This document shows positions 1-64,000 of a stretch of DNA of 64,000 nt, piece by piece. Numbering within the stretch: the first letter of the stretch is position 1; each line of letters begins with the position of its first letter. The stretch lies in the NCBI RefSeq assembly GCF_025629245.1, contig NZ_JANZXN010000006.1:1-64000 (forward strand). The letters run 5' to 3'. Position numbers and translations under genes: made by a program. The DNA comes from Natronobiforma cellulositropha. GTDB taxonomy: Archaea > Halobacteriota > Halobacteria > Halobacteriales > Natrialbaceae. Under the pieces are notes generated by a model. That model had not been told where the DNA came from. It ran no database searches and worked only from the letters and a program-made list of their open reading frames with translations.

Positions 1-1
1 C

Positions 2-559
2 GATCCCAACGCAGCGCCCGTTACCGGTCTCGTCGGTCTCCTCGGATTCGGCTGTGGAATCGTCGCCGTGGTTCTGGGCGACGTCCTCGTCACCATGGCC
101 CGCACTCGAGTCGCTGATGCGATGGTCGACGAGAGCGCGGTCGACCTCGAGTGGACGGCCGGGTGGACGTGGGTCACACAGGTGCGGTTGCTGGTCGGCC
201 TGGTCGCCGTCGTTGGGGTACTGGTCGCACTCGCCGTCGTCTCTCTGGGCTGGACGGAGGCCGTGGTCTCGAGGGGCGCACTCGTCGCCGCCACGATGGC
301 GTTCGTCGTGGTGGTGCTGGCCACGAAGGCGCAGGCTGCACCGCGAACCTACCGTCTCACGCCCGAGGGACTGGAGCAGCGTCGCCCGAACGGGGCGCGC
401 CTGTTCACTCCGTGGACGGCCATCGACGGGGTGACCGTGGCCGACCGCTCGGTCGTCCTCCACCGGCGTAGTATTCGCCCCGACATTCGCTTCGCCCGTC
501 GGGACGTTCGGCTCGACGACGAGCGGATACGCACCGAGCTAGGGCAGTATCTCGAGTGA
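2..559 (+). CDS. Membrane protein with C-terminal PH-like domain (5' end outside window)
   Basis: The frame is open from the first base of the window (reading D-P-N-A-A-P...), so the true start lies to the left; the GTG at 68 is internal. Three hydrophobic segments are visible: one before and across position 68, one around VRLLVGLVAVVGVLVALAVV, and one around LVAATMAFVVVVLAT. The last 70 residues are soluble, beta-rich and contain Y-R-L-T-P-E-G-L and F-T-P-W-T-A-I-D-G-V, the pattern of bacterial PH/YcxB-like domains behind membrane anchors. No enzymatic motif is seen; the function is unknown. Confidence 0.6.
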   Translation, partial: DPNAAPVTGLVGLLGFGCGIVAVVLGDVLVTMARTRVADAMVDESAVDLEWTAGWTWVTQVRLLVGLVAVVGVLVALAVVSLGWTEAVVSRGALVAATMAFVVVVLATKAQAAPRTYRLTPEGLEQRRPNGARLFTPWTAIDGVTVADRSVVLHRRSIRPDIRFARRDVRLDDERIRTELGQYLE

Positions 560-690
560 CGGACACTCGGTTGCCAGCCACACCGATGGCGGCGTTCCCG
601 GAGTACCGTTCGAACACTCGAGCGCCCCATCGGACCGCGGGTTGGGAGCGAATCGTCCTCCACTGGTATCACCGGCAGTCATTTCCAGAA

Positions 691-700
691 ATTATATGTA
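691..700 (+). promoter_or_regulatory. TATA-like box ahead of the structured RNA
   Basis: ATTATATGTA is an AT island in GC-rich DNA and lies about 25 bp before the first strong stem of the putative RNA at about 720. This is the spacing expected between an archaeal TATA box and a transcription start. No coding region follows in the right phase. Confidence 0.4.
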
Positions 701-719
701 TCTATCCGTGAAACTCTCC

Positions 720-865
720 CGTGGAAGCTGCGCCCGCCGGATGCCGGTTGGGGCATAAGAATTGCCCCGGGTGCTGAACCCACCCAGGGCGTGGCTTCCA
801 AATAACCCGTCAGCGGGTTTCGAAGCCATGACTCAGTACCAACCACGCGGCCTTAAAAGGCTCGC
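720..865 (+). ncRNA. Putative structured small RNA
   Basis: No credible coding frame crosses this stretch, but it is dense in perfect stems. GGGGCA (750-755) pairs with TGCCCC (763-768); GGGT (769-772) with ACCC (778-781); AACCCG (804-809) with CGGGTT (814-819) over a TCAG loop; GGAAGC (723-728) with GCTTCC (794-799). GGCTTC (793-798) can instead pair with GAAGCC (822-827), so two folds compete. A TATA-like box precedes it at 691, and a short palindrome (GCCTTAAAAGGC, about 850-861) may close it. It does not match RNase P RNA or SRP RNA as I know them; an H/ACA-type or other small RNA is possible. The rest of the 560-1024 gap shows nothing else. Confidence 0.4.
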
Positions 866-1024
866 ATACGCACCGTACAGCCCGCGAAACGCCCGTTCTC
901 CCAGTGACGACGTTGGTCGGCGAGTGAGTGGCTCGTTCGCTCGAGTTTCACGGTCACAGCCAGCACCCACTCGAGTCTCACGGCCGGTCGCACTCGCTCG
1001 AGCGCGCCACAACGGGAGGCGTCG

Positions 1025-1195
1025 ATGAGCGAGGACGTCGGCCGGTGGGGCGGCGAGGAGTGGAACCCGCCGCGCTGTCCGCACTGTGAGAGCGTCGTCG
1101 TGGGGGTGACGGCGACGGGACCGGACACCATCCAGGCCTCCTGTGGCTGTTGGCTCACACAGGCGGAAGCAGCGGAGTTGCGGACGGGAGAGTAG
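1025..1195 (+). CDS. Small CPxC zinc-finger-like protein (56 aa)
   Basis: The ATG at 1025 opens a 56-codon frame starting MSEDVGRWGGEEWNPPRCPH. It contains CPHC in the middle and a C-G-C pair about 23 residues later, giving four cysteines able to bind one zinc. Composition is acidic and GC-rich at third positions like the neighbours. Such very small zinc-binding proteins are common in haloarchaea; the role of this one is unknown. It ends 3 bp before the stop of the convergent histidine kinase gene. Confidence 0.6.
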   Translation: MSEDVGRWGGEEWNPPRCPHCESVVVGVTATGPDTIQASCGCWLTQAEAAELRTGE

Positions 1196-1198
1196 CGG

Positions 1199-4100
1199 TC
1201 ACTCGAGCGCCGTCGCGCTGCCGGTGGCGGTCCCCGCTGCGGGTGGCTCTGCGACCGGGATCTCGAGGGTGACGACCGTTCCGCGGGGCTCGTTCTCGGC
1301 GAAACTGAGGGTGCCCCCGGAGTGGGTGACGACCCAGTTGACCAGCCAGAGACCGAGACCGCTGGCGTGGCGTAGCTGGGTGATCTCTTTCTCCTCGAGT
1401 AAGAGTTCCTGTTCTTCGGTGGGGATGCCAGGGCCGTTGTCGGCGACCGAGAGCGTGAGGAAGTCGTCGGCCGGGTCGACCGACACCGAGAGGGCGGTCG
1501 TCGGCAGGTCGTTGTGGACGACGGCGTTCTCGACGACGTGGTGGATGGCGGTCTCGAGCATGTCGTCGGCGCGGGCGTAGACGCCGTCGTCGGGATAGGA
1601 ACGCGAGACGGTGATCGTCGCGTCGGAGAGGTCGTTCTCGACGGTCTCGATGGCGGTCTCGACGCTGTCGACGATGTCGATGGGACCGGTGGCACCGTCG
1701 CGGCGGTCGAGGGTCCGCTCGACGGCGCGGGTCTTCTCGGCGAGACCGATGAGTTCGCCGGCGCGCTCCTGGATGACGTCGGCGTACTGGCGGTTGGTCT
1801 CGTCCTCGACGACGTCGGCGAGCATCTCCGCACAGCCGTTGATGATGTTCATCCCGTTTCGTAGGTCGTGGCGGAGGACGCGGTTGAGAATCTCGACGCG
1901 CTTCTGGCGCTGTTTCTGCTCGGTGATGTCGGTGTAGACGCCGAAGGCGCGTTCGGGGTCGGCTCCCGACTCGAGGTCGACCGGGACGACGCGCATCATG
2001 AAATCGCGCAGGCCGTCGCTCGTCCGGCGTTTCACCTCGGTCTCGACGGTCTCGCCGTGAGCGCCACGGCGGTTGATCGTGTCGGCTTCGGCCCGACGGT
2101 CAGTCGGGACGATGAAGCGGTCTAACGGCTGGTCGGCGACGTCCGCCTGGTCGAAGCCGAAGACGTGTTCGAACGCCGGGTTGACGCGCTCGACGACGGG
2201 GTCGTTCTCCGTGCCGTGGCGCGCGCTGACGACCGCGTCGGGGACGTTCTCGAAGAGGGCGGCGAACCGGTCGCGCTCCTCTCTGAGCTGTGACCGGAAG
2301 GCCATCCGCTCGACGGCGTCGGCGACGTGTGAGAGCAACAGTTCGGCGAGTTTCTGGTCGTGCTGGTCGAACGCTTCGACGTCGGTCGAGAGGGCGACGA
2401 ACGCACTCGAGCGGCCGACGGGGATACTCAGCGCCGAGCAGACGGGGCGGTTGGCCGCCGGTGAATCGTCGTCTGTCGGTTCGTAACTCACGAGTTCGCC
2501 GTCGGCCGCGTCGTCGACCTCGTAGAGGAGGTCGGTGGCGTCGATGATCCCGGTTCGATACGTCTCCTGGCTCTCGACGACCGTCCGCGCGATTGCGTTC
2601 ATCGTGGTCCGCTGTGCGTGATCGGCGGCGAGGTCCGAGGAGACCGCTTCGACGGCGACTGCGTTCTCCTCGACCCGACAGACCGCACAGACGTCGAAGT
2701 TGAGGACGCCCGCTGCGGCGTGGACGGTCTCCTCGAAGAGTTCGCGGTCGCTCTCACAGAGTTCGAGGCGGGAGGCGACCTCGTGGAGGTGGGTGGTCTT
2801 CTGTTTTCGTTCCCGGAGTTCGCGTTCCATGCGCTTGCGCGCGCTCACGTCGCGGACCGTCCCGACCGACCCCGCGTACGTGCCGTCTTCACGGAGGACG
2901 GTCGTCGTCAGTTCGCAGGTGATCGTCTCACCGTCGCGGCGCTCGAGCGGCAACTCGTAGGTCGCGACGTCGCCGCCGGTGCGCAAGAGCGTCTCGATCT
3001 GGCGCTGGCCGCGTTCGTAGGTCGTCTCCGAGAGGACCGTCGAGACGTGGCTGCCGAGGAGGTACTCGCGCGAGTAGCCGACCATCGCCGCGAGCGTCTC
3101 GTTGACCGTGACGAAGGTTCCCTCGCGGTCGAGACCGTAGACGCCGTCGCCGACGGTCTCGACGATCACCTTCGCCTGCTCGAGTTCGCGCTGTCTTCGC
3201 GCCCGGTCGAGGGCGGCCTCCGCGGTGGCGGCGAGGACGTAGGTCATGCGGACGTCGGTCTCGTCGAACGGCTCCGGAGACGCAGACGCGACGGCGAGCA
3301 GACCGTGTTCGCCGAGCGGGTAGAGCGCGACGTTGCGCGCACCGGGTCTCGTTCCCGGCGGGACGAGGTCGGCGGTCAACTCGTCGATCACGCGCGGCTG
3401 CTGGCGGTCGTAAACCTCCCAGAACAGGCCGCCGTCGGGACCGATCGGTGGCGGGAGACCGTGGCGCTCGCGAACGCGTTCTGTGACCGCGGCACACTCG
3501 AGGCGGTTCGTCGCCTCGTCGTAGAGTCGAACGCTCGCTTTCGGGCGCTCGATCACGTCGTCGACGGCGGCGACGGTCAGCCTGGCGATCTCCTCGGGAG
3601 TCTCGGCGAGCATGAGATCGTGAGTGGTCTCCTGGAGCGCTTCGAGAACGTCCGCCCGCTTGTGGTCGGCGGTAACGTCCTGAACGCACGAGAGGAGTCC
3701 GGTGACGGTTCCCGTCTCGTCGACCAGTGGGACGTTGAGCCACTCGCAGGTGACGCTCGAGCCGTCGCGGCGGACGTTTCGCCCCCTCGTGCGGTGTGCA
3801 CGCCCACGCGAGCGGAGGTGTTCCCAGTAGCTGCGGACGGCGTCTCGCTCCTCGTCGGGGACGAGTATAGCCGTCACGTGCGCGCCGAGAGCCTCGGTTT
3901 CGGTGTAGCCGAACAGGTCCGTCGCCGCGTCGTTCCAGGCGACGACCTCGAACTCGCGGTTCCACTCGATGATCGCGAGGGGTGCCTGCGCCGTGAAGAG
4001 TTCGTCGTGCGGGCGGGAGAGTGCCGGATGGCTCCCGGCGTTCGCGCGCGCCCGGTCGACGGCGAGTTCGACGACGCGCGAGACGAGCGTCTCGACGCCC

Positions 4101-4411
4101 GCCTCGTGTGGGACGTAGCCGTCGGCGCCCGCGGCGACGAGGTCACCAGCGAGCGTCTCACTCCCGTCGCCGGTGAACACGACGAGCGGAACCTCGGGAT
4201 GAGTTGCCCCGATGCGTTCACAGACGCCGGGTCCCGTCGCGTCGGGGAGACGCGACTCGGTGACGATGCAGGTCTCGCCCGTGACCTCGAGTGCGAGCGC
4301 CGCCTCGAGCGTCTCGACGTGGTCGGTTTCGGCACCGATGGCCCGAAACGCGTCGGTGACGTCGTCTCGGGGCGTACCGTCGACGTATACCACGTGTAGC
4401 GAAGTCGTCAT
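1199..4411 (-). CDS. Receiver/PAS/GAF sensor histidine kinase
   Basis: A 1070-residue soluble sensor kinase with no membrane segments. Domains in order: receiver-like (about 1-120), PAS (about 135-250), GAF (about 255-405), PAS (about 412-525), GAF (about 540-705), PAS (about 712-832), HisKA with the haloarchaeal box V-L-R-H-D-L-R-N (His848), then an HATPase_c domain with D-N-G-P-G-I-P and a G-L-G-L-W-L box near the C-terminus. In the receiver the expected phospho-aspartate position reads T-E-S-R-L-P-D, so Glu52 replaces Asp; this suggests a non-phosphorylated pseudoreceiver. No partner response regulator lies next to it, so the signal and target are unknown. Confidence 0.9.
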   Translation of the reverse strand: MTTSLHVVYVDGTPRDDVTDAFRAIGAETDHVETLEAALALEVTGETCIVTESRLPDATGPGVCERIGATHPEVPLVVFTGDGSETLAGDLVAAGADGYVPHEAGVETLVSRVVELAVDRARANAGSHPALSRPHDELFTAQAPLAIIEWNREFEVVAWNDAATDLFGYTETEALGAHVTAILVPDEERDAVRSYWEHLRSRGRAHRTRGRNVRRDGSSVTCEWLNVPLVDETGTVTGLLSCVQDVTADHKRADVLEALQETTHDLMLAETPEEIARLTVAAVDDVIERPKASVRLYDEATNRLECAAVTERVRERHGLPPPIGPDGGLFWEVYDRQQPRVIDELTADLVPPGTRPGARNVALYPLGEHGLLAVASASPEPFDETDVRMTYVLAATAEAALDRARRQRELEQAKVIVETVGDGVYGLDREGTFVTVNETLAAMVGYSREYLLGSHVSTVLSETTYERGQRQIETLLRTGGDVATYELPLERRDGETITCELTTTVLREDGTYAGSVGTVRDVSARKRMERELRERKQKTTHLHEVASRLELCESDRELFEETVHAAAGVLNFDVCAVCRVEENAVAVEAVSSDLAADHAQRTTMNAIARTVVESQETYRTGIIDATDLLYEVDDAADGELVSYEPTDDDSPAANRPVCSALSIPVGRSSAFVALSTDVEAFDQHDQKLAELLLSHVADAVERMAFRSQLREERDRFAALFENVPDAVVSARHGTENDPVVERVNPAFEHVFGFDQADVADQPLDRFIVPTDRRAEADTINRRGAHGETVETEVKRRTSDGLRDFMMRVVPVDLESGADPERAFGVYTDITEQKQRQKRVEILNRVLRHDLRNGMNIINGCAEMLADVVEDETNRQYADVIQERAGELIGLAEKTRAVERTLDRRDGATGPIDIVDSVETAIETVENDLSDATITVSRSYPDDGVYARADDMLETAIHHVVENAVVHNDLPTTALSVSVDPADDFLTLSVADNGPGIPTEEQELLLEEKEITQLRHASGLGLWLVNWVVTHSGGTLSFAENEPRGTVVTLEIPVAEPPAAGTATGSATALE

Positions 4412-4537
4412 TCGGATGTCACCACGAGTCCCGTATTCGTACGGACAACGAACGGGGGTGTCTTTAATGTTAGAGTCGACTCAGGTGGTGAGTCGAAAAA
4501 AGTCCGGTGGAGCGAACGGCCGCGCCGTGGACGGGTC

Positions 4538-5215
4538 TCAGTCGGCGAAGCCGCGGAGGATGCCCTGGCCGTCGGTGCCACCGACGTCGGGGAGCGTCGC
4601 GCGCTCGGGGTGGGGCATCAAGACGGCGACGGTCTCGTACTCGCCGAGGACGCCCGCGACGTTGTGTTTCGACCCGTTCGGGTTCGCCGCCTCGCTCACC
4701 TCGCCGTCTGCGTCGCAGTAGCGAAAGAGCACGCGCCCCGAGGACTCGAGTTCCTCGAGTCGCTCGTCGGTGATCTCGTAGCGGCCCTCGCCGTGGGCGA
4801 TGGGCACCTCGATGACCTCGCCCTCCTCGTAGGCCGCCGTCCAGGGGGTGTCCGCGCGCTCGACGCGCAGGTAGACGGGTTCACACTGGAAGCGAGCGCT
4901 CCGGTTGGTCGTGAAGACGCCCTCGGTGAGACCGGACTCACAGCCGACCTGTGCGCCGTTGCAGACGCCGAGGACGGGGACGCCGTCGGCGGCGGCTTCG
5001 CGAACCTCGTCCAGGATCGGCGAGCGCGCGGCCATCGCTCCCGCGCGGAGGTAGTCGCCGTAGGAGAACCCACCCGGCAGCACGACACCCGTCGTCTCCG
5101 CGGGCAGGCCGTCCTCGTGCCAGACGATCTCGGCGTCGATTCCCAGGTGTGAGAGCGCGGCCTCGGCGTCGCGGTCACAGTTCGACCCGCCGAAGCGGAC
5201 GATCGAGACCGTCAC
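4538..5215 (-). CDS. purQ: Phosphoribosylformylglycinamidine synthase glutaminase subunit PurQ
   Basis: This is the class I glutamine amidotransferase that supplies ammonia to PurL in the fourth step of purine synthesis. The protein opens with the family signature V-R-F-G-G-S-N-C-D-R-D. The nucleophile elbow is G-V-C-N-G-A-Q (Cys about residue 85) and the His/Glu pair is in M-P-H-P-E-R. Length (about 225 aa) is normal for the family. Start is uncertain: GTG at 5215 gives MTVSIVRFGG, which matches relatives best; GTG at 5224 is also in frame. It lies 60 bp downstream of purS on the same strand, so the two are probably cotranscribed. Confidence 0.93.
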   Translation of the reverse strand: MTVSIVRFGGSNCDRDAEAALSHLGIDAEIVWHEDGLPAETTGVVLPGGFSYGDYLRAGAMAARSPILDEVREAAADGVPVLGVCNGAQVGCESGLTEGVFTTNRSARFQCEPVYLRVERADTPWTAAYEEGEVIEVPIAHGEGRYEITDERLEELESSGRVLFRYCDADGEVSEAANPNGSKHNVAGVLGEYETVAVLMPHPERATLPDVGGTDGQGILRGFAD

Positions 5216-5274
5216 CGTCCCCACCCCGTGGTGGTGGGACCGACGGGTTCGATCGGTGTGTGAGAGCGCATCAT

Positions 5275-5526
5275 CTACCGCTCGTCGACCTCCACGTCGT
5301 AGTCGTGGATGGTCGGGTTCGCGAGCAGTCGGTCGGCCATCTCACCCGCTCGCTCGCGCGCCTCGTCGCTCGAGTCGGCCTCGAGATCGATCTCGAAGCG
5401 GTCGGCCGAGCGCAGCGCCGCGAGGTCGAAGCCCAGCCGCTCGAGAGCGTGTCTGGTCGTCTCGGCCTCGGGGTCGAGGACGCCGTGTTTGAGTCGAACC
5501 GTCACCGTCGCGGTGTAGGCGGTCAT
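5275..5526 (-). CDS. purS: Phosphoribosylformylglycinamidine synthase subunit PurS
   Basis: An 83-residue protein beginning MTAYTATVTVRLKHGVLDPE, the hallmark of PurS, the small subunit that bridges PurL and PurQ in FGAM synthase. The remainder keeps the family order: A-x-A-L-x-x-L-G-F, then a D-L-E-A-D region and an L-L-A-N-P-x-I-x-D-Y tail. The ATG at 5526 is chosen because the upstream codons in this frame do not resemble PurS. purQ follows 60 bp downstream; purL is not in the window. Confidence 0.93.
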   Translation of the reverse strand: MTAYTATVTVRLKHGVLDPEAETTRHALERLGFDLAALRSADRFEIDLEADSSDEARERAGEMADRLLANPTIHDYDVEVDER

Positions 5527-5610
5527 TATCTGACTCCCCGTAACCGTGCTCAAAAACGCTTTCGCCTTCGGGCCGTGATGCACGAACGTGTACAACACCG
5601 GCGGAAGGTC

Positions 5611-6837
5611 TCACCGGGCGCGCGTCTCGAGCGCTCGCGTCCCGCTCGAGCGCGCACTAGTGGCCGTCTCGAGCGCCTCGGTGATCCGGTCGGCGCTCCG
5701 GCGCGCGCCTGCGATGGTGCCCGCGAGCGGGCCGACGCTCGAGGCGGCGAGGGCACCCGTCGCGAACACCCGCGAGGACCGGCCGTCGGTGTGTCGCCAC
5801 GCGAGCGTCTCGTCGTCCAGAACTGCGAGTCCGCGGTAGCCACGCTCGAGACCGAGCGCCCCGGCGACGCGCTCGACGAACGGGTGGTCGGCGACGGGGT
5901 CGAAGCCGGTCGCGAGCACGACCCGGTCGGCGAGGAGACAGCCCCCGCCCGCGAGCAACAGACGGACCTCCCCGTCGACGGCCCGCGCGTCGGCGACCTC
6001 ACCGCGGCGAACCGAGAGCGTCCCGGCGTCGGCACACGCCTCGAGGTCGTCGTGGAGGTACGGCGGCACGGTCGCGTCGTTTCGCGCCTCACAGATCACC
6101 TCGTAGCGGGCACGAGCGCCCGGCGGGTGGCCGTGGAGGTGGCGCTCGATGTGTTTCCAGTTGATCCAGCGCGGGTCGGCCTCGACGAGTTCGCGCTCGA
6201 GCGGGCGACGGTGACAGAGCGTGACCTCGTCGGCGCGCGAAGCGAGACAGGTCGCCACCTGCGCGGCCGTAATGCCGCCACCGACGACGACCGTCCGACC
6301 GCCCGCGTCGGCGTCGAACCCCTCGTCGAAGACGTGGGTGACGCGCTCGAGTCCGTGCGCCCACGCGGGGCGGTGGGGTCGTCCCTGTCCGACCGCCAGC
6401 ACGCACCGTCGCGCCCCGATCGTTCCTCGAGTGGTCTCGAGTTCGAGACCGCCTGCACGCTCGGCAATCGCGGTGACGCCGGCCCGTCGGTGGAGTGACT
6501 CGAGGTCGTGTGTCTCGATCACGTAGTCGGCGTAGTCGAGAAACAGCGACAGCGACGGTCGCCGGGGGTAGCCGGGGGTGGGTCGCAACTCGTCTTCCCG
6601 GCCGCGACTCTCCGCGAAACTCTCGAGACCGAACGGTTCGGTACCGACGTGGTGGACGAACGTCGAGCGCAGTTCCGCCATCTCGCAGGCGTGCGCCTTC
6701 CGGCGAAACGACTCGAGGAGGCGCTCGCGCGGGTCGACGATCACCAGATCGGAGCGCTCCAGCGAGGTCTCCTCGAGCAGTCGCTGGACGAGGTAGGTCC
6801 CGTGGATACCGCCGCCGACGAGGGCGCACTCGTACAT
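5611..6837 (-). CDS. FAD/NAD(P)-binding oxidoreductase
   Basis: A 408-residue flavoprotein. The N-terminus holds a Rossmann dinucleotide-binding motif (A-L-V-G-G-G-I-H-G), and a second one (V-V-V-G-G-G-I-T-A) lies near residue 190, the two-site layout of flavin monooxygenases and lysine/ornithine N-hydroxylase-like proteins. A conserved V-L-A-T-G-F-D box near residue 320 fits the same superfamily. Substrate is unknown. An AT-rich promoter-like element lies about 20 bp upstream of the ATG (near 6860). It runs divergently from the cobW-like gene. Confidence 0.8.
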   Translation of the reverse strand: MYECALVGGGIHGTYLVQRLLEETSLERSDLVIVDPRERLLESFRRKAHACEMAELRSTFVHHVGTEPFGLESFAESRGREDELRPTPGYPRRPSLSLFLDYADYVIETHDLESLHRRAGVTAIAERAGGLELETTRGTIGARRCVLAVGQGRPHRPAWAHGLERVTHVFDEGFDADAGGRTVVVGGGITAAQVATCLASRADEVTLCHRRPLERELVEADPRWINWKHIERHLHGHPPGARARYEVICEARNDATVPPYLHDDLEACADAGTLSVRRGEVADARAVDGEVRLLLAGGGCLLADRVVLATGFDPVADHPFVERVAGALGLERGYRGLAVLDDETLAWRHTDGRSSRVFATGALAASSVGPLAGTIAGARRSADRITEALETATSARSSGTRALETRAR

Positions 6838-7000
6838 CGACCCGACGTACGACCCGTTATTATTTTACGTCTTCGGATTGCTAAGATTGGATAGAATGAA
6901 CACCTCGGCTATTAACCTGGCGGCCAGCAGCCAGTGATGGACGTTCACGCGGACGGCTCTGTCGCGAAGTTGGCAACCTATTCAGAGCGTATAGCAAGTA

Positions 7001-7009
7001 TTATTAAAT
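7001..7009 (+). promoter_or_regulatory. TATA box of the cobW-like gene
   Basis: TTATTAAAT sits about 27 bp upstream of the ATG at 7032. This spacing predicts a leaderless transcript starting at or next to the start codon, as is usual in haloarchaea. Confidence 0.6.
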
Positions 7010-7031
7010 CTCCGCCAGAATTGTTAACGAG

Positions 7032-8339
7032 ATGAGCGAGCACTCCATTCCCGTGACGGTTCTCAGCGGAACGCTCGGTGCCGGAAAGACGACGATGCTC
7101 AACCACGTCCTGCGCGAGGCGGGCGAGCGTGACCTCGCGGTCCTCGTAAACGACATGGGGTCGGTGAACGTCGACGCCGATTTAGTCGCCGAGCAGTCGG
7201 ACATCTCCGCCGAGGAGGAGGAGGAACTGGTCGAACTCTCGAACGGCTGTATCTGCTGTGAACTCCGCGGCGACCTCCTCGACGCCGTCTCGAGGCTCAC
7301 GCGAGAACGCGAGTTCGACGCACTGATCGTCGAGTCGACCGGCGTCGCCGAGCCGCTGCCGGTCGCCCAGACGCTCACGCTCGGCTTCGACCAGACCGAC
7401 CTCGACCCGACCGAGTTCTACGAGGAGACCGGCATCGAACCGCTCGAGGGCTGTCACCTCGACACGACCGTCACCGTCGTCGACGCCCACCAGTTTCGGG
7501 ACGCGATGGAGTCGACGGATGTCCTCGAAGACGGCGACACCGACAAGCCACTCGGTGATCTCCTGATCGAACAGATCGAGTTCTGTGACGTGCTCGTGCT
7601 CAACAAGTGCGACCTAGTCGACGAGGAGGCACTCGAGCACATCGAAGAGACCCTCGCAGTGCTCCAGCCGCGGGCGACGGTCGTCCGAGCCGAACACGGG
7701 CGAATCGACCCCGAGCTGATCCTCGAGACCGGCCAATTCGACTTCGAGGCCGCGAGTCAGTCTGCAGGGTGGAAACAGGAGCTGCGCGAGCCTCACGCGA
7801 GCGCCGAGGAAGAACACGGCGTCACCTCCTTCGTCTTCGAGGCCCGCCGGCCGTTCCACCCCGAGCGCTTCGCCGACGTGCTCGACTCGTTCCCCGACGC
7901 GGTGGTCCGCGCGAAGGGCCACTTCTGGCTCGCCGGACGCGAGGAGGAAGCGCTGACGCTCAACGTCGCCGGACAGTCGGTCCGCGTCGGCTACGGCGGC
8001 GACTGGTTCGCCACCCTCCCGCCGGAGGAACTCGACGAACAGTTCGAGGCGTTCCCCGAACTCGAGGAGCTGTGGGACGAGGAGTGGGGCGACCGCGGCA
8101 CCCAACTCGTCTGTATCGGCGTCGAGATGGACCACGAGGAGGTACGAACCGCGCTCGAGGCCTGCGTCCTCACCGACGAGGAGATGGCCGCCGACTGGGA
8201 GACCTACGAGGACCGGTTCCCCACCTTCGAGATGCTCGAGGAGGGGGACGAGGACGAGACCGACTCGGCCGAGAGTGAACACGACCACGGCCACGACCAC
8301 GACCACACGGTCGAAGCCGAAGTCGGACTCGGTGATTGA
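7032..8339 (+). CDS. CobW/COG0523 family GTP-dependent metallochaperone
   Basis: A G3E-class P-loop GTPase. Visible motifs: Walker A G-T-L-G-A-G-K-T-T (residues 13-21), the metal-binding G-C-I-C-C box (72-76), E-S-T-G-V-A-E-P, and a guanine-specificity N-K-C-D. The C-terminal half matches the CobW_C domain, and the last 20 residues carry a His/Asp run (H-D-H-G-H-D-H-D-H), a typical zinc-, cobalt- or nickel-handling tail. COG0523 proteins deliver metal to target enzymes; the metal here is not determined. Its stop overlaps the likely GTG start of the next small gene by 8 bp, suggesting coupling. Confidence 0.9.
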   Translation: MSEHSIPVTVLSGTLGAGKTTMLNHVLREAGERDLAVLVNDMGSVNVDADLVAEQSDISAEEEEELVELSNGCICCELRGDLLDAVSRLTREREFDALIVESTGVAEPLPVAQTLTLGFDQTDLDPTEFYEETGIEPLEGCHLDTTVTVVDAHQFRDAMESTDVLEDGDTDKPLGDLLIEQIEFCDVLVLNKCDLVDEEALEHIEETLAVLQPRATVVRAEHGRIDPELILETGQFDFEAASQSAGWKQELREPHASAEEEHGVTSFVFEARRPFHPERFADVLDSFPDAVVRAKGHFWLAGREEEALTLNVAGQSVRVGYGGDWFATLPPEELDEQFEAFPELEELWDEEWGDRGTQLVCIGVEMDHEEVRTALEACVLTDEEMAADWETYEDRFPTFEMLEEGDEDETDSAESEHDHGHDHDHTVEAEVGLGD

Positions 8340-8550
8340 ACCGGTGGCCGACCGACCACACTCGAGTGCTGGGACCGGAGAGCGCCCCTCTCGAGGGCGC
8401 GTCGAGAGCGTCGTCTACGAGGCGGTCGTCGAGCGCTACGAGGACGAACCCGACGTCTGTACCATCTTCCCGCGCGGTGGCGACGACCCGGTGACGACCT
8501 GGATTTCGGCCGACGAGGGATCGTTCGTCGACGTCGAAGACGTGCGGTGA
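8332..8550 (+). CDS. Small haloarchaeal conserved protein (DUF7511-like)
   Basis: A 72-residue protein if the GTG at 8332 is used; the start overlaps the end of the cobW-like gene. The C-terminal half (E-D-E-P-D-V-C-T-I-F-P, then T-T-W-I-S-A-D-E-G-S-F-V) resembles a family of short haloarchaeal proteins with a conserved W-I-[ST]-A-x-E-G-S motif. No function is known for them. The N-terminal 25 residues are low-complexity, so the start is uncertain. Confidence 0.6.
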   Translation: MIEPVADRPHSSAGTGERPSRGRVESVVYEAVVERYEDEPDVCTIFPRGGDDPVTTWISADEGSFVDVEDVR

Positions 8551-8559
8551 GCGGTCCAG

Positions 8560-8635
8560 ACGCGGGTCCGACCGACAAACGCAGGCCTGACTGACAAACG
8601 CGGGCCCGACCGGCAAACGCGGATTCGGCCGGGGA
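8560..8635 (+). repeat. 19-bp imperfect tandem repeat, about 4 copies
   Basis: Units start at 8560, 8579, 8598 and 8617, each beginning ACGC and running ACGCGGGTCCGACCGACAA or close variants; the fourth is the most diverged. The array is non-coding and lies 10 bp after the stop of the preceding small gene. Confidence 0.75.
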
Positions 8636-8737
8636 CGACACTGCCATCACGAGCGCGTGAGTTGCTAGTCTCTGCGAACCCGAGCGGCCACGATCCTAGC
8701 AACGCTTTTTGAGTAGAATCGCCTGGATTACTAGCGC

Positions 8738-8890
8738 ATGGCATACACGTGTTCGACCTGCGAGTCGGAGTTCCAGTCAGCAGCGGGCGTCACCCAGCAC
8801 GTCGCGCTCCACCACAACACCTGTGCGGTGTGTGACGAGTCGTTCGACGACACCGACGGCCTGCGAACGCACATCCACGAGACGCACTGA
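8738..8890 (+). CDS. Tiny double C2H2 zinc-finger protein (50 aa)
   Basis: Starting at ATG 8738, the protein has two fingers: C-S-T-C...H-V-A-L-H-H and C-A-V-C...H-I-H-E-T-H, each with classical Cys2-His2 spacing. C2H2 proteins of this size are common in haloarchaea and are thought to be regulators or protein-binding adaptors. An in-frame TGA closes the frame at 8888-8890. The last nine codons and the stop form the first unit of a 32-bp tandem repeat that continues downstream. Confidence 0.8.
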   Translation: MAYTCSTCESEFQSAAGVTQHVALHHNTCAVCDESFDDTDGLRTHIHETH

Positions 8891-9008
8891 GTCTGCAAAC
8901 GCACAGCCACGAGACACACAGAGTCTGCGAACGCACAGCCACGAGACACACAGAGTCTGCGAACGCACAGCCACGAGACACACAGAGTCTGCGAACGCAC
9001 AGCCACGA
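8861..9008 (+). repeat. 32-bp tandem repeat seeded by the 3' end of the zinc-finger gene
   Basis: Units begin at 8861, 8893, 8925, 8957 and 8989 (last one partial, about 20 bp). Units 3 and 4 are identical; unit 2 differs by one base. Unit 1 encodes the C-terminal L-R-T-H-I-H-E-T-H and the stop. In later units the stop triplet TGA has become AGA, so the array is free of stops in most frames on both strands, which produces spurious open frames across it. Confidence 0.95.
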
Positions 9009-9216
9009 CACCGAGACCGTCCCGTGTGAGTCGCTCGAGTCGTGGACGGACCGGCGGCCACCGACCGGCCGGATCGACGCCGTCTTTCCGAAGAACCCGG
9101 CAACGAGCGGCCGGTGTCACAACGTTTTTCCTCGAACCTGACCAACCGGTTAGCCAGATGGGAGTACCCGGGCGACTGACGGCGATGCGGGCCGTGCCAA
9201 CCGCACCGCAGGCCGA

Positions 9217-10464
9217 ATGAGCGGGGCGCTCAGACGACGGCTCGACTCGCTCCGGCGCTCGAGCGACGAGCGTCTCGTCGTCGGGGCAGTCATCCTGAGT
9301 ACGTTCTTCGTCGGCTTCGGCGGCGGTGTCGTCTTCCCGATCCTCCCGAATCTCGGTGTTCTCCTCGGCATCTCTCCGTTTCTCGTCGGTGTGATCCTCA
9401 GCGCGAACCGGTTCTCACGGCTGGTCGCGAACGCGCCGGCGGGCGTCCTCGTCGACCGGGTCGGGACGCGGACGCCGTTCGTCGCCGGAATGGTGATCCA
9501 GACGGCGTCGACGTTCGGCTACGTCGTCGCCGTGCTGTCGACGGTCCCCGAGGCGTGGTTCTTCGTCGCCCGACTCGGGTGGGGCGTCGGCAGCGCACTC
9601 GTCTTCGCGACGGCCTACACCATCGCCGCCGACGTCAGCGACACGGATTCGATGGGCACGAGCATGGGCGTCATCCGCGGCGGCGTCCTCTTCGGCTTCC
9701 CGACGGGCGTCGTCCTCGGCGGCGTCGTGAGCGAACTCTGGGGGACGGTTACCGCCTTCGCGCTGGCGACGGCGTTCGCGGGCGTGGCGAGCCTCGTTGC
9801 CTTCTGGTCGGTCCCCGAGACACACGTCCAGGGTGAGACCAACACCTCCGTCAGGCCGTGGGACGTCGACACCAGCCTCCCCGCCGTCACCGTCGGTCTC
9901 GTGAACTTCGCCGTCCTCTTCGCCTACATCGGCGCGCTGTTCGCGACGCTCGTGCTCTTTCTCGGCGAACACGACCTCGGCGTCCTCGGCTTCGACGCCC
10001 AGGGTTCCTCGGGTATCTTCATGGCGGCCACCGTCGTCGCCGCCGGCGCGTTCATGTACCTCGGCGGCTACGTCAGCGACCGCCAGCGCTCGAGAGTGCC
10101 GACGCTGGTGTGCTTTCTCGGCGCGACGGTCGTCGGCTTCCTCCTGCTCGCTCAAGCGGACTCGGTCGCGACGCTCACCGCCGCGTGTCTGTTGATCGGG
10201 GCCGGACAGGGTGGGACGAGCGGCCCGCTGATGGCGCTGTTGGCGGATTTGACGCCCGACGAACGGATGGGGCGGGCCGTCGGCACGAACAACGTCTTCG
10301 GCGACATCGGCGGCGGCTTCGGTCCCATCGTCTCGCTGCCGCTGATCGAGACCGTCGGCTTCTGGCCGGTCTACCTCGCCTGTGCGCTGCTGCCAGCACT
10401 CGCCTGCGTGATCTTACTCGGCGGCGTCTACCGCGAGACCGGCCAGTTCACGCCAGCCATCTGA
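9217..10464 (+). CDS. MFS transporter
   Basis: A 415-residue membrane protein with about twelve hydrophobic segments. Between segments 2 and 3 the loop reads G-V-L-V-D-R-V-G-T-R, the major facilitator signature, repeated in weaker form (G-G-Y-V-S-D-R-Q-R-S-R) after segment 8. It resembles drug/metabolite carriers of the MFS_1 group; the substrate cannot be read from the sequence. The gap 9009-9216 before it holds no other gene. Confidence 0.85.
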   Translation: MSGALRRRLDSLRRSSDERLVVGAVILSTFFVGFGGGVVFPILPNLGVLLGISPFLVGVILSANRFSRLVANAPAGVLVDRVGTRTPFVAGMVIQTASTFGYVVAVLSTVPEAWFFVARLGWGVGSALVFATAYTIAADVSDTDSMGTSMGVIRGGVLFGFPTGVVLGGVVSELWGTVTAFALATAFAGVASLVAFWSVPETHVQGETNTSVRPWDVDTSLPAVTVGLVNFAVLFAYIGALFATLVLFLGEHDLGVLGFDAQGSSGIFMAATVVAAGAFMYLGGYVSDRQRSRVPTLVCFLGATVVGFLLLAQADSVATLTAACLLIGAGQGGTSGPLMALLADLTPDERMGRAVGTNNVFGDIGGGFGPIVSLPLIETVGFWPVYLACALLPALACVILLGGVYRETGQFTPAI

Positions 10465-10565
10465 GCCAGCGGCGGGCGAGTCACCCACAGAAACAAACGT
10501 TTTTGGCCGAACGGTTGCACAGAAGAAGTGATGAGTGCGATTCCGACCGAGAAGAGGTGGCCCCG

Positions 10566-11510
10566 ATGACGACCGACGTGACCGAGATCACGGTCGTCGG
10601 AGACGACGACACCGGACTGATCGCCCGCGTGACGAGCCTCCTCTTCGAGCGCGGAGTCAACATCGAGGACCTCGATCAGGCCGTCCGCGACGGCGTCTTC
10701 CGGATGTACCTCGCGGTCGACTGCTCGGAGATGGTCTGCACCGAGGCGAAACTCCGCGCCGACCTCGAGGAACTCGGCGACGACCTCGGTCTCGACGTCC
10801 AGGTTCGGTTCCCCGCCGACCGCGAGAACCAGCACATCGCCGTCCTCGTCACCAAAGAGAGCCACTGTCTCGAGGCGCTGTTCGAGGCCTGGGCGAACGA
10901 CGACCTCGGCGCGGACATCGGCGTCGTCATCGGCAACCACGACGACCTCGAACCGCTCGCCGACCACTACGACGTCCCCTTCCACGACATCGGCACCGAG
11001 AGCGGCGCACAGAACGAGGAACGACTCCTCGAGTTACTCGCCGAGTACGACGCCGACCTGATCGTCCTCGCACGCTACATGCGGATTTTGAGTCCGAACG
11101 TCGTCTTCCGCTACGAAGACCGGATCATCAACGTCCACCCCTCCTTACTCCCCGCCTTCCCCGGCGCGGAGGCCTACCGCCAGGCCATCGAAGAGGGCGT
11201 CCGCGTCGCCGGCGTCACCGCCCACTACGTGACGACCGACCTCGATCAGGGACCGATCATCACCCAGCGCGCGTTCGACGTCCCCGACGACGCCGACCTC
11301 GACGAGATCAAACGCCGCGGCCAGCCGCTCGAGGCCGACGCCCTGCTCGAGGCGGTCCGCCTCCACCTCCACGGCGACGTCTCGGTCCACCGCGGCCGGA
11401 CGAGCGTCCGCGAGAACGGCACGAAGTACCAGCTCGGCCTGCCGAAAGAACTCGAGGAGTTCACGCCCGACCGGCCGATCGACGGTATCACGAGCGCGCT
11501 CGACGACTAG
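10566..11510 (+). CDS. purU: Formyltetrahydrofolate deformylase
   Basis: A 314-residue protein with an N-terminal ACT domain (about 1-80, starting V-V-G-D-D-D-T-G-L-I-A-R-V) and a formyltransferase-fold catalytic domain. The catalytic region shows I-N-V-H-P-S-L-L-P-A-F-P-G-A (Asn189, His191) and T-T-D-L-D-Q-G-P (Asp225/227). PurU releases formate from 10-formyl-THF; formate can then feed PurT-type purine steps. Without testing, a PurN-like transformylase role cannot be fully excluded, but the ACT domain favours PurU. About 30 C-terminal residues extend beyond the usual bacterial length. Confidence 0.88.
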   Translation: MTTDVTEITVVGDDDTGLIARVTSLLFERGVNIEDLDQAVRDGVFRMYLAVDCSEMVCTEAKLRADLEELGDDLGLDVQVRFPADRENQHIAVLVTKESHCLEALFEAWANDDLGADIGVVIGNHDDLEPLADHYDVPFHDIGTESGAQNEERLLELLAEYDADLIVLARYMRILSPNVVFRYEDRIINVHPSLLPAFPGAEAYRQAIEEGVRVAGVTAHYVTTDLDQGPIITQRAFDVPDDADLDEIKRRGQPLEADALLEAVRLHLHGDVSVHRGRTSVRENGTKYQLGLPKELEEFTPDRPIDGITSALDD

Positions 11511-11578
11511 TACTTCGTCGAGCGTCGGCCGACGAGAACCGCCGGATTGTTACTCACTCGTCCAGGTTCGACGACGCA

Positions 11579-11836
11579 CTACCCGCCGTGGATCGCCGGA
11601 AAGATCGTCAGCGAGCCGTCGGCCGGACACGCGTCGTCGAGACCGACGCGCTCGCCCTCGAGCGTGACCCTGACGTTCGCCGCGAGGTCGTCGCCGTCGA
11701 ACACCTGTGACTCGGCGTCGGGGTAGGTCTCGACGAAGGTCTCGAGTGCGTCCTCGACCGAGCCACCCTCGAACGCGACCTCGACGACTTTCTCCCCCGT
11801 CGCGTCTCGAACCGGACCGTAGACCGTGAGTTCCAT
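11579..11836 (-). CDS. MoaD/ThiS-type ubiquitin-like protein (SAMP-like)
   Basis: An 85-residue beta-grasp protein that starts MELTVYGPVRDATG and ends F-P-A-I-H-G-G. The C-terminal Gly-Gly is the site of adenylation by the E1-like UbaA in archaeal sampylation and of sulfur loading in molybdopterin synthesis. Haloferax SAMP1 has similar length and a similar F-P-P-x-x-G-G end. Whether this one modifies proteins, serves MoCo synthesis, or both is open. It is convergent with purU and lies about 100 bp downstream of purC. Confidence 0.82.
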   Translation of the reverse strand: MELTVYGPVRDATGEKVVEVAFEGGSVEDALETFVETYPDAESQVFDGDDLAANVRVTLEGERVGLDDACPADGSLTIFPAIHGG

Positions 11837-11937
11837 GTGGCGGCGTTCGGCCCCCGACGGGGAGAAGCCATCGGTCTCCCGGCCGCTCGAGTAGCGAAAC
11901 GACGTGTGACAGCCCGCACCCGAGGCGAAAAAGTGCG

Positions 11938-12957
11938 CTACAGCCCCTGGACCGAGCCGATCGCACTCGAGAGCGAGGGCGCTTCGAACACCTGCTGGCC
12001 GGTGTAGGCGTTGGTTCCCGCACAGTACATGTTGCGGGCGGCGGTGAGCGCCCGCTCGTCGAGTGGCTGTGGGTCGCGCGGACAGAGCGACTTCCAGTTC
12101 GCCACGTCGGTCGCCTTCGCCTCGGCTTTCGCCTCGTTGACCGCCCCGACCCACTCTGGCTGGGTGCGCTTGTGGTACTGACGCAGCACCTCCTTCGAGA
12201 GCTGTGTCTCCCCGTAGCTGAAGCGGTTCTCGTCGAAGGTGCCGACGACGTCCGCGACGCGGATCTCGCCGTCGAAGTAGAGACACTCGATCTTACCGTC
12301 TTCGTGGACCAGCCCCACCTCGTCGGCCCGCTCGGTGACGACGCGGTTGACCTCGAGTGCGAGTGACTCGAGATCCTCGATGCTCGCCAGCCCCGCGATG
12401 GCGTCGGCTTCGGCGCGCTCGAGGTGGCGGTCGCCCTCCTCGTACTTCGTGGTGAACTCGACGACGGGCGTCTCGAGGTCGACCGCCTCCTCGGGCCACT
12501 CCGCGGCGTCGATGCCGTACGCCTCGGGGTCGCTGCGCCGCCGGAGGCTCGAGCCTTTCGGGACGCGGTTTCTGAAGACGATCTCGAGCGGGATCAGGTA
12601 GTTCTCACCGGCCGCAGCGTGGTAAGCCTCGTAGTCGTAGGTGCGTCCCTCGTTCGGCAAGTCGGGGACGCGCGTCAGGTCGATCGCCATCTCCCACGGC
12701 GGACGGGTCGCCTCCGCGAGCGGGAGGACGTCGCCGTTCTCGACGACGCCGCGGTAGTGAGTCGGAATCGACGCCTCCTCGAGCAACTCGAAGTTGAACG
12801 CGCCCATCGTACAGAGGCTCGCCCCCTTGTCGGGAATCTGGTCGGGCATCTTGCCCCAGTCGAAGACGGAGTAGTCGTCGGTGAAGACGAACGAGCCGAC
12901 GCCGAGGCCGTCGGCCGTCGCCTCGCGCTCGACGCGAAACTCCTTGACGCTGGTCAT
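11938..12957 (-). CDS. purC: SAICAR synthase
   Basis: Phosphoribosylaminoimidazole-succinocarboxamide synthase, which joins CAIR and aspartate in purine synthesis. The N-terminus carries V-F-T-D-D-Y-S-V-F-D-W-G-K-M-P-D-Q-I-P and G-A-F-N-F-E-L-L-E, the haloarchaeal PurC pattern. At 339 residues it is longer than bacterial PurC, as usual in this group. ATG at 12957 (MTSVKEFR) is preferred over the in-frame start at 12966 because relatives begin there. purQ/purS are 7 kb away on the same strand. Confidence 0.92.
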   Translation of the reverse strand: MTSVKEFRVEREATADGLGVGSFVFTDDYSVFDWGKMPDQIPDKGASLCTMGAFNFELLEEASIPTHYRGVVENGDVLPLAEATRPPWEMAIDLTRVPDLPNEGRTYDYEAYHAAAGENYLIPLEIVFRNRVPKGSSLRRRSDPEAYGIDAAEWPEEAVDLETPVVEFTTKYEEGDRHLERAEADAIAGLASIEDLESLALEVNRVVTERADEVGLVHEDGKIECLYFDGEIRVADVVGTFDENRFSYGETQLSKEVLRQYHKRTQPEWVGAVNEAKAEAKATDVANWKSLCPRDPQPLDERALTAARNMYCAGTNAYTGQQVFEAPSLSSAIGSVQGL

Positions 12958-13176
12958 CTGTGCCACCTCGAGTCGGTGACGCCACCGCAGTGCATACTCG
13001 AGTCCCCGCGGGCGAACCGTATGAAGGTTTCACTATCCGCCTGGCGGCACACACGAGCGCAGCGGCGGCCACCGACTCACCGCCAGCACCGCTGGCCTGC
13101 CAGCGAGGTCACCGACACCCCCTGCAGACGGCCGGATTCACCACGCTTTTCTACCCGCCTCTGAATCGTATCCACG

Positions 13177-14571
13177 ATGGACCGACCGGTGACCGAGACG
13201 GACCTCGAGTTCGACCACCGCCCCGAGACGGATCAGCCGTTCGAGAACGCCCTCGCGAAGGCCGAAGACGGCGAGCGCCTCACCGTCGACGACGCCATTG
13301 CCCTGCTCACGACGGGCACCGACACCGCGGGTATCGACCGGCGTCGCAAAGAGCGGGTGCTCGAGGTCGCAGACCGACGGCGCGCCGAGGTCGTCGGCGA
13401 GGAGGTCACCTTCGTTGCGAACCTGAACAACAACGTCACGACCGCCTGTACCGTCGGCTGTCTGTTCTGTAACTTCAAAGACGCCGCCCACACCTTCGAG
13501 ACCGAGTACGCGGCCGACGCAGACGAGACGGCAGGGTTCACCAAGACGCCCGCCGAGTCGCGCGAAATCGTCCGCAACGCGGTCGAGCGCGGCATCTCCG
13601 AGGTCTGTTCGGTCTCCGGCCTCCACCCCGCGTTCGCCCTCGACGCCGACCACCTCGAGACCCTGCGCGCACACCCCGACCCGAAGGCGATCACCTTCAC
13701 GCCGCCGGAGGCGTACGTCACCGATCCGGGCACCTACGTCGAACAGATCGACGCGATGAGCGTCGGCGGCGTCCACGTCCACTCGGTGACCCCCGAGGAG
13801 GCCTACCACGCTCGGCGCGGAACCGACTGGTCCTACGAGGAAGTCTACCGCCGGCTGAAGCGGGCCGGACTCGACACCGTCCCCGGCACGGCCGCCGAAA
13901 TCCTCGTCGACGAGGTCCGCGACGTGATCTGCCCCGGGAAGATCGACACCGGGGAGTGGCTCGAGGCGATGGAAGCCGCCGCGAACGTCGGTCTCGGCCT
14001 GACGGCGACGATCATGTACGGCCACGTCGAGAACGAGACCCACCGTGCGCTCCACCTCGAGCGCGTCCGCGACCTCCAGGAGCGCGTCGACGGCGCGATC
14101 ACCGAGTTCGTCCCGCTCTCGTTCGTCCACCAGCAGACGCCGCTGTACGAACACGGCGTCGTCACCGGCGGGGCGAGCCGCGACGAGGACGAACTCATGA
14201 TCGCCGTCTCGAGGCTCTTTCTCGACAACATCGACCACATCCAGTCCTCGTGGGTGAAGTACGGCGACGAGGGCGGCCTGAAGATGCTCACCTGCGGCGC
14301 CGACGACTTCATGGGAACGATCCTCTCGGAGGAGATCACCAAACGCGCCGGCGGCGAGTACGGCGAGTTCCGCTCTGTCGCCGACTACGTCGACCTCATC
14401 ACCGCCATCGGCCGGACGCCCGTCGAGCGCTCGACCGACTACACCCGACGGCGCGTCATCGACCCCGACGACCCGCCGTTCGGGCCACAGTTGGGACCGA
14501 GAGCCGACGGCACGCCGCTGCTGAGCGAACGCGAATCTGCGGTGCGCTCGGCGGCGAGCGCCGACGACTGA
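13177..14571 (+). CDS. cofH: FO synthase subunit 2, radical SAM CofH
   Basis: CofH transfers the hydroxybenzyl part of tyrosine to the 5-amino-ribitylaminouracil acceptor; together with CofG it makes FO, the chromophore of coenzyme F420. The radical-SAM cluster is C-T-V-G-C-L-F-C (Cys91, Cys95, Cys98), preceded by N-N-N-V-T-T. Downstream motifs I-T-F-T-P-P-E-A, V-P-G-T-A-A-E-I-L and P-L-S-F-V-H-Q-Q-T-P-L are those of CofH/MqnC-type enzymes. At 464 residues it is of expected length for haloarchaea. cofG and cofC lie close by on the other strand. Confidence 0.93.
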   Translation: MDRPVTETDLEFDHRPETDQPFENALAKAEDGERLTVDDAIALLTTGTDTAGIDRRRKERVLEVADRRRAEVVGEEVTFVANLNNNVTTACTVGCLFCNFKDAAHTFETEYAADADETAGFTKTPAESREIVRNAVERGISEVCSVSGLHPAFALDADHLETLRAHPDPKAITFTPPEAYVTDPGTYVEQIDAMSVGGVHVHSVTPEEAYHARRGTDWSYEEVYRRLKRAGLDTVPGTAAEILVDEVRDVICPGKIDTGEWLEAMEAAANVGLGLTATIMYGHVENETHRALHLERVRDLQERVDGAITEFVPLSFVHQQTPLYEHGVVTGGASRDEDELMIAVSRLFLDNIDHIQSSWVKYGDEGGLKMLTCGADDFMGTILSEEITKRAGGEYGEFRSVADYVDLITAIGRTPVERSTDYTRRRVIDPDDPPFGPQLGPRADGTPLLSERESAVRSAASADD

Positions 14572-14684
14572 CTCGAGTCGAAATCGGGACCACCGTCACT
14601 CGAGGCAGAACCGGTCTCCGTCACTCGAGTCGGCGCCGAGACGCCCGTCACTCGAGTGGGCTGCAACCGCCACCGCCACTCGAG
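14571..14684 (+). repeat. Phased ACTCGAG repeats, 25-28 bp apart
   Basis: ACTCGAG recurs at 14571, 14598, 14623, 14650 and 14678; the three middle copies extend to CGTCACTCGAG. Spacing is 27, 25, 27 and 28 bp, with diverged spacer sequence. The array fills most of the gap between cofH and the next gene. Confidence 0.7.
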
Positions 14685-14733
14685 CGCTGCGAGCGTGGAC
14701 AACGCCTACGGCGCTCGACGGTGAAGCGTCCGT

Positions 14734-15258
14734 ATGGGACCGTCAGCCGGCCGCGAGGACGGGCCACCGGGGCGCGAGCCCGGACCCGCGACGACCCGGG
14801 TTCGGCGAAGCTGGTACGGCCACGGGACGCTCGCGCGCGTCGAGAAGGGACCCGTCAACTGCTTTCTCCACGACGTCTCCTACACGTTCGCGGACATCTC
14901 GATTCTCTCACTGCCCGCACTGCTGGTCGTCATGCTGACCGGCGGCGAGTCGATCTTCGGCGTCGTGAGCGCGACCATGGTGGCCTGGGGGACGATGACC
15001 GTCGTCGCCGCCGCCATCCGTGGGGGCTGGCTCAGCCCGTTCGCGACCGACGTCCCCGGCTGGGTGTCGATGACCGCCGCGCTCGCCGGTCTCCGCCTGC
15101 TCTACTACAACGCCACCATCCTCACGGCCGCCTACGGCGGCGTCGCGCTCGCGCTCGTCCTCGAGCGCCCGCCGCTCTCGCTGGCCGTCGCCGCACTCGT
15201 CGCGTTCGTCGCGACGATGGCCTTCCCCCGGATCGCCGAGACGGTGGCGCGGGGGTGA
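14734..15258 (+). CDS. Conserved haloarchaeal membrane protein of unknown function
   Basis: A 174-residue protein with a charged Gly/Pro-rich N-terminus (about 40 residues) and four or so hydrophobic segments from residue 50 to the end. No family signature is recognised. It sits between cofH and cofG, both for F420 synthesis, but nothing in its sequence ties it to that pathway. The N-terminal 20 residues are low-complexity, so a later start is possible. Confidence 0.65.
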   Translation: MGPSAGREDGPPGREPGPATTRVRRSWYGHGTLARVEKGPVNCFLHDVSYTFADISILSLPALLVVMLTGGESIFGVVSATMVAWGTMTVVAAAIRGGWLSPFATDVPGWVSMTAALAGLRLLYYNATILTAAYGGVALALVLERPPLSLAVAALVAFVATMAFPRIAETVARG

Positions 15259-15292
15259 ACCGGGTGAGAACGTGTGTCGGAAAGGGGTCGGA

Positions 15293-16441
15293 TCAGCGGA
15301 CGCCAGTCTCGCCCGCGAGGACGGCCCGGTAACGCGCGCCCGCCTCGTCGTCGGCCGTCAGCGCCGCTTCGATCTCCGGCGAGAGCCACGCACGCCCCGG
15401 CGAGACCGCCTCGCCGTCGACGCCGTCGGGGTGGACCTCACCGGAGACGAACCGCTCGTAGACCGGCAGGCGCTCGCGCAGCGGGACGCCCGCCCCGTCG
15501 GCGACCCGCTCGAGTTCGGCGAGGGCGGGCCACTCGTAGGCAGGGTTGATGTGGTCGACCGTGACCGGCGAGACGCCACCGAGGTCGTCGATGCCGCAGT
15601 CGACGAGATCGGCCGCCGAAGCCAGGTTCGGCGGCACCTGCACCGAGACCGTCTCCGGCAGGGCCGCACGAGCCATCGCCGTCACCCGTCGCATCGTCTC
15701 GAGGGCGGGCGTCTCGCCGCGCCAGCGCTCGTTGGTCGCCACCGGCTGGATAATCACCTCCTGGACGTGGCCGTAGCGCTCGTGGAGGTCACAGATCGCG
15801 AGGAGACTGATCGCCCGGTCGCGCCAGGACTCGCCGATGCCGACCAGAATACCGGTCGTGAAGGCCACGTCGAGTTCGCCCGCGGTCTGGATCGTCCGCA
15901 GGCGCTGGCCCGGCTCTTTCCGGCGCGGACCCGCGTGGGCGGCGACCTCGGCGGTCGTCTCGAGCATCACGCCCATGCTCGCGTTCACGTCGGCGACCGT
16001 CTCCAGCTGCTCTCGCGTCTGGTCGCCCGGGTTCGAGTGCGGGAGCAGTCCCTCCTCGAGTGCGACCAGACAGGCCGCCCGCAGGTAGGCGTGAATCGAG
16101 TCGTAGCCCCACTCGGCGAGCTGGGCGTGAATCTCCTCGTAGCGCTCGTCGGGGTCGTCGCCGAAGGTGAAGAGCGCCTCCGTACAGCCCGCCGCGGCCC
16201 CCTCGCGACAGATCTCGGCGACCTCCTCGAGCGAGAGCAGCGAGGCCTGCCCGGGCGGGTCGAAGTAGGTGCAGTAGGTACAGGTGTAGCGACAGGCGGT
16301 CGTCAGCGGGACGAAGACGTTTCGCGCGAACGTCAGCGCCGACGCCCGCGGGACGTCCGCGGGCGTGACCGCGAGGAGACGGTCGACCTCGGCCTCGTCG
16401 ACGGACACCTCGACACCGTAACGCGCCGCACCAGGGATCAT
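15293..16441 (-). CDS. cofG: FO synthase subunit 1, radical SAM CofG
   Basis: CofG completes formation of the deazaflavin ring of FO in F420 synthesis. The radical-SAM motif is C-R-Y-T-C-T-Y-C (Cys50, Cys54, Cys57), followed by F-G-D-D-P-D-E-R-Y. Also present are G-I-G-E-S and V-Q-V-P-P-N-L, both expected in CofG. ATG at 16441 is chosen over the in-frame GTG at 16444. cofC lies 79 bp upstream on the same strand, so cofC-cofG is probably an operon. Confidence 0.93.
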   Translation of the reverse strand: MIPGAARYGVEVSVDEAEVDRLLAVTPADVPRASALTFARNVFVPLTTACRYTCTYCTYFDPPGQASLLSLEEVAEICREGAAAGCTEALFTFGDDPDERYEEIHAQLAEWGYDSIHAYLRAACLVALEEGLLPHSNPGDQTREQLETVADVNASMGVMLETTAEVAAHAGPRRKEPGQRLRTIQTAGELDVAFTTGILVGIGESWRDRAISLLAICDLHERYGHVQEVIIQPVATNERWRGETPALETMRRVTAMARAALPETVSVQVPPNLASAADLVDCGIDDLGGVSPVTVDHINPAYEWPALAELERVADGAGVPLRERLPVYERFVSGEVHPDGVDGEAVSPGRAWLSPEIEAALTADDEAGARYRAVLAGETGVR

Positions 16442-16519
16442 CACCTCGGTGTGTCGGCTACCGAGAGATAAGTGTGTTCACCGCGGGCCGTCCCGGCCCG
16501 AGTCGGCGGCCGTCGGCGG

Positions 16520-17173
16520 TCATCGCTCGAGTCCGACCCGGCCGTCGGTGACGGTGAGCGAGAAGCCCAGGCGCTCGAGCACTGTGCTCGCGTACCCGTC
16601 GGTGTGGACCAGTACTTCGACCAGGTCCGCGGGTTCGTCCACGTCGGTCGCGAGGCGAAAGGAGTCGACAGACTCGAGGCTCGCACCGATCGCTCGCACA
16701 CGGTCGTGGTGGTCGAGGTAGGAGGTGCCGTGGTAGTCGACGCGAAACCCGGGGTGGCGGACGACGAGCGCGTTCGTCCCGCCGCCGCGGCCGGGCGCGA
16801 TGGCCACGTCGGCGTCCGCCGCGAACAGCGTCTCGAGCGCGTCGGGCGTGGCGAGTGCGAGGTCGGCCATGACGAGCGCGGCCGAGTCCTCCGCCGCCTC
16901 GAGCAGGGCGTTGACCGCAGTAGAGAGCGGGCGGTCGTCGACGACCGTCTCGAGGTCGGCCCACAGGTCATCGGCGAGGTGGTCGGTCTCTGGAACCCGC
17001 GGTGGCTCGAGTGGAGCCGTCGTCAGCACCGTTGGCGTGTGACCCGTCTCCCGGACCGCCTCGAGTACGTCGGCGAGCATCGCCCAGGCGAGCGCCTCAC
17101 GTTCGTCGGCCGCGAGGGCCGGTGCGAGGCGCGTCTTCGGACGCTCCGGTGAGAACGGGACGACGACGTACAT
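16520..17173 (-). CDS. cofC: 2-phospho-L-lactate guanylyltransferase
   Basis: CofC activates 2-phospholactate (or phosphoenolpyruvate) with GTP before transfer to FO by CofD. The 217-residue protein starts MYVVVPFSPERPKTRLAPAL, the nucleotidyltransferase signature of this family, and keeps M-A-D-L-A-L-A-T-P and P-G-R-G-G-G-T-N-A-L. The same frame stays open upstream into cetZ1, but similarity begins at the ATG at 17173. It is followed by cofG on the same strand; cofD and cofE are not in the window. Confidence 0.92.
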   Translation of the reverse strand: MYVVVPFSPERPKTRLAPALAADEREALAWAMLADVLEAVRETGHTPTVLTTAPLEPPRVPETDHLADDLWADLETVVDDRPLSTAVNALLEAAEDSAALVMADLALATPDALETLFAADADVAIAPGRGGGTNALVVRHPGFRVDYHGTSYLDHHDRVRAIGASLESVDSFRLATDVDEPADLVEVLVHTDGYASTVLERLGFSLTVTDGRVGLER

Positions 17174-17276
17174 ACGACTCGAGGTACCGACAGCGAACGA
17201 AAAAAGGCGTCGAAGCTGGCGAGTTCCGTCGGAACGCCACCGGCGAGCGGTGGCGACGGGGAGTCCGAAGGCGAAG

Positions 17277-18458
17277 CTAGAACAGCGGCTCGAGTTCGTC
17301 TTCGTCGTCGCCAACCAGGCTCTCCAGGTTCTGCTGGCTCTCGGCCTGGATGTCTTGCATGTTGTCCTGGGCTTCGATGGCGACCTGCTGGAGGCGCTTG
17401 ATCCGCGGGACGTTCGTGACGCCCGAGAGCAGGATGGCCGCCGAGACCTCGGGTTCGTTCCGCGGGAAGTCACCGCCGCGGACCTCCATGCTGCCGGTCT
17501 CCTCTTCGAGCCACTTGCGCCCGCGCTCGATTCCTTTCCGGTTGAGGTACTCGGTGGGACCGGAGAGGACGAGCAGTGCGCGTTCTGCGCCGTCGATCTC
17601 ACAGGGAAGCGTGAGACGGCCGAGGGCGGCTTTGCGCACGAGACTCGTGATGCGGTTGGTCGTGTTCGCCGCGTCGAGTCCGTCGGTACTGCCACCGCTC
17701 CCACCGGTAAAGCGCGAGAGTAGCCCGCCGCCGGTGTTGAGTTCGACTTCCTCGCTCGCGTAGCCGACGGTCGAGACGCCGCCGCCGGCGAGCGTGTTGA
17801 TGATCTCCGAAGAGTCGACGACGCTCTCTGCGACCTCCTGTCCATCGCCGACTTCGCCGGCGCCAAAGAGGATGCCGAAGCGGCGAACGATCTCCTCGTT
17901 GATCTGGTCGTAGCCACCTTCGACGGACTCGCCGGTCTGTCGCCAGGAGTCGTTGTCGAAGACGAGGAGGTTGTCGACCTCGCGGACGAACGTCTGGAAC
18001 GAGCGGGCGGCGTTGAGCGTGTAGATGCCACCCTCGTCCGTCCCGGGGAGGACCCCGAGACCGTACACCGGAATGGTGTAGATCCGTTTCAGGTGTTTGG
18101 CGAGCACCGGGGCACCGCCCGAGCCGCTGCCACCGCCCATCCCGGAGACGACGAGGAAGGCGTCGACCTCGTGGGTCGGGATGGCGTCGATCGCGTTCTG
18201 GACCTCGTCGATGTCCTCCTCTGCGACTTCCGCGCCGAGTTCGTTGTCTGCACCGACACCGTGGCCCTTCACTCGAGCCTGGCCGATGAGTACGCGATTC
18301 TCCTGTGGTATGTTCGTCAGACCGATGAGGTCGGCTTTCGCGGTATTGACCGCGATCGCCGCGCGGACGATTCCGCTGTTCGTTCGATCGTCGTAGTCGA
18401 GAAATCGATCGACGATTTTTCCTCCGGCCTGTCCGAATCCGATCATCGCCAGCTTCAT
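17277..18458 (-). CDS. cetZ1: Tubulin-like cell-shape protein CetZ1
   Basis: A 393-residue member of the FtsZ/tubulin superfamily. The GTP-binding signature is G-M-G-G-G-S-G-S-G-G (106-115), and the T7-loop region reads V-V-D-S-S-E-I-I-N with the catalytic Glu at position 218, the same number as in Haloferax CetZ1. The C-terminus ends E-D-E-L-E-P-L-F, similar to CetZ1 tails. CetZ1 forms cytoskeletal structures that control cell shape and motility, not division. It is the ortholog-like copy; a second, more diverged CetZ is at 44236. Transcribed alone, behind a clear promoter. Confidence 0.95.
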   Translation of the reverse strand: MKLAMIGFGQAGGKIVDRFLDYDDRTNSGIVRAAIAVNTAKADLIGLTNIPQENRVLIGQARVKGHGVGADNELGAEVAEEDIDEVQNAIDAIPTHEVDAFLVVSGMGGGSGSGGAPVLAKHLKRIYTIPVYGLGVLPGTDEGGIYTLNAARSFQTFVREVDNLLVFDNDSWRQTGESVEGGYDQINEEIVRRFGILFGAGEVGDGQEVAESVVDSSEIINTLAGGGVSTVGYASEEVELNTGGGLLSRFTGGSGGSTDGLDAANTTNRITSLVRKAALGRLTLPCEIDGAERALLVLSGPTEYLNRKGIERGRKWLEEETGSMEVRGGDFPRNEPEVSAAILLSGVTNVPRIKRLQQVAIEAQDNMQDIQAESQQNLESLVGDDEDELEPLF

Positions 18459-18502
18459 AGTTGGTTAGGGGGCTCCGTTGCCTTGAAACCAGTGCGATAA
18501 AG

Positions 18503-18510
18503 GATATAAA
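18503..18510 (-). promoter_or_regulatory. TATA box of cetZ1
   Basis: On the minus strand this reads TTTATATC within GGTTTATATCC, an archaeal TATA box 45-50 bp before the cetZ1 ATG. The predicted transcript start near 18480 leaves a leader of about 20 nt. Confidence 0.6.
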
Positions 18511-18535
18511 CCTTGTGATGGTCTGAATTTCTCTC

Positions 18536-18578
18536 AAAACGACTTATTACCCGAAACCAGCCGACAGGGAGTCGTTTT
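18536..18578. promoter_or_regulatory. 9-bp perfect inverted repeat upstream of the cetZ1 promoter
   Basis: AAAACGACT (18536-18544) and AGTCGTTTT (18570-18578) are exact inverted repeats separated by 25 nt. They sit about 30 bp upstream of the TATA box on the cetZ1 side, a position where an activator or repressor could bind. The remaining AT-rich 170 bp to 18752 show no gene. Confidence 0.5.
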
Positions 18579-18752
18579 AAGAACGTATTACCAGTAGCCA
18601 GAAACATTTCACTCCAGAGAAACCTACCCTTTTACGTAAGTGTTTGGGCCAAACTGTTCTTCGTTTACCTGGCGAGAAAAGCGGCCGTCGGACCGGCCAC
18701 CGACGTCGTGGCTCGAGCGGCCGTCAGACCGGCGACCGCGTCGAGCGGGTCC

Positions 18753-19673
18753 TCAGGCCGGTGCTTCCGTCGGTTCGCCGGTCGGGGCAGGCTCGAGTCC
18801 GAGGTAGGATGCGAGCGTCCGCAGGTCGGCTTCGCTTCGACCGAACTCGGAGACGTCGTTCTCCGTGACGGTGTTGTCGACGGAGAGTGAGCGCGCCTGG
18901 TCGGGACCGAACGGGACGAACGGGACCGGGCCGGCGACCGCGAGACCGAGTGAGGCGAGCGCCATCGGTACCGGGAGGATCGTGACCGACTTGCCCTCGG
19001 CCGCGTAGGCGAGTTTCGTCACGTCAGCGAGCGTCAACACCTCCGGCCCGCCGAGTTCGTACGTCCGGCCGACGTGTCGGTCGTCGTCGACCGCGTCGGC
19101 CAGCATCGGCGCGAGATCACCGACCCAGATGGGCTGAAAGCGTGTCTTTCCGCCGCCCGGCAACCCCGTCAGGTACGGCGTCGTCAGCAGTTTCGTGAAG
19201 CCGACGAACTCGTCTCCCTCGCCGAAGACGACCGAGGGGCGGAAGATCGTCCACTCGAGATCGGCGTCGCGGACGACCGCTTCGGCACGCCCCTTCGAGC
19301 GGAGGAAGTCGGTGGGGGCGTCGGGGTCGGCGTCGAGTCCGCTCATCTGGAGAAGCCGGCCGACGCCACCCGCTTCGGCCGCCCGAACGAGGTTCTGCGT
19401 CCCGCCGAGGTGGACCTCCTCGTGGGTCGCCCCGCCACGAGGTTGAAACAGCGGGGAGAGCGAGACGAGGTTGACGACGACGTCGTGGCCGGCGACCGTC
19501 TCCGCGATGGAGTCGTACGCCGTCACGTCCCCGACCGCGGTGTCGACGCCCGGCGAGAACTCGCCACCGTCGGGCGTCCGTGAGAGTGCCGTCACCTCGT
19601 GGCCGCGGTCGGCCAGTTCGTTACACAGGTTCGTGCCGATGAAGCCCGTTCCGCCAGCGACGAGGACGTTCAT
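18753..19673 (-). CDS. NAD(P)-binding atypical SDR protein (NDUFA9/YwnB-like)
   Basis: A 306-residue protein beginning with V-L-V-A-G-G-T-G-F-I-G-T-N-L, the Rossmann motif of extended/atypical SDR proteins. The active-site Tyr-Lys pair of classical SDRs is not evident (F-L-R-S-K-G-R-A-E at the expected place), as in complex-I-associated NDUFA9-like and NmrA-like proteins. ATG at 19673 gives MNVLVAGGTG; an in-frame start at 19694 would add seven residues. Role unknown; a sugar or lipid carrier reductase or a redox sensor is possible. Confidence 0.82.
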   Translation of the reverse strand: MNVLVAGGTGFIGTNLCNELADRGHEVTALSRTPDGGEFSPGVDTAVGDVTAYDSIAETVAGHDVVVNLVSLSPLFQPRGGATHEEVHLGGTQNLVRAAEAGGVGRLLQMSGLDADPDAPTDFLRSKGRAEAVVRDADLEWTIFRPSVVFGEGDEFVGFTKLLTTPYLTGLPGGGKTRFQPIWVGDLAPMLADAVDDDRHVGRTYELGGPEVLTLADVTKLAYAAEGKSVTILPVPMALASLGLAVAGPVPFVPFGPDQARSLSVDNTVTENDVSEFGRSEADLRTLASYLGLEPAPTGEPTEAPA

Positions 19674-19788
19674 ACTGGGAGTATCTGTCGCCAACAGGAA
19701 ATAGCTGCGTGGTTACATAGGTAGGGTCCCGACGCGACGCGGAGACAACCGCTGATTCCAAGTACCCCCCGGGACGAGGTTCGGACAG

Positions 19789-20382
19789 ATGCTGATCACG
19801 CTCGAGGGACTCGACGGAAGCGGCAAGACGACGGTCTGGGAGTCCCTCCACGAGCGCTACCCCGACGCGGTGTTCACCCGCGAGCCGACACACTCGTGGT
19901 ACGGCGAGGCGGTGTATCGCTCGATCGGCGACGAGACGGCCGACCCACTCGCCGAACTCTTCCTCTACACCGCAGACCACGCCGACCACCTCTCGCGCGT
20001 GGTCGAACCGGCGCTCGAGCGCGGCGACCTCGTGATCTCCGATCGCTACACCGACTCTCGCTACGCCTACCAGGGGGCGACGCTCGAGGGCGTCCTCGAC
20101 GAGCCACTCGCGTACGTCCAGGAGATCCACCGGCCGTTCACGGCCGTCCCCGACCTGACGATCTACTTCGATCTCGACCCCGAGCGCGCCGCGGCGCGGG
20201 CAGGCTCGACGAACAAGTTCGAACGCGCCGCCTACCTCACACGGGTACGCGAGAACTACGAGCGACTCCGCGCGGCCGACCCGGAGCGGTTCGTCGAGGT
20301 CGACGCAACGGCGACACCAGAGACCGTCCTCGAGCGCGTCGCAGAGGCGATCACGGAGGCACTCGGGGGCGAGCGCGAGTAG
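19789..20382 (+). CDS. tmk: Thymidylate kinase
   Basis: Phosphorylates dTMP to dTDP. The 197-residue protein has the P-loop G-L-D-G-S-G-K-T-T (7-15), the family box [12 protein letters not shown], and a normal length. The P-loop lacks the extra basic residue of yeast-type enzymes. The start ATG at 19789 opens [10 protein letters not shown], matching relatives. The gene faces away from the NAD-binding protein gene. Confidence 0.93.
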
Positions 20383-20386
20383 CGCC

Positions 20387-20713
20387 TCAGCGGTCGTCGG
20401 CCGGCTCCGGCAGTTCGACCTCGTCGGGGTGGGGCATCCAGAAGACGTCGATGGTGTAGCCGAGCGCGAGCGGCAGCGCGATCACGAGCATGACGACCAT
20501 CTCGCGCGAGCCGAGGTCAGTGCCGATGCCGAGCGCACCGCTCCAGACGAGCGTCGAGGCGAGGAGGACGAGCGGAATCAGCACGAGCGTGTAGATGGCC
20601 GCACCCCACTGCGTCTCGAGCCGAATGCGAAAGAATCGGGTTGCGACGGCGGCGAACAGCGTGTGCACGCCGATCATGACGAGCAAGACGACGGCCGAGA
20701 CGGCTGAGACCAT
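20387..20713 (-). CDS. Small membrane protein, three to four helices
   Basis: A 108-residue hydrophobic protein: helices near residues 2-26, 39-60 and 68-90, then a short acidic tail (P-H-P-D-E-V-E-L-P-E-P). No known family signature is visible. It converges on tmk with a 4-bp gap. High third-position GC supports that it is real. Confidence 0.7.
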   Translation of the reverse strand: MVSAVSAVVLLVMIGVHTLFAAVATRFFRIRLETQWGAAIYTLVLIPLVLLASTLVWSGALGIGTDLGSREMVVMLVIALPLALGYTIDVFWMPHPDEVELPEPADDR

Positions 20714-20763
20714 GGTCGGAACTAGCGACTGCGTCGCCTTTTCGCTGTCGAATGCGAGCGCGG

Positions 20764-20994
20764 TCAGTCCATCGCGATGTACGTCTTCGTGTCCGTCACC
20801 CCGTCGAAGCTCTGGATGCCCGAAGAGACGACCTCGAGCACCTCGTACACCTCGTCGACGTCGACCTCGGTGATGATATCGTAGTTTCCCGCGACGATGT
20901 GAGCGTCGCTGACCGACTCGAGTTCACGGAGGTCACCGAGGAGGTCCTCGGACATCCCTGCAGCCGTCTTCACCATGATGAACGCGTGGACCAT
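20764..20994 (-). CDS. Stand-alone Lrp/AsnC ligand-binding (RAM) domain protein
   Basis: A 76-residue protein that is entirely the alpha/beta RAM domain of Lrp/AsnC regulators, with no DNA-binding helix-turn-helix. Conserved features: A-F-I-M-V-K-T at the start, H-I-V-A-G-N-Y-D-I-I-T-E in the middle, T-K-T-Y-I-A-M-D at the end. Such proteins can bind small molecules and partner with full-length regulators or transporters. A related RAM protein lies just beyond trkA. Confidence 0.88.
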   Translation of the reverse strand: MVHAFIMVKTAAGMSEDLLGDLRELESVSDAHIVAGNYDIITEVDVDEVYEVLEVVSSGIQSFDGVTDTKTYIAMD

Positions 20995-21118
20995 CGTCTA
21001 TCGGAGGTGTGGTACTCTGTCACACGATAAAAGCCTTTTCCCGCGACGAGTCTACGCCGCCACTCACGTCCGTCTCGAGGGGGGAAGCTTATTGAGCGAG
21101 GGCGTCGTATGCGAGTCC

Positions 21119-21838
21119 ATGTCTATGCGATTCGTTATCATTGGTGCAGGACGGGTCGGACTGCGCACGGCGCGCGTCCTCCGCGAGGAGGGCCACGACG
21201 TGACGCTCGTCGAACTCGACGAGTCGACGGTACGCCGGGCACGGAACCAGGAGTTCGAGGTCGTCAGGGGCGACGGCGCTCGCGAGGAGATCCTCGAGCG
21301 CGCCGGTCTCGAGGACGCCGACGCGCTCGGGGCACTGACGAGCGACCTCAACGTCAACTTCGCGGCGTGTATGATCGCGAAACACCACGGCTGTCGGACG
21401 ATCATGCGCATCGACGAGGACTACCGCGAGGAGATCTACCGCAAGTACGCAGACGAGGTCGACGAGGTGATCTACCCCGAACGCCTGGGCGCGATGGGTG
21501 CGAAAAACGCCCTCCTCGGCGGAACGATCCGTGCCGTCGCCGACATCGCCGCGAACCTCCAGGTGGTCGAACTCACCGTCACCGACGAGGCACCGGTCCG
21601 CGGCTACACGATCAGCGAACTCCAGTTGCCGGCCGACGCCACCCTGCTGGCCTTCGGGAAAGCGGGCGGCGAACTGGGGATTCCGAGCCCCGACGAGTCA
21701 CTCGAGACCGGCGACCGACTCGTCGTCCTCGCCGACTTCGCCGTGTTGAGCGACGTCCGTCAGATTCTCGTCGGTGACCCCACCCCCGTCTCGACGGCCG
21801 CCGCCTCGAGTCACCAGGGCCACGGAGGTGTCAACTGA
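21119..21838 (+). CDS. trkA: TrkA-type potassium uptake regulator
   Basis: A 239-residue regulatory subunit of Trk/Ktr K+ channels. It has a RCK_N Rossmann domain (V-I-I-G-A-G-R-V-G-L-R-T-A at the N-terminus, then V-R-G-D-G-A-R-E-E-I-L) and a RCK_C domain from about residue 140. Potassium is the main osmolyte of haloarchaea. The ATG at 21119 is chosen because upstream codons in this frame do not resemble the family. Its stop overlaps the start of the next gene by one base (ATGA), so they are translated together. Confidence 0.92.
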   Translation: MSMRFVIIGAGRVGLRTARVLREEGHDVTLVELDESTVRRARNQEFEVVRGDGAREEILERAGLEDADALGALTSDLNVNFAACMIAKHHGCRTIMRIDEDYREEIYRKYADEVDEVIYPERLGAMGAKNALLGGTIRAVADIAANLQVVELTVTDEAPVRGYTISELQLPADATLLAFGKAGGELGIPSPDESLETGDRLVVLADFAVLSDVRQILVGDPTPVSTAAASSHQGHGGVN

Positions 21839-22068
21839 TGGTGACCGCGTTCGTCATGGTGAAAGCGAACACCGGCGAGGCCGACCGCCTACGCGACAGT
21901 ATCGAAACGATCGAGGGCGTCGAATCGGCACACATCGTCGCCGGCGACGTCGACATCATCGCCAAAGCGACCGTCGAAACCCCGGCCGCCGTCAAAGAGA
22001 TCGCCGCGACCCGGATTCAGGGCATCAGCGGCGTCGAAGACACCCAGACGTACATCGCGATGGACTGA
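21838..22068 (+). CDS. Stand-alone Lrp/AsnC RAM domain protein coupled to trkA
   Basis: A 76-residue RAM domain without a helix-turn-helix, paralogous to the protein at 20764-20994: both share the opening A-F-[VI]-M-V-K and the ends H-I-V-A-G and T-Y-I-A-M-D. Its ATG overlaps the trkA stop by one base. The overlap suggests that a small molecule bound by this domain could tune potassium uptake, which is inference. Confidence 0.88.
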   Translation: MVTAFVMVKANTGEADRLRDSIETIEGVESAHIVAGDVDIIAKATVETPAAVKEIAATRIQGISGVEDTQTYIAMD

Positions 22069-22079
22069 TGAAACGGGCC

Positions 22080-22574
22080 CTACTGGCCCCGCGACTGTGC
22101 GTTCTCGAGTAACTCCCTCGCCGGCCCCCGGTAGGTGTAGCCCGGAATAATACCCTGTGCGAACGTCCCTTCGACGAACTCCGCGAGCGCCTTCGCGTCG
22201 GCGACGCCCGTCTTCGCGTCCCAGGCGTCGTAGGTGAGCACGACCGTCACCGTCCGGCCGGTGCGTTCGACCACTGGCGCTTCGTACGTCTCGGTTTTCG
22301 CGACCGTGAACACGTCGACCAGTCGCCGCTCGAGCGTCTCGAACCAGCCATCTTCGACGACGGGGGCGACGGTCTCACCCTCGACGGCCGCGTCGAGCGT
22401 CGGCAGCGTGACGGAAACGCGAACGCGGCCGTCTTTAGGTTCGTCAGCCGGTGTCGCCGTCACCGTCGTCTCGAAGACACTCGTCGAGAGTGCGTAGCCG
22501 TCGTCCACGCGTTCGAACGCCTCGTGTGCGTCGAGCGCCCGCTCGACGGCGTCGGGAAGCGACGTCTCAGTCAT
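22080..22574 (-). CDS. Conserved haloarchaeal protein (DUF5813-like)
   Basis: A 164-residue acidic cytosolic protein starting MTETSLPDAVERALDAHEAF. No catalytic motif or membrane segment is visible. The overall pattern recalls the haloarchaeal DUF5813 family, whose function is unknown. The frame extends upstream to 22628, but the extra residues are basic and low-complexity, so ATG 22574 is preferred. Confidence 0.75.
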   Translation of the reverse strand: MTETSLPDAVERALDAHEAFERVDDGYALSTSVFETTVTATPADEPKDGRVRVSVTLPTLDAAVEGETVAPVVEDGWFETLERRLVDVFTVAKTETYEAPVVERTGRTVTVVLTYDAWDAKTGVADAKALAEFVEGTFAQGIIPGYTYRGPARELLENAQSRGQ

Positions 22575-22713
22575 CGCTCGAGCGGAGGGGCGCACCGGCA
22601 AAGGGCGTTGCGTTCGCAGGTACGTCACGAACCCGAATTATGCCGTCGAAATACGATATTACCACGACATACGAACACCATAACTACGGTGGAAACCGGT
22701 GTGGTCCGATGAA

Positions 22714-22905
22714 ATGACTCCAGAGAAATACGCCGCCGAGCGCCGGCGGTTCGCACGCGTTCTCGGAACCGACGGCGAGTTCGGCCTTCCGGTCGGAACG
22801 ACGCTCGAGGAACCGTCTCGAGCGGGCCACGACCCAGCACTCGAGACGGACGGCGAGGTACCGCACCATCGTCGACACGGCCGAGCGCCGACCGGAAGCG
22901 ACTGA
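22714..22905 (+). CDS. Possible small hypothetical protein (63 aa)
   Basis: ATG at 22714 opens MTPEKYAAERRRFARVLGTD; an in-frame GTG at 22699 is an alternative. AT-rich DNA around 22640-22680 could hold a promoter. The C-terminal part is rich in Arg, His and Pro, unlike most haloarchaeal proteins, so this may not be a real gene. Confidence 0.4.
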   Translation: MTPEKYAAERRRFARVLGTDGEFGLPVGTTLEEPSRAGHDPALETDGEVPHHRRHGRAPTGSD

Positions 22906-22906
22906 C

Positions 22907-23296
22907 TCAGTCCCGGCTACGCCCCTCGAGCACCGACCGAACTGCCGTGACGACTTCCTCGAAGTCTTTCATCGTCAGGCCGTCAGTCGTCACGAAAATG
23001 CCCTCCCGCTCGGAGGTAACCCGGACCAGAAACCCGTTCTCGAAGGCGCGAATCGTGTAGCGATACGCCCCGAGTTCGGAGCCCTCGTAGGCCGCCCGCG
23101 TCGTCGAGAACTCGCGCCACTCGTGGCCGATGAACGTCGAGAGGTCGGCGTCACGCTCGAGGTCGTCGCGTAGGTACAGCTGTTCGTAATCGTCACGCGT
23201 AAAGTACGTGACCGAACGTAAGCTGTCACCGACGGCAGTGCGACAGGTCGTCTCGATTCGATCAGCGGTCTCGGCCGGCAGCAGCCCAGATGCCAT
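22907..23296 (-). CDS. Conserved haloarchaeal protein of unknown function
   Basis: A 129-residue acidic cytosolic protein starting MASGLLPAETADRIETTCRT. It contains V-T-Y-F-T-R-D-D-Y-E-Q-L-Y-L-R-D-D and F-V-T-T-D-G-L-T-M-K-D-F-E, a pattern I associate with a short uncharacterised haloarchaeal family. No catalytic residues stand out. ATG at 23296 is chosen over the longer open frame because homology-like composition begins there. Confidence 0.72.
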   Translation of the reverse strand: MASGLLPAETADRIETTCRTAVGDSLRSVTYFTRDDYEQLYLRDDLERDADLSTFIGHEWREFSTTRAAYEGSELGAYRYTIRAFENGFLVRVTSEREGIFVTTDGLTMKDFEEVVTAVRSVLEGRSRD

Positions 23297-23470
23297 ACCG
23301 TCACGGTTGTCCCGCCGATACCTTAACCCTCCGCCCTCATTGCTGTGAGAGGACCGGCTCGAGGGTGCGAACGTGAACACCCACAGAACCCGCAACCGGG
23401 GGTCACAGAACCTCGGCCTCGTTGACACCGATCCGTTCGTAGCCACCGCTCGCCGGTGTTCGCGCTGACA

Positions 23471-23554
23471 TGCGAGGGAAGGGATTTGAACCCTCGGACC
23501 TCTACAGGAGCGGGTCTTAAGCCCACCGCCGTTGGCCTGCTTGGCTACCCTCGC
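23471..23554 (-). tRNA. tRNA-Leu (anticodon UAA)
   Basis: On the minus strand the acceptor stem GCGAGGG (5') pairs with CCCTCGC before discriminator A. The anticodon arm has loop C-T-T-A-A-G-A closed by GGG/CCC, giving anticodon TAA. The T arm ends G-G-T-T-C-A-A-A-T-C-C. The variable arm is long, as in class II leucine tRNAs. Length is 84 nt and no CCA is encoded. No intron is seen. Confidence 0.93.
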
Positions 23555-23755
23555 ACCAGAACTGTACTTCTCCCTTTCCGCCGCGTTAAAATGGGCGTTT
23601 CGATGTGCCCCGTTCGTCGACCGCGAACAAGCGCTAGCGAGTGAGCGGGCCGAGGAACCCCCAACGGGGGTGACGACGGCTTTTGGTGGAGCGTTTGTCA
23701 GTGACGCGAGCGTGGCGCTCAGGGGGCTTCCGGCGAGAAGAACTGCTCGAGCGCG

Positions 23756-24091
23756 CTACCAGTCGACGCTCAGGGTGCCGTCGCCGTGGGGGTCGGGGGC
23801 GAGTTCCTCGTCAGTGCGGCGGTCGACGACGTGGATACAGCCGTCGCCTTTCTTCGCGGGGCAGACCTCGGCGGCGCGGATGTTCTCCTCGAGTTCGTCC
23901 TCGCCGATGAAGTACGAGCGGGCGCGCGCGAGACCGGTCTGGAGGTCCATCTCCCAGTTGTCGGCGACCTCGGCGCACTTGCCCGCGCCGAAGCACTTGT
24001 TGGCCTCGAAGATGATCTTGTAGGGTTTCTCGGCGACGGGTGGGCCGTCGCTCGAGCCGACCTCGCTCGGTCGTGGTGGGTCGTCACTCAT
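23756..24091 (-). CDS. Single-cluster ferredoxin
   Basis: A 111-residue small iron-sulfur protein. Cys33 and Cys39 (K-C-F-G-A-G-K-C) plus Cys77 in A-E-V-C-P-A form the three-cysteine pattern of 3Fe-4S/4Fe-4S ferredoxins; Cys85 (G-D-G-C) could be a fourth ligand. The acidic N-terminal extension of about 20 residues is typical of halophilic ferredoxins. It probably carries electrons for an unidentified partner. ATG at 24091 gives MSDDPPRPSE; the longer frame upstream is not convincing. Confidence 0.85.
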   Translation of the reverse strand: MSDDPPRPSEVGSSDGPPVAEKPYKIIFEANKCFGAGKCAEVADNWEMDLQTGLARARSYFIGEDELEENIRAAEVCPAKKGDGCIHVVDRRTDEELAPDPHGDGTLSVDW

Positions 24092-24626
24092 GGTCGTGTG
24101 TTCGTGCGGACCGACTTTCGGGTTGCGGTTGGTGCGAACCGTGCGGTCGCGCTCGAGGTGGGTTGGTGGTCGGTGGCGAACGGTGCTGGTGGTGATGGTG
24201 GTTGTGGCCACCGACCGAGAGAGTAGTTGGTGTGTGGATGTGTGTTGCGAGATCGGTAACCGACGGCGCGTGTTCGTGCCGTCGAGCGATCAGCGACCCC
24301 AACGCGGCGATCGGATGTGACGATCTGTCGTAGACCACACGTGGTGTAGGACCGTTGTCCCCGCGGACTGCGCACGACGGTGTGACGTGCGGTCGCGTGT
24401 GTGGTGGCAAGCGGGACTCGCCTCGCAGCGAACTGTCGCCAGCGGAGTCGACCCCCATCGACTCCGCCGGACCCCGCCCCGACCCGCGTCAGGCAATAGC
24501 ACCTACGAGCCGATAATACATTAATATTTCCATACCAGCCAGATAAACTACACCGATATCGAAGGTAAAGAATTGTGGCGCGTGCAGAATCGTTCGTGGC
24601 CGCAACACCGCACCACGAGCGGGCGA
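24092..24626. other. 535-bp gap without a convincing gene
   Basis: On the minus strand an AT-rich patch at about 24505-24560 contains TATA-like sequences, yet the next start codon (ferredoxin) is 400 nt further on. Between them are GT-rich tracts and short palindromes (for example ACCACACGTGGTGT near 24335). Open frames here have poor codon bias. A long leader or an unannotated RNA is possible. Confidence 0.4.
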
Positions 24627-25148
24627 TTACTCGTCGCGTTCGACGGAGACCGACTCGAGGACGATGTCCTCGACGGGGCGGTCTTTCGCGCCGGTCTCGG
24701 TCGAACCGATCGATCGGACGACGTCCATGCCGTCGGTGACCTCCCCGAAGACGGAGTGACGGCCGTCGAGACCGGTCGTGGCGTCGAGGGTGATGAAAAA
24801 CTGCGAGCCGTTGGTGTTCGGCCCGGCGTTCGCCATCGAGAGGATACCGGCGCTGTCGTGGGAGAGGTCGTCGTGGAACTCGTCGTCGAACTGGTAGCCC
24901 GGACCGCCGCGGCCGGTGCCGGTCGGGTCCCCACCCTGGATCATGAAGCCGTCGATGACGCGGTGAAAGAGGACGTCGTCGTAGAGCGGCCGGTCGGTGA
25001 CGCGCTCGCCGCTCTCGGGATCGGTCCACTCACGCTCGCCCGTCGCGAGACCGATGAAGTTCGCGACCGTGCGGGGGGCGCGTTCTTCGAAGAGTTCGAC
25101 CTCGATGTCACCTTCACTCGTGTGCAAGGTTGCAGTTGGGTTTCCCAT
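24627..25148 (-). CDS. Cyclophilin-type peptidyl-prolyl isomerase
   Basis: A 173-residue cytosolic cyclophilin that speeds proline isomerisation in protein folding. The core box is [15 protein letters not shown], with the catalytic Arg in the first triplet, followed by [14 protein letters not shown] at 25148 ([10 protein letters not shown]) is preferred over the start at 25223 because the extra residues have no similarity. No signal peptide is seen, so it acts inside the cell. Confidence 0.92.
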
Positions 25149-25249
25149 ACGCTCGCCGACGAGGGGACGGGTGAAAACCGTGGTGGTCTCGAGCGGAGGG
25201 GGACGGCCACCCCGTAGGTACATACCGGCGGCCGTAGAATCCCCGGGCG

Positions 25250-26218
25250 ATGACTCCCGGAACGTACACGGCGACGGATCTGGTGCTCGCGACGTTGCCC
25301 TCCGGCGTCGAGGTTCGGACGACGGTCCACACCTACGACGGGGCGGGTGACGGACCGACGCTCTACGTGCAGGCGGCCCAACACGGCCGGGAGATCAACG
25401 GCTCGGAGGTCCTCCGACGGGTCCACGAGCGCCTTTCGCTGCGAAAACTCGCGGGGACACTCGTCGCCGTCCCCGTGGCGAACCCGCTGACGTTCGACCA
25501 CGTCTCCTACACCGCACCCGACACGCTCGACAGCGTCAACCCGAACATGAACCGCGTCTGGCCGGGCGACGAGAGCGGCAGCCTCCACCAGCGCATGGCC
25601 GCCCGCCTCTGGGACTACATCGCCCGCGCGGACGCCGTCGTCGACCTCCACACCGGAAGCCCCGACATGCTCACCCACGTCGTCTACCTCGAGGGCGACG
25701 CCGACTCGCGAGCGCTCGCCGAGGCGTTCGCCACCGAGTTGGTGCTCTCAGAGCAGGCCGACGAGGACGCCCCGGAGCAGTGGTTCGACCGGGGGTTCGA
25801 CGGAAAGCTTCGCGTCGTCGCCGTCAGACACGGCATTCCGGCGATCACGCCCGAACTCGCACACAGCAGACACCTGGTCGAGGACGCCATCGACCGCGGC
25901 GTCGAGGGACTGTTCTCCGTCATGCGCCACCTCGGGATGCTCGAGGGACCGGCGCTCGAGCGCGAGCAGACCCACGCGCGAAACCACCTCGGGCAGGTGA
26001 CCGCGAGCGCCCCGGGACTGTTTCGCGCGCGACCCGGACTCGAGTTGGGCCAGTACGTCCCCGAGGGAACGAACCTCGGGACGGTGACCCATCCAGCGAC
26101 CTACGAACGCCTCCAGGAGGTGGCCAGCGACCGCGACGGCATTCTCTACACGCTCACGAGGGAGGCGACGGTGAACGCGGGCGACCAGCTCGCGAGCGTC
26201 GCCATCGTCCGAGAGTGA
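25250..26218 (+). CDS. Succinylglutamate desuccinylase/aspartoacylase family zinc hydrolase
   Basis: A 322-residue member of the AstE/AspA zinc carboxypeptidase-like family. Zinc ligands are visible in [11 protein letters not shown] (H-x-x-E) and [13 protein letters not shown] is the conserved substrate-binding box. The C-terminal 90 residues form a beta domain with E-x-Q-T-H-A. Its substrate is not known; in other archaea such enzymes act on N-acyl amino acids or polyamine conjugates. Confidence 0.87.
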
Positions 26219-26314
26219 CTAGAACGCGCGCAGACCCTCGAGCACCGCCGCGGCGCTGTCGTTGGCCGATCGACTGGGACAACGCTTAATCAGTCATGGA
26301 ACATCTCAGCGAGT

Positions 26315-26563
26315 ATGGCCGCGATAGAGATTTCCGACGAGGTCTACGAGGCCCTTCAGCTCCCCGAAGACGAGCGTGAAGAGGTGATGCGCGAGGAGTT
26401 GGCAATCTCGTTGTACGCGCGCGACGTCCTCTCGTTCGGAAAGGCGAGAGAACTCACCGCGTGTTCCCACGAGCGATTCAGCGCGCTCCTCGGTTCCCGC
26501 GGAGTCGAGCGACACTACACCGACGAGGAGCTAACCGACGACCTCGAGTATGCCCTCGAGTGA
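26315..26563 (+). CDS. UPF0175-type antitoxin
   Basis: An 82-residue helical protein beginning MAAIEISDEVYEALQLPEDE. The L-A-I-S-L-Y-A-R-D-V-L-S-F-G-K-A-R-E-L-T stretch is the UPF0175 signature, a family of small antitoxins that pair with DUF3368 PIN-domain toxins. Its last bases overlap the start of the toxin gene at 26550. The antitoxin itself is intact although its toxin is broken. Confidence 0.88.
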   Translation: MAAIEISDEVYEALQLPEDEREEVMREELAISLYARDVLSFGKARELTACSHERFSALLGSRGVERHYTDEELTDDLEYALE

Positions 26564-26752
26564 ACGGCACCGCCCGGTGGTCGTCTCGGATACCTCACCC
26601 ATTCTCAATCTCGCACTGGTTGACCGTCTCGGCCTCCTCACAGCGCAGTTCGACTCACTGATCGTACCAGAGACAGTTCGCAAGGAACTACTGGCGGGCG
26701 AAGCGGCCGTCGAACGCCTCGAATCGTTCCTCGAACGTGAGTTCGTCACGTT
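26550..26752 (+). pseudogene. DUF3368/PIN-domain toxin, 5' fragment
   Basis: From ATG 26550 the frame encodes V-V-S-D-T-S-P-I-L-N-L-A, the first acidic motif of VapC-like PIN RNases, then V-P-E-T-V-R-K-E-L-L-A-G. Similarity stops at 26751, where an IS200/IS605-like end begins; only a few spurious codons follow. About 67 residues remain of a family usually near 150-170 aa, so the catalytic centre is incomplete and the toxin should be inactive. Confidence 0.82.
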
Positions 26753-27345
26753 GACATCCTCCCCGCGCTGAAGCGCGAGGATTCCCCCGTGGGGCGTCGG
26801 GCGGTCCGACGCGACCCCGAAGGCAACTTCCTCCCCGACGGGAGTACCGGGTTCGTGAGCACCACGTCGGGGCGGTGGGCGCGTGACGACGCCAGTCCGT
26901 TGCGGACTCCCCCGCTTGTGGCTCCGCATACGCCCGGTCGCCCGACCGCAACAGGGGCGACCGTCCGAACGCATACGTCCGGCTCCGTCCTTTCGACGGA
27001 GCCGGCACGGGTCGTGCCATCGACCGAACTCCACCGAACCGCTTCGGCAGAGTGGGCAACCGCGAACGGGGCGGGGTTTGGGGTGCCGTCGCCCCCTCGT
27101 TTGCGCGGGCGTTGCCGTCCGTCTCCAGTGACGGGTAGGGGTACTGCGAGGACGACGAACGAGCCTGAACCACGTACTCCCCGGCGGGTTTGCCGCCGGC
27201 GGGCGTGGAATCGTCCGTATCGGCGGGAAGCGGCCCCGAATCTTCCGATTGATACTTTACGCGATTGGCTTGGTATACGATACGACGCCGGCCGTAGTGT
27301 AGCGGGCCGTACGGCGCGTATCCCCGCCCTGAAGGGCGAGCTTTG
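26751..27345 (-). mobile_element. IS200/IS605 (IS1341-type) relic without a transposase
   Basis: The left border starts TTGACATCCTCCCCGCGCTG. It folds into a bulged hairpin: CGCGCT (26764-26769) pairs with AGCGCG (26772-26777), and ATCCT (26756-26760) with AGGAT (26778-26782). This is the terminal hairpin I know from haloarchaeal tnpB elements, where it marks the right end. A matching hairpin in the same orientation (27325-27338) marks the other side. Inside are further stems, the strongest an 11-bp perfect one at 26979-27005. No tnpA or tnpB frame survives. Read on the minus strand, the right end would form an omega-RNA scaffold pointing into the toxin gene. The right border is approximate. 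Confidence 0.65.
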
Positions 27346-27357
27346 CGCCTGTTTTCA

Positions 27358-27493
27358 TGTAATCAAGGCCGCCCGTTCGGGTATAGTCGAGATCGAGACC
27401 GCACTCGACGACCTCCGAGACGCCGGGTTCTGGATCGGTGACGACCTCACACAGAGAGCGATCGAAGCCGTCGAAGCGTCCGACCGCGACTGA
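27358..27493 (+). pseudogene. DUF3368/PIN-domain toxin, 3' fragment
   Basis: Downstream of the insertion the sequence encodes I-K-A-A-R-S-G, then L-D-D-L-R-D-A-G-F-W-I-G-D-D-L, the C-terminal helix pattern of DUF3368 toxins. It lies in a different frame from the 5' fragment. Roughly 60-70 middle residues are missing, so the insertion was accompanied or followed by a deletion. Confidence 0.7.
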
Positions 27494-27496
27494 CAC

Positions 27497-28594
27497 TCAG
27501 AACGCGCGCAGCTCCTCGAGCACCGCCGCCCCGGTGCCGTCTGCGATCACGTCTCGAGCGCGCTCGAGTCCCTCCTCGAGCGTCTCGGCGTCACGGCGCG
27601 CGTAGATTCTGACGGCGGCGTTGAGTGCGATGGCGTCGGCGAAGTGGTCGGTTCGCTCGCCGGAGAGGACGGCTTCGGTGATCGCCGCGGAGTCGGCTTC
27701 GACGGCGTCGACGGCGAGGTCCTCGCTCTCGAAGTCCATGCCGTAGTTCGCGGTTTCGATCTCGTAGTCCTCGAAGCTGTCTGCGTCTTCGGCGTCCGGG
27801 TCGTCACCGCTCGCCCGTTCCCACTCGGCGACCTTGGTGTAGCCGGGGCGGATGTCGTCGTAGCCCTCCATGCCCTGGAACATGATGACGCGCGAGAACT
27901 CGAGGTGGGCGCTCTCGGCGACGAGGTCGGTCGTCTTCTTCGCGAAGGCGAGGTGGTAGAACGAGCCGAGGTGGACGCTCGCGCCGGCGGGGTTCGCGAG
28001 CGTCTCGATGGTGTTGACGAACGTGCGCACGCCCATCTGGTCGCGGCGGTCGTAGAGCGCGTCGATGCCGGAGTTGAAGTTGGGCTGGTAGTAGAAGCCG
28101 AAGCCGGTCTCGTCGACCATCTCGGCGCTCTCGGCTGGCTCGAGGTCGGTCCGGACGCCGAGTTCGTCGAGGACGTGTTTGTACGCACACGCCTTCTGCG
28201 TGGGGACGCGGTCGCCGGAGTGGGTGACGACGGGCGTGCCGGCCGCGGCGGCGACGACGCCCGCACCGACGCCCAGCAGCGCGCTCGTGTGTTTGCCGTC
28301 GTAGTTCGCCCCGCAGTCGACCGGGTCGCAGTCGGGGGCGGCGACCTCGACCGACTCCTCGCGCATGACGTCGGTGAACGCGGCGAGTTCCTCCGGCGTG
28401 TTCTTCTTCCAGCGGTTCGCCAGCCAAAACGCGCCGAGGGTGAGGTCGTCGGGTTCGCCCGCGAGGATCCGCTGGAAGGCCTCTCGAGCCTGCTCGCGGT
28501 TCATGTCGTCTGCGGACTTCGGGCCGGAGCCGACGAGTTCCGTCAGCAGGCGCTTCAGCGGCCACTCGCCGAACTCCCGGGTTGGCGTAGACAT
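27497..28594 (-). CDS. Anthranilate phosphoribosyltransferase-like protein (TrpD2 type)
   Basis: A 365-residue protein with the fold pattern of the TrpD/thymidine-phosphorylase family: an N-terminal helical domain (G-P-K-S-A-D-D-M, I-L-A-G-E-P-D-D-L-T-L-G) and a glycine-rich anion-binding region D-C-G-A-N-Y-D-G-K. The classical TrpD phosphate loop G-T-G-G-D is replaced, as in YbiB/TrpD2 proteins that bind nucleic acid and lack the tryptophan-pathway activity. There are no other trp genes nearby. ATG at 28594 gives MSTPTREFGE. Confidence 0.8.
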   Translation of the reverse strand: MSTPTREFGEWPLKRLLTELVGSGPKSADDMNREQAREAFQRILAGEPDDLTLGAFWLANRWKKNTPEELAAFTDVMREESVEVAAPDCDPVDCGANYDGKHTSALLGVGAGVVAAAAGTPVVTHSGDRVPTQKACAYKHVLDELGVRTDLEPAESAEMVDETGFGFYYQPNFNSGIDALYDRRDQMGVRTFVNTIETLANPAGASVHLGSFYHLAFAKKTTDLVAESAHLEFSRVIMFQGMEGYDDIRPGYTKVAEWERASGDDPDAEDADSFEDYEIETANYGMDFESEDLAVDAVEADSAAITEAVLSGERTDHFADAIALNAAVRIYARRDAETLEEGLERARDVIADGTGAAVLEELRAF

Positions 28595-28775
28595 ACGCGA
28601 CCGTTGGGTGAGCGAACGCAAAAACGTCCCGTTCCCGGCGCGATAGCCGAGTGAACGTGACGGAAATCGACGGCGTTTCTCGACAGAGCCACAACGAACT
28701 GCGACGGATCGGCCCTCGAGCGCGTGCCGTCAGTAAGGCGAAAGCGCTACCTTGGGGTCGTCCTTAGCGCCTGCA

Positions 28776-29816
28776 ATGAGCACCCAGTCGGGCGACTGGC
28801 GCGCCGGACTCGACGAGATCGACGCCGCCCTGATCGACGGCTACCAGAGCGGGTTTCCGATCGCCGAACGGCCGTTTCGAGCCGTCGGTGAGACGCTCGG
28901 CGTCACCGAGAGCGAGGCGCTCGAGCGCGTCCGGACGCTCACCGGCGCGGGTATCTTCCGCCGGTTCGGGGCCGTCCTCAACCCACCGGTGATCGGCTCC
29001 TCGACGCTCGCCGCGCTCGAAGCGCCCGCCGACCGGTTCGACGAGATCGCCGCCATCGTCAACGGCTACCGGCAGGTGAACCACAACTACGAGCGCGATC
29101 ACGAGTGGAACATGTGGTTCGTCGTCACCGCCGGCTCACGGGAGACGCGCGACCGGATCATCGACGAGATCGAGGCGAAAACCGGCTGTGAGGTCCTCGT
29201 CTTGCCGATGTTGACCGACTACTACATCGACTTAGAGTTCCCCGTGGTCAACGCCGACCGGTTCGCGCGCGAGTCGGTCACGACCGGTACCGACGCGTCT
29301 GCGACGCGGATCAGCGAGGACGCCGCCGGCGACCTCTCGGCGTTCGACGCCGCCATCTTACTCGAGATCCAGGACGGCTTTCCGCTCACCGCGACGCCGT
29401 ATCTCGACATCGCTGACGCGCTCGAGGCACCGGTCGAGGACGTCCTCGAGTCGATCACGTGCCTGCAGGCGAACGGCTGTATCAAGCGCATCGGCTGTGT
29501 GGTCAACCACGTGGTGACGGGCTTCGACGCGAACTGTATGGTGGTCTGGGACGTCCCCGACGGCGAACTCGACCGGCGGGGTGAACGGGCGGGCGGCCTG
29601 CCGTACGTCACCCTCTGTTATCACCGGCCGCGCCGCCCCGACCAGGAGTGGCCGTACAACCTGTTCACCATGATCCACGGACGAGACGCCGAGGCGGTCG
29701 ACCGGAAGATCGACGAACTCGCCGCCGACTACCTGCCGTTTTCCCACGAGCGACTCTACTCGACGGCGACGCTGAAACAGACCGGTGCGCGCTACGAGGA
29801 CCTCGTCGGCGAGTGA
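28776..29816 (+). CDS. Siroheme decarboxylase, AhbA-AhbB fusion
   Basis: A 346-residue Lrp-like protein built from two similar halves, each starting with a helix-turn-helix (L-I-D-G-Y-Q-S-G-F-P-I near residue 20 and L-L-E-I-Q-D-G-F-P-L near 200). AhbA and AhbB together convert siroheme to didecarboxysiroheme in the alternative heme pathway used by archaea; in haloarchaea both halves are joined. The second half keeps Y-N-L-F-T-M-I-H-G. Other ahb genes are not in the window. Start is ATG 28776. Confidence 0.87.
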   Translation: MSTQSGDWRAGLDEIDAALIDGYQSGFPIAERPFRAVGETLGVTESEALERVRTLTGAGIFRRFGAVLNPPVIGSSTLAALEAPADRFDEIAAIVNGYRQVNHNYERDHEWNMWFVVTAGSRETRDRIIDEIEAKTGCEVLVLPMLTDYYIDLEFPVVNADRFARESVTTGTDASATRISEDAAGDLSAFDAAILLEIQDGFPLTATPYLDIADALEAPVEDVLESITCLQANGCIKRIGCVVNHVVTGFDANCMVVWDVPDGELDRRGERAGGLPYVTLCYHRPRRPDQEWPYNLFTMIHGRDAEAVDRKIDELAADYLPFSHERLYSTATLKQTGARYEDLVGE

Positions 29817-29885
29817 GAGCGGTGACGGACGCGGAGCGAGCGTGGAGAGAACGGTGACGAGCCGAAGACGAGAAGAGACGGCGTT

Positions 29886-30149
29886 TCAGCTGTCGGCGGC
29901 GACGTAGAGCATCGGGCCGATGACGACCAGGCCGACGCCCATCAGCCGGTAGAGCGTCGTCTCGCCGGCCATGTCCGTCGGCGTCAGCATGAAGAGCGTC
30001 CCGACGAGGATGACGTTGAGTCCGAGAATCTTCATCGATTTCAGTGGCAGGGCCGCGAGCACCGCCAGCACGAGCGCTCCCAGCAGGACGTGCCCCATGT
30101 GGAACGGAAGCATGACGTTGTCGATCGCCTGGAGAGGTACCTCGATCAT
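29886..30149 (-). CDS. Small membrane protein, three helices
   Basis: An 87-residue hydrophobic protein with helices near residues 17-35, 39-58 and 66-84. It starts MIEVPLQAIDNVMLPFHMGH. No family is recognised. Third positions are GC-rich and it converges on the heme gene with a 70-bp gap, which supports a real gene. Confidence 0.7.
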   Translation of the reverse strand: MIEVPLQAIDNVMLPFHMGHVLLGALVLAVLAALPLKSMKILGLNVILVGTLFMLTPTDMAGETTLYRLMGVGLVVIGPMLYVAADS

Positions 30150-30272
30150 TCCTGTTCGTTACTCCCAACGATTCGGCCTTTAAGCTTGCGATGCGGGACG
30201 CTACGGAGGGTTCGGGTGTGAGACCGCCGTAGCCGTCACCGGACGCTCCCCGGCGTTCGTGCGCGCGACGAC

Positions 30273-33200
30273 TCACTCGAGCGCCGCGGCGAGGGTTTCG
30301 ATCGGCGTGCGCGCGCGGTGGAAGCGATCGTACGCCTCGAGTTGCGTCCGACACGAGGCGCCGGGAGCGACGACACGCTCGCCGTCGCTGGCGTCGAGCT
30401 GGGAGAACAGGATCGAGGCGATGGCGTCGCTCATCGAGGCGTGTTCGGTCTCGTAGCCGAAGCTGCCAGCCATGCCACAGCAGCCGGAGTCGACGGGGTC
30501 GACCGCGTAGCCCGCCCGGCGGAGGACGGCGACGGCGTGGTGGTCTCTGGCAAGCGCCTTCTGGTGGCAGTGGCCGTGGTAGGTGAGCGTCTCGCCGTCG
30601 GTCACCGCCTCCGCAAAGGAGAGTTCCTCGTCGAGTCCGAACCGGTCGAGGTACTCACAGACGCCGTAGGAGTTCGCCGCGACCCGCTCGGCCTCTGGAC
30701 TCGAGAGGAGGTCGAGGTAGTCAGACTGGAGCATGACGGCGTCGGAGGGTTCGGGGACGACCACGTCGAGACCGGCGTCGACCAGCGGCGCGAGGACGCG
30801 GACGTTCTCTCTGGCGAGCGCCTTCGCGCGCTCGAGGAAGCCCTTCGAGTAGGCCGGACGGCCCGTATCGCCGAGTCCGTCGGGGACGGAGACGGAGACG
30901 CCCGCCGCTTCGAGGATGGCCACGGTCGCCCGGCCGGTCTCGGGGTGGCTGTAGTTCGTGTAGGTGTCGGGGTAGACGACCGCCGAGCGCGTCGCGTCGG
31001 CGGGGAGGACGAGTCCGTCGCGCGCGTCGAACCAGTCGCGAAACGTCTCGCGGTGAAAGCGGGGCAGCGGTCGGTCGGCCGCGATGCCGACGGTTCGCTC
31101 GAGCGCCCAGCGTGCGCCGGGGACCTCGGCGAGGGCGTTCGAGAGCGGGGCGGTGGCGCTGCCCAGCCGCGAGACGGTCTCGGCGTGTGCGAAGAGTTTG
31201 TCCCGGAGGGTCGAGCCGTTGCGCCCGTGGTACTCGTGGGTGAGTTCGGCTTTGAGCTTCGCCATGTCGACCTCGCTCGGGCAGTCGATGGCACAGCCCT
31301 TACAGCCGATACACAGCCCGAGTACCTCCTCGATGAACTCGTCGGTGAACGCCTCGTCTGGCTCGAGTTGGCCGCTCATCGCCTGGCGGAGCGCGTTCGC
31401 CCGGCCGCGCGTGCTCGTGATCTCCTCGCGGCTGGCGCGGAAGGTCGGACACATCACGCCGCCGGTCGTCGACTGCTCGCTGCGACAGCCGCCACAGCCG
31501 TGACAGAGTTCGACCATTCCCTGAAAGCCGTTGTCGTTCTCCCACTCGAGGACGGGGTCGAACCCGGCGTCGAAGGTGTAGTCGGGACCGAACCGGAGGT
31601 GCTCCCGGAGGTCGACCGTCCGCGCGCGAGCGGGCGTCGCGTCGTCGTCGAGCCCACAGACCTGACCGGGGTTCAACAGCCAGTCGGGGTCGAACGCGCG
31701 CTTCAGGTCGCGGAAGGTCTCCCAGACACGCTCGCCGTAGAGTTTCCTGTTCCACTGGGTGCGCGCGCGGCCGTCGCCGTGTTCGCCGGAGACGGAGCCG
31801 CCGAGTTCGACCACGAGGTCGGAGACCGCCTCGGAGATCCCGTAGAAGGTCTCGAGTCCGGGTTCGGTCTTCGTACTGACGAGCGGGCGGATGTGGAGCA
31901 CGCCCGGACCCGCGTGGGCGTAGAAACTGGCGTAGGTGTCGTAGCTCTCGAGAATCTCCTCGAAGCGTTCGACGAACGTCGGTAGCTGGCTCGGGGGGAC
32001 GGCCGTGTCCTCGATGAAGGCGACGTGTTTCTCGTCGGTCGTCCGCGAGAGCAAGATCGGTAGGCCGGACTTTCGCAGCTTCCAGAGTTCGGCGCGTGCG
32101 TCCTCGTCGTAGGCCTCTATCGCCGCGAGCGCGCTCGGATCGGCGTCACTCGTCGGCGCGTCCGCCGGTGGGTCGGCGTCGGGGATCGCCGACGGACAGC
32201 GGTCGGCGAGCAAGCCGGCGACCCGCTCGCGCCCCTCGGCGTCGTCTGCGGCGTAGAACTCGACGAGCAAGACGGCGTTCGTCCCGTCGGGGAGCACCTC
32301 GGTGACGGGACCGAACTCGGCGGTCGCCCGCGCGAGGTCGATCAACACGTCGTCGAGCGCCTCGACGGCCGCCGGGTCGTGCGCCAGAATCGGCTCCACG
32401 TCGGCCATCGCGTCGTGGAGGTCCGCGTAACAACAGAGCGCGACCGCCTTCGTCTCGGGGACGGACTCGAGGGCGACCGTCGCCTCGGTGATGATCGCGA
32501 GCGTGCCCTCACTGCCCGCGAGCAGGCGCGCGAGGTTGACCGTCCCCGCCTCGCCCGTCACCTCGCCGCCCGGGAGCGTCTCCCCGCGGGTCTCGGCGAC
32601 GAGGCGGTCCAGATTGTACCCCGAGACGTTGCGCTTGAGGTCGGGGTAGGCGTCGGCAATCGCGTCGCTCTCCTCCGTGAGAATCCGGGCGACTTCGGCG
32701 TAGATCCGCCCCTCGAGATCACCGTCGGGGTCGGCCCGTTCCTCGAGTTCCGTGAGCGTCACCTCGCCGAAGCGGGTGACGGTGCCGTCGGCGAGGACGA
32801 CCTCACACGCCTCGATGTAGGCGTCGGTCTTGCCGTACTGGAGGGAGTGTGCGCCCGTCGAGTTGTTGCCGATCGCCCCGCCGATGGCGCTCTTATCGCC
32901 CCAGGCGGGATCCGGGGCGAACTTCAGCCCGTGGTCTGCGAGCGCCTCGTTGAGCGTGCCGAGGATCGTTCCCGGCTGGACGGTCGCCGAGCGCGCGTCG
33001 GGATCGATCTCGAGGATCTCGTGCATGTACCTGGTGAAATCGAGGACGACCGCGCGGCTGACCGACTGGCCCGCGAGGCTCGTGCCGCCGCCGCGCGCGA
33101 GCAGCGGAATCTCCCGCGAAGCACAGTACTCGACGACGCCGACGACGTCGCCGGTCGAGCGAGGGAAGACGACGGCGATCGGCGTCACCTCGTAGGCGCT

Positions 33201-33365
33201 GGCGTCGGTCGCGTACAGCGCCCGCGAGTACGAGTCCGCGCGCACCGGACAGTCGACGACGCGCTCGAGGTCGGAGACGAGCGCCGGGCGGTCGACCGCG
33301 TCGCTCGCGTAGTCGTAGTTCGTCCGTCGGTCGGCGGCCGGGTCGCCGCTCGGCTCCGTTGCCAT
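30273..33365 (-). CDS. FAD-linked dehydrogenase fused to Fe-S/CCG domains (D-lactate/glycolate type)
   Basis: A 1030-residue fusion. Residues about 50-530 form a PCMH-type FAD-binding and FAD_oxidase_C region (A-R-G-G-G-T-S-L-A-G-Q, I-G-G-A-I-G-N-N-S-T-G). Then two cysteine clusters follow: C-H-G-C-G-G-C...M-C-P-T and C-I-G-C-K-G-C-A-I-D-C-P, for 4Fe-4S centres. The C-terminus has a CCG/HdrB-type motif (S-G-C-C-G-M-A-G-S-F-G). The layout equals GlcD plus GlcF/GlpC in one chain, as in D-lactate dehydrogenases that feed quinones. The start at ATG 33365 is preferred over an in-frame one at 33563. Confidence 0.9.
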   Translation of the reverse strand: MATEPSGDPAADRRTNYDYASDAVDRPALVSDLERVVDCPVRADSYSRALYATDASAYEVTPIAVVFPRSTGDVVGVVEYCASREIPLLARGGGTSLAGQSVSRAVVLDFTRYMHEILEIDPDARSATVQPGTILGTLNEALADHGLKFAPDPAWGDKSAIGGAIGNNSTGAHSLQYGKTDAYIEACEVVLADGTVTRFGEVTLTELEERADPDGDLEGRIYAEVARILTEESDAIADAYPDLKRNVSGYNLDRLVAETRGETLPGGEVTGEAGTVNLARLLAGSEGTLAIITEATVALESVPETKAVALCCYADLHDAMADVEPILAHDPAAVEALDDVLIDLARATAEFGPVTEVLPDGTNAVLLVEFYAADDAEGRERVAGLLADRCPSAIPDADPPADAPTSDADPSALAAIEAYDEDARAELWKLRKSGLPILLSRTTDEKHVAFIEDTAVPPSQLPTFVERFEEILESYDTYASFYAHAGPGVLHIRPLVSTKTEPGLETFYGISEAVSDLVVELGGSVSGEHGDGRARTQWNRKLYGERVWETFRDLKRAFDPDWLLNPGQVCGLDDDATPARARTVDLREHLRFGPDYTFDAGFDPVLEWENDNGFQGMVELCHGCGGCRSEQSTTGGVMCPTFRASREEITSTRGRANALRQAMSGQLEPDEAFTDEFIEEVLGLCIGCKGCAIDCPSEVDMAKLKAELTHEYHGRNGSTLRDKLFAHAETVSRLGSATAPLSNALAEVPGARWALERTVGIAADRPLPRFHRETFRDWFDARDGLVLPADATRSAVVYPDTYTNYSHPETGRATVAILEAAGVSVSVPDGLGDTGRPAYSKGFLERAKALARENVRVLAPLVDAGLDVVVPEPSDAVMLQSDYLDLLSSPEAERVAANSYGVCEYLDRFGLDEELSFAEAVTDGETLTYHGHCHQKALARDHHAVAVLRRAGYAVDPVDSGCCGMAGSFGYETEHASMSDAIASILFSQLDASDGERVVAPGASCRTQLEAYDRFHRARTPIETLAAALE

Positions 33366-33653
33366 ACCTGACACTCGACGAGCAGCGAGTAAAGCGTCCC
33401 GGACTCGCCGGTCCGGCGAGGCGGATCTGTGGGTCGAAAACGGGTGTGGAACGTGTCCGGTTGGGTGGGTGCCTGACGATGGTCCCGTCGGTTTCCCACG
33501 TGCGCCCCCGGGACCAACCGTCCGTGTAGACGGCAGTACGGAGTTGGCCGTGAACGAGTACAAGCACCACCCCTACATAGAGAGGGTACATCGAGCGGTC
33601 TCGGTGGGCGAGCCACCCCTGCCCACTACGTGCCTCGAGCGCATATGGCCGGT

Positions 33654-33929
33654 ATGAGCGACCACCTCGAGCGTGCACACGAGGAGTTGACACGGGCGAG
33701 AGACCACGCTGGCTCGGTCGTCCGCAAGCAACTCGCCTCGGTCGAGGAGGGACTCACCGAGGAGGTCGCGGGCGGCCGAACGCAACGCGAGTTCGACCCG
33801 AAAGACGACCGCCTCGCCGAACTCGAGTCGAAACTCGACGGTCTCGTCGACGAAGCGGACGAGCCGACACGGGAACACGTCGCCCGCGCCAGAGCCTACG
33901 TCCACGAGTTCCGAACGGAGGGGAGGTGA
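33654..33929 (+). CDS. Small coiled-coil protein (DUF7553-like)
   Basis: A 91-residue, highly charged, almost fully helical protein (MSDHLERAHEELTRARDHAG). Heptad-like leucines continue to residue 65. It resembles a short haloarchaeal family of unknown role. It is followed after 1 bp by a membrane protein gene, so the two are cotranscribed. Confidence 0.72.
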   Translation: MSDHLERAHEELTRARDHAGSVVRKQLASVEEGLTEEVAGGRTQREFDPKDDRLAELESKLDGLVDEADEPTREHVARARAYVHEFRTEGR

Positions 33930-33930
33930 G

Positions 33931-34476
33931 ATGGCGACTCGAGCGCAGCGGTGGCTGACGGAGTCAGACCACCAGCCCGAGCGTGACGAGCACGACGCGA
34001 CGGTTCCGTCGGGTCTCGTCCGCGGTCTCCAGGCGGGGTTCGTCGCGACGCTCATCATGACGGCGTTTCGTCTGCCGATCATGCGCTCGCTGCCGCCGTC
34101 GGCGAACGCCTGGGCGCGCGTCGCGGGCGGTGACCCCGACGACCACCCGGTCGCCGGGCTACTCCTCCACCTCTGGTACGGAACCGCGGCGGGTGCGCTC
34201 TTCGGCGTCCTGTTCGCGCTGCTCGAGGCCGAACAGGCGATCGAACCCGAACAGCGCGGGATCCTCTGGGGGTCGGTCTACGGGATGGGGCTCTCGGCGT
34301 TCGGCTCACAGGTGATGCTCGACCGATCGCTCGGGGTCAGACTCGACGCGGACGAAATCGCGCTCTTCCACGCCGCCCACCTCGTCTACGGTATCGCCCT
34401 CGGCGCGTGGGTCGGATCGCGAACGGAAGGTGTCGACGACCCCGAGACCGAGTACGAGTACGGCGAGGGGAACTGA
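33931..34476 (+). CDS. Membrane protein (DUF6789-like)
   Basis: A 181-residue protein with four hydrophobic segments starting at about 29, 75, 103 and 140. The pattern G-L-V-R-G-L-Q-A-G-F-V-A-T-L-I-M-T-A near the first helix and L-L-H-L-W-Y-G-T-A-A-G in the second fit a haloarchaeal membrane family of unknown function. Its ATG lies 1 bp after the stop of the coiled-coil gene. Confidence 0.75.
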   Translation: MATRAQRWLTESDHQPERDEHDATVPSGLVRGLQAGFVATLIMTAFRLPIMRSLPPSANAWARVAGGDPDDHPVAGLLLHLWYGTAAGALFGVLFALLEAEQAIEPEQRGILWGSVYGMGLSAFGSQVMLDRSLGVRLDADEIALFHAAHLVYGIALGAWVGSRTEGVDDPETEYEYGEGN

Positions 34477-34578
34477 CCGGGCGCCCTCGAGCGAGAATAC
34501 ATCAGCCCGTTTTCGTATTACGGAGCCCGGAGGTTCGTGATAACAACCGGTTTATGCGCGTATCGTCGCCTCTCTGAT

Positions 34579-35403
34579 ATGGATCTCGGTCTCGTGGCGC
34601 TCGTCGTCGCAATCGGGTTCGTCCACGGCGTGTTGCCGGATCACGGGTGGCCGATCGCCGCGATGTACGCCCTCGGCCGTTCACACCGGTGGCTGGCGGG
34701 TGTGACCGCCGGACTCATCCTCGGCGTCGGGCACCTCGTCAGTAGCGTCGCGCTCGTGCTGGCGTACTTCTGGGTCAGCGGCTTCGCCGCCTTCGCCAAG
34801 GGACCGTGGCTGCGCTACGTGGCTGGTACCATGCTCATCCTGCTCGGCATACACGAGTACCGACACGGCGGCCACGCCGGGTTAGACGGCCACGACCACA
34901 CCCACCACACCGACGGCGGCGACGACCACGGAGGCGACGACCACGCACACCACGAGGGACACGGCGACGATCACGGACACGCACACGACCACTCCCACGG
35001 TGAACACGTCCACGGCGAGCACACACACGACCACGGAGAGCACACCGACGGTGTGCTCTCGCGACTCCGGGACGCCCTCCCCGGCGGCGGCCACCAGCAC
35101 CTCGAGGAAGCACACGCCCAGCGTGGGCTCTTCGCCCTGGGGGCGACGGCGCTCTTACTCGGCTTCGCTCACGAAGAACCCATCCAGATCCTCGCCATCT
35201 GCGTCGGGACGGCCTACTGTCTCGAGCTGATGCTCGTCTACTCGCTGGCGGTGATCGTCGCCATCCTGCTGCCGACGCTCCTGCTGATCGCGGGCTACGA
35301 GCGCCACCGCGAGACCATCGAGCGCTACACGCCCTACCTGCCGACGATCACCGCGGTCGTGCTCGTCGGAATGGGGCTGGCGTTCATCACCGGCGTCTTC
35401 TGA
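34579..35403 (+). CDS. Membrane metal transporter with large His-rich loop (NiCoT/RcnA-like)
   Basis: A 274-residue membrane protein with about six helices. The first contains G-F-V-H-G-V-L-P-D-H-G, a metal-binding helix similar to nickel/cobalt transporters (H-x-x-x-D-H). A cytosolic or external loop of about 80 residues (from about 96) is almost entirely His, Asp and Gly, with many H-x-H pairs. A later helix has G-F-A-H-E-E-P-I. Nickel, cobalt or zinc export or import is likely; direction is unknown. A TATA-like element (GGTTTATGCG) precedes the ATG by about 25 bp. Confidence 0.82.
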   Translation: MDLGLVALVVAIGFVHGVLPDHGWPIAAMYALGRSHRWLAGVTAGLILGVGHLVSSVALVLAYFWVSGFAAFAKGPWLRYVAGTMLILLGIHEYRHGGHAGLDGHDHTHHTDGGDDHGGDDHAHHEGHGDDHGHAHDHSHGEHVHGEHTHDHGEHTDGVLSRLRDALPGGGHQHLEEAHAQRGLFALGATALLLGFAHEEPIQILAICVGTAYCLELMLVYSLAVIVAILLPTLLLIAGYERHRETIERYTPYLPTITAVVLVGMGLAFITGVF

Positions 35404-35446
35404 GCGGGGCGCACCCGTACGAACCTCCCGGAGTCCGGTCCCCGAA

Positions 35447-35454
35447 TTTATATA
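35447..35454 (+). promoter_or_regulatory. TATA box of the DUF3006 gene
   Basis: TTTATATA ends 23 bp before the ATG at 35477, with its centre about 27 bp upstream. This fits a leaderless transcript. Confidence 0.65.
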
Positions 35455-35476
35455 CCAACACGGGACCAGAGCCGCC

Positions 35477-35893
35477 ATGTCCGAAGAACACACCGGACGA
35501 CGAACCGTACTCAAGAGCCTTCTCGCCGTCACGCTCGCCGGTCTCACGCTCCCGACTGCCGCGGCGGCGAGGCGAGCGCAGTGTCCGCGCGAACTGCCGC
35601 CACACCCGGCGACCGGGGAGACGCTCGAGGCGCTCACGGCCCGTCCCGACACCGTCGTCGCCGTCGTCGACCGGATCGTCGACGGCGCACACGTCGTTCT
35701 CCTCCTCGAGGAGCGAGGCGAACTGGTCGACGAACTCGTCGTCCCCGTCGGCTCGTTCCCGCCGGTCGAGGAGGGCGAGGTACTCCTCGTGACGCTCGAG
35801 CGTGGCTCGCCGGCGACGGTTCGGCGCCTCGAGAACGAGACCGAGCGCCGACGCCGCGAGAGACGGGAGCGCCTCGAGCGCCTGCGCTCGTAG
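35477..35893 (+). CDS. Tat-exported DUF3006 protein
   Basis: A 138-residue protein with a twin-arginine signal (T-G-R-R-T-V-L-K-S-L-L followed by A-V-T-L-A-G-L-T-L). The mature part contains A-V-V-D-R-I-V-D-G-A-H-V-V-L-L-L, the DUF3006 core, a small beta-barrel-like domain common in secreted bacterial proteins. The C-terminus is a strongly basic and acidic helix (R-R-R-E-R-R-E-R-L-E-R). Function is unknown. Confidence 0.8.
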   Translation: MSEEHTGRRTVLKSLLAVTLAGLTLPTAAAARRAQCPRELPPHPATGETLEALTARPDTVVAVVDRIVDGAHVVLLLEERGELVDELVVPVGSFPPVEEGEVLLVTLERGSPATVRRLENETERRRRERRERLERLRS

Positions 35894-35895
35894 GC

Positions 35896-36333
35896 TCAAC
35901 GGCCCGCGTCGCGGACGACCAGCACCGGCACCGAGGCGTTGTCGACCACCCGCTCGGAGACGCTCCCGAGCGTCGTCAGCTTCTCGCGGGGGCTCTTCCC
36001 GCGGGTGCCGATGACGATCAGGTCGACGGCTTCCTCCTCGGCGTAGGTGAGGATCGTCTTCGCGGGGACGCCCCGGCGACGCTCGCCGACCGTCTCGAGA
36101 CCCGCCTCCGTGGCCGCGTCGACCACCTCCGCGATCGCCCGCTCGGTCTCGGTCTCGAGCGTCGCCTCGAGATCCGCACGCGTGTCTTCGTCGGCGGCGG
36201 CCGTGATCCGCGTGTCGACGACCGAGAGCGCGTGGACCGTCGCGTCGTTCGCGCTCGCGATCGGAAGCGCGTGGGCGAGCGTGTCGGCGGTGGCGTCGCT
36301 CCCATCGGTGGGGACGAGGACGCGGTCGTACAT
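35896..36333 (-). CDS. Universal stress protein family (UspA)
   Basis: A 145-residue nucleotide-binding stress protein. It begins MYDRVLVPTDGSDATAD and ends with the ATP-binding motif G-T-R-G-K-S-P...G-S-V-S-E-R-V-V and P-V-L-V-V-R. ATG at 36333 is favoured over an in-frame start at 36360. Haloarchaea carry many such copies with largely unknown individual roles. Confidence 0.93.
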   Translation of the reverse strand: MYDRVLVPTDGSDATADTLAHALPIASANDATVHALSVVDTRITAAADEDTRADLEATLETETERAIAEVVDAATEAGLETVGERRRGVPAKTILTYAEEEAVDLIVIGTRGKSPREKLTTLGSVSERVVDNASVPVLVVRDAGR

Positions 36334-36383
36334 GGCTCGAGATTCGGAACGGACCGCCATAAGCGCTCTCGCCCCGGCAGTGA

Positions 36384-36971
36384 TCAGTACGGCGAGCGGT
36401 CGACCCGTTCGGGTGGCTCGAACGCGGTGGCCAACTCGAGCAACTGGACGAGGATGCGGCCGGTCGCCCCCCAGACGGTGTAGCCGTTGACGTGGAAGTA
36501 GTGGATGACGATCTCGCCGTAGTAGGGGTGGTCCCGGCGGTCGTACTCGTAGTTCGTCGGGTCGAGCAGCGCCGCGACCGGGAGGACGACGACTTCCGCG
36601 ACCTCGCGCTCGTCGGGATCGTAGACCCGGTCCGGCACCCGGGCGACGAAAGGCGTCACCGCGTACTCGGTGACGGTGCGGATGTCGTCGAGTTGGCCGA
36701 CGATGGTGACCTCCGAGGTCTCGAGTCCGATCTCCTCGTAGGATTCGCGCAGGGCGGTCTCGAGGATCGTTCCGTCCTGGCGTTCGGCGCCGCCGCCAGG
36801 AAAGCTCATCTGGCCGGGGTGCTCGCCGAGGTGGTCGGCCCGCTTGGTGAACAGCAGGTGGTGTTCACCCGCCCGTTCGATCACCGGGGCGACCACCGCC
36901 GCGTCGTGGGGCTGGTCGGTCACCTCGGTGGGTTCGTACGCCGCGATAGACTCGAGAGTGAGGTGTGCCAT
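36384..36971 (-). CDS. Nudix hydrolase, CoA pyrophosphatase type
   Basis: A 195-residue Nudix protein. The Nudix box spans residues 60-82 with G-G...E-T-A-L-R-E-S-Y-E-E-I-G-L, preceded by L-F-T-K-R and M-S-F-P-G-G, features of NudL/NUDT7-like CoA pyrophosphatases. It should split CoA or related diphosphates. The ATG at 36971 gives MAHLTLESIA; an earlier start at 36986 adds five residues. Confidence 0.88.
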   Translation of the reverse strand: MAHLTLESIAAYEPTEVTDQPHDAAVVAPVIERAGEHHLLFTKRADHLGEHPGQMSFPGGGAERQDGTILETALRESYEEIGLETSEVTIVGQLDDIRTVTEYAVTPFVARVPDRVYDPDEREVAEVVVLPVAALLDPTNYEYDRRDHPYYGEIVIHYFHVNGYTVWGATGRILVQLLELATAFEPPERVDRSPY

Positions 36972-37026
36972 AGATCGGATGGTCACTCTGAGGGTCGGTC
37001 ACACAGCTACTTACAGCTACGCGTTC

Positions 37027-37500
37027 TCACTCGAGCGCACTCGCGAGTCGCTCGCGCTCGTCTCCGAGGTCGAGCGGGGCCCAGGTCTCGAGGTCGTAGC
37101 TCACCTCGAGGAGGTCGCGGAGTCGGTCGGCGTCATCCGTCTCGAGCGCCTCGTCGACTGCGTCACGGAAGGTCGCGGCCGCCGCCTCGCCGAGGGCGGC
37201 CCGGTCGAGCGGGCGTGGCTCGAGTGCGAGGATGTGCGGGAGGTCCTCGGCGGCGGGCGGCGTGGACGGAAACGCCGTCGGACCCGCGACGTAGAGGGGC
37301 TGGTCTCGGCCCGCGGGTTCGAAGCGGACGAGACCGAATTCGTCGAGTGCAGCCTCGAGAACTGCGTCGAACGCGTCGTCGTCGAGTGACTGGCCGCCCT
37401 CACGGAAGGCCGCTTCGGCGAGCGCTCGCTCGAGTTCGGCGCGTGTCAGACCGCCGAAGAGGTCGACCACGCCCGCGAGTTCGTCCACGGTAGCGTCCAT
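37027..37500 (-). CDS. Conserved haloarchaeal protein of unknown function
   Basis: A 157-residue acidic protein (MDATVDELAGVVDLFGGLTR). The opening helices look like a small DNA- or protein-binding bundle (L-T-R-A-E-L-E-R-A-L-A-E-A-A-F-R). No motif is recognised beyond this. It lies just upstream of the Nudix gene on the same strand with a 55-bp gap. Confidence 0.72.
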   Translation of the reverse strand: MDATVDELAGVVDLFGGLTRAELERALAEAAFREGGQSLDDDAFDAVLEAALDEFGLVRFEPAGRDQPLYVAGPTAFPSTPPAAEDLPHILALEPRPLDRAALGEAAAATFRDAVDEALETDDADRLRDLLEVSYDLETWAPLDLGDERERLASALE

Positions 37501-37542
37501 GAGGCGGGAGTTGGCAGCGGAGTCAAATGAGTCTTTACGCCG

Positions 37543-38646
37543 TCACTCGAGCCAGGGCGTCGCCGCGTCGCGGACGGCCGCAGGTGTAAACGGGGCGTCG
37601 GTCCAGGGTGGGAGCCGCCGGTCGAGACCGGGTGGGGAGATGGCGTCGGCGTAGCGCGTTAGCTGGCCGCGTTCGTCCGCGGGGTCGTACGCGAGTCCGT
37701 TGAAGCGGGCGTCGGCGGCGTACTGGTCGATCAGGGTGGAGCCGACCTCGAGGTAGCGCTCCCGCAGGCGCGAATAGGCCGGGGCGACGCCGTGGTCGTC
37801 GAGGACGCGAAACAGCGCGGCGGCGACCTGGTGGCTCATGCCCTCGAGTCCGGCGTCGCCGTCGACCGCGCGGTGGTCGTGTTCGTGCCGGCCGAGGTCG
37901 ACCTGGGCGGTGCCGGCGAAGCCGGCGTGGGCGAAGGCGTCACCGAGGGTGCCGATCTCGAGACCCCAGGCACGCTGGGCGCGGAGTCGACGGGCGAGTG
38001 CGGCCGTCGTCGCGAACTCGCCGGCCAGCGCGTAGCGAAACGAACCGAGGTAGGAGAGGACGGGTGCGTCGTGGTCGGTCTCGAGTACACGGACGAGCGG
38101 TTCGTACAGCAGTCGGCAGAGTCGCCCGTAGAGACGGCCGTCCTCGACGCGGGCGTAGTAGCCCTTCGAGAAGTCGTATCCCATCGTCAGCGGCGCGAGC
38201 AGTCGCTCGACGTGGGCGCGGTCGTAGCTGCTGGCGTCTGCGTCGTGGACGACGACGTACTCGCCCACCTCGGCGGCGGGCCCGAGCGCGAGCCAGACGT
38301 CTCGTCCCTTCCCGAAGCCGTTGGCCAGGCCGGTCTCGGTGAGCAGGTCCGTGACGGATGGCGCGGTACACCAGAGGACCGACAGCGAGAGCGAGAACGA
38401 CTCGAGCCACTCGCGGACGGCGTCGATGCGCTCGGGCGAGGCGCGGACGGGGACGAAGACGTGAGCGGGGGCGAGCGTCTCGAGCGTCGAGAGGACGCGC
38501 GTGGCGGCTGGGCTGGCGTGTTCGCGCTCGGTCATCGGGACGACGACGGCCGTCCGCTCGAGCGTCTGCGAACCGACGAGACCGCGTGGTGGCGGGTCGT
38601 CGGTGAGGCGGTGGAGCGTCGCGATCCGCTCCTGGGTGTACTCCAT
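37543..38646 (-). CDS. Glycosyltransferase, glucosyl-3-phosphoglycerate synthase-like
   Basis: A 367-residue GT-A type enzyme without membrane segments. It contains V-V-V-H-D-A-D-A-S-S-Y-D, a D-x-D nucleotide-sugar and metal site, and M-G-Y-D-F-S-K-G-Y-Y-A-R, the pattern of GpgS/GT81 enzymes that make glucosylglycerate-type solutes. A role in compatible-solute or glycan synthesis is likely; the substrate is unproven. ATG at 38646 (MEYTQERIAT) is chosen over an upstream in-frame start at 38694. Confidence 0.8.
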   Translation of the reverse strand: MEYTQERIATLHRLTDDPPPRGLVGSQTLERTAVVVPMTEREHASPAATRVLSTLETLAPAHVFVPVRASPERIDAVREWLESFSLSLSVLWCTAPSVTDLLTETGLANGFGKGRDVWLALGPAAEVGEYVVVHDADASSYDRAHVERLLAPLTMGYDFSKGYYARVEDGRLYGRLCRLLYEPLVRVLETDHDAPVLSYLGSFRYALAGEFATTAALARRLRAQRAWGLEIGTLGDAFAHAGFAGTAQVDLGRHEHDHRAVDGDAGLEGMSHQVAAALFRVLDDHGVAPAYSRLRERYLEVGSTLIDQYAADARFNGLAYDPADERGQLTRYADAISPPGLDRRLPPWTDAPFTPAAVRDAATPWLE

Positions 38647-38703
38647 TACCTGAGGCTTCGAGCGGAAGGTGAAAACGGCGACGACTCCGGCCAAGTGCGG
38701 TCG

Positions 38704-39918
38704 TTAGCCGTTCGCGCCGGCGGGGAGGCGGCCGGCCGCGTAGAGGACCGCTGAGACGACGACCGATGCGAGCAACGCGAGGACGAACAGACGAAAGAGT
38801 TCGTCGAAGGCGACGCCGAGGTCGACGAGACCGCCGACGAGGAACGGGCCGACGGCGTGTAAGGGCATCATGGTGGCGCTGAAGACGGCGTAGGCGCTGC
38901 CGCGGTGTTCGTCGGGCAACGAGGCGAGGACGTAGGTGTCGGAGACGGGAAAGAGGCTGTGGATGACGTAGCCGATGATGGCGCTCATCAGGAGGACGCC
39001 GAGGGCGGAGTCGACGACCGTCAGCGCGTAGAGACAGACGGCGAAACTCGCGGTGATCGCGAGCAACAGCGGGACGAACGGGAGGTGGTCGGCGAGGCGG
39101 CCGGTGAGCCAGAACGCTGGCAGGCCCGTCGCGAAGACGACCGTCAGCATCGAGAGGGAGAAGCCCTCGGAGAGACCTTTCGTCTCGACGAGGTAGGTGG
39201 CGTAGAGGTTGAACAGGCCGTTCCAGACGAGACCGATGAGACCGACGAGCGCGACCGCCGTGAGGATCAGCCGCCAGTTCGCGAGGAAGGCGACCCGCAG
39301 GCGGCGGTCGGCGTGGCCCGCGTCGGGGAGGTCCGTCCGCTTCGCGAGGACGTAGAAGAGCGCCGTCGAGGCGGCCGCCGCGAGCGCGATCGCGATGAAG
39401 ATGACCCGCCAGGCGGCGATGGGCCAGTAGGTGATCGCGAAGGCGACGCCGACGACCGCGGGCGCGCCGACCGCCGCTAGCTGGGCGGCGACGCCGTGGA
39501 TGCCGATCACCCGGCCGACGCGGTCGGGAAAGAGTTCGCTCACGAGCGGGTTCGCCGCGACGAAGTAGATGCCGCTCGAGAGACCCATCAGGAACGCCCC
39601 CACGTAGAGGACGCGAAGCGAGGTCGCGCTCGCAGCGAACGCCGCAGAGCCAGCCATCACGAGACCGCTCCAGCCGACGACGGTGTGGCGAGGATACTTC
39701 GTCAGCAGGTAGCCCGTCGGCAGCCTGGGTGTCGTGCTCCCGATCCAGGCGAGCGTCGCGAGCAAGCCGACGGCGGCCGTACTGGCGTCGAAGATGCCGC
39801 GAAACGGCTCGAGCAGCGGCGCGTAGATGAGCCGGCCGAGGTTGACGAGGATGACGAGCGTACACAGTGAGCCGAACAGTTTCGTCCGGCCGCCGACGCC
39901 CGTCGCCTCCGTACTCAT
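38704..39918 (-). CDS. MFS transporter
   Basis: A 404-residue carrier with about twelve helices. The N-terminal half has P-T-G-Y-L-L-T-K-Y-P-R after the second helix, a relaxed version of the MFS loop motif, and the second half has G-R-L-A-D-H-L. It resembles general sugar-phosphate/drug MFS carriers; substrate is unknown. It may be cotranscribed with the glycosyltransferase downstream (57-bp gap). ATG at 39918 is preferred over 39945. Confidence 0.85.
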   Translation of the reverse strand: MSTEATGVGGRTKLFGSLCTLVILVNLGRLIYAPLLEPFRGIFDASTAAVGLLATLAWIGSTTPRLPTGYLLTKYPRHTVVGWSGLVMAGSAAFAASATSLRVLYVGAFLMGLSSGIYFVAANPLVSELFPDRVGRVIGIHGVAAQLAAVGAPAVVGVAFAITYWPIAAWRVIFIAIALAAAASTALFYVLAKRTDLPDAGHADRRLRVAFLANWRLILTAVALVGLIGLVWNGLFNLYATYLVETKGLSEGFSLSMLTVVFATGLPAFWLTGRLADHLPFVPLLLAITASFAVCLYALTVVDSALGVLLMSAIIGYVIHSLFPVSDTYVLASLPDEHRGSAYAVFSATMMPLHAVGPFLVGGLVDLGVAFDELFRLFVLALLASVVVSAVLYAAGRLPAGANG

Positions 39919-40031
39919 GGCTCTCCCTCTCGAGGACGGACACACAAGGCTTTCGAATCGAAATACCGGTCGGTGAGCGGTGGCACCATCGACCCCGGTC
40001 TTTTTCTCCTCTACCTTCGTACGGGGCGAAC

Positions 40032-40202
40032 ATGAAATCAGTCCGGAAAGCCTTGCGGGACGGAGAACTCTCGAAGGACACCTACGAGCGGGTGACCTGC
40101 GCCGAGTGTGACAAAGCGTTGAAAACGCGAAACGACCCGGACACGATCACGACGATCCGGATCTGTCCCGACTGTGGCAAAGAGTGGAAAGAACTGCGCT
40201 AG
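40032..40202 (+). CDS. HVO_0758-type small zinc-finger protein (56 aa)
   Basis: A 56-residue protein beginning MKSVRKALRDGELSKDTYER. It has two CPxC-type knuckles: C-A-E-C and C-P-D-C, the pattern of a zinc ribbon. The sequence matches the haloarchaeal HVO_0758 zinc-finger family. Members are proposed to act in adaptation and motility; this is family knowledge, not shown here. Confidence 0.85.
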   Translation: MKSVRKALRDGELSKDTYERVTCAECDKALKTRNDPDTITTIRICPDCGKEWKELR

Positions 40203-40315
40203 CTCTCCTCTGATACGGACTGTGGTACCGTACCGTCAGACGGCCACGGTCTCTGTCCGGCCGCTCACCGGGTGACGAATCAGCACGGACCGTCCCACCT
40301 CCCCGTGGACTCGAG

Positions 40316-41407
40316 TCACTCGAAGACGGCGTCGAACGCCTGCGCGCCGAGCGGGTCGTGCGTACACGCCTCGAGGTTCGCTGTCACGTGTTCGGCGTTC
40401 GCCATCCCGACGAGCGAGGCGGTGACACCGGGGGCCGAGCGGGCGAAGGTGATCGCGCGCTGGGTCGGCGTCTCACCCTCGAGTCTGGCGGCGACGGGAC
40501 CGGGAATCGCGCCGTCTTCGGTGAGTTCACCCTGGGCGATGCTCGCGCTGGTGAAGACGTTCAGCCCCGCGTTGGCGGCGAACCAGAGCGCACAGGTCGG
40601 CCCGTCGGGCGTCTCGTGGGCGTCGACGGTGAACGCGTCGGCCATGACGACGTTGAACGGCACCTGGATCGCCCGGAAGTGTGTCCCGGCGGTCCCGGCC
40701 TCGCGGGATGCCGACCGAGCGCGCTCGACGACCGCCGGGAGCGAGAGGTAGGAGGGGTGCTCCGGCGGAACGCGGAACGCCTCCCAGGTCGCCACGCCGT
40801 AGTGACCGATGTCGCCCGCCGCCGCCCGCTCCTCGAGGAGGACGAACGCCGCCTCGAGCGCGTCGTAGACCTCCTCGCGCGAGTGCTCGCGAAGCTGTGT
40901 CTCCGGATTGTGGACGTAGTAGAGGTCGGGCGTCGTCCCCAGGTTCTCGAGCGAGCGCTCGAGCTGGTCGGCGAGGAAGTCGGGCGCGAGCGAGTGGCTG
41001 CCCGCGACGAGGTCCTCGCGGTCGACGATGCCGGAGTCGACGTACTCGCGCGCGACGTACCGGCCGGGGTTCGACGGCCGGTCGCCGTCGAACGGGACGA
41101 ACCCACCTTTCGTCGAGACGAAGACGGCGTCACGCTCGACGTCGCTCTCGCGAAGCGCCTGCCCGACGACGCGCTCGCTGCGCTGACAGCGGTAGTTGAT
41201 CGCCGTATCGAGGACGTTACAGCCCGACTCGAGCGCCGTCGTGATCGCCTCGAGGTAGCGCTCGTCGACGGCGTCGGTCGGCGCACCGAGGTAGGTGCCG
41301 AGACCGAGACTCGAAACGAGTCCGTCGCCGTAGCGGCGAAAGTACGTCCGGCCGAAGCGCCCGTGGTGGGCGTCGCGATAGTCCCAGGTCGCAGGTCCGG
41401 TTGCCAT
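40316..41407 (-). CDS. Aldo/keto reductase
   Basis: A 363-residue NAD(P)H-dependent oxidoreductase. The conserved N-L-L-D-T-A-type box appears as N-V-L-D-T-A-I-N-Y, with catalytic Asp and Tyr, and V-S-T-K-G-G has the catalytic Lys. The chain is longer than most AKRs because of an insert around residues 110-140 and a longer C-terminus. Its substrate is not known. Confidence 0.85.
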   Translation of the reverse strand: MATGPATWDYRDAHHGRFGRTYFRRYGDGLVSSLGLGTYLGAPTDAVDERYLEAITTALESGCNVLDTAINYRCQRSERVVGQALRESDVERDAVFVSTKGGFVPFDGDRPSNPGRYVAREYVDSGIVDREDLVAGSHSLAPDFLADQLERSLENLGTTPDLYYVHNPETQLREHSREEVYDALEAAFVLLEERAAAGDIGHYGVATWEAFRVPPEHPSYLSLPAVVERARSASREAGTAGTHFRAIQVPFNVVMADAFTVDAHETPDGPTCALWFAANAGLNVFTSASIAQGELTEDGAIPGPVAARLEGETPTQRAITFARSAPGVTASLVGMANAEHVTANLEACTHDPLGAQAFDAVFE

Positions 41408-41449
41408 AGCGGGCGTAGGCGCTCGAGGGTGAAATACGGGGGGATACGC

Positions 41450-42646
41450 CTAGCGCTCGCCTGCCAGCGCTGCGAAGAGGAGGTCTTCGAACTCGGCTTT
41501 GCTGATGCCGTTGGAGGGACCGATGCCGCGCATGTGGTCGACCGAGAGCTGTCCGCCGCCCATCCGGGCGTGGCCGCCCGCGGTCGCCATCGGGATGTCG
41601 CTGACGACGTGGCGGAGGGTCTCGCCCATGTGGACCCGGTCGTCGCGCGAACGCCCCGAGAGGTGGATGGTGCCGTCGTGTTCGCCGAAGACGACGACGG
41701 CAGTCACCCCCTCCAGGTGCATGAGTTCGTCTGCGGCCTGTGGAATCGCGTCGACGTTACCGATCTCTCCGACGTCACAGACGGCGAACGGTCCCTCGAC
41801 GCGCTTGTCGGTGATCGCGTCGGCTTTGACGTGTAACACGTCGTCGCTCACCTGCGGGTTGGCGATCCGGTCGAGGAGATCCTCGTCGATGGCAGCGAAG
41901 AGGTAGGCGCTCGCGTCGAACTCGGCACTCGAGCAGCCTTTCGTGAGGCGGTTCGTGTCCGACTGGATGCCGTAGACGAGTCCGGTCGCGAGTTCGGGCG
42001 TCACGAGCACGTCGACGTCGTCACCGACGTCGGCGTCGGTGTGCAGGTGCGCGCCGAGTTCCTCGAGGTACTCGACGAAGATCGTCGACGCCGCGCCGTA
42101 GTCGGCTCTGACGTCGGTGAACTCGGTTCCGGTGCCGTTGCCGGGGTGGTGGTCGACGACCGCGATCGGTTCGATCAGCTGTGAGCCGGTGAACCCTCGC
42201 GGCGAGTTGTGATCGACCAGGACGACCGCGTCAGCGGCCAGATCACCCGAGGACTCGATCGGGTCGGGATCGAACTCGAGGACGGTTCGGAACGCCCGGT
42301 TCTCCTGGTGGCGGATCTCACCGGCGTACTGGATGGTGACGTCGGTGTCGGCCGAGTCGGCGATCACTTTCGTCGCCATCGCACACGCCATCGCGTCCGG
42401 GTCCGGGTTCGGGTGCATCAACACCGTCACCTCGTCGTGGCCGGCGAGCACGCGCCGAAAGCGAACGCCGGGTGGGCGACGCAGCCAGCGGACGAGCCAC
42501 CAGCCACCGACGGCGAGTGCGAGTGCGCCCAGAACACCGAGCGAGACCACGAGCGGATCGGTCGTTCCGATCGTCTCGGTGGTCTCTTCGACGAGTGACG
42601 CCACCGCACCCGTTGGCGCTGGCGACGGCGCGGCCGAAACGCTCAT
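41450..42646 (-). CDS. Membrane-anchored DHH-family phosphoesterase
   Basis: A 398-residue protein with one N-terminal helix (about 32-55) and a DHH plus DHHA1 domain. Catalytic boxes: P-D-P-D-A-M-A-C-A-M, V-L-V-D-H-N-S, V-V-D-H-H-P-G, and near the end G-G-H-A-R-M-G-G-G. Related proteins cleave cyclic di-AMP, pApA or short RNA. Membrane anchoring recalls GdpP-like enzymes, though no GGDEF or PAS domain is present. The substrate is open. Confidence 0.87.
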   Translation of the reverse strand: MSVSAAPSPAPTGAVASLVEETTETIGTTDPLVVSLGVLGALALAVGGWWLVRWLRRPPGVRFRRVLAGHDEVTVLMHPNPDPDAMACAMATKVIADSADTDVTIQYAGEIRHQENRAFRTVLEFDPDPIESSGDLAADAVVLVDHNSPRGFTGSQLIEPIAVVDHHPGNGTGTEFTDVRADYGAASTIFVEYLEELGAHLHTDADVGDDVDVLVTPELATGLVYGIQSDTNRLTKGCSSAEFDASAYLFAAIDEDLLDRIANPQVSDDVLHVKADAITDKRVEGPFAVCDVGEIGNVDAIPQAADELMHLEGVTAVVVFGEHDGTIHLSGRSRDDRVHMGETLRHVVSDIPMATAGGHARMGGGQLSVDHMRGIGPSNGISKAEFEDLLFAALAGER

Positions 42647-42733
42647 ACACCCCTCTCCAAGTCGACGACCATGAAAGTTCCCTTAGCTAACCAGTGCCCA
42701 CGGCCGTCTTGCTGACTCGTACTACCGAAATAA

Positions 42734-43627
42734 TCAGTCAGAAGTACAGTACGCCTCGAGAGCGTCTCGATAGCCCTCCCGGTACGTGGGATAGGCGAAC
42801 GAGTAGCCGAGACCGCACAAACGGTCGTTCGCACAGCGCTTGCTCGTCAGGATCCGCCGCCTGGCAGCCTCGGAGAGGTCGCCCGCCTCGAGTCGCTGCG
42901 CTTTCGTCCGCTTCGGCGGCGCGTCGAGCCCGCACGCTGCGGCCAGCCAGTCGGCGAACGCCCACTTCGAGGCGGGTTCGTCGTCGACGACCTGGACGAC
43001 CTCGCCGCGTGCGAGGCCCTCCTCGAGCAGGAAGCGGACCGCCCCCGCCGCGTCGTCGCGGTGGACCATGTTCAGGTAGCCCTCGGTGACCGGCCCCTCG
43101 AGGTAGCGCTCGAGGCGGTAGCGCTCCGGACCGTAGAGACCGGCGTAGCGGGCGACCGTCCCCTCGAAGCCGTGGGTGGGCGGCGACTCGAGGGCGATGC
43201 GCTCGGCTTCGGCGAGCACCGCCGTCTTCTCGGTCGTCGGCTCGATGGGCGTCTCCTCGTCGACCCAGTCGCCGCCGTGGTCGCCGTGGACGCCCGTCGA
43301 GGAGGTGTAGACGAGTCGCTCGGGCGGCGACTCGCGTGAGCCGAACGCCTCGATGGCCGTCTCGAGTCCCTCGACGTAGATCCGCCGCGCCGCCGCGGCG
43401 TCGCGCCCGCCGCTGCTGGCCGCGAAGACGAGTGCGTCGGCGTCGGGCACCGATGCGAGGTCGTCGGCGTCGGTGATGTCGGCGCGCACCGCCTCGAAGC
43501 CGGCGCGCTCGATCCGCTCGACGCCCTCGCTCGAGCGGCGGACGCCGACGGGGTCGTGGCCCGCATCACGCAGTTGTCTCCCGAGTTCGAGTCCGACGTA
43601 GCCACAGCCGAGAATCGCGACGCGCAT
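42734..43627 (-). CDS. NAD-dependent epimerase/reductase (SDR)
   Basis: A 297-residue protein starting with V-A-I-L-G-C-G-Y-V-G-L-E-L-G, a Rossmann motif. The catalytic Tyr-Lys pattern is relaxed (Y-T-S-S-T-G-V-H-G-D-H-G), as in atypical SDRs related to nucleoside-diphosphate-sugar epimerases. The rest contains A-R-Y-A-G-L-Y-G-P and V-H-R-D-D-A-A, usual in that family. ATG at 43627 is favoured over 43654. Confidence 0.85.
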   Translation of the reverse strand: MRVAILGCGYVGLELGRQLRDAGHDPVGVRRSSEGVERIERAGFEAVRADITDADDLASVPDADALVFAASSGGRDAAAARRIYVEGLETAIEAFGSRESPPERLVYTSSTGVHGDHGGDWVDEETPIEPTTEKTAVLAEAERIALESPPTHGFEGTVARYAGLYGPERYRLERYLEGPVTEGYLNMVHRDDAAGAVRFLLEEGLARGEVVQVVDDEPASKWAFADWLAAACGLDAPPKRTKAQRLEAGDLSEAARRRILTSKRCANDRLCGLGYSFAYPTYREGYRDALEAYCTSD

Positions 43628-43672
43628 GGGAGAGGCTCGGAGGGCGAGCCCCATAGGGCCACCGCTCGCGTC

Positions 43673-44098
43673 TCAGGGCGTCCGGTCGGCGATCACGTAC
43701 TGGATGTGGACGAACTCCTCGAAGCGCATCGGCGCGCGCCGTTCGATCTTCTGCTGGACCTCGCGCGCCTCGAGATCGATCTCGAGGTCGGCTTCGACGG
43801 CCTCGACGTCGAGGACGGCGACGGTCATCCCGAGCAGGAGGTTCTCACACGCCATCTCGACGACCGTCTCCGGGTCGGGTTCACCCTCCGCGAGCGAGAC
43901 GAGCGCGGCGGTCTCCTCGAGCGAGAGATCGGGAGTCTCACCCGCCGCGAGTGCCTCGAGCGCCTCGCGGTCGACGGGCGTCTCGTCGGCGGCGGTCTCG
44001 AGACCGACGCGCTCGATGAGGTCGCGAAGCTGTTCGTCGTAGGCCGCACGCAGCGCCTGGGGCGACGCGGGGGCGTCGGTCCGCTGGTCGTAGAACAT
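43673..44098 (-). CDS. Conserved haloarchaeal protein (DUF5791-like)
   Basis: A 141-residue acidic protein beginning MFYDQRTDAPASPQALRAAY and ending with E-F-V-H-I-Q-Y-V-I-A-D-R-T. The middle (L-S-L-E-E-T-A-A-L) is helical. It belongs to an uncharacterised haloarchaeal family. The frame stays open upstream to 44203 but without the family's pattern. Confidence 0.75.
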   Translation of the reverse strand: MFYDQRTDAPASPQALRAAYDEQLRDLIERVGLETAADETPVDREALEALAAGETPDLSLEETAALVSLAEGEPDPETVVEMACENLLLGMTVAVLDVEAVEADLEIDLEAREVQQKIERRAPMRFEEFVHIQYVIADRTP

Positions 44099-44235
44099 AC
44101 GCGTCTCGATGGCGGTGGACCGCAAAGTGGCTTCGCATCTCGAGTGTGGTGGGTGACGGCGGGACTCTCTCGCGGAAGTAGGTAGTGGAACCGAAGTCCG
44201 CAACGTTCAATTCATCGTAGTGCCACGATGGGTGC

Positions 44236-45321
44236 ATGAAAGTGGCGCTCGTCGGAGTCGGACAGGCCGGAGGGAAAGTGACCGAACGGTTGGTCCGTTT
44301 CGACGCGGAGATGGGTTTCGACGCGGTACAGGGTGCGCTGGCGATCAACTCCGCGAGCGCCGATCTCGAGGGACTCAGTATCGAGACCCAGCTCATCGGC
44401 CAGGACCGGGTGAACGGCCACGGCGTCGGCGGTGACAACGAACTCGGCGCGAAGATCATGCAGGCGGACGCGCGGGAGGTCCTCGGCGCGCTCGACGGCA
44501 AGGTTACCTCGAAGGCGGAGGCGATCTGGGTCGTCGCCGGGCTGGGCGGTGGCACCGGCAGCGGCGGTGCGCCCGCGCTGGTCAACCAGCTCACGCAGGT
44601 CTACGACGTGCCGGTGTACGTCCTCGGCATCCTCCCCGGCCGCAACGAGGGGGCGCTCTACCAGGCCAACGCCGGGCGCTCGCTCAAGACGGTCGTCCGC
44701 GAGGCCGACTCGACGCTGCTGATCGACAACGACGCCTGGCACAAACAGGGCGAGAGCGTCGACGAGTCCTTCGGGACGATCAACGACAACATCGCCCAGC
44801 GCGTCGGCCTGCTCTTCGCCTGCGGGGAGGCGACCGACGGCGGGGCGGCCGCCGCGAGCGTGGTCGACTCGAGCGAGATCATCAATACCCTCGCGAGCGG
44901 CGGTGTCTCGGCGCTCGGCTACGCGAGCGCGGTCGCCGCCGAAGACAGCGCCGAGAACATTACGACGGTGATGAGCGTCGCCAGACAGGCGCTGCTGACG
45001 GGGACGAGCCTCCCCGACGCGACCACCGCCGACGCGGCCTTACTCGCCATCGTGGGCGAACCCGAGCGCCTCTCCCGGAAGGGCATCGAGAAGTCCCGGC
45101 GCTGGCTCGAGGACGAGACCGGGAGCATGGAGGTCAGAGGCGGCGACCTGCCGGTGGCCGGCGAACGCATCGCCGCGCTCGTCCTCCTCGGCGGAGCGGA
45201 GCGCTCGCCGCGAGTCGAGGCGTTCCTCGAACGTGCGCGCGAAGCACAGCGCGGACGCACCGAGGAGCAGTCGGACCCGGCGGACGCGTTCGCGAACGAC
45301 GAACTCGAGAACCTGTTCTGA
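44236..45321 (+). CDS. Second CetZ-family tubulin-like protein
   Basis: A 361-residue paralog of the cetZ1 product. GTP signature is G-L-G-G-G-T-G-S-G-G (102-111) and the T7 loop V-V-D-S-S-E-I-I-N has Glu214. It lacks the Ser/Gly-rich insert near residue 250 found in the 17277 gene. The C-terminus (A-N-D-E-L-E-N-L-F) is shared. Haloferax has several CetZ paralogs with specialised roles in cell shape; which one this corresponds to cannot be told without a tree. Confidence 0.93.
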   Translation: MKVALVGVGQAGGKVTERLVRFDAEMGFDAVQGALAINSASADLEGLSIETQLIGQDRVNGHGVGGDNELGAKIMQADAREVLGALDGKVTSKAEAIWVVAGLGGGTGSGGAPALVNQLTQVYDVPVYVLGILPGRNEGALYQANAGRSLKTVVREADSTLLIDNDAWHKQGESVDESFGTINDNIAQRVGLLFACGEATDGGAAAASVVDSSEIINTLASGGVSALGYASAVAAEDSAENITTVMSVARQALLTGTSLPDATTADAALLAIVGEPERLSRKGIEKSRRWLEDETGSMEVRGGDLPVAGERIAALVLLGGAERSPRVEAFLERAREAQRGRTEEQSDPADAFANDELENLF

Positions 45322-45334
45322 GAGCGCCCCGCGG

Positions 45335-45529
45335 TCACCGCGGCGGAGACGACGAGCGCGACGAAGCCCCGTCACTCGAGGCGTCTCTGACCACGGTGAC
45401 CGTCACGCCACCACAGCGACACTCGTAGGCGCGACGCGTCCCGGCGTCGGTGGTCATCGAGAGGATCAGACGGTCGTCGCAGAGCGCGCGGTCACACCGG
45501 TCACAGGTGGCGGAGAGGTGCTCGAGCAT
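45335..45529 (-). CDS. Small zinc-finger protein (64 aa)
   Basis: A 64-residue protein starting MLEHLSATCDRCDRALCDDR. Cysteines form C-D-R-C, an extra C, and C-R-C, able to bind one or two zinc ions. It converges on the second CetZ gene with a 13-bp gap. Function unknown. Confidence 0.65.
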   Translation of the reverse strand: MLEHLSATCDRCDRALCDDRLILSMTTDAGTRRAYECRCGGVTVTVVRDASSDGASSRSSSPPR

Positions 45530-45712
45530 GGATTCGTTCGACGGAACTCGGCCGACCACCCTCAAGGTACGCCAACAGGAGAGTGAAAGTGAAAGTGGAC
45601 GGCCGCCGCCCGAGGGAAGCGAGCCGATTCGCCGAAGGCGTCGCGATCCGAGAGCCGAGAGGGCGGAGAACCGGCATCTTCGGATGGGCGCTCACGTGTG
45701 ACTACTCTCCGA

Positions 45713-45723
45713 AAGTATATTTC
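45713..45723 (+). promoter_or_regulatory. TATA box of the GH2-like gene
   Basis: AAGTATATTTC stands about 28-30 bp upstream of ATG 45747. The preceding CGA gives a fair BRE. The start would be leaderless or nearly so. Confidence 0.55.
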
Positions 45724-45746
45724 CCCGGAGTTCACTGTGGGTGGTA

Positions 45747-47612
45747 ATGGCTGGCAAGTGGACCGGGGGAGTCGTCGACTCGACGAACGGCGACGGACCG
45801 CCGACCGTCGCGGAGTGGGAGCCGGTCGCCGTACCGGGTCGGCCAGCGCTGTTCGCAGACGCGGACGGAGCGGTCGCCTACCGGACGACGTTCACCGACG
45901 GACGCACGTCCCAGAGCGAGCGTGCGCGCATCCAGCTCCGAGGTGCCTTCGGCCGGACGCGCGTCTGGCTCAACGGCGAGTACCTGGGATCACACGACGC
46001 CTACTTCGTCCCGGCCACGTTCGAGTTCGACCCCCGCGAGGAGAACGAGTTGCTCGTCTGCTGTGCGCCGACGAGCCGTGCGAGTCCGAGCGACACCGAA
46101 GCCTCGTCGACGCACGCCCCAGGAATCTGGTGGGGCGTCGACTTACAGCTGCGGCCGCCGACGTTCATCGACTCGCTGACCGCACTCCCGCGGGTGGGCG
46201 ACGAACGCGCCGAGATCGAGGTCGAAATGGTCGTCGACGCGGGCGAGGCGGTCGACGATGCGGTGACGCTCTCGCTCCGTCCGGAGGGGTTTCGCGGCGG
46301 CGGATCGATGGAGCGCGCGCGTGTCGTCGCCGACGCGGGCGAGCGCGTCACGGTGTCGAAGACGCTCGAGGTCCGCGATCCGAAGCGGTGGTGGCCGCGC
46401 GAGGAAGGGCCACAGCATCGCTACACGGTCCGGGCGAAACTCGGAGACGACACCGTCGAGCGCACCGTCGGACTGCGTACGGTCGAGCGGGACGACGGCG
46501 GCCTGCGGGTCAACGGCCGACGCGTTCGCGCACACGGGTTCCTCACCGGCCCGAGCGCCGGCGTCGAGACCGTCGAGCGGGCAGTCGACGCGAACGCGAC
46601 GGTGCTTCGTGCGCGCGGACACGTCCCACCGCCCGACGTCTACGAGGCGTGTGACGAGGCGGGGCTGCTGTGCTGGCAGGACCTCCCGGTCGCACCGGAC
46701 GTCTCACTCGAGGACGGGACGGCTCTCCTCGAGTCGCTCGTCCGAACGTACGGCGCGCACCCGAGTCTCGCGACGGTCGGCGTCGTGAGTGACCCGGTCG
46801 ACCCGTTCGAGAAGCCGGTCGGGAGCGGGCGGCTGGGAAGACTGCGCTTTCGCTGGCGGGCCTGGCGGGCGAGTTTCGAACGCGACACCGCCGACGCCAT
46901 CGCGGCGGCGGCACCCGACTCCCTCCCGACGATTGCCCTCACCGGCGCACCGGGAACCGACCCCGACGCCGTGACGCTCGCCCCCGGGTGGCGCTATCTC
47001 GAGGCGACGGACGTCGACTGGCTGCTCGAGCGCTATTCCGACCTCCCAGCGTCCGTCACCGTCGAGATGGGGGCGCTGGCGCACGCCGTCGGTGGCGAGA
47101 CGGAAGCGAGAGACGCACTCGAGTCGCGTCCCGGGTTCAACTCGACGGCGCTCGAGCGCCTCGAGAGCGGTCTCGAGGAGTCACAGGCGTCGCAGGCTCG
47201 GGGGCTGCAGACGGTGGTCGACCGCCTCCGCCGACGGGGGACCGGCGTCGTGGTCGCCTCGGCTCTCGTCGACGAGACGCCGGCGGGTGGACTCGGCGTC
47301 TGCGCCCACGACGGGACCGAGAAGCCGGCCTACGGGGCGGTTCGGGCGGCGTTCGAACCGGCCCAGGCAGTCCTCGACGGGCCGCCCCGCCCGGGTTCGA
47401 CGGTCGGCGTCACGTTCTGTAACGACAGGTCGGTGCCGGTCCAGACGACGGTCGTCTGGCACGCAGGCGACCAGTCGGGTGAGACGAACGTCTCGCTCGA
47501 GGCGTTCGAGCGAGCGGCCGCGGGAACGGTCGACATACCGCCCGACGCGACGGCGGTCAGCCTCGAGTCGACGGTCGGTGAACGGACCGTTCGGAACGAC
47601 TACCTTTTATAG
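45747..47612 (+). CDS. Glycoside hydrolase family 2-like protein
   Basis: A 621-residue protein. The first 130 residues look like a GH2 sugar-binding jelly roll (F-G-R-T-R-V-W-L-N-G-E-Y-L-G-S-H), followed by an Ig-like beta domain (V-D-L-Q-L-R-P-P) and a TIM-barrel-like part from about 270 (V-N-G-R-R-V-R-A-H-G). The usual GH2 acid/base N-E pair is not obvious; the barrel reads C-D-E-A-G-L-L-C-W-Q-D-L-P, the beta-mannosidase-type D-E-x-G box. The catalytic status is uncertain. No secretion signal is seen, so it acts in the cell or is inactive. Confidence 0.75.
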   Translation: MAGKWTGGVVDSTNGDGPPTVAEWEPVAVPGRPALFADADGAVAYRTTFTDGRTSQSERARIQLRGAFGRTRVWLNGEYLGSHDAYFVPATFEFDPREENELLVCCAPTSRASPSDTEASSTHAPGIWWGVDLQLRPPTFIDSLTALPRVGDERAEIEVEMVVDAGEAVDDAVTLSLRPEGFRGGGSMERARVVADAGERVTVSKTLEVRDPKRWWPREEGPQHRYTVRAKLGDDTVERTVGLRTVERDDGGLRVNGRRVRAHGFLTGPSAGVETVERAVDANATVLRARGHVPPPDVYEACDEAGLLCWQDLPVAPDVSLEDGTALLESLVRTYGAHPSLATVGVVSDPVDPFEKPVGSGRLGRLRFRWRAWRASFERDTADAIAAAAPDSLPTIALTGAPGTDPDAVTLAPGWRYLEATDVDWLLERYSDLPASVTVEMGALAHAVGGETEARDALESRPGFNSTALERLESGLEESQASQARGLQTVVDRLRRRGTGVVVASALVDETPAGGLGVCAHDGTEKPAYGAVRAAFEPAQAVLDGPPRPGSTVGVTFCNDRSVPVQTTVVWHAGDQSGETNVSLEAFERAAAGTVDIPPDATAVSLESTVGERTVRNDYLL

Positions 47613-47853
47613 TGACGGGCAGGAGCCGTGTGAACGAATTACACGGGCACGGGGGTGCCTGCCATGCGATATCTACGCATGAACCGACCGGTACAGTTAA
47701 ATGATGGGGAACAGTAGTACCGGTCACCAGAACGCCACCGGTGGCGTGTATCGCTCGACGATCGATGACAGGAAATCTTATTCACCGAGGTTTCGCAGGT
47801 TCCGAGCGTCAGCCACGGCCGGTGCGGGAATGGCACAGAGGGTTTACTAACAC

Positions 47854-48735
47854 ATGGTAGACGAATCGAAAAACATCGAACTCACAGAGGACGACCTCGA
47901 GAACAAGTCGAAGGGCCAGCTCATCAAGAAGGCAGGCCAGCTTCGAGACCGACGAAACGAACTCAACCAGATGGCCTCCGAGCGCGCATCGAAGCGCGAC
48001 GACCTCAACGCGAAGACACGCGAGCAGGTCGACGAAGCCCAGGCACATCGCGAGAAACGAGACGAACTCAACGAGCAGGTCCAGGAGCACAAAGAGCAGC
48101 GAAACGAGCTCAACGCCGAGGCCAACAAGCTGTTCGACCGCGTCGAGAAGCTCAAATCCGACATGCAACTCGGCGAGGGCAAGGACCTCGAGCAGCTCGA
48201 ATCGGAGATCGAGCAGCTCGAGTTCAAACAGCAGACGGAGGTCCTCTCGAGCGAGGAAGAGCGTGACCTGATCGAGAAGATCGAGGCCAAACGCGAGGAG
48301 TACGCCGACCGGAAGGGAAAACTCGAGCAGAACGACGACCTGGAGGGTCTCGTCGAGGAGGCAGAGGAGGTCCGCTCTGAGGCCTCCCAGCACCACCAGA
48401 AGGTGACCGAGCTCGCAGACCAGGCCCAGGAGCACCACAACCAGATGATCGAGGCCTATCGCGAGGCCGACGACATCCGCGACGACGCAGACGACATGCA
48501 CGAGTCGTTCGTCGAAGCCCAGGAGGCGGCCGACCGCCACCACGAGGACTTCGTCCGCGTCCAGAAGCGCCTGCGCGAGATGGACAAGAAAGAGGAGAAA
48601 CAGCGCAAGTCCGCTCGCAACAAGAAGAAAGAGGAAGCCAAGGCCGAGGCCGAGGAGATCTACCAGAAGTTCAAGGAAGGAGAGACCCTCGACACCGAGG
48701 ACCTGATGAAACTGCAGAAGACTGGCCTACTCTAG
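47854..48735 (+). CDS. Long coiled-coil protein (COG1340-like)
   Basis: A 293-residue, highly charged protein, almost wholly coiled coil: residues 10-230 have continuous heptad-like leucines and K/E/R/D runs, and 240-270 a basic K-K-E-E-K-Q-R-K stretch. Archaeal COG1340 proteins have the same length and pattern; they are abundant but of unknown role. Upstream 240 bp hold AT-rich patches and a perfect palindrome (GCCACCGGTGGC) but no gene. Confidence 0.82.
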   Translation: MVDESKNIELTEDDLENKSKGQLIKKAGQLRDRRNELNQMASERASKRDDLNAKTREQVDEAQAHREKRDELNEQVQEHKEQRNELNAEANKLFDRVEKLKSDMQLGEGKDLEQLESEIEQLEFKQQTEVLSSEEERDLIEKIEAKREEYADRKGKLEQNDDLEGLVEEAEEVRSEASQHHQKVTELADQAQEHHNQMIEAYREADDIRDDADDMHESFVEAQEAADRHHEDFVRVQKRLREMDKKEEKQRKSARNKKKEEAKAEAEEIYQKFKEGETLDTEDLMKLQKTGLL

Positions 48736-48903
48736 AGCGGCTCGTCCACCTGTGTCTCTTTTCGTTTCTTAGACCGGGCGAGCCAGTGCTCCGCCGGTCG
48801 ACGCAGGTGGCGGGGTCGGTCTCGAGTCACCGACTGCAGCGAGCGTGCATTTTTAACACGACCGCGCACCCAGAGTGAGCCATGGCTCGAGACCGTCTTC
48901 GAG

Positions 48904-49908
48904 GTGAGCGGTGTGGTTGAGACGCGGACGCTGACACAGCTGGCGGTCGTCCTGGTGACGGTCGCGGTGTTCGCCGTCGTCGGGGTGGCGTTGTTCGTCC
49001 TCTACCCGCAGTCGCTGGTCGACTTCCTGGGGGTACTCGCCGTCCTCGCGGTGGTCGGCGCTGGCGTGAAAGTCGCCGGTGGCATCAGCAGGTCGCTCGT
49101 CCCCGGCTACGACGTCGTCGAGGTCGCCGTCGAGGGACCGATCACGCGCGACGGCGGGGGCGGACCGCTCCCGTCGACGCCGCGTGGAACGCCCGCCGAC
49201 GACATCGTCGAACAGATCGACCGCGCGGACGACGCCGACCACGTCGAGGCACTGCTCGTGAAACTCAACACACCGGGCGGCGAGGTCGTTCCGAGCGACG
49301 ACATCCGCCTCGCAGCCGACCGCTTCGACGGCCCGACGGTCGCCTACACGACCGACGTCTGTGCCAGCGGCGGCTACTGGATCGCGAGCGGCTGTGACGA
49401 ACTCTGGGCGCGCGAGGGCAGCATCGTCGGCTCCATCGGCGTCATCGGTTCGCGAGTGAACGCCACGGCACTGGCCGAGAAACTCGGACTCTCCTACGAG
49501 GGGTTCACCGCGGGCGAGTACAAAGACGCCGGGATGCCGCTGAAAGAGATGAGCGAGGACGAGCGGGCGTACTTACAGGGGATGATCGACGGCTACTACG
49601 ACCACTTCGTCGAGCGCGTGAGCGAGGGACGCGACCTCGAGCCCGCGTTCGTTCGCGACACCGAAGCGCGCGTCTACCTGGGGGCGGCCGCCCTCGAGAA
49701 CGGGCTGGTCGACGCCCTCGGCACGCGCGAGGACGTCGAAGAGCACGTCGCGGCCCTCCTCGAGCGCGAGTCGGTGACCGTCGAGGAGTTTACGCCGCCG
49801 CAGTCGCTGATGCAGCGGGTTGGAACGGGCGCACAGCGCGTCGCCTACGCGTTCGGTGCGGGCGTGGCGGCGGTGGTGGGCGGCCGGGAGTTCCGCCTGC
49901 GGACCTGA
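48904..49908 (+). CDS. sppA: Signal peptide peptidase SppA-type membrane protease
   Basis: A 334-residue membrane serine protease with two N-terminal helices (about 12-33 and 38-60). The catalytic Ser is in C-A-S-G-G-Y-W-I-A-S (Ser155) and Lys in T-A-G-E-Y-K-D-A-G (Lys207), the Ser-Lys dyad of SppA. G-S-I-V-G-S-I-G-V is the usual core. It degrades leftover signal peptides. Start is GTG 48904; an ATG at 48882 is out of frame. DUF373 gene follows after 76 bp. Confidence 0.9.
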   Translation: MSGVVETRTLTQLAVVLVTVAVFAVVGVALFVLYPQSLVDFLGVLAVLAVVGAGVKVAGGISRSLVPGYDVVEVAVEGPITRDGGGGPLPSTPRGTPADDIVEQIDRADDADHVEALLVKLNTPGGEVVPSDDIRLAADRFDGPTVAYTTDVCASGGYWIASGCDELWAREGSIVGSIGVIGSRVNATALAEKLGLSYEGFTAGEYKDAGMPLKEMSEDERAYLQGMIDGYYDHFVERVSEGRDLEPAFVRDTEARVYLGAAALENGLVDALGTREDVEEHVAALLERESVTVEEFTPPQSLMQRVGTGAQRVAYAFGAGVAAVVGGREFRLRT

Positions 49909-49984
49909 GCGGGCCGGCCCGCGTCGGTTCCGGTGGGGCGAACGAGTGAGTGGTTTTATCGTCACGCAGAATGCATCAGCCACC

Positions 49985-51295
49985 GTGACCACACTGGTCG
50001 TCTGCCTCGACCGGACCGACGACGTGGGCCGTAAGACCGGCCTGCGCTCGCCGATCGTCGGCTGGGAGGCGGTGCGCGCGCTCGTGACGGACGTCGGTCT
50101 CGCAGACCCCGAAGACTCGGGAGTGAACGCGTTACTCGAGTCGCTCCGGGTCGCCCAGAGCCTTCGCGACGAGGACGAAGAGACCGTCGTCGCGGTCGTC
50201 TCGGGTGATCGCGAGTCGATGGTCAGCGCAGACCGAGCCGTCGCGCGCCAGCTAGACGACCTCATCGAAACGTACGAGCCGACCTCGGCGGTCGTCGTCA
50301 TCGACAGCGCAGAGGACGAGCGCCTCGTCCCGGTCGTCGAGAGCCGGGTGCGCGTCGACTCGGTCGACCGGGTCGTCGTCAGGCAGGCCCGCGACATCGA
50401 GTCGACCTACTACCTGCTCAAGCAGTTCCTCGCCGACGAGGAGTTGCGCCAGACGATCCTGGTCCCCATCGGTCTCGCACTGCTCGTCTTCCCGATCCTC
50501 GCGACGCTTCGCAGTCCCGCCGAGGGTGCGGCCGCGATCACGACCGTCATCGGCCTGTTCTTGCTGTACAAGGGGTTCAACGTCGACGAAATTCTCACCG
50601 GCGTAGCCGTCAAAACCCGCACGTCGCTGTACTCCGGGCAGGTGTCGGTGATCACCTACGTCGTCGCCGTCGGACTCACCCTCGCGGGACTGTTCGCGGG
50701 CGGTCTCGGCGTGTCGAACCTCGAGGACACACAGGGGATCTACCTCCCAGCGATGCAGTTCGCCTTCGACAGCGTCCCGTGGCTCGTGATGGCGGCGCTC
50801 ACCGCGAGTGCGGGCAGACTGCTCGACGAGGCGATCAGCGAGGAACCGATCCGCAGTTCCTACCTCAACTTGCCGTTCATCGTCGTCTCGATCGGACTCG
50901 TCGCCCGCGGCTTCGCCGCGTACTTCCTCGAGCAGGAAGGCGTAGTCGACCCGATTCACGTGCCCGGATACGACCAGGGAATCCTCACGATCGACCCGTT
51001 CACGATCGCAGGTGGCAACCGCCTCGCACTGTCGGTCGCGGCGGGGATTCTGGTCGGTCTCGTCGGCATCAAGGTCGCCGCGACGTTCAGCGGCACCGAG
51101 CCGGACGACGGAGACGGTGTGGTGGAGACCCCAGAACCGGATCCGGAGACGAACCCACCCGAGGAGACGACGGAGCCGAGAGCGACGGCCGGCGCCGAGG
51201 CACACCCCAACGGCGGCACGGCGGAGGCGGCGAGCGACGCCGAAGAGGTGGGGGAACTCGAGAGCGGTGACGCGGACGGCGAGTCACTGTCCTGA
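49985..51295 (+). CDS. DUF373 membrane protein
   Basis: A 436-residue protein. The N-terminal 130 residues are soluble (L-V-V-C-L-D-R-T-D-D-V-G), the next 220 hold about six helices, and the last 70 are acidic and unstructured (many E/P/G). This is the architecture of the archaeal DUF373 family, whose function is unknown. GTG at 49985 is the best start. It sits between sppA and the DPH6 gene. Confidence 0.85.
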   Translation: MTTLVVCLDRTDDVGRKTGLRSPIVGWEAVRALVTDVGLADPEDSGVNALLESLRVAQSLRDEDEETVVAVVSGDRESMVSADRAVARQLDDLIETYEPTSAVVVIDSAEDERLVPVVESRVRVDSVDRVVVRQARDIESTYYLLKQFLADEELRQTILVPIGLALLVFPILATLRSPAEGAAAITTVIGLFLLYKGFNVDEILTGVAVKTRTSLYSGQVSVITYVVAVGLTLAGLFAGGLGVSNLEDTQGIYLPAMQFAFDSVPWLVMAALTASAGRLLDEAISEEPIRSSYLNLPFIVVSIGLVARGFAAYFLEQEGVVDPIHVPGYDQGILTIDPFTIAGGNRLALSVAAGILVGLVGIKVAATFSGTEPDDGDGVVETPEPDPETNPPEETTEPRATAGAEAHPNGGTAEAASDAEEVGELESGDADGESLS

Positions 51296-51342
51296 GCGTA
51301 CCGACTCGGCACGCCTTTAGGCACGCGCCGTGAGCGACGACC

Positions 51343-52071
51343 ATGGATACGGACGCGACTGGTGCGTGGGTCAGTCTCTTCTCCGGCGGCAAGGACTCCT
51401 CCTGGGCGCTGTACCGGGCGCTCGAGACGGGGCTTCCGGTCGAACGACTCGTCACCGTCCACCCGACGGGCGACTCCTACATGTACCACGTTCCGGTGAC
51501 CGACCTCGCGACACTCGCCGCCGAGAGCATCGGTATCGACCTCCTCGAGGTCGAACCCGACGACTTCGAGGCCGCCTCGGCGAGCGACTCGAGCGCCCAG
51601 GGTGACGCCGAACTCGAGCCACTCGAGGCGGCACTGGGCGACCTCGACGCCGACCTGCCGGGCGGCATCGCGGGCGTCACCGCCGGGGCGGTCGAGAGCG
51701 AGTTCCAGACGAGCCGAATCGAGGCGATGTGCGAGCGCCTCGAGTGTGACCTCTTCGCGCCGCTCTGGCAGCAAGAGCCACGAGCGCTCGCCGACGCGAT
51801 GCTCGAGGCGGGCTTCGAAATCCTGCTCGTGCAGGTCGCCGCCGCCGGACTCGACGAGTCCTGGCTGGGACGGACCCTCGACGCCGAGGCGCTCGACGAA
51901 CTCGAGGCACTCAACGAACGCTACGGCGTCCACCTGCTGGGCGAGGGCGGCGAGTTCGAGACGCTCGTCGTCGACGGCCCGCACATGGACCGGCGGCTCG
52001 CCCTCGAGTACGAGACCGAGTGGGACGGAACGCGTGGGCGGATCCGCGTGAGCGAAGCGAGCCTCGAGTAG
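51343..52071 (+). CDS. Diphthine-ammonia ligase (DPH6)
   Basis: A 242-residue ATP-dependent amidase of the adenine-nucleotide alpha-hydrolase fold. It has the PP-loop S-G-G-K-D-S (14-19) and G-E-G-G-E-F-E-T-L-V-V-D-G-P near the end, hallmarks of the last enzyme of diphthamide synthesis on EF-2. Length is normal. dph2 and dph5 are not nearby. Confidence 0.88.
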   Translation: MDTDATGAWVSLFSGGKDSSWALYRALETGLPVERLVTVHPTGDSYMYHVPVTDLATLAAESIGIDLLEVEPDDFEAASASDSSAQGDAELEPLEAALGDLDADLPGGIAGVTAGAVESEFQTSRIEAMCERLECDLFAPLWQQEPRALADAMLEAGFEILLVQVAAAGLDESWLGRTLDAEALDELEALNERYGVHLLGEGGEFETLVVDGPHMDRRLALEYETEWDGTRGRIRVSEASLE

Positions 52072-52113
52072 CCGACCCACGAGCGAGCGGATGCGAGCGA
52101 GTGGCTTTTTCGC

Positions 52114-52175
52114 CCACGGTTTTGCGAGTGGTTCGAGCGAGCGCCAGCGAGTGAGGACCCGACGGAAAACCGTGG
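52114..52175. terminator. Perfect 10-bp inverted repeat between convergent genes
   Basis: CCACGGTTTT (52114-52123) and AAAACCGTGG (52166-52175) are exact inverted copies 42 nt apart, between the ends of the DPH6 gene and the next, convergent gene. T-rich stretches (GGCTTTTT) lie just before. It could serve as a two-way terminator, which is inference. Confidence 0.45.
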
Positions 52176-52191
52176 GGGTCGACGGCCCAGG

Positions 52192-52893
52192 TCACCGAGC
52201 GAGCGAGGCGAGCGCGTGGTCCCGCTCGCGCTCGTCGGCGTCGAGCCACCACGCGAGGCGGTCGAGTTCGAGCAGTCGGTAGGAGGTGACCAGCGAGAGC
52301 CACTCACAGGAGGCGACCGTCCGGAGCGGACTCGAGGCGTCGAGCGCGGGCGTCTCGAGCGCGTCGGCGAGCGTGGTGACGAATCGCTCGAGGCTGGCGT
52401 CGGGTGTCGCGGTGTCGACGCCCGCGAGCATCCGGAGGTACTGAAAGCTCGCGGGACCGACGCCCGAAATCGAGCCGACCGGATCCGAGTCGTAGGTGTA
52501 GAGCGTCGCCTCCGCCGCCCAGGAACGCAGTGCAGAGAAGTCGTCGTCCTCGGGGCGGGCGGCGAACACCCGGGCGGTCTCGAGCAGGACGTGACGGCTG
52601 CGGCGGGCGCGGAGGGTCTCGACGAGGGCGGCGTCGTCGGGCGAGAGCGCTGCGAGGTCGGCGAACGTACGGATGCTGTCGGTCTCGAGGTACGCCTCGC
52701 GAAAGCGCTCGACGGCCGGGTCGGCCGCCGCCGTGTGCTGGGATCCGGCGCTCGAGGAGGCGGCGTCGACGAGCAAGAGCAGTGGGTCGGTGCCGCCGGG
52801 GCGCTCGAACTCGAGAAACGTGCGTGCGAGCGCCTCGTACGGAGCGTCGGCGGCGAACTCGTCGAGGGCGGCTTGCACGCGTCTCGTGTGCAT
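52192..52893 (-). CDS. Uncharacterised helical protein with a helix-hairpin-helix-like motif
   Basis: A 233-residue acidic helical protein. One stretch reads I-S-G-V-G-P-A-S-F-Q-Y-L-R-M-L-A-G-V-D, like the helix-hairpin-helix of HhH-GPD DNA glycosylases, but the catalytic Lys/Asp motif is absent from the usual position. It could be a DNA-binding or inactive relative. I do not recognise a family. Confidence 0.72.
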   Translation of the reverse strand: MHTRRVQAALDEFAADAPYEALARTFLEFERPGGTDPLLLLVDAASSSAGSQHTAAADPAVERFREAYLETDSIRTFADLAALSPDDAALVETLRARRSRHVLLETARVFAARPEDDDFSALRSWAAEATLYTYDSDPVGSISGVGPASFQYLRMLAGVDTATPDASLERFVTTLADALETPALDASSPLRTVASCEWLSLVTSYRLLELDRLAWWLDADERERDHALASLAR

Positions 52894-52935
52894 TGTCCAC
52901 AGTACTCACCCTGTGGACTGATAGGTCTGTCGCCG

Positions 52936-53904
52936 CTACCGACCGTTCGTGATGTGGGTGTGTGCGCCGATGAGCGCCCCAGCGAGGTCCAGCTCTTCGA
53001 GAATCGTCCCCTCGTCGATGATCGAGTCGCGGATGTCGCCGTTCGTGATCGTCGCCTCCGGGAAGACGACCGAGCCGTCGACGTGGCTGTCCTCGAGCAC
53101 CGCGCCGTCCATGACGTGGACGTTCTCGCCGACGGTCGTGTTCTCGAGAGTCGCGGTCTCGGCGATCAGTGAGTCGCCGTCTAAGTGCCAGGAGACCGCC
53201 TCGAGGTAGCTCTCAGGGGTTCCGATGTCGTACCAGGCGTCTTCGAACGTGTAGGCGTAGGTGGGGACGCGCTCCTGGAGCCAGGCGACGAACCAGCCGG
53301 GTTCGTCGGGGTTGTTGCCGTCTTCGAGGTAGGTCGAGAGCAGCGAGACCGAGTCACGCGGGAAGGCGTAACAGGCGATGGAGACGAGCGTGCTCTTCGG
53401 GTCGTCGGGTTTCTCCTGGAAGTCGACGACGCGCTCGCCCTCGAGTTCGACCAGGCCGTAGGACTTCGCCTTCTCGCGCGAGCCGACGTCGTAGGCGGCG
53501 AGCGTGGGGGCGTTCTGGCGCTCGAAGTAGTCGAGGAAGTCGGCGATGTCGAAGCTGATCAGGTTGTCACCGGCGATGACGAGGAGGTCGTCGTCGACGT
53601 TCTCGCGTTCGACGAGCTGGGCGAGCGCGCCGACGACGCCGAACTTCTCGTCTTCTTCGGTGGTGTCTTCGATCGAGAGCCGGGGTTTCTCGAACGGACT
53701 CTCCTCGAGGTGGGCCTCGAAGTCGGGGGCGAAGCGCTCGTTCGTGCTGACGAACACCTCGTCGATCCGGTCGTCTCGCTCGAGGTCGACGAAGATACGG
53801 TCGATGACGGTCGACTCGCCGATGGGGAGGAACATCTTGGGTCGGCGCTTCGTGATGGGCCACATCCGGGTCGCGTATCCGCCCGCGAGCACGACGGCTT
53901 TCAT
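52936..53904 (-). CDS. Sugar-phosphate nucleotidyltransferase
   Basis: A 322-residue enzyme beginning with the nucleotide-binding signature L-A-G-G-Y-A-T-R-M-W-P-I-T-K-R-R-P-K. Further motifs are V-I-A-G-D-N-L and W-Y-D-I-G-T-P-E-S-Y. From about 230 a left-handed beta-helix follows (I-A-E-T-A-T-L-E-N-T-T-V). It makes an NDP-sugar, glucose-1-phosphate thymidylyl/uridylyl-type, for glycan or N-glycosylation. ATG at 53904 starts MKAVVLAGGY. Confidence 0.9.
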   Translation of the reverse strand: MKAVVLAGGYATRMWPITKRRPKMFLPIGESTVIDRIFVDLERDDRIDEVFVSTNERFAPDFEAHLEESPFEKPRLSIEDTTEEDEKFGVVGALAQLVERENVDDDLLVIAGDNLISFDIADFLDYFERQNAPTLAAYDVGSREKAKSYGLVELEGERVVDFQEKPDDPKSTLVSIACYAFPRDSVSLLSTYLEDGNNPDEPGWFVAWLQERVPTYAYTFEDAWYDIGTPESYLEAVSWHLDGDSLIAETATLENTTVGENVHVMDGAVLEDSHVDGSVVFPEATITNGDIRDSIIDEGTILEELDLAGALIGAHTHITNGR

Positions 53905-54041
53905 TACTCGCTCGTTCTCTGCCGGAGTGTAAGTCACTTACTCTTTTTCCGGTCGGTCGGGCTAAATAGAATTGTGGTGGCGTGGAAAAACACGCCGACG
54001 CGAGGCGAGGCGTTATGTGGCCGCGCTGCCTGCGTTCGTGT

Positions 54042-54338
54042 ATGCGCGTGAGTGACGAGACGACGCGCCAGCGGATACGCGAGGCGCTCCGATCGGAACC
54101 GGCGACGCCGAGTTCGCTGGCAGCAACGTTCGATCTCACCCCCGACGCCGCACTGGGACACGTCGAACACGTCGCACGGAGCGTCGACGGAGCCGACGAC
54201 GACGAGCAGGTCCTCGTCGCCCCGCCGACGTGCACTTCGTGTGGCTTCGACGACTTCGACGACCTCCTGAACCGGCCGTCGCGCTGTCCGCACTGTCGGG
54301 GCGAATCGGTGAGCGAACCGACGATCACGATCGAGTGA
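54042..54338 (+). CDS. HTH/zinc-ribbon transcriptional regulator (COG3357-like)
   Basis: A 98-residue protein: a winged-helix half (T-T-R-Q-R-I-R-E-A-L-R-S, S-S-L-A-A-T-F-D-L-T) and a zinc ribbon with C-T-S-C and C-P-H-C. This is the design of COG3357 archaeal regulators. Targets unknown. ATG at 54042 is chosen over the upstream one at 53982. Confidence 0.85.
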   Translation: MRVSDETTRQRIREALRSEPATPSSLAATFDLTPDAALGHVEHVARSVDGADDDEQVLVAPPTCTSCGFDDFDDLLNRPSRCPHCRGESVSEPTITIE

Positions 54339-54499
54339 GATCCCTCGCGATGTCGACACGCCTATTTACGCGGACGGATACTGCTCGAACAGACCTTCGA
54401 GTGTGCGACCAGTCCGTGTGTACGGCCTTCGACCGACGAGCGACTGGTTACAGACCGGTGTACGCCCCCGAACAACGCCTCCGTAGGTCCGGAGAACGC

Positions 54500-54862
54500 A
54501 TGACGACTACCTCGCCACCCTCGGACGGAGACTGCATCAGAACCGTACTGGCGATCCTCGAGTGGATCGACGACAACGACGTCTCGGATGCAGCGCTCTC
54601 GGAGGCGTTTCACATCCTGATGGACGAGCGCCGGCGGACCACGCTCGAGGTCGTCCACACCTACGGCGAAGCGCTCACGCTCGCCGACGTCGCCGAGGAG
54701 GTCGCCACTCGAGAGTACGACCGTGCGGTCACCGACATCTCGGCCGAGACGATCAGCGAGGTGTACATCTCGCTGTACCACGACCACCTGCCGCGGCTCA
54801 CCGACGCCGGACTGCTCGAGTACGAACAGGAGCGCGACCTCGTCGCACCCGGCTCGGCCTGA
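54500..54862 (+). CDS. Winged-helix regulator-like protein (DUF7344-type)
   Basis: A 120-residue acidic protein with a predicted winged helix: F-H-I-L-M-D-E-R-R-R-T-T-L-E-V-V and L-Y-H-D-H-L-P-R-L-T-D-A-G-L-L-E-Y. This is the pattern of the DUF7344 family of haloarchaeal regulators. It may sense light or redox in some members; nothing here shows this. It marks the left edge of the AT-rich accessory stretch. Confidence 0.82.
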   Translation: MTTTSPPSDGDCIRTVLAILEWIDDNDVSDAALSEAFHILMDERRRTTLEVVHTYGEALTLADVAEEVATREYDRAVTDISAETISEVYISLYHDHLPRLTDAGLLEYEQERDLVAPGSA

Positions 54863-54903
54863 GTCGGCCAGCGTTTAGCTAAAGACCAATTCTAACCGTC
54901 AAT

Positions 54904-55083
54904 ACCGACGGGTTTCGAGAAGACGGCCCCTGAAGGAGGACGACGCATTCGACCGCGAGTACGTCGTTCATGGGAAATGCGCGGATGAAGACATCCGCGT
55001 CAATACCTGCGAGAGCCACGAATCGCTGGTTCGGCATGGCTGTCGCCACATCGAGGCATCTCGAAGGATAAACTCACACAGTA
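54904..55083 (+). pseudogene. IS1595-type transposase fragment, frameshifted
   Basis: The sequence encodes pieces of the catalytic end of an IS1595-family transposase: T-D-G-F-R, then D-D-A-F-D-R-E-Y-V-V-H-G, then D-I-R-V-N-T-C-E-S-H, then in another frame W-L-S-P-H-R-G-I-S-K-D-K-L-T. At least two frame changes occur; the second at about 55035 looks like loss of one base in a C-C-A-T-G-G context. N-terminus and C-terminus are missing. A MITE sits at the broken end. Confidence 0.78.
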
Positions 55084-55091
55084 CCGAGCCA

Positions 55092-55343
55092 GGTGGTGTT
55101 TAGTTTAGCTCGATCCGCCGATCCGTTGGCCGCGAACGCCCAGAAAGCCCCGACGCTCTCGAGGGCTGCGACTCGCTGTCGTTCGAGAGAGCAGCGCTCT
55201 CTCGTGACTGAGCGAATCGGAGATTCGCGAGGTCACGAAACGGCTGCGCCGTTTCGAACGATCTCGCACCTCGGGAGCGTCGCCCCTTTCAGCCCCAGCC
55301 AGCGGCGGTTGGTCGGCTGGTTTTCGCCTAACTAAACACGACC
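55092..55343. mobile_element. MITE-like element, 252 bp, with 8-bp target duplication
   Basis: Left end GGTGGTGTTTAGTTTAG and right end (reverse complement) GGTCGTGTTTAGTTAGG are terminal inverted repeats. CCGAGCCA flanks both sides (55084-55091 and 55344-55351), an 8-bp target duplication as made by IS1595-type elements. Inside are three tight hairpins: CGAGAGAGC/GCTCTCTCG (55184-55204), CGAATC/GATTCG (55213-55227), CGAAACGGC/GCCGTTTCG (55236-55256). No transposase is encoded, so it needs a helper. Confidence 0.82.
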
Positions 55344-55361
55344 CCGAGCCAAGGCCAAACA

Positions 55362-55367
55362 TATAAA
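55362..55367 (+). promoter_or_regulatory. TATA box of the AT-rich membrane protein gene
   Basis: TATAAA, 25-30 bp before ATG 55392 and only 10 bp beyond the right target duplication of the MITE. Spacing predicts a leaderless transcript. Confidence 0.6.
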
Positions 55368-55391
55368 TGTACCCAGGTTGTAACTTGTCCC

Positions 55392-55748
55392 ATGCCATTT
55401 GAAGAAATTACAACAGGATCAATTATTGTTATTATGTTCTCAGTTTCTATGGTAGTAGTGAGTGCAGTAAGCCTCATTGATATAGTTCTAGCCTCTAACA
55501 GCGTGAAGAAATCACGAGGTGGAAAAGTAATTTCATTTGGCTGGATACTCGTTGGGACAGGAGGCATTGGAATGATTGCATTGGTCACAACAGATACTAC
55601 GATTTCTGTACCACTTGCATTTGTGGGACTTCTCTTTACACTCAGCCTGCTCAGCTACGAGGCGATCCTTTATAATAGAAGTGGAATGGATGATAGGGTG
55701 CGCCCAAGTGCGCAGTGGTTGTTAAATCACACTAGAGGGAATAAATGA
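55392..55748 (+). CDS. AT-rich membrane protein, three helices, unrecognised
   Basis: A 118-residue protein with helices near 9-33, 46-66 and 70-92 and a polar tail. Codons end mostly in A or T, the reverse of all neighbours, so it was acquired from elsewhere or is under relaxed constraint. No family is recognised. It faces the Tat-exported protein at 56246 across 500 bp of mobile-element debris; an immunity-type role is only a guess. Confidence 0.6.
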   Translation: MPFEEITTGSIIVIMFSVSMVVVSAVSLIDIVLASNSVKKSRGGKVISFGWILVGTGGIGMIALVTTDTTISVPLAFVGLLFTLSLLSYEAILYNRSGMDDRVRPSAQWLLNHTRGNK

Positions 55749-55769
55749 CGACTTCTTCTGGAAGACCTG

Positions 55770-55880
55770 AAGGGAGAGCAATCCGGGACAGTTCGAACAC
55801 TGATATCGCTGCACCATAGGCGTTGCTCCGTGTCGCGTATATCTGCCACACTCATAGAGGTTGGTTCTGCTGCAATTATC
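55770..55880 (-). pseudogene. Transposase zinc-ribbon fragment
   Basis: On the minus strand the frame reads E-C-G-R-Y-T-R-H-G, then V-Q-R-Y-Q-C-S-N-C. The Q-R-Y-Q-C-x-x-C motif is the second zinc knuckle found at the start of many transposases. No catalytic part follows, and the flanks are unrelated, so this is a remnant. Confidence 0.5.
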
Positions 55881-56083
55881 GTGCTTAGTTAAGCGAGTTC
55901 CACCAAACGGCGAAGGCTTGTAACCGAGTTCGGCGGTTGTTGGATCAACGTAACTGAAGCTATTACTGAACGAGGAAGTACGTAAATTCGGTCCAGTCGC
56001 TACAACCACTAAGGCGGGCGATTTTCGCCGTGAATCAGCTGAAAATCACCCGCCTCATCCATCAGCCTTAATTAAACGCGACC
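55879..56083. repeat. Diverged inverted-repeat pair resembling the MITE ends
   Basis: TCGTGCTTAGTTAAG (55879-55893) and the reverse complement of 56067-56081, TCGCGTTTAATTAAG, agree at 12 of 15 positions and resemble the ends of the 55092 element. They bound about 205 bp without a gene. No target duplication is seen, so this may be an old or rearranged copy. Confidence 0.5.
56013..56054. terminator. Hairpin with 14-bp arms
   Basis: GGCGGGCGATTTTC (56013-56026) and GAAAATCACCCGCC (56041-56054) pair at 13 of 14 positions around a 14-nt loop. It lies inside the diverged element between two convergent AT-rich genes and could end transcription from either. The remaining 56090-56245 is AT-rich and has no supportable gene. 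Confidence 0.45.
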
Positions 56084-56245
56084 AGATATTCAGTCGGAAT
56101 AGATAAACCAACAAATTGTAAAGTCAGATATGCTTTTGAAAGCTCTCTAAATATAAGCCGGTCACATCCATAGGGAGGGTTAATATCGCACCACCCATAC
56201 CAATAAAAATTATATATATTCTTGAGACGATTATATTAATGTATT

Positions 56246-57046
56246 TTATTGTGGTTGGAATGTTATTCCAATACCCGGTACTGGGGGGGCTGCAGGATAA
56301 TGACGAATACGAACACCGCACCCTTCATTGGCCTCAAATATTAGCGTTGCACCGAGACCTGCGAGGACAGCAGCAACCCCCGAAACGACGCTAGCAGGAG
56401 CACCGATCCCGGTGGAAGCAGCAATCTTTGCTCCAATCACACCTGCTGCTGCTCCAGATGCCATCGCCGCCGCGATATTACGGCTCAGGCTATCGTCGAA
56501 GTAAAACGCGTGTCGTACTCCTCCACGCCAGGTGGTTTCTGCTTCATAATCGTTTCTTCCGCAGAGAGTATTGGTTTGCTGTGATTGACGATGTACGTTG
56601 AGTCCACTCGACGAACGCACCGAAACGTTCGTACTTGGTGGCTGTGATGGACCATGTTCGTTAAGTCCCTTCTGCGTTGGGACTACCCATGGTTCACCAT
56701 CTCTTTCTTCAAATCGGACATAACCATCAGATTTGGCTTCATTCAATCCTTCCACCCCCATCTGCACGTACCCATCAAGGTCGGTGTGCGAGACATCTGC
56801 AGTACTTTTTTCCGCTTGAGACGAGGAAACAGACCTCTCTGGGCCTCTATACACGAGCTCTCCATCTTCAAGTTCAACTTCCACTTCTTTTGAGTCGGTG
56901 TTTTTCCCCTTGTTCGCTTGAGCACTCGTCATCAGTGCTGTAGTTGTGAACAAACCAGCTGTGGCTGTTCGTACAAATTTCCGTCTCGTCTTTGGATCCC
57001 AGTCGCTATTGTTCACGGAAATTGTATTTGCGCATTGCCGACACAT
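56246..57046 (-). CDS. Tat-exported halocin-like precursor (putative)
   Basis: A 266-residue protein from ATG 57046; the in-frame GTG at 57016 is equally good because a TTTATG box lies 30 bp before it. The signal is twin-arginine (K-T-R-R-K-F-V-R-T-A, then a hydrophobic stretch to A-Q-A). The middle is acidic and Ser/Gln-rich. The last 80 residues contain a long hydrophobic Gly/Ala segment (about 190-236) flanked by two cysteines (162 and 243) and a Pro-rich tail. Halocin C8 is likewise a Tat-exported precursor of similar length with a hydrophobic C-terminal peptide, but I see no direct sequence match. AT-rich codons set it apart from the core genome. Confidence 0.65.
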   Translation of the reverse strand: MCRQCANTISVNNSDWDPKTRRKFVRTATAGLFTTTALMTSAQANKGKNTDSKEVEVELEDGELVYRGPERSVSSSQAEKSTADVSHTDLDGYVQMGVEGLNEAKSDGYVRFEERDGEPWVVPTQKGLNEHGPSQPPSTNVSVRSSSGLNVHRQSQQTNTLCGRNDYEAETTWRGGVRHAFYFDDSLSRNIAAAMASGAAAGVIGAKIAASTGIGAPASVVSGVAAVLAGLGATLIFEANEGCGVRIRHYPAAPPVPGIGITFQPQ

Positions 57047-57086
57047 AAATGTTATTGATTTAGGACCTCTTGGAATGAAGACGACG

Positions 57087-58163
57087 ATGGACACCCTTCT
57101 CGTCTACGGCTCGTACGGCTACACCGGCGACCTGATCGTCCGCGAAGCACTCGCTCGAGGCGGTGCCCCGGTCCTCGCCGGGCGCGATCCGGATCGGCTC
57201 CGCGAACAGGCGGACGCCCACGGACTCGAGCACCGGGCGTTCGCCATCGAGGACGACGCCACGCTCGGCGGCGAACTCGAGCCGTTCGACGCCGTCGTAA
57301 ATTGCGCGGGTCCGTTCGTCGACACCGCCGACTCGCTCGTCTCGGCCTGTCTCGAGGCGGGCACCGACTACCTCGACATCACGGGCGAGTACGAGGTGTT
57401 CGCTCGGCTGGCGGCGACCGACGAGCGAGCGCGAGACGCGGGCGTCACGCTCCTCCCCGGCGTCGGATTCGAGGTCGTCCCCTCGGACTGTCTGGCAGGC
57501 TTTCTCGCCGGCGAACTGCCCACGGCGAGTGACCTCACCCTCGCGATCTCGGGGAGGCCGTCGTTCTCGCGCGGCACCGCCCGAACGCTGCTCCGGTACC
57601 TCGGTGACGGTGGACTGATCCGCCGGGACGGGCAGCTGTACCGGGTCCCACGCGCCCACGACACGCGCGAGGTCGACTTCGGCGACGGCCGGGGACCGAC
57701 GAGGGTGGTGACGGCTCCCTGGGGCGACATCGTCACCGCCCCCTACAGCACCGGCATCGGAAACGTCACCGGCTTCGCCGACGTACCGAACCCCGCGATC
57801 TGGGCGATGCGAGCGAACGACACGCTCTCGCTCGAGCGCGTGCTCGGCTCACGGCCGCTCAGAGCGGCGCTCGAGCGACTGGTCGACGTCGGTGTCGGCG
57901 ACCCCTCCCCGGCCGAACGCGAACGTGACCGGGTGACGATCTGGGGAGAAGTGACCGACGGCGAACGGACGGTCAGCGCCAGGCTCGAGACGCCGGACCC
58001 CTACACGCTGACCGCCGAGTCGGCCGTCGTCGCCGCCGAGCGACTCCTCGATGGTGGCGTCGACGCTGGCTTTCAGACCCCGGTCACCGCCTTCGGCCAC
58101 GAGGTCGTCACCGAGTGCTCGGGCGTCGAGGGTCCCTTACTCGAGACTCGCGAGGTCGCCTGA
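57087..58163 (+). CDS. Saccharopine dehydrogenase-like NAD(P)-binding reductase
   Basis: A 358-residue protein starting MDTLLVYGSYGYTGDLIVRE, a Rossmann motif of trans-acting enoyl reductases and saccharopine-dehydrogenase-like proteins. Further matches are V-N-C-A-G-P-F, D-Y-L-D-I-T-G-E and P-G-V-G-F-E-V-V-P-S-D. Such proteins reduce lipids or polyketides in other organisms; the archaeal substrate is unknown. ATG 57075 is an alternative start. This gene marks the return of GC-rich core DNA. Confidence 0.85.
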   Translation: MDTLLVYGSYGYTGDLIVREALARGGAPVLAGRDPDRLREQADAHGLEHRAFAIEDDATLGGELEPFDAVVNCAGPFVDTADSLVSACLEAGTDYLDITGEYEVFARLAATDERARDAGVTLLPGVGFEVVPSDCLAGFLAGELPTASDLTLAISGRPSFSRGTARTLLRYLGDGGLIRRDGQLYRVPRAHDTREVDFGDGRGPTRVVTAPWGDIVTAPYSTGIGNVTGFADVPNPAIWAMRANDTLSLERVLGSRPLRAALERLVDVGVGDPSPAERERDRVTIWGEVTDGERTVSARLETPDPYTLTAESAVVAAERLLDGGVDAGFQTPVTAFGHEVVTECSGVEGPLLETREVA

Positions 58164-58179
58164 AGCGCGAAATGCGTCC

Positions 58180-59049
58180 TCAGGTCCCGCCGTAACAGGT
58201 CCGTTCGACGCGTTTGTCGAACAGCCGCGAGAGCAGCGCCGTCACCGGACCCGCGTCGACCGCGAGTCCGTCGACGCTCGTCACCGGTCTGACCTCCCAG
58301 GTGGTGTTCGTGAGGAACACCTCGTCGGCTTCGCGGACGGCCGTCGGCTCGTAGAAGCCCTCGGAGACGGGAATCCCCGCCTCTTCGGCCAGCTCGAGGA
58401 CGACCGCCCGTGTGATGCCGGGGAGGACCGGTCCCGCCGTCGTCGGCGTGTGCAGTCCCGATTCGGTGACGAAGAAGACGTTGCTCGTCGTCCCCTCGGC
58501 GACGTAGCCCTCGAGGTCGCGCACGAGCGCCTCGTCGGCGTCGTAGAGTTCGGTGCGTGCGAGGATCCCCGGGAGGTAGTTGTGCGTCTTCGCCGCCGCC
58601 GGAAGGGACGCATCCGGGACGCGCCGGGCTTTCACCGTCTGGAGCGTCGCCGGGCCGTCGTAGACCGGCTCACCCTCGAGCCCGCCCCGCGGAAGCGGTT
58701 TGACGTAGACGACGACCGTCGGCTCGACCGCGGGCCGTGGCGTGAGCGTCCCCGGCTGGACGCCGCGCGTGATCGAGAGGCGGACGTAAGCGTCTGCGAA
58801 GTCGTTCGCCACGAGCGTCTCGTCGATCCGGTCGCGAAGCGCCTCCCGTGAGAGACCGTGCTCGAGCGAGAGCGCGTCACAGGTTCGCTCGAGGCGCTCG
58901 GCGTGAGCCGCCCACTCGAAGAGGTCGCCGCCGTAGGCCCGGAGGGTCTCGAACGCGCCGTCGCCGTAGCGAAAGCCACGGTCGTCGACCGACACCGTCG
59001 CCTCGGCACGCGGGACGAGGTCGCCGTCGACGTGGTAGTAGGTCGTCAT
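58180..59049 (-). CDS. pabC: Aminodeoxychorismate lyase-type PLP enzyme
   Basis: A 289-residue class IV aminotransferase fold protein. The PLP Lys is Lys154 in A-K-T-H-N-Y-L-P; D-R-G-F-R-Y-G-D-G-A-F-E and E-G-T-T-S-N-V-F-F are the usual flanking boxes. In this operon it should release pyruvate from aminodeoxychorismate to give p-aminobenzoate. A branched-chain aminotransferase is the alternative, but the gene order argues for PabC. Its ATG overlaps the pabA stop by four bases. Confidence 0.88.
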   Translation of the reverse strand: MTTYYHVDGDLVPRAEATVSVDDRGFRYGDGAFETLRAYGGDLFEWAAHAERLERTCDALSLEHGLSREALRDRIDETLVANDFADAYVRLSITRGVQPGTLTPRPAVEPTVVVYVKPLPRGGLEGEPVYDGPATLQTVKARRVPDASLPAAAKTHNYLPGILARTELYDADEALVRDLEGYVAEGTTSNVFFVTESGLHTPTTAGPVLPGITRAVVLELAEEAGIPVSEGFYEPTAVREADEVFLTNTTWEVRPVTSVDGLAVDAGPVTALLSRLFDKRVERTCYGGT

Positions 59050-59711
59050 CGCACACTCCGCTCCCTGGTGGCGAACGCACAGAAGTTCTCGATGAGGCGT
59101 TTGCCCACCTCGAGTGAGATGCGTTCGCCTGCGAGCGAAGGGGTGCCGGCCTGCTGGCCGTCGTCACTCTCGCGCGTCAGGATGCTCTCGGGGTGGAACT
59201 GGACGCCGAGGTGTGGTTTCTCGCGGTGGGCGACCGCCATGAGGACGCCGCGCTCGTCGGCGGTCCGGGCGGTCTCGCGGAGGGGCGCGGGTAAGTCCTC
59301 GCGTTCGACGGCGAGTGAGTGGTACCGGCCGACCTGGAACGTCTCCGGCAGCCCTTCGAAGAGTCCGCGGCCGTCGTGGGTGACCCGCGAGGGCTTGCCG
59401 TGGACGACCGTCGGCGCGTGGACGACGGGCGCACCGTTGGCCGCACACAGCGCCTGGTGGCCGAGACACACCCCGAGGATGGGAATCTCGGTCTCCGCGA
59501 ACAGCGGAATCGAGATGCCCGCCTCCTGGGGAGTCCCCGGTCCCGGCGAGACGACGATGCCCGTCGGCTCGAGGTCGCACACCTCGGCGACGGTGAGCGC
59601 GTCGTTTCGCTCGACGAGCACCTCGTCGGCCACCTCGCCGACGTACTGCACGAGGTTGTAGGCGAACGAGTCGTAGTTGTCGACGACGAGGATGCGAACG
59701 TCCTCAGACAC
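59046..59711 (-). CDS. pabA: Aminodeoxychorismate synthase glutaminase subunit
   Basis: A 221-residue class I glutamine amidotransferase. It shows [15 protein letters not shown], the nucleophile elbow G-V-C-L-G-H-Q (Cys82), and V-Q-F-H-P-E-S with the His-Glu pair. TrpG is nearly identical in sequence; the neighbour pabB and pabC decide in favour of PabA. Start is GTG 59711, 8 bp inside pabB, indicating coupled translation. Confidence 0.9.
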
Positions 59712-61308
59712 CGCGATCACCCGCGTTGGCGTGGCCGTTACCCTCACGCCGCTCGCTCGCACCCTCGAGTGCGCGGCCGCCGTCTGTCTCGAGGTCGACC
59801 GTCATCGCCGCCCGGTCGCCGAGAGCCTCGTCGACGGCGGTGACGAGCGCGCGCGCCTTATCGAGCGTCTCCTCGTACTCGCGGTACGGCTCCGAGTCGT
59901 GGACGATACCCGCCCCCACCCGGAGGTGGTACTCCTCGCCGTAGCGGACCAGTGTCCGGATCACGATGTTGAGCGTCGCCCGGCCGTCGAAGCCGAACAA
60001 CCCCACACTGCCGGTGTAGGGACCGCGCCGGGTCGACTCGAGTTCGTCGATGATCTCCATCGTCCGGGGCTTCGGCGCGCCGGTGATCGTCCCGCCAGGG
60101 AAGACCGCCGCGATGGCGTCGGCGAGCGAGCAGTCGCCTCTGAGGGTGCCGGTGACGTTCGAGACGAGGTGCATCACCTCGGAGTAGCGATCCACCCGCC
60201 GGTACTCCTCGACGGCGACGCTACCGTACTCGCTGACCTTCCCCAGGTCGTTTCGCTCGAGGTCGACTAACATCGCGTGTTCGGCGCGCTCTTTCTCGTC
60301 ACCGAGGAGGTCCGCCTCGAGCACCGCGTCCTCCGCTGGGGTCGCCCCCCGCGGACGCGTCCCCGCGATTGGCTCCGTCCGCAACCCGTCGCCGACCCGC
60401 TCGAGGAGGAGTTCGGGACTCGCACTCACGAGGTCGGCCGACGGAAACTCGAGCAGGCAGGAGTACGGCGCGGGGTTGACACTGCGCAGCGCCTCGTAGG
60501 CGGCGACCGGGTGGACCGCCGCCGGGGCGACCAGCCGCTGGGAGACGTTCGCCTGGAAGGTCTCGCCCTCGTGGACGTACGCTTTGACCCGGCGAACGCG
60601 CTCTGCGAACGCCTCGCGGCCACAGGCGCTCTCGAAGCGCGCCTCGTCGGCGCGTACCGGCGGCTCCTCGAGCGGTGGCTCACCGCTTCCGAGTACGTCC
60701 GCGAGTTCCAGCGCCCGCTCGAGACCGCGCTCGTAGGCGTCGTCCGCGTCGTGGTCCTCGACGCGCGGACACGCCGTGATCCGGACCTCGAGTCCGCCCT
60801 CGTCGGTCTCGGCCGGCGACTCCCAGGAGACCAGCCGATCGAACAGCGCCACCTCCAGGTGGGGCAGCCCACGGTCGTCGACGGCCGACGCGGGCAACGC
60901 CTCGAGTTCGCGCGCCACGTCGTAGGAGAGCCACCCCACGACACCGCAGGGGTAGGCGACCGAACAGTCGCCGCGAACGAGCGTCTCACCCGCCAGCAGC
61001 CCCTCGAGTGCGGCGAGTGATGGTGCCGTCGTCACACCGTCAGCCGCCTGCGAGCGGACGGCCGCGTCGGGGTACGCCGTCAGCCGCTCGAGCGGGTCGA
61101 CACCGAAGTAGTTCCCACCTGGCTGGCCGCCGCTCGTCTCCAAGAACACCCCCGGACCGTCGAACGCGTCTCGAGCGCGCCGGTAGGCGAGAAACGGATC
61201 GTCGACGCGGGTTCGGACCTCGACGGGGATACGTGCGCCCGCTGGCGCGTCGTCGCTGGCGTGTCGAAACGCCGCCGCCGTCGTCTCCACCCGAACCCGA
61301 TCCCTCAT
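59704..61308 (-). CDS. pabB: Aminodeoxychorismate synthase component I
   Basis: A 534-residue chorismate-binding enzyme. Family boxes are [19 protein letters not shown] and [11 protein letters not shown], typical of PabB and TrpE. It adds an amino group to chorismate using ammonia from PabA. Its stop overlaps the pabA start, and pabC follows. ATG at 61308 is preferred to 61386. It is the first gene of the pabB-pabA-pabC operon. Confidence 0.92.
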
Positions 61309-61459
61309 AGTCACGAAAACGTACCGCCCGCGTAATCCTCTTGCGGTTTCTGCCGATTCCGCCGGCACCTTGCTACGGACGCCCACCGCATCGATGAACG
61401 CGAGAGCGGGTGCGTCCGGCCGGCGTTACGGTCGGTGAACGGCCGCGAGAGCGGCGATA

Positions 61460-62092
61460 TCAGCGGACCTTCGCCTGGTCGATCCAGCCCTGGATACGGG
61501 TCGCCGAGACGTCCGTCTCCGCCTCGAGGTCGTCCGCGTCGGCGGCCGCAAGGTCGGCGACCGTCTCGATACCCGCACCGTTCAGGCGGTCGGCGTAGGC
61601 CGGGCCGATCCCCTTGATCACGTCGACGGATTCGGACTCGACTGCGGGTTCGCCGCTGGTTTCGGCGTCGGGGACCGCGTCGTCGCTGTCGGGACCCGCC
61701 ACTTCGGCCGGTTCGGCGGCCGAATCGTCCTCCGGCTGCTCGATCAGCGACCCAGTCGAGGCACTGGCCGTCGTCTCCGCTGCGGCCGGCTCGTCCGGGT
61801 CGACGTCCTCCTCGGTGGTGTCGGCGGCGTCTTCAGCATCGGGGGCCGCCACCTCCTCGTCGGCGTCGTCGGCGTCGTCGGTTGCTTCGTCGGTCTCGCT
61901 CGTCTCGGAGCGCACGGCGTCCGCAGTAACCGATTCGCTGGTGTCGTCGCCCGTCTCGTCCGGTTCGTCCGCCGAGACCGGCGACTCCTCACGCTCACGC
62001 TCGACGGTAACCGAGACGTCACTGCCAGGACGGTCGGCCGACCCCGACCCGCCCAGCCCCAGCAGCGATTTCAGTTTCTGAAAGATTGCCAT
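61460..62092 (-). CDS. Helix-hairpin-helix protein with long acidic linker
   Basis: A 210-residue protein. Residues 1-15 are M-A-I-F-Q-K-L-K-S-L-L-G; 25-150 are an acidic low-complexity linker of D, E, S, T, A; the last 55 form a helix-hairpin-helix pair (V-I-K-G-I-G-P-A-Y-A-D-R-L and A-D-L-A-A-A-D-A-D-D-L). HhH tails of this type bind DNA non-specifically. It lies 57 bp downstream of aroE on the same strand. Function unknown. Confidence 0.82.
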   Translation of the reverse strand: MAIFQKLKSLLGLGGSGSADRPGSDVSVTVEREREESPVSADEPDETGDDTSESVTADAVRSETSETDEATDDADDADEEVAAPDAEDAADTTEEDVDPDEPAAAETTASASTGSLIEQPEDDSAAEPAEVAGPDSDDAVPDAETSGEPAVESESVDVIKGIGPAYADRLNGAGIETVADLAAADADDLEAETDVSATRIQGWIDQAKVR

Positions 62093-62148
62093 TGCCTCGA
62101 GAGTAGTGGGTTCCGACACTTAAAGCCGGCCGATTAGCGACAGACGGT

Positions 62149-62955
62149 CTACAGGCGCGAACGCAGCGCCTCGTTCATCGCCTCGACCGGCGCGGACTCG
62201 CCGGTCCAGCGCTCGAGCGCGTCGACACCCTGATAGAGCAACATCCAGGCGCCGTCGACCGTCTGCGCACCCGCCGCGGCCGCCTCGCGGAGCAGGCGCG
62301 TCTCGAGTGGCCGGTAGACCGCGTCCATCACCGCGAGGTCGCCGTGGAGCGCGTCTGCGGGCACCGGCGTCTCGTCGGACTCCATGCCGACGCTCGTCGC
62401 GTTGACCAGCACGTCCGCCGAGGCGAGCAGCGAGGACAGTTCCTCGAGTCCGTGGCCCGACGCGCCGGGAACCGCGTCCGCGAGGCCGTGAGCGGCCGAC
62501 TCGGTCCGGTTCGCGACCGAGACGCTCGCCCCGGCGTCGGCGAGACCGAAGGCGATGGCCCGTCCCGCCCCGCCCGCGCCGACGACGACCGCCGTCGCCC
62601 CCTCGAGCGCGACCTCGTGGTCGGTCAGCGCGCGCAGCGCTCCGCTGGCGTCGGTGTTGTGGCCGGTCACCGTCTCGCCGGAGAAGTCGAGGGTGTTGAC
62701 CGCGCCGATGCGCGTCGCGAGGTCGTCCGCCTCGACGAGCGGGGAGGCGAGAACGTCCTGTTTGAACGGAATCGTGACGTTGAGTCCGGTGATGCCGAGC
62801 GCTTTTGCGCCCTCGAGCGCCGTCTCGAAGGTCTCTCGAGTCGGTTCGAAGGTGACGTAGCGCGCCTCGAGACCGAGCGCGTCGTAGGCGGCTTCGTGCA
62901 TCGGTGGCGAGAGCGAGTGACCGACGGGGTTGCCGATCAGACCGAAGACGTACAT
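62149..62955 (-). CDS. aroE: Shikimate 5-dehydrogenase
   Basis: A 268-residue enzyme that reduces 3-dehydroshikimate in the shikimate pathway. Motifs: [12 protein letters not shown] (substrate site), N-V-T-I-P-F-K-Q-D (catalytic Lys65), N-T-D-A-S-G, and the NADP loop V-G-A-G-G-A-G-R-A. Length is typical. ATG at 62955 is favoured over the upstream GTG at 62961. It is near the pab operon, which uses the chorismate made downstream of it. Confidence 0.94.
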
Positions 62956-63063
62956 ACCCACCCCTCTGGGGGCGAGCGGTATAATCGATACGGAGTGGCC
63001 ACCTGTCGGTGTTCCCCCGCCGGTTCCGGACGGTTTTTAGGACGCTCGAGAGTAGCCACAGGC

Positions 63064-64000
63064 ATGGTCGCCACCGAGAGTACTGTCGTCTCCATCGCGT
63101 TCCTCACCGGTGGCGTGCTCCTGTTGTTCGGTGGCGCGGAGTTGCTCGTTGCCGGGGCGGGACGGCTGGCGCTCGGTCTCGGCCTGCGCGCGGCGACCGT
63201 CGGCGTGACGGTGATCGCCTTCGCGACCACCGCACCGGAGCTGTTCGTCGCGACGATCGGGGCGCTCGACGTCTCCTCGGACATCGGTCTCGGTGCGATT
63301 ATCGGCTCGAACATCGCGAACATCGGTCTCGTCCTCGGTCTCTCGGCACTCATCCGGCCACTGTCGATCAGCAACACCGTCATGCGCCGTCACGTCCCGT
63401 TCATGGTGTTCGCCGCGCTCCTCCTGGTCGTCCTCGGAGCCGACGGCACCATCGGCCGACTCGAGGGCGTGGTCTTACTCGCCGCCCTCGCCGGATTCAC
63501 CGGCTACCTCGTCTACTACGTCAACGCCGATCCGCTGACGGTCGACACGAGGAAACCGGGTGCCGGAGCGGGGGTGAACCCGCGAGACGTCGCGTTCGTC
63601 CTCGGCGGCCTGCTCGCGCTGGTCGTCGGTTCGCGCTGGCTGATCACCGGCGGGACGAGCCTGCTCGCCGAACTCGGCTTCTCCGATCTGTTCATCGGAC
63701 TCACGGTCCTCGCGCTCGGTACCTCGCTGCCGGAACTCGCGGCGTCGGTCGTCGGCGCGCTCCGCGGGAAGACCGAGTTCAGCATCGCCAACGTCGTTGG
63801 CTCGAACATCTACAACGTGCTCGCCGTGCTCGGCATCGTCGCGCTGATCGTCCCGATCGAGATCTCGAGTTCGGTACTCCGGTTTCAGCTCCCGGCGTTG
63901 GTCGCCTTCACCCTCCTACTGGTCGCGATGATGGGCTACGGCCGTCGGCTGAGCCGCCTCGACGGGGCGGTACTCGTCGGCTGTTACGTCGTGTTCGTCT
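63064..64000 (+). CDS. Na+/Ca2+-type (CaCA) exchanger, 3' end beyond window
   Basis: At least 312 residues of a membrane exchanger, open to the last base. Two copies of the alpha-repeat are visible: T-A-P-E-L-F-V-A with G-S-N-I-A-N-I-G-L-V-L-G, and S-L-P-E-L-A-A-S with G-S-N-I-Y-N-V-L-A-V-L-G. This is the YrbG/CaCA family, which swaps Na+ or H+ for Ca2+ or another cation. ATG at 63064 starts the gene; the C-terminal helix is cut off. Confidence 0.9.
   Translation, partial: MVATESTVVSIAFLTGGVLLLFGGAELLVAGAGRLALGLGLRAATVGVTVIAFATTAPELFVATIGALDVSSDIGLGAIIGSNIANIGLVLGLSALIRPLSISNTVMRRHVPFMVFAALLLVVLGADGTIGRLEGVVLLAALAGFTGYLVYYVNADPLTVDTRKPGAGAGVNPRDVAFVLGGLLALVVGSRWLITGGTSLLAELGFSDLFIGLTVLALGTSLPELAASVVGALRGKTEFSIANVVGSNIYNVLAVLGIVALIVPIEISSSVLRFQLPALVAFTLLLVAMMGYGRRLSRLDGAVLVGCYVVFV

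Follow-up and report, generated by a model that had tools for sequence, protein, structure and literature searches.

A probable two-gene antimicrobial cassette of a haloarchaeal family apart from halocin C8 in Natronobiforma cellulositropha

The genome of Natronobiforma cellulositropha (Natrialbaceae) contains two neighbouring genes which probably form an antimicrobial cassette, consisting of an effector precursor and a membrane immunity protein, that belongs to a family apart from halocin C8. Both genes were found in the window, which here denotes the whole analyzed stretch of 64,000 nucleotides (positions 1–64,000 of contig NZ_JANZXN010000006.1, assembly GCF_025629245.1). To our knowledge, the genes of only a few archaeal antimicrobials have been identified, and hardly any dedicated immunity genes have been described in archaea. 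If this reading is true, haloarchaea would harbor dozens of testable effector-immunity pairs, which would also suggest that membrane-disrupting helical-bundle peptides are common to bacteria and archaea.

The precursor gene (56249–57046, minus strand) and the membrane gene (55392–55748, plus strand) are convergent and separated by 498 bp. Their GC contents of 51% and 42%, respectively, contrast with roughly 61–76% in the flanking DNA, and their third-position GC contents are 41% and 36%. These values agree with the initial annotation, which had described AT-rich DNA with two genes unlike the host in codon use. In the window and in seven relatives, a DUF7344 gene is located just upstream of a saccharopine-dehydrogenase-like gene. 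The gap between these two genes spans about 510–830 bp in the four relatives for which it was measured, whereas it amounts to 2.2 kb in the window. Judged by this difference in gap length, the gene pair is an insertion in a conserved neighbourhood. The initial annotation had also placed the two genes face to face across the debris of mobile elements. The convergent arrangement was found as described and a repeat element is indeed nearby (55092–55343), but this element lies outside the pair, to its left, and the intergenic DNA (55749–56248) is mostly unique, containing a 50-bp stretch (about 56035–56083) that recurs elsewhere and a degenerate zinc-ribbon ORF. The genome contains 21 full or partial matches to the repeat element, this copy included. 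The element is multi-copy, has near-inverted ends, and resembles a non-autonomous transposable element.

The precursor comprises 266 amino acids, and its translation probably starts at the GTG at position 57016, because close relatives start at the position of Val11. A twin-arginine signal (TRRKFV...SAQA; motif TRRKFVRTATAGLF...SAQA) read from the sequence is followed by a hydrophilic middle part and by a C-terminal domain that extends from Cys162 to the end of the protein (residues 162–266; 56249–56563, minus strand). In agreement with the initial annotation, the protein was taken for a Tat-exported one on the RR motif and the layout as read by eye. The hydrophobic, Gly/Ala-rich C-terminal region between two cysteines, which had been pointed out as well, corresponds to about residues 186–235 between Cys162 and Cys243, with NEGCGV and a tail terminating in PQ next in the sequence. 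A structure model of the C-terminal domain was uninformative (pLDDT 37) and too poor for a fold search.

The counterpart of the precursor in Natronorubrum halalkaliphilum shows 75–82% identity. In the comparison with this species, dN/dS was 0.10 for the C-terminal 105 amino acids, 0.60 for the N-terminal part of the precursor, and 0.37 for the membrane protein. Since relatives under coding constraint are present in other genera, both genes are real beyond chance. By these rates, the conserved and working part of the precursor is its C-terminal domain; the leader is freer to change, as in precursors with a discarded leader. The comparative evidence supports the earlier prediction of an exported antimicrobial precursor with its active part at the C-terminus. 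Among 26 aligned C-terminal domains, which are mutually related and were counted with no correction for kinship, the first cysteine was present in all 16 domains with the GCG cysteine. In five others it was paired with a cysteine about 24 residues further on (DHC or DDC) and in one with a cysteine in the tail, and the four domains lacking the first cysteine contained no other cysteine. This all-or-none pairing points to a disulfide between Cys162 and Cys243. The profile matches reported below, the low dN/dS, and the co-conservation of cysteines together make the domain the predicted released peptide.

The membrane gene encodes a protein of 118 amino acids (P0002) and is the predicted source of immunity. 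AlphaFold2 modelled it with moderate confidence (mean pLDDT 69) as three long helices (residues 8–33, 42–66, and 72–97), in keeping with the small three-helix membrane protein that had been proposed. Next to the closest precursors, relatives of P0002 are present in two further genera, namely in Natronorubrum halalkaliphilum and Natrarchaeobius chitinivorans, with both genes being convergent in the window, on the same strand in N. halalkaliphilum, and divergent in N. chitinivorans. The alignment with the N. halalkaliphilum locus (L075) reaches about 40 bp upstream of the membrane gene, and this conserved DNA (55349–55391, plus strand), which includes the AT-rich CATATAAATG, is the gene’s own probable promoter region.

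Two copies of a region of roughly 450 bp (85–93% identical; L075 4395–4845 and 6192–6753) flank the pair in N. halalkaliphilum. A larger segment of the N. chitinivorans genome, comprising the pair and a transposase-like ORF, is located between 282-bp copies with 97% identity (L076 3054–3334 and 5802–6083), which extend into the pyruvate kinase gene. At both loci, the brackets are long direct repeats derived from the local chromosome, as though the cassette had been integrated through recombination with homologous flanks. No such direct-repeat bracket was found around the pair in the window. It appears that each genome acquired the cassette independently, perhaps through recombination with local DNA.

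The unusual spacing of 498 bp with debris between the genes and the inversion of the membrane gene relative to the precursor, as compared with N. halalkaliphilum, would also suit a decaying remnant of a pair that is genuine in relatives but defunct in N. cellulositropha. We consider this very unlikely, because neither reading frame is interrupted, both genes have dN/dS values under 1, with the lowest in the C-terminal domain, and the membrane gene retains its conserved upstream DNA.

Small membrane genes recur beside other members of the precursor family. A gene for a membrane protein of 58–131 amino acids with two to four helices was located within 400 bp of 11 of the 13 members in the first set, compared to only one of 90 control genes of similar size, which were taken from 20 stretches of related genomes plus the window. 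The more widely spaced pair in the window is outside these 11. Fisher’s exact test yielded p of about 5e-12 for this enrichment, a value that overstates the independence of the members because they are related. Of 13 further loci, seven have a small membrane gene of this kind within 500 bp, one of these being the plasmid copy L111 described below. Distant precursors have a small membrane gene of their own, mostly within 250 bp, that shows no sequence relation to the other partners. Altogether, the partners represent many unrelated families, which track the precursor subfamilies and vary in orientation: for example, the partners of HCNCNDIIDML-type precursors are three 69-aa proteins, and those of YLSD-type precursors are three proteins of about 124–129 amino acids. 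In the loci examined for the subfamily ending in SSQHCDC, no small membrane neighbour was found. Immunity genes would be expected to show this picture, in which a secreted precursor is accompanied by a small membrane gene whose type and orientation change. Hence, both the recurring linkage and the turnover of partners argue for the immunity role that the initial annotation had considered for the small membrane protein. At locus L132, two different 69-aa membrane proteins of one family are encoded downstream of the precursor (1162–1869), at distances of 58 and 452 bp. They form a tandem of immunity-like paralogs.

Halocin C8 (TIGR04449), with which the precursor had been compared in size and layout, is likewise a Tat-exported haloarchaeal precursor of about 270–290 amino acids with a C-terminal peptide. 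The resemblance in size and in the order of Tat leader, N-terminal pro-part, and C-terminal peptide was confirmed, but it does not extend to kinship: hhalign probabilities of 0.2% and 0.1% amount to nothing detectable, and the C-terminal domain has two cysteines compared to about ten in C8-type sequences. No TIGR04449 domain was found in the N. cellulositropha genome, and C8-type genes occur in 18 of 101 genomes of the same host family. According to Sun et al. 2005, as cited in PMC12893001, a single gene directs both production of halocin C8 and immunity to it, whereas a separate membrane gene is the likelier immunity factor here. If the precursor worked like halocin C8, its N-terminal part would confer immunity, and the membrane gene would assist export, take part in processing, or be a mere bystander. 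Such a division of labor would agree with the C8-like size and layout, which is that of C8 precursors found in relatives, and with the SSQHCDC subfamily and its missing membrane neighbour. We nevertheless regard it as quite unlikely, given the fast evolution of the leader and the strong enrichment of small membrane genes beside family members. A 125-aa membrane gene with four predicted helices is located right downstream of some C8-type precursors as well (L077 1042–1419 and L082 1022–1399); such a neighbour would not be expected if the precursor were always its own source of immunity. HmHapP (HFX_0892) of Haloferax mediterranei is also a secreted precursor that is activated by an extracellular halolysin and yields a helical active peptide (PMC12893001). 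Its active part comprises the N-terminal 45 amino acids, whereas the active part is presumed to be C-terminal here; the likeness is one of described properties.

A profile search with the C-terminal part, as had been proposed initially, defined a haloarchaeal family. The single-sequence search had detected relatives of the precursor in 18 of 392 genomes of the class, whereas the profile detected relatives of the C-terminal domain in 29 of these 392 genomes. A deeper profile placed the domain in 24 of 125 genomes and nine of 29 genera of the host family. By this distribution, the domain family is patchy and accessory in haloarchaea. In most full-length members, a Tat-like signal precedes a short conserved pro-region (LN.A...G...FEE.DG), after which a variable linker leads to the C-terminal domain. 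Neither the precursor, its C-terminal domain, nor the membrane protein was matched by any model in Pfam, NCBIfam, or PADLOC. Individual members gave weak hits in PHROGs, Pfam, and NCBIfam, which were mutually inconsistent and were dismissed as chance. Clear enzymes or S-layer components among the homologs, which had been named as evidence against an antimicrobial function, did not turn up in the database searches. A survey by Makarova et al. 2019 reportedly used signal peptides and gene neighbourhoods to predict archaeal precursors that had not been characterised, and the family may already be in its list of candidates.

Members of the P0002 family also occur between conserved genes without any precursor in five genomes. 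In four genomes of one genus (L028–L031, about 1360–1842), the orphan gene is always located between a gatA-like amidotransferase gene and a small helix-turn-helix-like gene; a further orphan relative was found elsewhere (L032 1489–1851). These genes are possible orphan immunity genes, or they possibly reflect an older cellular role. Such orphans, and the fact that a secreted protein with a cognate membrane partner also suits a ligand and its receptor, would be compatible with a function other than antimicrobial, namely a secreted signalling or surface protein that acts within the species through a membrane receptor or anchor. This explanation appears unlikely to us, because the partners are very small, mutually unrelated, and free of visible signalling domains, the family has a patchy accessory distribution, and the domain resembles bacteriocins.

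The last of these points derives from profile comparisons. When the C-terminal domain profile was searched against 177,635 PDB sequences, the circular bacteriocins enterocin NKR-5-3B (E = 0.056) and plantacyclin B21AG (E = 0.1) ranked first and second, and the same two proteins were on top with a larger alignment (E = 0.11 for plantacyclin B21AG and 0.38 for NKR-5-3B). A PDB search with the three closest sequences only retrieved nothing, so the similarity rests on the wider alignment. Profile-profile comparison with circular bacteriocins gave a probability of 40% and a score of 24.4; by comparison, 300 column shuffles averaged 8.5 and reached 18.2 at most, and the reversed alignment scored 14.8. 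Of five circular bacteriocins, three scored better than all of their 2000 self-shuffles, whereas AS-48 and carnocyclin did not. In Pfam, the domain did not match the circular bacteriocin group. The similarity, which is weak (E values of 0.06–0.4) and constitutes a lead and not proof, suggests a common fold, namely the saposin-like bundle of four to five helices typical of circular bacteriocins, for which the domain's model (pLDDT 37) was uninformative.

Circular bacteriocins (the uberolysin/carnocyclin group and the plantacyclin type, including enterocin NKR-5-3B, plantacyclin B21AG, and AS-48) share with the C-terminal domain a short hydrophobic, presumably helical core, the aromatic and hydrophobic start of this core with the pattern LT...G(A/S)...G..AA, and a presumed membrane target. 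Their immunity proteins span the membrane two to three times (PMC7132975), which is matched by the three modelled helices of P0002. In contrast to their short leader, a Tat leader and a long pro-region are present here, and instead of their head-to-tail ligation we find a candidate disulfide and an extra polar C-terminal tail. Head-to-tail ligation is disfavoured by this polar tail and the co-conserved cysteines. The genes for a SpoIIM-type membrane protein and an ABC transporter, which accompany circular bacteriocins, are absent beside the pair in the window, whose neighbours are the DUF7344 and saccharopine-dehydrogenase-like genes (compare L110).

As the putative mechanism, we favour a helical bundle that is closed by a disulfide and disrupts membranes. 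According to its signal, the precursor would be exported by the Tat pathway. The signal and pro-region would then be removed outside the cell, as halolysins cut a haloarchaeal precursor of another kind (PMC12893001), and a C-terminal domain of about 105 residues would be freed. This domain, presumably a hydrophobic helical bundle closed by the Cys162–Cys243 disulfide, as its cysteine co-conservation indicates, might disrupt the membranes of related haloarchaea like circular bacteriocins do with bacteria, a step suggested by the weak profile similarity. The three-helix membrane protein may protect the producer in that it captures the peptide in the membrane or blocks it there, in line with the gene linkage and partner turnover. 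A more far-reaching idea, which we put forward tentatively and with some doubt, is that the cassette encodes an archaeal counterpart of circular saposin-like bacteriocins, which is Tat-exported, closed by a disulfide and not ligated head to tail, and combined with exchangeable, unrelated small membrane immunity proteins.

Scans of viral contigs revealed no relative, so a viral origin is unsupported. Another contig scan, based on close relatives, matched two named genomes only. P0002 had no plasmid match, and one plasmid record contained a distant family member. In this record, a plasmid of Natrinema sp. SYSU A 869 (L111), the family member is annotated as hypothetical, and a small two-helix membrane ORF that is missing from the record’s gene table lies downstream of it, after position 3444.
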